DNA from: Stramenopiles sp. TOSAG23-2
Lineage: Eukaryota > Sar
DNA: 20,470 nucleotides
Direction of reading: 5' to 3'
Assembly (NCBI GenBank): GCA_900128395.1
Contig: LT649526.1
Location: 1-20,470, forward strand
Part shown: piece by piece, positions 1 through 20,470 of the stretch
How positions within the stretch are numbered: position 1 is the first letter of the stretch
Layout of the letters: every line of letters starts with the position of its first letter
The notes under the pieces: model-generated
Told to the model about the DNA's origin: nothing
What the model saw: the letters and a program-made list of their open reading frames with translations, nothing else
The model's database searches: none
Made by a program: the position numbers and the translations under genes

Positions 1-232
1 AAACTTGTGTTTTTCTGCCATGTTTTCTGTTTTTCATTTCCTATCATATTTATACTTAATGTCGTGCTTTTCATATACTCAGTAGCTTTGTAGTGTTTGA
101 TATATTTGATAGGCCATATTAGGTATTTTTTGTACTTGAAAGTGGAATGTTTTCGTACAAATTATTTTCTCTGATCTATTTTTTTTTTTCGTTTTTTTTT
201 TGTTGTTGTTGTGCTTTTTATACGTTTGCACG

Positions 233-411
233 TTTCATGGTATATATAATTTCAATAATATAACAAAAGTACAAACATAAACAGTAATACATACACAGGA
301 TAGCATAAACCACGCGTTTCGCAACTTTCTTTTCATGGTATATATAATTTCAATAATATATAACAAAAGTACAAACATAAACAGTAATACATACACAGGA
401 TAGCATAAACC
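233..411. repeat. Tandem direct duplication, 79/81-nt copies
   Basis: Copy 1 is 233-311 and copy 2 is 331-411. Both start with tttcatggtatatataattt and end with gatagcataaacc. By eye they differ only by one extra TA in copy 2, within the ataatata run. A 19-nt unique spacer (312-330) separates them. The near identity suggests a recent duplication by slippage or unequal exchange. An open frame on the minus strand across both copies exists only because the repeat happens to stay open. Confidence 0.9.
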
Positions 412-776
412 GGAAGAACACAGATGAAATGATCGAACAAATATAAATAACAACATGTCAATATGACGACGATAAGAAAGGTTTTACTTCTTCAATTGTA
501 CTATAATATGATAGTAATCTACAATACTGTTTTTAAATATATATTGTGTATTTCGATTGTATCATATGTATATATATATGTATATATGATATATGGCTCA
601 TCATGCTATATTTATTATAATACACATTTTATTATATCCGTATATCTTATAACTTATTCAACTACCACGGTACTTATGCATCACTGGTATGTAACAGTTA
701 AAAACAATCATCTCACCTGTCGTCCATTGTGCCAACCAGAATGCTGCTGTGCTGTGCACCTGTACTGTATGTAATT

Positions 777-870
777 TCTGGCATTCTGGCATTCCTGGCA
801 TTCCTGGCATTCTGGCATTCTGGCATTCCAGGCATTCCAGGCATTCTGGCATTCCAGGGCATTCCAGCAT
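777..870. repeat. Minisatellite of GGCATTC units
   Basis: About ten head-to-tail units are seen, of three kinds: ggcattct (8 nt), ggcattcct and ggcattcca (9 nt each). The last unit carries an extra G. Because 8- and 9-nt units alternate, the array stays open in more than one reading frame and on both strands, giving HSGIPGIPGI-like or PGMPECLEC-like translations that should not be taken as protein repeats. The array is richer in G and C than its surroundings. Confidence 0.9.
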
Positions 871-960
871 CATTTGCAGCACAATTTCACAGCTTGCAAC
901 CCTTCATAAGTATATATATAATGGCACAGGCACAATACCTGGTATGCAATAAAAAAAAAA

Positions 961-1000
961 AATAAAAAATAACAAAGATTTAATAAAAAATAACAAAGAT
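961..1000. repeat. Short direct repeat, two 19-nt copies
   Basis: The sequence aataaaaaataacaaagat occurs at 961-979 and again at 982-1000, separated by two bases. It follows an A run and lies about 60 nt upstream of the MetRS start, probably in or near its 5' leader. Replication slippage in an A-rich tract is the simplest explanation. Confidence 0.85.
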
Positions 1001-1058
1001 AGTATTAGACAATATATACAGAGAGGTAGACATATAGTTATAATTGTATATCACAACG

Positions 1059-2843
1059 ATGTTAGCAAAAACATTTCGTAATTGTTTTCTACCAACTACT
1101 CCCTTTCGCGGTCGAATAAGTAAAAATAATCATAAACGAGTGACTCGTAATTTGTTTAAATATAGTACCATTTGTAATGAGAAAGACATTGAAAAGACTA
1201 CTTTCGTTTCAACACCAATATTTTATGTCAATGCAAAACCACATATAGGACATTTATATACAGCTTTGTTAACAGACGCTTATGCAAGATGGTGTAAAAT
1301 TAAAGGCGAAAAGGTTTTATTTTCTACTGGAACAGATGAGCATGGTTTAAAGGTGCAAGAAGCAGCGGAAGCAAATGATGAAACACCATCGAATTTTTGT
1401 AACAATATTTCGTCGAAATTTTCAAAGACTTTCGACTTATTTAATGTAAAATATGATGATTACATACGAACATCTGAAGAAAGGCATGCGAAATGCGTAC
1501 ATAAGCTTTGGGATATCATATGGAATAATGGATATATATATGTTGGTAAGCACGAAGGATGGTATTGTACTAGTGATGAAACATTTTTACCTGAATCCCA
1601 AGTTACAACAAAAATGGATGATGTGACAAATACGGAAATAAAAATATCAATGGAAAGTGGACATCCAGTTGTGTGGTTGAGCGAAGAAAATTATATGTTT
1701 CGTTTATCAGCTTTTGAAAAGTCTTTATTAGACTGGCTTGATAATAATCCGAATGCGATATATCCGAAGTCAAAGTACAATGAAGTGAAGTCTTTTATAT
1801 TAAAAAATGGTTTAAGTGATATATCGATATCTAGAAAGCAGAGTACAGTAAAATGGGCAATTCCAGTCCCAAATCAATATGATGAAGAAACATTGGAGAA
1901 ACATTCGATATATGTATGGTTAGATGCACTTACTAATTATTTAACTGTTACCGGGTTTGGAAACAACTGGAATATAAGCGATATAGATGGTCGCAAAGCA
2001 AAAGATAATGGTTGGCCTGCCGCATGTCATGTTGTTGGTAAAGATATTTTAAAATTTCATGCAATATATTGGCCAGCATTTTTATTAGCAGCTGGTTTGC
2101 CATTGCCTGAAAAAATTCTTGCTCATGGACATTGGACGGTTAATCGGGTAAAAATGAGCAAAAGTTTAGGCAATGTTATCGATCCAATTGATTTATTTGA
2201 AACATTTGGCGTAGATCCTGTACGATATTTTCTACTACGTGATGGAAGTATTAATAATGATGGAGATTTTAGTTTAGAAAATTTAGAATTAAGACGTGAT
2301 GTTGAATTAGCTGATACATTAGGAAATTTGTTGACTAGGGCGACTGGCAAAGCAATGTTACCAGAAGGATTAGTTTTGCCAGTACCATCACCTGCACACG
2401 AGCTTTTGGAAAATGATATTAAGTTAAGACAATCAGCTGAAAATTTATGTCGCGTTGTTCCTGAATATTATGATAATTTTGAATTTGGACATGCTATTTT
2501 AGAAATTATGAATGTTTTGCGGGAGACAAATCGTTATTTTCAAGAAATGGAACCTTGGACCATCCGTAAACGAATTAAAGAAGCAAAAAAAAACGGAGAT
2601 GATATTTCACAATTAGATGTTCAACGTGCTGATACAATTGTCTACAATGCGCTGGAAGTTGTCCGTCTTTGTACTATTTTATTGCAACCTATTGTACCTG
2701 AATTATCAAACAATGTATTAAATTATTTAAACGAGGGCAATCGTGGAATATTAGTTGTTGATGAATATTTATGGAGAAATGGCAATATAAAATTTAATGG
2801 TGTGTATGGAAAAGCCTTTAAATTGATTGATAAAGAGAAGTAG
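1059..2843 (+). CDS. MARS2: Methionyl-tRNA synthetase, organellar type
   Basis: It charges tRNA-Met with methionine (class Ia, Rossmann fold) and is most likely mitochondrial. The 594-residue product has a presequence of about 45 residues rich in Arg, Lys, Ser and Thr with almost no acidic residues, fitting an organelle-targeting peptide. The catalytic core begins at FVSTPIFYVNAKPHIGHLYT. HIGH-type motif: residues 61-65 (PHIGH). KMSKS: residues 365-369. GWYCTSDETF and IGKDILKFHAIYW-like blocks match the bacterial/mitochondrial MetRS branch that resembles animal MARS2. The C-terminal part is the helical anticodon-binding domain. No C-terminal EMAP/tRNA-binding extension follows, as is usual for mitochondrial enzymes. 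The open frame continues five codons upstream of the ATG from a TTG at 1044, but the first ATG (context acaacgATG) is the sensible eukaryotic start. A plastid role instead of, or as well as, the mitochondrial one cannot be excluded. The family call is secure. Confidence 0.96.
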   Translation: MLAKTFRNCFLPTTPFRGRISKNNHKRVTRNLFKYSTICNEKDIEKTTFVSTPIFYVNAKPHIGHLYTALLTDAYARWCKIKGEKVLFSTGTDEHGLKVQEAAEANDETPSNFCNNISSKFSKTFDLFNVKYDDYIRTSEERHAKCVHKLWDIIWNNGYIYVGKHEGWYCTSDETFLPESQVTTKMDDVTNTEIKISMESGHPVVWLSEENYMFRLSAFEKSLLDWLDNNPNAIYPKSKYNEVKSFILKNGLSDISISRKQSTVKWAIPVPNQYDEETLEKHSIYVWLDALTNYLTVTGFGNNWNISDIDGRKAKDNGWPAACHVVGKDILKFHAIYWPAFLLAAGLPLPEKILAHGHWTVNRVKMSKSLGNVIDPIDLFETFGVDPVRYFLLRDGSINNDGDFSLENLELRRDVELADTLGNLLTRATGKAMLPEGLVLPVPSPAHELLENDIKLRQSAENLCRVVPEYYDNFEFGHAILEIMNVLRETNRYFQEMEPWTIRKRIKEAKKNGDDISQLDVQRADTIVYNALEVVRLCTILLQPIVPELSNNVLNYLNEGNRGILVVDEYLWRNGNIKFNGVYGKAFKLIDKEK

Positions 2844-3140
2844 CTAAAATATATTACGAAGCGTAATATTTAAAATACACTTGCAGACGTGCATTAGAGC
2901 TTCACTATATAGTAGGGATAGAATATTGTTCTCTTGAGATAGAGTATTGAGCACATTCTTTACAAGAAGGAAGAAGTAAAATTATTATTAAAACTCTTTA
3001 GATTTTAACCCAATTACTCGTATATTTTTAGTAAAATTATTATTAACTCTTATATATATATATAAAAAGATTTTAACCATCATTTTTTTTTTAAATGTAC
3101 ACACATAAAAAAATAAAGAGTTTATAAATATCATATGATA

Positions 3141-3175
3141 ATAATAATATGATACGACTCGTATCATATTATTAT
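3141..3175. repeat. 17-bp inverted repeat with 1-nt centre
   Basis: The left arm 3141-3157 (ataataatatgatacga) and right arm 3159-3175 are exact reverse complements around a single C at 3158. The core is ATACGA-c-TCGTAT, the same short hairpin that recurs elsewhere in this window. A 1-nt loop cannot form as drawn, so the RNA hairpin would open the inner one or two pairs. It lies about 300 nt past the MetRS stop. Confidence 0.85.
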
Positions 3176-3265
3176 ACGGCTCGTATATGATATATATGTG
3201 TTTTTCTCTTACTCATATATCATATGATATATATGATATATCATATATATGTGCATTTTTATTTT

Positions 3266-3283
3266 ATACGAACCGCTTCGTAT
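3266..3283. repeat. ATACGAA/TTCGTAT hairpin
   Basis: Arms 3266-3272 (atacgaa) and 3277-3283 (ttcgtat) flank a ccgc loop. It is located about 90 nt beyond the stop codon of the minus-strand WW-domain frame. It is one member of a recurrent family in this window. Its function is unknown; a role in 3'-end formation is only inferred from position. Confidence 0.6.
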
Positions 3284-3369
3284 TTTTTATCAAAAATTAA
3301 ATTAAATATAATAATATACATGCCCGGCATGCGCGTTCGTAAAATATTATATTTTTTATAAAAATTTTT

Positions 3370-3738
3370 TTACTCTTTTCCATCGAAATCATCTGGTCTA
3401 TCCCACACACTCATCTTCGTTTCTCTATTGTAGTAAAATACTTTGCCAGATCCATCCGTCTTCTTCTTCCATTTACTTTTCTTTTTCTTTCTTGCCAATA
3501 CAATATCCTCATCGTCCTCTTCTTCCTCTGCCAACTCTTGTTCTTTTTTCTTTCTTTCCGCTTCTTCATCTGCAGTACTTTTAATACCATCAAAATTTTC
3601 TGCTAGTTTATTTTGGACTTTCTTTTTTGCCGCTTCTGCAGCAGGAGCAATCGGAAGTGCAAATGCTAGAAGCAAAGGTGAACAATTTAAAATCAGATTT
3701 AAGAAGAAGAACCCAAGAAAATCAAGCTTTTCAATCAT
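3370..3738 (-). CDS. WW-domain protein (start or splicing uncertain)
   Basis: The frame from the only in-frame ATG gives 122 residues. The C-terminal 33 or so residues are a clear WW domain: first W in SKWKKK, an aromatic block VFYYN, and second W in SVWDRP. WW domains bind proline-rich ligands and are common in splicing and transcription factors. Before it lies a highly charged segment (KKKEQELAEEEEDDEDIVL) that looks helical, perhaps a coiled coil. The first 35 residues are hydrophobic and lie antisense to the coiled-coil frame at 3663-3992, so they may not be real. A good 3' splice site (tgctcctgctgcag on the minus strand, near 3650) would start an exon at KRQKK-like charged sequence, so the gene may have an upstream exon that I cannot place. 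Confidence is high for the WW domain and low for the N-terminus. Confidence 0.6.
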   Translation of the reverse strand: MIEKLDFLGFFFLNLILNCSPLLLAFALPIAPAAEAAKKKVQNKLAENFDGIKSTADEEAERKKKEQELAEEEEDDEDIVLARKKKKSKWKKKTDGSGKVFYYNRETKMSVWDRPDDFDGKE

Positions 3739-3992
3739 GGGTTCATTCTCATTATTATGTTTTAGGTGGCTTTGGCAAAAAGTTATTTGGATCTACAGTC
3801 AGCGAAATGTATGATCAATCCATGGATGATGATTCCTTCGATTTGATAGAAAAACTCATTGGACATGGTGGGAATAAAAAGTATTATGAAAATGATCAAA
3901 TGAGCCAAAAGCTACAAAATGAATTATATGCTGAAATGGAGGCAAATGAAGTGAAACGGATTCGATCAAAAAAAAATAAACAGCAGTTTTAA
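3663..3992 (+). CDS. Coiled-coil protein, function unknown
   Basis: A 109-residue frame from ATG 3663; no family is recognised. The first 25 residues (MLEAKVNNLKSDLRRRTQ...) have heptad-like Leu/Val spacing and read as a coiled coil. Next comes an aromatic/Gly patch (YYVLGGFGKKLFG), an acidic stretch (DQSMDDDSFDLIEKL), and a basic tail (RIRSKKNKQQF). The composition looks like genuine protein rather than AT-driven noise. The open frame continues upstream to about 3627 without an ATG, and a pyrimidine-rich tract ending in ctgcag at about 3640 could be a 3' splice site, so a missing upstream exon is possible. Its first 76 nt are antisense to the WW-domain frame. A leucine-zipper protein lacking its basic region is one possibility. 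Confidence 0.5.
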   Translation: MLEAKVNNLKSDLRRRTQENQAFQSWVHSHYYVLGGFGKKLFGSTVSEMYDQSMDDDSFDLIEKLIGHGGNKKYYENDQMSQKLQNELYAEMEANEVKRIRSKKNKQQF

Positions 3993-4164
3993 AAAAAAAA
4001 ATATGATGACAACATACGAATAAGAAAATAAAATATCTTTTTTTCTTTTTACCTGGTATTATAATGGTTAAAATCTAAGTTATAATAACTTTACACTTCT
4101 CGACACTTTTTCTTTTTTATCGTACACGAAGTATGATACTACGAGGACTATGATATCTTTTTTT

Positions 4165-5277
4165 TTAAAAACTATCACTTCTCCATGAAAAAAATTTCTT
4201 CTTCATCGTTTCATTCGTATTATTATTGTTATCACCATCCTTAATATCATTACTAGTAGTATTAGAATCACGATTGAAAACATAATAGCGCCATCCCCAG
4301 TCTGTTAACGATTCATCTACTAAAATATTACCCCAATTTAAAATCTCCTTCGTGGCCATATATGGAACTTGTATTTCACATAACTTTTGATTATTTATAA
4401 TATCATTATCCAATAATAATACATGTTCAATTATCTTTTGAATGTAGATTTGACTTTTCTTCTGTTCAAAAATTGCAGTAGCTACGGCAAATTCAACTAA
4501 TTGATAATTGTTTTGATGGTTTTTGCACCAACAATATGCCACAACTTCATTGTTTTCAACATATACATAATAACCATCATGATTGATAATAGCCATCTTA
4601 TTATTATTATTCTTATTATTCTTACTATTACTTTCAGCATTTTTCATAATATACTCAAAATCAATTAAAGTTCGATCTTTAAGAAATAATAATTCTTGAA
4701 ACGTTTTATATAAATTTTGTAACACTAATAAATCATCGTTTGTTGCTTTTCGTATTAACATATCATCATTTTTATTACTATCATTACATGAATCTGTATT
4801 TATTTGCCATTGACCATATTTTACAATACCAATTTGATTCCATCCTAATTTACTATAATAATTTTGTAATGCTGGTTTTGATGAATGTAATAATGTTATA
4901 GAAATGTTTTTTTCTTTTAAAAATTGTTTTGTGTATAATAACAATAATTTTGCTAGTCCTTTTCTTTGATATTCAGGATGTGTACAAACACTACCAATTC
5001 CTCCACAAGTTATTTTTTTATTATTATATGTTATATAAAATATACACAATGTCGATAATATAATTGTTTTTTTCTTTTTCTCATCACTTTCATTATTAAT
5101 ATTATTTGTTTTAGTAGTCAAAATTAAAATTTCTTTTGAATTATGATGTGTCTGTAATTGTTTTTCAAAATATTTTCTAGGGGTACCTTTTTTTGCAAAG
5201 CATAATGCAACAAAATCTAACCAATTTGATATAGAGGTGGGTGTTTGTTGTAAGACGTTAATTTCGTAATTCTCCAT
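4165..5277 (-). CDS. GNAT acetyltransferase, probably tandem GNAT
   Basis: The 370-residue product is an acetyl-CoA-dependent N-acetyltransferase of unknown substrate. The acetyl-CoA-binding motif A is at about residues 92-113: GGIGSVCTHPEYQRKGLAK, with the Q/R-x-x-G-x-G/A signature as QRKGLA (104-109). It is followed by an NYYSKLGW block typical of the motif B end. At about residue 174 the sequence MLIRKATNDDLLVLQNLY looks like the beginning of a second GNAT-type domain, which would make this a two-domain enzyme broadly like the Eis-type layout; no obvious second Q-x-x-G-x-G is visible. Asn runs (NNKNNNN, DNNNNTN) are species-typical low complexity. The open frame reaches TTG 5295, but the first ATG is 5277 with ACC before it, a good context. 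It is divergent from the CinA-amidase gene. The GNAT assignment is firm; the two-domain reading is moderate. Confidence 0.87.
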   Translation of the reverse strand: MENYEINVLQQTPTSISNWLDFVALCFAKKGTPRKYFEKQLQTHHNSKEILILTTKTNNINNESDEKKKKTIILSTLCIFYITYNNKKITCGGIGSVCTHPEYQRKGLAKLLLLYTKQFLKEKNISITLLHSSKPALQNYYSKLGWNQIGIVKYGQWQINTDSCNDSNKNDDMLIRKATNDDLLVLQNLYKTFQELLFLKDRTLIDFEYIMKNAESNSKNNKNNNNKMAIINHDGYYVYVENNEVVAYCWCKNHQNNYQLVEFAVATAIFEQKKSQIYIQKIIEHVLLLDNDIINNQKLCEIQVPYMATKEILNWGNILVDESLTDWGWRYYVFNRDSNTTSNDIKDGDNNNNTNETMKKKFFSWRSDSF

Positions 5278-5973
5278 GGTAAAAAATGATACCAATGTTT
5301 GTTTCGTATGACGACTGTAATATAACTAATACGGCAGATGTTTTGATTCTTATAATATAATTATTTCAACAATATAATAACCTGTAGATATATATATTAT
5401 TTTTACAAACAACATCATTTTTAATTTGTTGTTTTGTTGCTTGTTGTTGTTGTAAACGATCGTATATTGGATCGTAGGCAATGCTGTGTCCATGGTAAAT
5501 ATATGCTAGCATGGTACTACGCCTGAAATCAATAGCATAGACACAGGGGGTGTTATTTTCAATTTGGCATTTTGGAAATGTTACAAATTCACAAATTCAC
5601 ATCAAACAGGTTTGGTAGCAATAAAAGTTGGATTTATCTATTAATTGTTGTACTACTTTCATCCTCTCAGTGAGATTATAATATACCTTATACCAGATTA
5701 CCTTGTGTGTCTTACGCACTTACCATCATTTACACACATCAAATCAAATAATAATATACAAGCACACAATATACATCAGATGCTTGATACCACAACCGGT
5801 GATGGTATATAGTCGGTCTATAATAAACATAAACATACTGTAATATCTAAAACCTACAACAAAATATATAACAATATAAATACTGTAATATATATAATAC
5901 CTGAATACATACAATTTTACTAATTGATATATAGTAGCAAGGATCATAATATAAGTTGAAAAAAAGTAAAAAC
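5278..5973. other. Divergent intergenic region with a possible small exon
   Basis: This gap separates the 5' ends of the GNAT gene (-) and the CinA-amidase gene (+), so both promoters should lie here; no recognisable core promoter element was seen. It contains a 48-codon minus-strand frame (5366-5512) and a candidate minus-strand intron (5523-5723), described separately. The remainder is AT-rich, with several runs of TATA-like repeats between 5850 and 5920. Confidence 0.5.
5366..5512 (-). CDS. Small frame or leader exon upstream of GNAT gene
   Basis: The 48-residue frame begins MLAYIYHGHSIAYDPIYDRL, then a QQQQATKQQ stretch. The first 35 residues have a less AT-driven composition than nearby intergenic frames. 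A ttgatttcag 3' splice site lies 10 nt upstream of its ATG, and a GTAAGT donor lies on the same strand at 5723-5718, giving a potential 201-nt leader intron. It ends about 90 nt before the GNAT start on the same strand. It could be an upstream ORF in the GNAT leader, a separate micro-gene, or chance. No homology is recognised. Confidence 0.25.
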   Translation of the reverse strand: MLAYIYHGHSIAYDPIYDRLQQQQATKQQIKNDVVCKNNIYIYRLLYC

Positions 5974-8259
5974 ATGAATAATGTTGTTGTTGCTGATGAT
6001 TCTATAACTTATGACCATTTAGTTGAAATATCAACGCGCATTGCAGCAATATTAAAGTCACGAAAAGAAACAATAGCAATAACAGAGTCTGCATGTGGTG
6101 GCTTAATATCATCTGCATTGCTTTCAATCCCAGGCGCATCCTCATTTTATAAAGGTGCAAATGTCGCATATAGCCGTGATTCCCAACGTGCGTATTTTCC
6201 ATCTGATCTCATGGATAAAGTCAAAAATGGTAAAGTTAAATATGGTGCTGAAGAATTTATGTTATTACGTGCTTCAGATGTTGCAAGAAAATTAAATGCA
6301 ACATATGGATTATCAGAAACTGGTCAAACTGGCCCTGTGTTTCTACGTGTAAAGCCACGCGGTCCATTTGATAATGTTACTGGATCATCAGATGGAGAAG
6401 GTGGTATAAAGCGTATGAAGAATGGAAGAAAAGGTCAAGCCCGAGCAGTTGTTGCTTTTTCAACATCATCCTCTTCTTCGAATTATATGATAAAAGTTGC
6501 CAAACGTCTTACTACAACATTTTCAAATAGGCAAAAAAATATGATGTATTTTGCATATAATGCATTAGAAATGGTAGAAAAGCATTTATTGTTATTACAA
6601 AATAATCGAGCGGTACAAGGTAATTATCATTTAAAAAGTGCCGTTGAAGTTGTTGAACTATTAAAACGTAATGAAGTAACACCATTAGAGTTAATTGATT
6701 TGGTTGAAAAACGAATTGATGAGACGGAATATTTAATTCATGCAACACCTATAACTTGTTTTGAGCGTGCACGAGCTAATGCAAGAAAATTAAAGATACC
6801 GGAAAATCCTCCGCCAGGATATTTATATGGACTTCCAGTTCTGATCAAAGATTTAAATGGTGTAGAAGGTGTACGTTTTACGCATGGTAGTTTAATTTTT
6901 AAAGATAGAATTGCAAAACGAACTGGTCCTGTTGCCATGCAAATCGAAGCAATGGGTGGTATTGTCTGTGGAAAGACAAATGTCCCAGAATTTGGTGCAG
7001 GATCGAATAGTTTTAATGAAATTTTTCCTACCACAAAATCACCATATGATACTCGTACAACAGCTGGTGGTAGTAGTGGTGGTGCAGCAGCAGCTGTTAG
7101 TGCATGTCAGGCATGGTTATGCAATGGTAGTGATTTAGGTGGTTCTTTACGTACACCAGCATCATTTTGTGGCATTGTTGGTTTTCGTACATCACCTGGC
7201 ACAGTAGTTACGAAAGGTCCAAGCGGAAAACGAGCAAATTTTTTACATTCAATACAAGGCCCGATGGCTAGAACTGTAAAAGATTTAAGTTTATTTCTAG
7301 ATACAATGACAATGAATCCGACAACCGGAACATTGCCAGATAAAACAATTGGATGGGAAACATATGCAGATTATCCTAAACGACCTGCCAAGTTTTATTC
7401 ATGGCAACATCTAGTTGAAGAAACGTTGTCAACTCCAACTTGGGGAAAACCCCTGAAAATAGCATATTCAACTTTAAATTGCAACATAGCAAAAGAATAT
7501 AATGCAGTCTGTAAAGATGCAGCAAATCGATTTTTTCAAAGCATTCAAAATATTAATGGCAGTAAATTTAATCATGTAAAAGAGCCATTTGATTTAGAGA
7601 TGGCGGAAGATCATTTTTATTTATTACGTGCACATTTATTTGGTGGTAGTTTTGGTAAATTTCCAAAAGATTGGTATGATTTATTGAAACCAGAAATTAA
7701 ATGGAATTCAAATTGTTATCAATTATCAAGTTTTCCAACTAGTAAAAGTGGATTAACCAATGTATTTAACAGAAATGAAGAATTCCATATACAAGTGAAT
7801 CAATTTTTCAATGAATACGATGTATTGATAACACCAGCGTCATTAGATGGTCCATTCAATGCAGATGTAAGATATCCACTGAGAAAATATGGTGATGTAG
7901 ACGAACATTTTGAGTTTTCAAATTATTTAAGTTGGATGATGCCGGCATGTAAAATTTCAACAACTAGTTGCCCAGCCATTGTTGTTCCTGTTGGTAAATT
8001 AAAAGATGGACGCCCCGTCTGTGTACAAATGGTTTGTAAATTGAATAATGATATGAAACTTTTACAAATGGCAGCTCATTTAGAGCGTGTTATTGGATTT
8101 GATGCAAGAATGCCAAATCCAGTGAAAGGTACTTATGATTTAATTGCAGAAGGACCTAAAACAACAGCGGAAGCTGCATTACATTGTGATATCGCATTAA
8201 ACAATTTTTTGGAAAAATATGATACTACTACTGAGGGTAGTAAAAGTGCAAGATTGTGA
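5974..8259 (+). CDS. CinA C-terminal domain fused to amidase-signature enzyme
   Basis: A 761-residue two-domain protein. Residues ~10-205 match the CinA C-terminal (PncC) family, whose bacterial members deamidate nicotinamide mononucleotide: ITESACGG (36-43), PGASSFYKGANVAYS (53-67), and TGQTGP (116-121) in place of the usual TGIAGP. The family's conserved Lys five residues after the YSN-type Tyr appears to be Gln71, so activity is uncertain. The N-terminal domain of full-length CinA is absent. Residues ~215-745 form an amidase-signature hydrolase: Lys292 (VLIKDLN), Ser367 in GGSSGG, and Ser391 in DLGGSLRTP. Their spacing (75 and 24 residues) equals that of fatty acid amide hydrolase, so the Ser-cisSer-Lys triad is intact. 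No signal peptide is seen; probably cytosolic. The frame extends upstream to TTG 5956; ATG 5974 (context aaaaacATG) is chosen. The amidase substrate is unknown; nicotinamide-type amides are only a guess. Confidence 0.9.
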   Translation: MNNVVVADDSITYDHLVEISTRIAAILKSRKETIAITESACGGLISSALLSIPGASSFYKGANVAYSRDSQRAYFPSDLMDKVKNGKVKYGAEEFMLLRASDVARKLNATYGLSETGQTGPVFLRVKPRGPFDNVTGSSDGEGGIKRMKNGRKGQARAVVAFSTSSSSSNYMIKVAKRLTTTFSNRQKNMMYFAYNALEMVEKHLLLLQNNRAVQGNYHLKSAVEVVELLKRNEVTPLELIDLVEKRIDETEYLIHATPITCFERARANARKLKIPENPPPGYLYGLPVLIKDLNGVEGVRFTHGSLIFKDRIAKRTGPVAMQIEAMGGIVCGKTNVPEFGAGSNSFNEIFPTTKSPYDTRTTAGGSSGGAAAAVSACQAWLCNGSDLGGSLRTPASFCGIVGFRTSPGTVVTKGPSGKRANFLHSIQGPMARTVKDLSLFLDTMTMNPTTGTLPDKTIGWETYADYPKRPAKFYSWQHLVEETLSTPTWGKPLKIAYSTLNCNIAKEYNAVCKDAANRFFQSIQNINGSKFNHVKEPFDLEMAEDHFYLLRAHLFGGSFGKFPKDWYDLLKPEIKWNSNCYQLSSFPTSKSGLTNVFNRNEEFHIQVNQFFNEYDVLITPASLDGPFNADVRYPLRKYGDVDEHFEFSNYLSWMMPACKISTTSCPAIVVPVGKLKDGRPVCVQMVCKLNNDMKLLQMAAHLERVIGFDARMPNPVKGTYDLIAEGPKTTAEAALHCDIALNNFLEKYDTTTEGSKSARL

Positions 8260-8484
8260 AAAATTTGTATTAATATTAATAGTAGTATTAGTATACCGGC
8301 CGTACTGTGTAAATAATAATATAGATATTCCAATAGCAACAGCTTAGGAGGTAGTAAAATAATAGATATAATACGAGGCTCGTATAGATATAGATACATT
8401 AAACATATACAAAACACAGAATAATAATAATACATACATACAAATACAATTGAATGCACTGATATTAATATCAAAACAACAAAC
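8260..8484. other. Short gap between co-oriented genes, with hairpin
   Basis: It separates two plus-strand genes. It contains ATACGAG-g-CTCGTAT (arms 8371-8377 and 8379-8385), about 110 nt after the upstream stop codon, followed by an AT-rich leader of the next gene with a tacatacatacaaataca run. The plus-strand start of the GH78 gene is preceded by acaacaaacATG. No operon-like arrangement is expected in a eukaryote. Confidence 0.5.
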
Positions 8485-11064
8485 ATGACGTTGTATAAAA
8501 CAATTAGTATCCTTCTAATTGTTAGTAGTATATTCCTAATATACACGACCAATGCAACTACACCCTCAATATGGTTACCAGAATCAAAACATGCATCATA
8601 TGTTTTTCTTCGACCAAATATATCATTAGCTTCTCACTTTAATTTAAATAAGGAGAAAAACAATGCGGTGATAAGTACATTGAATATCAAAGTATCAGCT
8701 TCACAAGATGTTGTTCCAAACGATGGACAACAACGTTTATTAGCAGCATATCGACTATTTGTAAATTCAATCGAAGTTACACAAGGACCTGGGAGAGGCG
8801 AAGTGCCTACATTTGCAACTACAACCAAAGGAAATGCTATTTATGATGTTGTAACAGTAACATCCAAAGATATCCTTGGCAACGGAGATACGTTAGGACT
8901 GGCATTACAATGTTTTCAAGGCGATGGCGGAACAGATGCATGGGCACAACTGGAAGTAGAGGCATTCAATACCAATAAGGAATCTCTTGGTATTTATCAA
9001 ACAAACGTGAATGATTGGGTTGGATATAATGCAGATGAAATATTTGAAAAAGGTCTACCAGATAAGTGTGGTAGAATTAATGAAAACATAAGAGCTGATA
9101 TTTTTTCAAAAAATGCAATGTGGAAAGAAAATACATTTGTGCCAACTCATTCAAAAGGATGGATGAAAGTAGAGGGTAGAACACCACCAATAGAACCAAT
9201 TGCAAAAGCGACAAAACCATTAGTGGTAAAATCAGGAATCGAGCCAAAATATGTTCATCAAATTGATGGATTGACATATTTCTTTGATTTTGGATATGAA
9301 CAAATGTCTGGGATTCAACTTATGGTTCCTGGAAAAGGTCAAAATTTAGAGGGATTTAAAGTCGAAATTCGTTTAAGCGAAGAAGTAAATGGTACAGATA
9401 AAATTTTGTTTCCTGATACAAGTGGGAATAAATATATATCTAATTGTACGTTGGCAAATAATGGAGAGGATAGTATTATTGAATATCATGAATACCCTGG
9501 ATTATGGCGATATGGCACGTTCAAATTTTTCCCAAAAGATAAATTTATTAAATTTAAAAATGATAATAATATTGAATTTACCGTTAAAAGATGGGCGGTA
9601 CAATATCCATTTAATGATGATGATAGTTCCTTCACTTCAAGTTCAGACATGTTAAACAAAGTGTGGACGTTAATGAAAGATAGCCTGCGCCTTACATCAT
9701 TAGATACATTTACCGATTCAAATACTCGAGAACGATTGCCATATGAAGCCGATGGATATATTACAGCACGATCTAGATGGGTGTTGCAAGAAGAATATGA
9801 ATGGCCAAAACATTCAATCAAACATGTATTGCATAATCCAACATGGCCAACTGAATGGAAACAATTTACAATATTATTAGCACATGAACATTATATGATG
9901 ACTGGAGATAATTCAATAGTTGAAGAATATTTTCATTTATTAAAAAACAATACGATGCATCCATTTATTCACCCTGATACAAATTTAGTTGATTTTACTG
10001 GGAAAATTGTATCACATCGATTTAATTCATTATGCCATTCAACTATTGATTATTTCCCACCAAATGTAACTGATGGGGGCACATCTTGCGATATTGTAGA
10101 TTGGGAAGAATCTTATAGATGTGGATATAATTTTACAACTAAAAATACCGTGGTGAATGCATTTGCTTACAAATCAATGAAAATGCTCTCTGAACTTGCC
10201 ATGTTGGTACCAGCGCTTGTAAACGAAGCGAAACTTTTAAAGACACAAGCAGTAAATACAAAACAAGCTATTTTAAAGTTAATGTACAATAAGAAAACAG
10301 GGTTTTTTTGCGATGGTTTATGCTCGGAGACTGCAAATCCAGGTACATTTCATGCCCAGCATTATCCATTATGGTTAGGTGTAACACCAGATGAAAATGT
10401 AGAGATCGTTCATAAATATTTATCAAGTCAAGGAATGCGTGGTTCTACATACAGTTCACACAGTTTATTATATGGCTTATATGAGCGTACAGCTTCAATT
10501 GACCATGGACAAATAGGCTTGGACCTTATGGTACAATGTTCTAATCAGAGTTGGTGTAATATGATAGAATCTGGTGCAACAACGAGTTGGGAGATGTGGA
10601 ACTTTTATCAAGGCACCCATTCCCATCCTTGGAGTTCAACACCTGCCAGTGTAATTGTTTTTGGTTTATTTGGTCTCAGACCCACCGTACCAGGTTGGAG
10701 TCGATGGCGTGTCAAGATTGCAAGTGGAAATTTGAAATTTGGTAAAATTAAAACCCCTACACCCAACGGACCAATTGTACAAAATTTTACTAAAAATGAT
10801 AATGGCACCTTTATATTTCATTTAATACAAATACCAAAAGGTACTATAGCAGAAGAAATATGTTTGCCTAACTTTCATACATCATTGAAGAAAAAAAATA
10901 TTTTGAACGTTCATAACAATATTGATATGATACATAATGATGTCAATGATGTAGTTTACATGTATGTAAATGGTAAAAAAATAAAAGCTAGATATGAAAA
11001 TTTAAAATATAAAACATATGTATGCATCGATAATATTAAAGAAAGTGGTGTGTTTGTGTTGTAA
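8485..11064 (+). CDS. Secreted GH78 alpha-L-rhamnosidase-like enzyme
   Basis: The 859-residue protein probably removes terminal alpha-L-rhamnose from glycans outside the cell or in the endomembrane system. The N-terminus is a signal peptide: a short basic start, hydrophobic core LLIVSSIFLIYTTNA, cleavage near residue 24. N-terminal beta-rich modules occupy roughly 25-370. The (alpha/alpha)6 catalytic domain carries DSNTRERLPYEAD at 411-423; Asp411, Glu416 and Asp423 keep the 0/+5/+12 spacing of the GH78 Asp-Glu-Asp motif. Glu703 in GATTSWEMW matches the second catalytic acid. The C-terminal beta domain follows (LFGLRPTVPGWSRWRV), a typical GH78 ending. Many N-x-S/T sites fit secretion. The usual GWxGD wording is altered to LPYEADGY, so the sugar specificity may differ; related inverting glycosidases cannot be excluded. 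It is intronless and convergent with TMEM147. Transfer from bacteria or fungi is possible but untested. Confidence 0.9.
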   Translation: MTLYKTISILLIVSSIFLIYTTNATTPSIWLPESKHASYVFLRPNISLASHFNLNKEKNNAVISTLNIKVSASQDVVPNDGQQRLLAAYRLFVNSIEVTQGPGRGEVPTFATTTKGNAIYDVVTVTSKDILGNGDTLGLALQCFQGDGGTDAWAQLEVEAFNTNKESLGIYQTNVNDWVGYNADEIFEKGLPDKCGRINENIRADIFSKNAMWKENTFVPTHSKGWMKVEGRTPPIEPIAKATKPLVVKSGIEPKYVHQIDGLTYFFDFGYEQMSGIQLMVPGKGQNLEGFKVEIRLSEEVNGTDKILFPDTSGNKYISNCTLANNGEDSIIEYHEYPGLWRYGTFKFFPKDKFIKFKNDNNIEFTVKRWAVQYPFNDDDSSFTSSSDMLNKVWTLMKDSLRLTSLDTFTDSNTRERLPYEADGYITARSRWVLQEEYEWPKHSIKHVLHNPTWPTEWKQFTILLAHEHYMMTGDNSIVEEYFHLLKNNTMHPFIHPDTNLVDFTGKIVSHRFNSLCHSTIDYFPPNVTDGGTSCDIVDWEESYRCGYNFTTKNTVVNAFAYKSMKMLSELAMLVPALVNEAKLLKTQAVNTKQAILKLMYNKKTGFFCDGLCSETANPGTFHAQHYPLWLGVTPDENVEIVHKYLSSQGMRGSTYSSHSLLYGLYERTASIDHGQIGLDLMVQCSNQSWCNMIESGATTSWEMWNFYQGTHSHPWSSTPASVIVFGLFGLRPTVPGWSRWRVKIASGNLKFGKIKTPTPNGPIVQNFTKNDNGTFIFHLIQIPKGTIAEEICLPNFHTSLKKKNILNVHNNIDMIHNDVNDVVYMYVNGKKIKARYENLKYKTYVCIDNIKESGVFVL

Positions 11065-11284
11065 AATGCGCTTGGAATAAAATATATCGTATCATATCAG
11101 TGTGTACCATTTCAAAGAAATTGTGTACATACATGTGTAAGAAAAAGAAAAAAAGTGTGCGCAACACGTAAAAAATTACGAGTTTTCGTCAAAAAACTTC
11201 TAGATATTACACGAAAAATATTTACACCCTCTCTCGCCTATGTACTAGTATTTCTTCCATCTTTATACGAGTTCGTATGATTTT
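11065..11284. other. Convergent 3' intergenic region
   Basis: The 3' ends of the GH78 (+) and TMEM147 (-) genes meet here. AATAAA is present 10-20 nt after the GH78 stop and may be its polyadenylation signal. An ATACGA-gt-TCGTAT hairpin (11265-11278) lies 7 nt beyond the TMEM147 stop. No other structure was recognised. Confidence 0.5.
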
Positions 11285-11980
11285 TTAATTTTGTTTTGAT
11301 CTACTATCATTTGTTAAAAAACGACTACCAGTTAAAACTAATATTGCTACTGAAAATTGTATTAACAATACAGCCCACATACTAATACCCATAACATTTT
11401 TTGCAAATAATGGTATTCCAGCTTTTGAGTCGTTGCACAATAAATGTAATAACAATAATATATAAGCTACTGGCGAAGCAGGTTTTGAATGTTTTTTCGA
11501 ATAAGAATAAGTTAATATCGACACTATGCTAACAAAGCCAATACTGGCAACAATATGAATGTTTGCACCAAGACATATTTGTATGTTACTCCAGTTAAAT
11601 TCATTTCCTCGAGCATAACTAAATAAGGGCAAAAAACAACCAAATATTGATTCTGCACATGACCAGCCAATTGCTACTGCTAAATCACGTATTTTACGAT
11701 TACCTTTTGTATTGTATAAAATAAAAGCTATAACTGCAACATCAATCAGTGATATGAATAAACGTTTAATTTCAGTGGTTGCGTGAAACGAATCGGAACT
11801 AGATATTGGTATAAACGTGGCTATTAATATCATTTTAATTATTTGTGAAAATAAATACAAAAACCCAGTTCTTAAACATACCGGCCATTGTCTTTCCTCT
11901 GCTATTCCTAAACCATAATACGATACATATAATGGACCATATGCTAATAATGCACAATTTAAAAAGTGATAAAATGTCAT
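11285..11980 (-). CDS. TMEM147: TMEM147 (ER translocon-associated BOS complex subunit)
   Basis: A 231-residue polytopic membrane protein; animal TMEM147 is about 224 residues and assembles with Nicalin and NOMO at the Sec61 translocon, assisting multi-pass membrane-protein insertion in the ER. The N-terminus (MTFYHFLNCALLAYGP) and LFSQIIKMILIATFIP follow the family closely. The family pattern of AxGWxxAE continues as AIGWSCAESIFGCFLPL, then ARGNEFNWSNIQ, corresponding to the ARG-EFDW-x-IQ block. About seven hydrophobic segments are visible. The start ATG at 11980 coincides with the family N-terminus, so it is secure. The gene is divergent from PheRS beta across a 674-nt gap. TMEM147 is widespread in animals, plants and several protists. 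Confidence 0.94.
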   Translation of the reverse strand: MTFYHFLNCALLAYGPLYVSYYGLGIAEERQWPVCLRTGFLYLFSQIIKMILIATFIPISSSDSFHATTEIKRLFISLIDVAVIAFILYNTKGNRKIRDLAVAIGWSCAESIFGCFLPLFSYARGNEFNWSNIQICLGANIHIVASIGFVSIVSILTYSYSKKHSKPASPVAYILLLLHLLCNDSKAGIPLFAKNVMGISMWAVLLIQFSVAILVLTGSRFLTNDSRSKQN

Positions 11981-12185
11981 GATGTTGTTGATATACGATT
12001 ATAATTTAGTATATGATTTACTTTTGCTCTCTCCACTAACAAGGCCGGCCATATATATATTATCTTCTACTTCTTTTATTCATTTCTTTTTTATGTGGAT
12101 GCTCTCTTCCATCACATAATTAATAAGTACTGTACAGTATTTACCAGGTAGGTAGTATTAGCACAGCTAGCATCAGAGCCCGGCC

Positions 12186-12215
12186 ACAGCTGGACAGCTT
12201 GGGACAGCTGGACAG
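12186..12215. repeat. Direct repeat acagctggacag, two copies
   Basis: Two exact 12-nt copies are 18 nt apart, each with the palindrome CAGCTG. They sit in the GC-richer part of the TMEM147/PheRS divergent gap. They could be binding sites for an E-box-type factor; nothing else in the window supports this. Confidence 0.6.
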
Positions 12216-12311
12216 AGCCAGACGACAGCACACAAACACCTCGCACACAGAGTAAAAACAACATACAGTAAACAGAACCCGTCCCATCCATCAGTGGCTA
12301 GAAAGCTGTAC

Positions 12312-12330
12312 ACCACTAGTAGCTAGTGGT
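12312..12330. repeat. 8-bp inverted repeat ACCACTAG/CTAGTGGT
   Basis: Arms 12312-12319 and 12323-12330 are perfect complements around a TAG spacer. It differs from the ATACGA hairpins in sequence and in being upstream of genes instead of downstream. Confidence 0.65.
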
Positions 12331-12605
12331 ATGGCTATGCTATCGCTTAGAAGCTTAATTCACACCACTGATGATGATTATGACAGAGAGGATAAATCTG
12401 GAAATCATCCATCTCTTATATATTATACTCTCTGATTATGATGTGTGATGCATCATCTATCTTTGGAATTGAATAGATACACATCTCTCATTATGTCACT
12501 TATAGAGAGATAGTAATAGAATGATATGATGTATAGAAGTAGAAAAAGAGAGATAAAATAATTAGAGAATAACATATATTCAACATATTACATAAATATA
12601 TATAT

Positions 12606-12633
12606 ACACACACATACATACATACATACATAC
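12606..12633. repeat. (CATA)n microsatellite
   Basis: A cacacacatacatacata-type tract of about five to six CATA units lies 20 nt upstream of the PheRS beta start codon, probably in its 5' leader. Confidence 0.85.
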
Positions 12634-12654
12634 AAAAATAAATTAAAATAAAAC

Positions 12655-14523
12655 ATGCCAACTGTAGCTGTAGATCGTGATTTATTATTTAAGAAACTTG
12701 GAAAAGTATATACAGAGGAAGAATTTGATGAGTTTTGCTTTGAGTTTGGTATTGAATTAGATGAAGTTACTACGGAACGTCAAATGAAACGAAAAGAAAC
12801 CTCTGATGATGCAGATGGTAGTGATAATGTAATTTACAAACTGGATATCCCAGCCAATAGATACGATTTATTATGTATCGAAGGTTTAGCAAGAGGTATG
12901 TTAGTTTTTCAAGGAAAAATTAAACCACCAACATATAAATTATCAACACCAGTTAAAATGGAACAAATGTATGTAAAAGCGGATACTGCAAAAATACGCC
13001 CATACGTTTGTTGTGCAACTATTCGTAATATTAAATTATCGCATGAGGCATACAACAGTTTTTTGGATTTGCAAGATAAATTACATCAAAACATATGTCG
13101 TCGCCGTACATTAGTATCTGTTGGTACACATGATTTGGATAGTATCAAAGGACCTTTTTCCTACGAGGCGCGTACGCCAGACAATATTAAATTCAAGCCA
13201 CTATTTGAAGACAAAGTATTTGATAATGCAAAAACATATTTGGACCATTTAAAAGTACACCCTGAACGTAAAAATACATTAGGTAAATACACTGGGATCA
13301 TTTACGATAGCCCTGTATACCCGGTAATATACGATTCGCAAGGTATTGTATGTTCCATGCCACCAATTATCAATGGTGATCATTCCAAAATGAGTGTCGA
13401 GACAAAAAATATTTTTGTAGAATGTACAGCAACTGATAAAACAAAAGCAAATGTAGTTTTAAATCAAATCGTATGCATGATCAGTGAGCATTGTGTCGAG
13501 CCGTTCGTTATCGAACCAGTTGAAGTCATTTATGAAGCAGATGGACGCAAAGAAATCACACCTGATCTAAGTTCAACACCATTTAAAGCAACTTTAAAAG
13601 AATGCAAAACTATTTTAGGACTTGATTTAGAACCAGCAAAGGCATGTAAATTGTTGGAAAAAATGTGTTTGGAAGCAAAATATGATGATGAGACGAAAAC
13701 AATTGATGTTTTAGCACCTCCAACACGTGCAGATTTATTACATGAATGCGATGTAGTTGAAGACATTGCTATTGCATATGGATTTAATAACATCACAGAA
13801 GTGATTCCACATACAAACACAGTTGGTAAGGAATTGCCAGTAAATCAATTGACTGATTTATTACGTTTTGAATTAGCACAAGCTGGTTATACGGAAGCAT
13901 TGACGCTTGGATTATGCTCAAACGAGGAAGCATTTACATTTTTAAGACGCGCAGACGATGGTGTCACAGCTGTTGAATTATCAAACCCAGCAACGATCGA
14001 ATTTGAAATTGTCAGACCAACATTAATCCCAGGTTTATTGAAAACTTTGAGGGAAAATAGAAGTCAAAAGATGTCAGAAGGTTTAAAGTTATTTGAAATT
14101 TCTGGAATTGTGAAATTGGATACATCAGATCCAGTTGGTGCTCGTAATCATCGTCATTTAGCTGCATTGTATACTGGAAAAACTGCAGGATTTGAAAAAA
14201 TTCATGGTCTTGTTGATCGTATCTTTCAATTGTTAGATATTGCACCAACAGCTGCTGTTGCTGCTGCTAGTGTTACTAAAAGCAAAGCTACTTCTGGAAA
14301 CGTAGGTAGTAGTAGTAACGATGGTCGACAATATATTATACGACCATTTAATTCTGAAACTTTTTTCCCTGGTCGTTCCGCTGAAATTTTATATGATGAT
14401 GGTAAAGGCAATGGTCCAAAAGTTGTTGGTTGCATGGGAATTTTGCATCCAAAAGTATTGCAAAATTTTGAATTATCTTATCCATGTAGTATAGTTGAAA
14501 TGAGTATTATGGATTTTGTATAA
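12655..14523 (+). CDS. FARSB: Phenylalanyl-tRNA synthetase beta chain, cytosolic
   Basis: A 622-residue beta subunit of the heterotetrameric (alpha-beta)2 class IIc enzyme that attaches phenylalanine to cytosolic tRNA-Phe. The N-terminus (MPTVAVDRDLLFKKLG) and the IPANRYDLLCIEGLARG block are typical of the archaeal/eukaryotic form. The B3/B4 editing-related domain covers about 110-280 (ATIRNIKLSHEAYNSF; RRTLVSVGTHDLD). The B5 domain is at about 300-375, ending in RADLLHECDVVEDIAIAYGF. The catalytic-like C-terminal module follows, with SNPATIEFEIVRPTLIPGLL. It is about 30 residues longer than usual, largely from an Ala/Ser/Gly insert near residues 535-560 (AAVAAASVTKSKATSG), probably a disordered loop. 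ATG 12655 fits the family start. The alpha subunit is not in the window. Confidence 0.97.
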   Translation: MPTVAVDRDLLFKKLGKVYTEEEFDEFCFEFGIELDEVTTERQMKRKETSDDADGSDNVIYKLDIPANRYDLLCIEGLARGMLVFQGKIKPPTYKLSTPVKMEQMYVKADTAKIRPYVCCATIRNIKLSHEAYNSFLDLQDKLHQNICRRRTLVSVGTHDLDSIKGPFSYEARTPDNIKFKPLFEDKVFDNAKTYLDHLKVHPERKNTLGKYTGIIYDSPVYPVIYDSQGIVCSMPPIINGDHSKMSVETKNIFVECTATDKTKANVVLNQIVCMISEHCVEPFVIEPVEVIYEADGRKEITPDLSSTPFKATLKECKTILGLDLEPAKACKLLEKMCLEAKYDDETKTIDVLAPPTRADLLHECDVVEDIAIAYGFNNITEVIPHTNTVGKELPVNQLTDLLRFELAQAGYTEALTLGLCSNEEAFTFLRRADDGVTAVELSNPATIEFEIVRPTLIPGLLKTLRENRSQKMSEGLKLFEISGIVKLDTSDPVGARNHRHLAALYTGKTAGFEKIHGLVDRIFQLLDIAPTAAVAAASVTKSKATSGNVGSSSNDGRQYIIRPFNSETFFPGRSAEILYDDGKGNGPKVVGCMGILHPKVLQNFELSYPCSIVEMSIMDFV

Positions 14524-14974
14524 AAAAAATCAAAAAATATTATTTTTTTTAAAATAAAAAATACGACGGTTCGTATATTGTAACATATATACCGACGTAA
14601 TTTAGCTTATTTAATATATAAATTGCGTTCATAAAAAAATATCATATGATATTAAATGTGTGCGTGCGTATGTGTGTGTGTACATGCTTCGTATTCGTAA
14701 ATTTTTACCAAAATAAAAAATGACATGTGATGTGAAATATACGTATTATAATTTAATTTACGCAATTATAATTTATGACACATATATATCATAATGCATA
14801 CGAGTATATTTATTAAAAAAAAAAATGAAATAACACATAAAAAAAAAATATGAATATATTATAATACGATCGCGTGTAAAAATTATTTTTATATTCTCGA
14901 TGCTCACTTTTCACATCAACACGAACACTGTTGACACGTGATATTTTACTGACATGATTTTAAATCAACTTTTT
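14524..14974. other. AT-rich intergenic region, convergent 3' ends
   Basis: No gene is seen. It holds an ATACGA-cggt-TCGTAT hairpin (14561-14576) 38 nt after the PheRS stop, a TG-rich tract (about 14657-14690), A runs around 14815-14850, and scattered CGTA words. It separates PheRS beta (+) from the minus-strand exon at 14975-15127. Confidence 0.55.
14561..14576. repeat. ATACGA/TCGTAT hairpin after PheRS beta
   Basis: Arms 14561-14566 and 14571-14576 with a cggt loop, 38 nt downstream of the stop codon. Same arm sequence as the hairpins at 3152-3164, 8371-8385 and 11265-11278. A 3'-end or mRNA-stability role is inferred only from repeated position. Confidence 0.6.
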
Positions 14975-15127
14975 TTAATTTTGAAAATCTTCTTTCAAAA
15001 CTTTTTCTATGTATTCTTTGAAATCAACATTTTCGATCAAATTGCCAATTCCAGCAGTTTTTCCAGCGATTAATGGCAACAAACTACCAACACCTGCGCC
15101 AAAAGCGGTCCCCGGAGTAAAATTTAC
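14975..15127 (-). CDS. Terminal exon of a small Gly-rich protein (partial)
   Basis: The last 50 codons of a probable spliced gene. The exon translation starts VNFTPGTAFGAGVGSLLPLI and continues AGKTAGIGNLIENVDF, then a Lys/Glu-rich helix-like end (KEYIEKVLKEDFQN) before TAA. The Gly/Ala pattern may be a membrane hairpin or loop-rich segment; the family is not recognised. Immediately upstream on the minus strand is cacaatctacag, a strong 3' splice site, and about 37 nt before it TACTAAT, close to the TACTAAC branch sequence of the confirmed intron at 17933-18040. The frame remains open upstream but becomes AT-noise without an ATG, which supports splicing. The 5' exon was not found; it should lie between about 15150 and 15790. 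Confidence 0.5.
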   Translation of the reverse strand, partial: VNFTPGTAFGAGVGSLLPLIAGKTAGIGNLIENVDFKEYIEKVLKEDFQN

Positions 15128-15796
15128 CTGTAGATTGTGAAAAAAATATATACAGAGTATAGCTATATTAGTATTAACGTAGCATTGTTGGCCCTCTGGC
15201 CTCCAATCATCCACCTGGTCCAGCCTCACTTTTTAAAAATATAGTACAAAAGCTTAGAACCTTTCTGCACTGTTGCGCACTTGCTTCTACCTCGTTTCTA
15301 AAAGTAATTGTGCATATTACAAGGACTGCCTCGAAACAAGCGAAAATAAATTTTAACGATGAAAAAATATTCACGAAAAGGCTCCAAAAAGTAAGAAAAT
15401 TACAAAATTCTAAAAATGTATAATTTTCCAAAATAATTTTATAAAACATGATTTCGATGATTTGCCTATCTATTTATCCTTATAATTATATACTATGATA
15501 CTTATATATCATTAATGATCGAATTAGGTTTCAATTACCGTAATAATATAGAAAATAAACTTTACAATGGATAATAATGGGAGGATATAGTTCCATATAT
15601 AAAACTTTTTGTAATAAAATAGTCAAAAATGTCATTTATTTTGGACAGACCTGACAAATATTTAGAATTAAGGCGGCAAGGCGAAGAAGAAAATTTTCAA
15701 TATAAATATACGTACACTTGAAAGTACCTGTAGTTATTTACTGAATTTACATGCAACTAATAGACAAAATAATTAAATATTGGAATTATACCGATG
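15128..15796. other. Region expected to hold an upstream exon; otherwise unassigned
   Basis: It lies between the small terminal exon (-) and the TLC gene (-). A minus-strand frame at 15207-15449 with ATG (FFKIILENYTFLEF-like, Phe/Leu/Ile-rich, ending SEAGPGG) is open but does not join the downstream exon in phase through any good donor. On the plus strand ATG 15629 opens a 30-codon frame (MSFILDRPDKYLELRRQGEE...) ending at TGA 15719-15721 that looks protein-like. Neither can be confirmed. Confidence 0.35.
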
Positions 15797-16525
15797 TTAA
15801 TTTTTTTTCTTTTTATCATGTTTATTACCCTGTCGTTGTTTTCTCCTAAAAAGTAAACTTTTAGCAACATGCAATGTCCATTGAGCATTCATAAAAAACC
15901 AAATGGCTCCACCAACATACCCCCAAAAAATCAATACATGCGGTAAAACTTTCTGTGCAACTTGCAAACTAATAATAATCATATAAGCTCCAATGCCACG
16001 AGTTATTATATCCGTAAAAACGCGCAAACAACGTGTATATGTATTATTATACATTGCCATGATATTATGCATAGTAGATCCACCTTCTGTTAACACGGTG
16101 AAAAACGTTGCATATCCAACACAATGCATTGGATGCATGACACTAAGTGAACCAAAAAATGTGACAACGTGATGAATTATTAAAACAGGTGAGTTTAAAT
16201 ATATTTTTGGACTTAATAACATACTTGCAATGCAATAACCCATATTTATTGTCTGCACCCATTGTTCAATTCCCACAACTGCAGTTGACGATGTCCAATT
16301 TACTGTTAGCCATTGTTGAAAAGTATTGACATTCATATCTTGGACTATTAAATAAAAAATAGAAGGTAATAAAATCCCTGTATTAATCATAGCATGTATG
16401 TATGTATAATATGGCCATGATTTAATATCTTGTTTATTTTTCAATATATATTTTATAAATGTACCAAATATAAAATGCCCTGTCGTAGTTATCAATGTAT
16501 CTTTAGCTATTACTTGTATATTCAT
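15797..16525 (-). CDS. TLC-domain (TRAM-LAG1-CLN8) membrane protein
   Basis: A 242-residue multi-pass protein of the TLC family, which includes ceramide synthases, TRAM and TLCD/TMEM56-type lipid regulators. Visible features: several hydrophobic helices, the family His pair in VLIIHHVVTFF (118-119), the acidic LTEGGSTMHN block (Glu147, with Ser and Asn positions as in TLC proteins), and a final helix FFMNAQWTLHVAKSLL. The C-terminus is strongly basic and ends KKKN, which fits a K-K-x-x ER-retrieval signal, so ER membrane residence is likely. It lacks the Homeobox/Lag1p extension of ceramide synthases and is of TLCD/TMEM56 size; the substrate is unknown. ATG 16525 is the first in-frame start. 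It is divergent from the AT-hook gene. Confidence 0.85.
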   Translation of the reverse strand: MNIQVIAKDTLITTTGHFIFGTFIKYILKNKQDIKSWPYYTYIHAMINTGILLPSIFYLIVQDMNVNTFQQWLTVNWTSSTAVVGIEQWVQTINMGYCIASMLLSPKIYLNSPVLIIHHVVTFFGSLSVMHPMHCVGYATFFTVLTEGGSTMHNIMAMYNNTYTRCLRVFTDIITRGIGAYMIIISLQVAQKVLPHVLIFWGYVGGAIWFFMNAQWTLHVAKSLLFRRKQRQGNKHDKKKKN

Positions 16526-17095
16526 ATTTATAATTTGTCATATATGTTCTTGTATGAAATATATTTCTTATACTCCTTTTGATGATCAAATGTTATTTTA
16601 TTTTTATTTTATTTTATATATTTCTAATTTGTTATATATTTTCTTGATACGGTCAATCTAAATCTGGCAATCATCGCAATCCATCTCATCAATCCACACA
16701 TGGCATCAGCAAACTCATTTTACGGCTATCGAATTATATTATTCTAGCAAGTACCCATTACCTGCCACCACAAAATATACGCTCGTGATTTCACCATCAA
16801 TAAAATGAAAATTTAATTTTTGTTAACATGCAAATAGCAGGTATTAATAATGGATTGAAAATACAGCTTTTAGTCTATACGCACAAATAATTCTTATTAT
16901 AGGTAAACACGTTGCGCTAAATACCACTGGAATACCATTTACATTCTGTTGTAACCAGTAATGTAGAAAATGATATGTACATAGACGACTAGAGCATATA
17001 CGGTATACATACAGAGATAGATTGATAGATAGATAGATAGAAGAACAATTGAAAAAGTAATCAATCATAAGCAATCAAAGTCTAGTATACATCCC
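16526..17095. other. Divergent intergenic region with GATA microsatellite
   Basis: It holds the 5' ends of the TLC (-) and AT-hook (+) genes. A (GATA)n tract spans about 17016-17041. On the minus strand a tggtggcag/GTAATG junction near 16775 could be a leader-exon donor for the TLC gene, but no matching acceptor is convincing. No coding exon was recognised. Confidence 0.45.
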
Positions 17096-18298
17096 ATGTC
17101 GTCTGATCATCAACCCAATAGTAGAAATAGCAACAATAATAGTTGCAGTAATTCATTAAAAGAATATAGTCATAAAATAAATAATAATATTCCATTTTTA
17201 TATGATGTAGTAAAAAAAAATACTAAAAGTGATAAATTATTAGGTAGTAATAATAGTAAAACCAATACAAATAGCAGTAGGAAAATAAAAAGAGCTCGCT
17301 ATAGCTATAGTACGGAAAGTAGCAGCAGTAGTGAAATAGACCATGCGGAAGAGTACTCTTCATCTGATGAGGAAGCAGAAGTGACTGCTTCAGATACAGA
17401 ATCACTTACAAGTTCTGATGATATGAACGGCGAGTATAATATGATTCAATCTTGTGATAAAACAAAACGTGTTCTATTGACCTTGTTAGCAGCTGGAATT
17501 GTGCAAGATGAGTACAAACATTCGAGTAGCAACAGCAGATTTAAACGTAAAGGCAAACGTGGTCGTCCTAAGAAAGATCCATCAAGTTCAGAGGAAGAGA
17601 AACGAAATGATAGGAATACTTATGTTGCCACAAAGACGGAAGAAAGAAAACCTGGTAGAGGAAGATCAAAAAAACAAAAACAACGAAGAAATGTAAGAAA
17701 GCAGAATAGTGGTGGTGGTGGTGGAACAAAAAATAGTCGAATCCCAAAAGGTGCAAGTTTGAAAGAAGAAAAGAAAATTCGTGCGGAATATGCATCCATA
17801 TTACGTGTAAAAAAAATGGATCCATGGCATCGTTTAAAAGATTATTTTGATTTAACATATGTTGGACCAATGGAAAGAGCATTTCTTGATCGTGAAAAAA
17901 TCAAAAAATTTGAATATTTGGACATATTGGTTGTAAGTTCTTTTTATTACAAATATATATATATATAAATAAAAATCTCTCTTACATATTTTTGTTTCTT
18001 TTATACTAACAGAAAGTATTTATTGTATACCTATACACAGGCTTCTTTAGAAATGTTAAAAAACCCTGGAAAATGTGGCATGGAAATTTGCATGGAGATT
18101 GCTAAAGTACGTAATATTCGAAAAAGTGTAAGAGAAGAATGGCGAAATAATAAAAGTATGCAAACGGAAGCAAAATCTACAGTTGTTAGACGGCAATTAG
18201 AGAAGCCACGTGTTGTAGCTTTACAAAGATGGTTTGATGTTAGTGCAACGCATAGAGCATTGCAAGCCGCAGCAAATTATTTTGAATCTTTACGTTAG
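17096..18298 (+). CDS. AT-hook nuclear protein, two exons
   Basis: Exons 17096-17932 and 18041-18298 join in phase 0 to give 364 residues. The N-terminal 120 residues are Asn/Ser-rich with acidic Ser clusters (STESSSSSEIDHAEEYSSSD), resembling casein-kinase-2-target regions. A canonical AT-hook, KRGRPKK, lies at 154-160, and a second basic GRGRSKK at 187-193, suggesting minor-groove DNA binding in the nucleus. Residues ~220-364 are a charged, mostly helical domain (DPWHRLKDYFDLTYVGPMER; PRVVALQRWFDVSATHRALQ) not recognised as a known family. Exon 2 continues the same charged, globular style, which supports the splice. If the intron is retained, translation stops at 17966-17968, giving a 290-residue form lacking the end of this domain. 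ATG 17096 is the first in-frame start. A chromatin-associated role is inferred from the AT-hooks only. Confidence 0.8.
17933..18040 (+). other. Spliceosomal intron, 108 nt
   Basis: The donor is GTAAGT at 17933-17938, the branch-point sequence TACTAAC is at 18004-18010, and the acceptor is acacag ending at 18040, 30 nt after the branch. Removal restores a continuous phase-0 reading frame. The AG directly after TACTAAC (18011-18012) is too close to be used. Strict yeast-like signals suggest a lineage with few, well-defined introns. Confidence 0.88.
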
Positions 18299-18771
18299 TC
18301 GACATATATATATATATATAACATATTATAAGGTGGAGATTGAGGTGTGTAATTCTATATGTGTGTATTTTTGTATTTTAAATAAATATGATACTTTTAC
18401 TTTCATTTTTTTTTTTCTGTGGTGATGTGCACATGTGCTGAATTATGATGGGTTTCCAGTTTTCGCTAGATCATCGAAATAATGCTGTGTGCCTTTTATA
18501 TTGTTTTATTAATGCTATGTCCATGTATAGCAAAATACACAGAGCCACATATTAACATATCTTTTGCATATTTGTGCATTTTAATTTGTGTTGTCATCAT
18601 TCATGTTTTGTCATTGAGCTTGTTATTGTGCCAAACTTTCTTCTTCTTCTTCTAATAAATACATATACAGAGTTGCATTTGTCATTGAGCTTGTGCCAAA
18701 CTTTCTTCTTCTATGGAAATTGCAAATGCCAAATTGCCGCAAAACAAATTTTACACTATACGTATATCAAA
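18299..18771. other. Intergenic region with direct repeat and possible uORF
   Basis: It begins with a TATA run (about 18304-18320) after the AT-hook stop. AATAAA-like words near 18378-18385 may signal polyadenylation. A direct repeat at 18607-18650 and 18678-18712 precedes the phosphatase-IDO gene. ATG 18713 opens a 21-codon frame whose TGA (18776-18778) overlaps the main start at 18772. Confidence 0.5.
18607..18712. repeat. Direct repeat, about 71-nt period
   Basis: The words tttgtcattgagcttg and tgccaaactttcttcttct occur at 18607-18650 (with six extra bases, ttattg, between them) and again, contiguous, at 18678-18712. The second copy ends exactly where the possible upstream ORF begins. It looks like a recent local duplication with a small indel. 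Confidence 0.85.
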
Positions 18772-20470
18772 ATGGTGAAAACAAAGTTTTACATACGCCA
18801 AACAAATATTATCTTTCGACATGGAGATCGTTCACCAATAACATCTTTAAAAGATACGCAGTTTTGGGAAAATCAAATTGCTGAGCAAAAAGATGTTATG
18901 CGTGGTTTTAATATTAGAAGAGAAGAAGGTGATGAGAAGCACACCATGGAAGGAAATCCGCCATTCGGTATGTTGACTAAAAAAGGTGTTGCTGGTATAC
19001 AAGCAAAGGGCGAGCAATTTCGTAAAGACATTCTATCTAATGGTGGTACAATTGATTCATCTTATATTTCTTGTCGTTCATCTAATTTTAATAGAACAAT
19101 TGGTTCTGCACAAAATTTTTTAATTGGTCTTGGTATTGGAATCAATGATAAAAATATTGCCATTGATACGCGTTGTTGGAGAAATATGATACCAGATGGG
19201 GATTATCATGAATTTCATGAATTTTTAAGTCAATACCAAACAGAATTGCACGAGTATTCAAAAGACAATTTTGCAGACATACACCAAAACGTTGTTGATA
19301 AATTGTTAAAGTCTGGAATTTGTGGTTTTAAAATTGGACCAGATGGTAATTCAGTTCCAGGTGGAATAAATCTTGATCGGTTATGTGAAATACTAATATG
19401 TTTAAACACCTACAATCAACTTGGCAAAACTGGGATTACAATAGAAGAATATAAATCTATATTATCTATCAAAGAAAAATGGTGTTATGCTTTCAGTAAG
19501 ATTCCAAAAATCATTCAATCTACTATGGCACCATTTCTGTACAATATTATGAATCCAATACGTGAAATTGTTCAAAAAAATGAATATGTCGGTGGAAAAA
19601 TGCAAATTAATATCTTCAGTGGACACGATTCGACGTTATATACGACATTGAATGCATTTAATTTAAGGCCAATTGGTTTAAGCGATAGGGAGAATAAAAA
19701 TATGTCATGGTGTTCAAGTATGTGGCCAACGTACAGCGATACATTGCGTATTGATGTATTAGAAAAAATTGATGTGGAAAATAATCGTGCATCATCATCA
19801 CATCAGCAGCAGCAGTTTTTCCCTATTGTTGAATCAGATTCAGTGGATAATAATAAGAATGATCATAAAACTAAATTTTATGTACGTTTTATATACGGCA
19901 ATGGCAATCATCCAGTTATAACACCATTTGGGGAAAAATATCTAATAATACCGGCGAAGAAATTCAAATTTATTTGGGAAACTAATGATAGTATTGAAGA
20001 ATTTTTTAATCAAACTTCCGTTCATGCCAATGAAACTAATATGATATTTCAAGAATTTTCCATTTGTAAACGAAAAGGATTTTTAGGGTTACCAAGCGGG
20101 GATCCAATATTTAGTTTTCCAAACAATGAATTTAAAATTTGGGATAAACTTGTAGATGAAATACCATCATTGTTAATGCAAAACTCTTCCTATTTCAGGA
20201 AAAAGATTTATGATATGAAAATATTAAACCACACAGAATTAAAGACTAAAGCAGAGCTACGTCGAGGATATTTATTATTATCTGTGTTGGCAAACACATT
20301 TTTATTTGGTTTTGAAGAAGAAGATCCACCATCTAAAATTCCAAAATCAATTGCTATACCATTATGTGGTATTGCAGAAAGATTAAAAATTGTCCCTGCA
20401 TTGATACATGCATCTATTTGTTTATACAATTATAAAAAAGTAAATCAAAATGATGGTTACAATGTTGATA
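18772..20470 (+). CDS. Histidine acid phosphatase-indoleamine 2,3-dioxygenase fusion (3' end outside window)
   Basis: One uninterrupted frame of 566 codons runs off the window. Residues 1-400 are a clade-2 histidine phosphatase (phytase/ACP6-like): RHGDRSP at 16-22 supplies the phosphohistidine nucleophile His17; LTKKGVAGIQAKGEQFR fits the family LTxxGxxQ block; RSSNFNRTIGSA (102-113) fits the RSTxxxRT block; SGHDSTL (283-289) gives the proton-donor HD pair. A QQQQ insert is near 346. The domain finishes with KFYVRFIYGNG. From about residue 424 an IDO-type N-terminal region begins: KRKGFLGLPSGDPIF, LRRGYLLLSVLANTFLFGF, then IPKSIAIPLCGIAERLKIVP and IHASICLYNY, corresponding to the family's LP-x-x-(I/L)AVPYC...LPPILVYA...NW blocks. 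The haem-ligand His lies beyond the window. There is no signal peptide: only 15 residues precede RHG, so it is cytosolic. An internal ATG at 20041 could start a separate IDO, but no stop separates the domains. Confidence 0.85.
   Translation, partial: MVKTKFYIRQTNIIFRHGDRSPITSLKDTQFWENQIAEQKDVMRGFNIRREEGDEKHTMEGNPPFGMLTKKGVAGIQAKGEQFRKDILSNGGTIDSSYISCRSSNFNRTIGSAQNFLIGLGIGINDKNIAIDTRCWRNMIPDGDYHEFHEFLSQYQTELHEYSKDNFADIHQNVVDKLLKSGICGFKIGPDGNSVPGGINLDRLCEILICLNTYNQLGKTGITIEEYKSILSIKEKWCYAFSKIPKIIQSTMAPFLYNIMNPIREIVQKNEYVGGKMQINIFSGHDSTLYTTLNAFNLRPIGLSDRENKNMSWCSSMWPTYSDTLRIDVLEKIDVENNRASSSHQQQQFFPIVESDSVDNNKNDHKTKFYVRFIYGNGNHPVITPFGEKYLIIPAKKFKFIWETNDSIEEFFNQTSVHANETNMIFQEFSICKRKGFLGLPSGDPIFSFPNNEFKIWDKLVDEIPSLLMQNSSYFRKKIYDMKILNHTELKTKAELRRGYLLLSVLANTFLFGFEEEDPPSKIPKSIAIPLCGIAERLKIVPALIHASICLYNYKKVNQNDGYNVD

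Follow-up and report, generated by a model that had tools for sequence, protein, structure and literature searches.

The window analysed here comprises 20,470 nucleotides of Stramenopiles sp. TOSAG23-2 and is the whole of one contig (C293), which belongs to a 17.45 Mb assembly made up of 793 contigs. On its forward strand no stop codon interrupts one reading frame between 18556 and the contig end, a run of 638 codons whose chance occurrence has a probability of ~6e-24 from base composition alone. The first methionine of this frame, at 18772, aligns with the starts of three related proteins (P0002, P0007 and P0008), and the 566 residues encoded from there (18772–20469) contain no stop before the frame runs off the contig. 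A histidine phosphatase thus reads without interruption into the N-terminal part of an indoleamine 2,3-dioxygenase (IDO) domain, as an earlier sequence-only reading of this stretch had proposed, and both Pfam families score above their cut-offs, His_Phos_2 at residues 8–120 with 52.2 bits (cut-off 23.6) and IDO at residues 427–561 with 92.7 bits (cut-off 26). The features of the locus are listed below.

18772–20469 (+): reading frame encoding the fusion, of which the window covers 566 codons; the complete protein would be ~883 residues judged by P0002
18772–19977 (+): clade-2 histidine (acid) phosphatase domain, residues 1–402
18817–18837 (+): RHGDRSP catalytic motif, residues 16–22, read from the sequence; R16, H17 and R20 invariant in a four-row alignment
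19075–19098 (+): RSSNFNRT, residues 102–109, read from the sequence; R102 invariant in the four-row alignment, V in fragment P0010
19555–19557 (+): codon 262 (Pro), where the frames of P0007 and P0008 both end; possible intron site in relatives, absent in the window gene
19618–19638 (+): SGHDSTL, residues 283–289, read from the sequence; H285 and D286 invariant in two alignments
19978–20043 (+): variable interdomain linker, residues 403–424, placed by alignment identity
20044–20469 (+): N-terminal part of the IDO domain, residues 425–566, the rest lying beyond the contig end

Scoring by the His_Phos_2 profile is limited to the N-terminal third of the phosphatase half, and the IDO match covers profile positions 3–132 of 412, stopping there because the contig ends; the window holds the first third of the IDO domain, and the remainder was read from P0002. 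Between the two domains, identity in four pairs is 14–23%, as against 39–67% in the phosphatase and 47–71% in the IDO domain. The linker of 20–30 residues suggested earlier is therefore present, with its size refined by the alignment to ~22 residues.

All three phosphatase motifs named by the sequence-only reading lie in the frame, and an alignment of the window protein with P0003, P0004 and P0006 shows R16, H17, R20, R102, H285 and D286 to be invariant, so that the clade-2 signature of RHGxRxP, a second arginine and an HD pair is present. We take His17 to be the phospho-acceptor, Arg102 the second phosphate-binding arginine and His285–Asp286 the proton donor pair. This four-row alignment was used for P0006, which is misaligned in a larger one, with gaps at R102, H285 and D286; fragment P0010, the end of which no longer aligns, has V in place of R102. 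The catalytic motif lies too near the N-terminus to leave room for a signal peptide ahead of it. When a predicted model of P0002 was used for fold comparison, 37 of the 50 best rows fell within residues 1–408 and covered the whole phosphatase half, indicating the family fold across the entire domain of the model. The best fold match of this half, among the matches listed, is a flea acid phosphatase pseudoenzyme (8gdl), so the fold alone is no proof of phosphatase activity. Residues 19–69, adjoining the catalytic motif, have a pLDDT below 50 in the model used for the folds, much of the phosphatase half is of low confidence in the other model, and the fold of this half is thus predicted with limited confidence.

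A search of ~5.8 billion proteins returned five matches at E <= 1e-5 among 5747 candidates. P0002 (883 residues) is a full-length copy, 99% identical across the whole query; P0003 (861 residues, 41% identical) and P0004 (851 residues, 40% identical) carry both domains in a single chain; P0005 (608 residues, 66% identical over 51% of the query) lacks a start and spans the junction; and P0006 (375 residues, 33% identical over 70% of the query) contains the phosphatase only, and may be a stand-alone phosphatase of this subfamily or a fragment. Both Pfam families are matched by P0002, P0003 and P0004, in each of which the IDO domain is complete (in P0002, 328.7 bits over profile positions 3–411 of 412), and the order phosphatase–IDO is kept in at least these three proteins. 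When an alignment of the phosphatase side served as the query, seven proteins were listed, among which the fragments P0007–P0010 were new, P0009 spanning the junction and P0007, P0008 and P0010 being pieces of the phosphatase. P0003 and P0004 were missed by this second search, so the number of relatives is a lower bound; in another protein search, length limits excluded P0002–P0004, and only the 7996 candidates sharing most words were scored. NCBIfam gave no match for four proteins, and no relative was confirmed in plasmids (tblastn), genome contigs (two peptide patterns, 16 stretches) or viral contigs (two peptide patterns, 57 stretches).

These relatives bear on whether the fusion is real. 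The window alone stops inside the IDO domain and cannot distinguish a true fusion from an artefact in which a sequencing error, an overlooked stop or a chimeric assembly has merged two genes, but the same order and boundaries recur in three proteins of other records, two of them at only 40–41% identity, which rules out a missed stop and leaves a two-gene artefact with next to no likelihood. The earlier reading's own alternatives, that a stop had been lost or that an unseen intron separates the domains, are countered by the same three proteins, its suggestion that the shared domain order be sought in relatives with both Pfam profiles was borne out in them, and P0005 and P0009 also cross the junction. 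At the level of sequence, the fusion is a chain joined in frame, and we rejected a sequencing or assembly artefact on these grounds. The further claim that the pairing is undescribed holds for the literature searched (by title and abstract, mostly open papers, among the matches listed), in which we found no phosphatase–IDO fusion; public protein records, on the other hand, do hold P0003 and P0004, recorded only as 'indoleamine 2,3-dioxygenase'.

Some of the fragments share a breakpoint. P0007 and P0008, which come from different sources, both terminate directly after Pro262, and P0005 and P0009 both start at a methionine aligned with window residue 277. The simplest reading of these ends is an intron at the site of codon 262 in relatives that would be missing from the window gene. 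P0008 and P0009 both lie on 2087-base contigs and could come from a single gene; the break between them falls within the phosphatase domain, which favours an intron over separate neighbouring genes for this pair. Among the protein records of the relatives, no case of two separate genes was seen.

In the IDO half, the equivalent of the haem ligand His346 is kept in all four fused IDOs (P0002–P0005), at a site beyond the window end, as are the equivalents of Phe163, Phe226, Arg231, Ser263 and Ala264. For Phe163, Ser263, Ala264 and His346 we assume the usual IDO1 numbering, placed on the fused IDOs by the alignments. Instead of the distal Ser167 and Tyr126 of IDO1, all four fused proteins have Thr and His, as does the IDO2 chain aligned with them, and the Phe227 site is Tyr in all four. 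The same residues are widespread in the 39 non-fused IDOs of the alignment (Thr in 37, His in 34 and Tyr in 34), and are therefore old and not peculiar to the fusion. With both models, Foldseek listed only IDO among the 50 best rows, in agreement with a predicted IDO fold. The review PMC11593294 links a Thr at the distal position with a high Km for tryptophan and describes the IDO2-type pocket as poorly active on plain tryptophan, and PMC4217691 reports that the characterised enzymes of two IDO branches are very slow, while in some stramenopiles and a haptophyte the IDOs belonging to these branches were the sole candidates found for the first step of the kynurenine route. Because of the IDO2-like Thr and His in its pocket, the fused enzyme probably has low affinity for plain tryptophan, and this resemblance to the low-activity IDO2 means that its substrate may be something other than tryptophan.

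Phylogenetic analysis places the fused IDOs together. A careful tree built from 61 IDO domains unites all four in one clade (support 100/99; 100% of 200 bootstrap trees), which a quick tree of 89 rows recovers with a support of 99, and its sister group in both trees (100/98 and 89, respectively) consists of P0011–P0014, in which no phosphatase domain was detected, P0014 being truncated at its start. The quick tree includes 89 of 106 proteins, with the window piece and rows of fewer than 300 matched profile positions left out, and from the careful tree further rows, chosen by hand, were removed as long-branched or near-copies; both trees flag P0002 and P0005 for unusual composition, and the quick tree warns of long branches. 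Judged by the given names, the IDO branch of the fusions includes brown algae and Paraphysomonas, which would fit a stramenopile, as the size and gene content of the genome fit a eukaryote, probably a protist. Two other IDOs have unusual partners: the sister-clade protein P0011 (667 residues) carries a C-terminal KH RNA-binding domain (PF00013, residues 589–656), and in P0017 (766 residues) the source gene model joins an IDO to a chlorophyll-binding domain (PF00504), which may be a false gene join.

What stands N-terminal to the IDO domain differs within this branch. An N-terminal extension could be measured in 20 of 38 non-fused relatives, after 12 truncated proteins and 6 that were too short had been set aside. 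In 17 of the 20 it contains an anchor-like hydrophobic stretch, as defined by a hydropathy threshold (a mean of 1.6 across 19 residues) and not by a trained predictor; one of the three failures is narrow, at 1.59. P0002, P0003 and P0004 contain no such segment by the same test. As relatives tend to carry an anchor where the phosphatase sits, the phosphatase appears to have replaced the N-terminal membrane anchor of related IDOs. Independently of the fusions, the same 17 of 20 non-fused proteins suggest that anchoring to a membrane may be widespread among the IDOs of these algae and protists. A second feature of the fused proteins is the motif KKRKL, which occurs shortly before GTGG in 4/4 fused IDOs and in 0/92 other proteins with GTGG (106 proteins were scanned, 10 of them without a GTGG region); a looser KKRKL-like pattern is found in 6 of the 96 GTGG proteins, namely the four fusions and two others. 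By resemblance, we take KKRKL to be similar to a nuclear import signal.

Searches of the genome returned a single IDO match, a kynureninase (473.9 bits) and three other histidine phosphatases, which score 36.1, 21.7 and 5.9 bits with the profile of the fused phosphatase and are all distant from it. No genome match was obtained for tryptophan 2,3-dioxygenase (TDO) or QPRT in a search that ignores introns and in which controls were matched in 2 and 12 of 14, respectively, nor for the formamidase model TIGR03035, for which controls were matched in 7, none above cut-off. 3-HAO also had no genome match, a result that carries no weight because all controls were silent too. The search for KMO with PF01494 gave seven genome matches, one of them without a locus; by eye, we saw no clear KMO in the longest frames of loci L007, L008, L009, L011 and L012, the frame read at L011, other than the matched one, looking like Nudix and L010 being the same open frame as L009, so that a KMO may still be among the matches. 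Since the assembly may be incomplete and the search is blind to introns, missing pathway genes prove little, and the overall picture hints only weakly at tryptophan breakdown through kynureninase and not NAD synthesis. In a table of PMC8163842, on predicting the lifestyle of MAST protists, the TDO family is labelled 'digestive enzyme'; that family is TDO and not IDO. Elsewhere in the window, two further forward-strand frames carry enzyme domains. At 5971–8256, one frame of 762 residues has a CinA-type domain (PF02464, residues 20–123) and, in frame after it, an amidase (PF01425, residues 241–698). CinA-type proteins are known as NMN deamidases. At 8482–11061, a frame of 860 residues contains domains of bacterial-type alpha-L-rhamnosidases (PF17389, 98.8 bits; PF17390, 22 bits, just below cut-off), possibly of bacterial origin in this eukaryote-like genome.

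Taking the sequence and the predicted models together, we consider it likely that the protein is a soluble bifunctional enzyme whose phosphatase and IDO-type dioxygenase both function. In this proposal, a histidine phosphatase is followed, across a short variable linker, by an entire IDO-family haem dioxygenase in one chain of ~883 residues, and we infer that the chain is soluble with both sites active. The phosphatase half would remove phosphate through a phospho-histidine at His17, with Asp286 as the acid, and the dioxygenase half would use O2 to cleave the indole ring, its substrate being tryptophan or a similar indole; such breakdown would supply the kynureninase of this genome. That one half is instead catalytically dead and serves as a scaffold only seems improbable to us: pseudoenzymes of the phosphatase fold do exist, as 8gdl shows, and P0010 lacks the second arginine, but the residues of both sites are kept in P0002–P0004 at 39–49% (phosphatase) and 47–61% (IDO) identity.

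Given a real bifunctional enzyme, how its halves would cooperate can be read in several ways, with a residual share left to something else. Two co-regulated, chemically separate activities are the reading that we tentatively place first, as likelier than either substrate feeding or a regulatory role. Within the same premise, there is a lesser chance that the phosphatase frees the indole substrate from a phosphorylated form. Taken over all possibilities, a route in which the phosphatase dephosphorylates an O-phospho-hydroxyindole or another phosphorylated tryptophan derivative before the IDO half opens the ring is unlikely; it is favoured by the presence in a single chain of both full sets of active-site residues and by a pocket of the IDO2 type, reported in PMC11593294 to be poor on plain tryptophan, but Thr and His are also usual in the non-fused IDOs and so give no pointer to a special substrate of the fusion. 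We also know of no phosphorylated indole from such organisms, which counts against this route. The premise leaves a slimmer chance again to the phosphatase as a regulator or targeting part. That it dephosphorylates the attached IDO half, some partner protein or an inositol phosphate, with KKRKL directing the enzyme into the nucleus as a substitute for the anchor, is quite unlikely overall: the anchor-like segments of non-fused relatives, the restriction of KKRKL to the fusions and a phosphatase fold common to the Vip1 inositol pyrophosphate phosphatase are consistent with it, but the anchor test is a plain hydropathy cut-off and the KKRKL loop may serve catalysis, lying as it presumably does in the loop that covers the pocket in known IDOs. 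Even more doubtful is a relocated, phosphate-gated IDO combining these elements, in which the anchor would have been swapped for a phosphatase and a nuclear signal gained near the pocket, and a phosphorylated indole would be dephosphorylated, or a phosphorylated signal sensed, before the ring is opened.

Both halves belong to known families, and the novelty lies in their pairing: the fusion unites two well-known enzyme families that we did not find joined in print in the literature searched (mostly open papers, among the matches listed). That the join is kept at only ~40% identity hints at a link of phosphate removal with indole or tryptophan breakdown. If the two steps were coupled, phosphorylated indoles might be natural metabolites in these organisms, and a single expressed protein would make the phosphate–indole link testable.

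Among bifunctional proteins, PPIP5K/Vip1 is a kinase with a C-terminal histidine-phosphatase domain, and so has the same phosphatase fold within a bifunctional chain; its partner, however, is a kinase, and the order is reversed relative to the fused protein. A likely gene of this kind was read from the sequence of contig C517 in this genome (5.9 bits against the fused phosphatase profile). Soluble epoxide hydrolase, in which an N-terminal lipid phosphatase of the HAD fold precedes an unrelated enzyme, is alike by analogy only, and its partner, unlike that of the fused protein, is no IDO. According to PMC10983002, inhibition or depletion of this hydrolase lowers kynurenine in cells and alters IDO1 levels, the inhibitor targeting the hydrolase and not the phosphatase. 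Clade-2 histidine acid phosphatases (PF00328; bacterial enzymes, prostatic acid phosphatase and ACP6) share with the fused protein RHGxRxP, the second arginine, the HD pair and the predicted fold, whereas the fused protein has no room for a signal peptide and adds a dioxygenase partner; its profile matches among PDB entries are weak, with a top score of 48.4 bits. Compared with IDO1 and IDO2 (PF01231), finally, the fused protein adds an N-terminal phosphatase domain, and its pocket, with Thr, His and Tyr, is like that of IDO2 and unlike that of IDO1.
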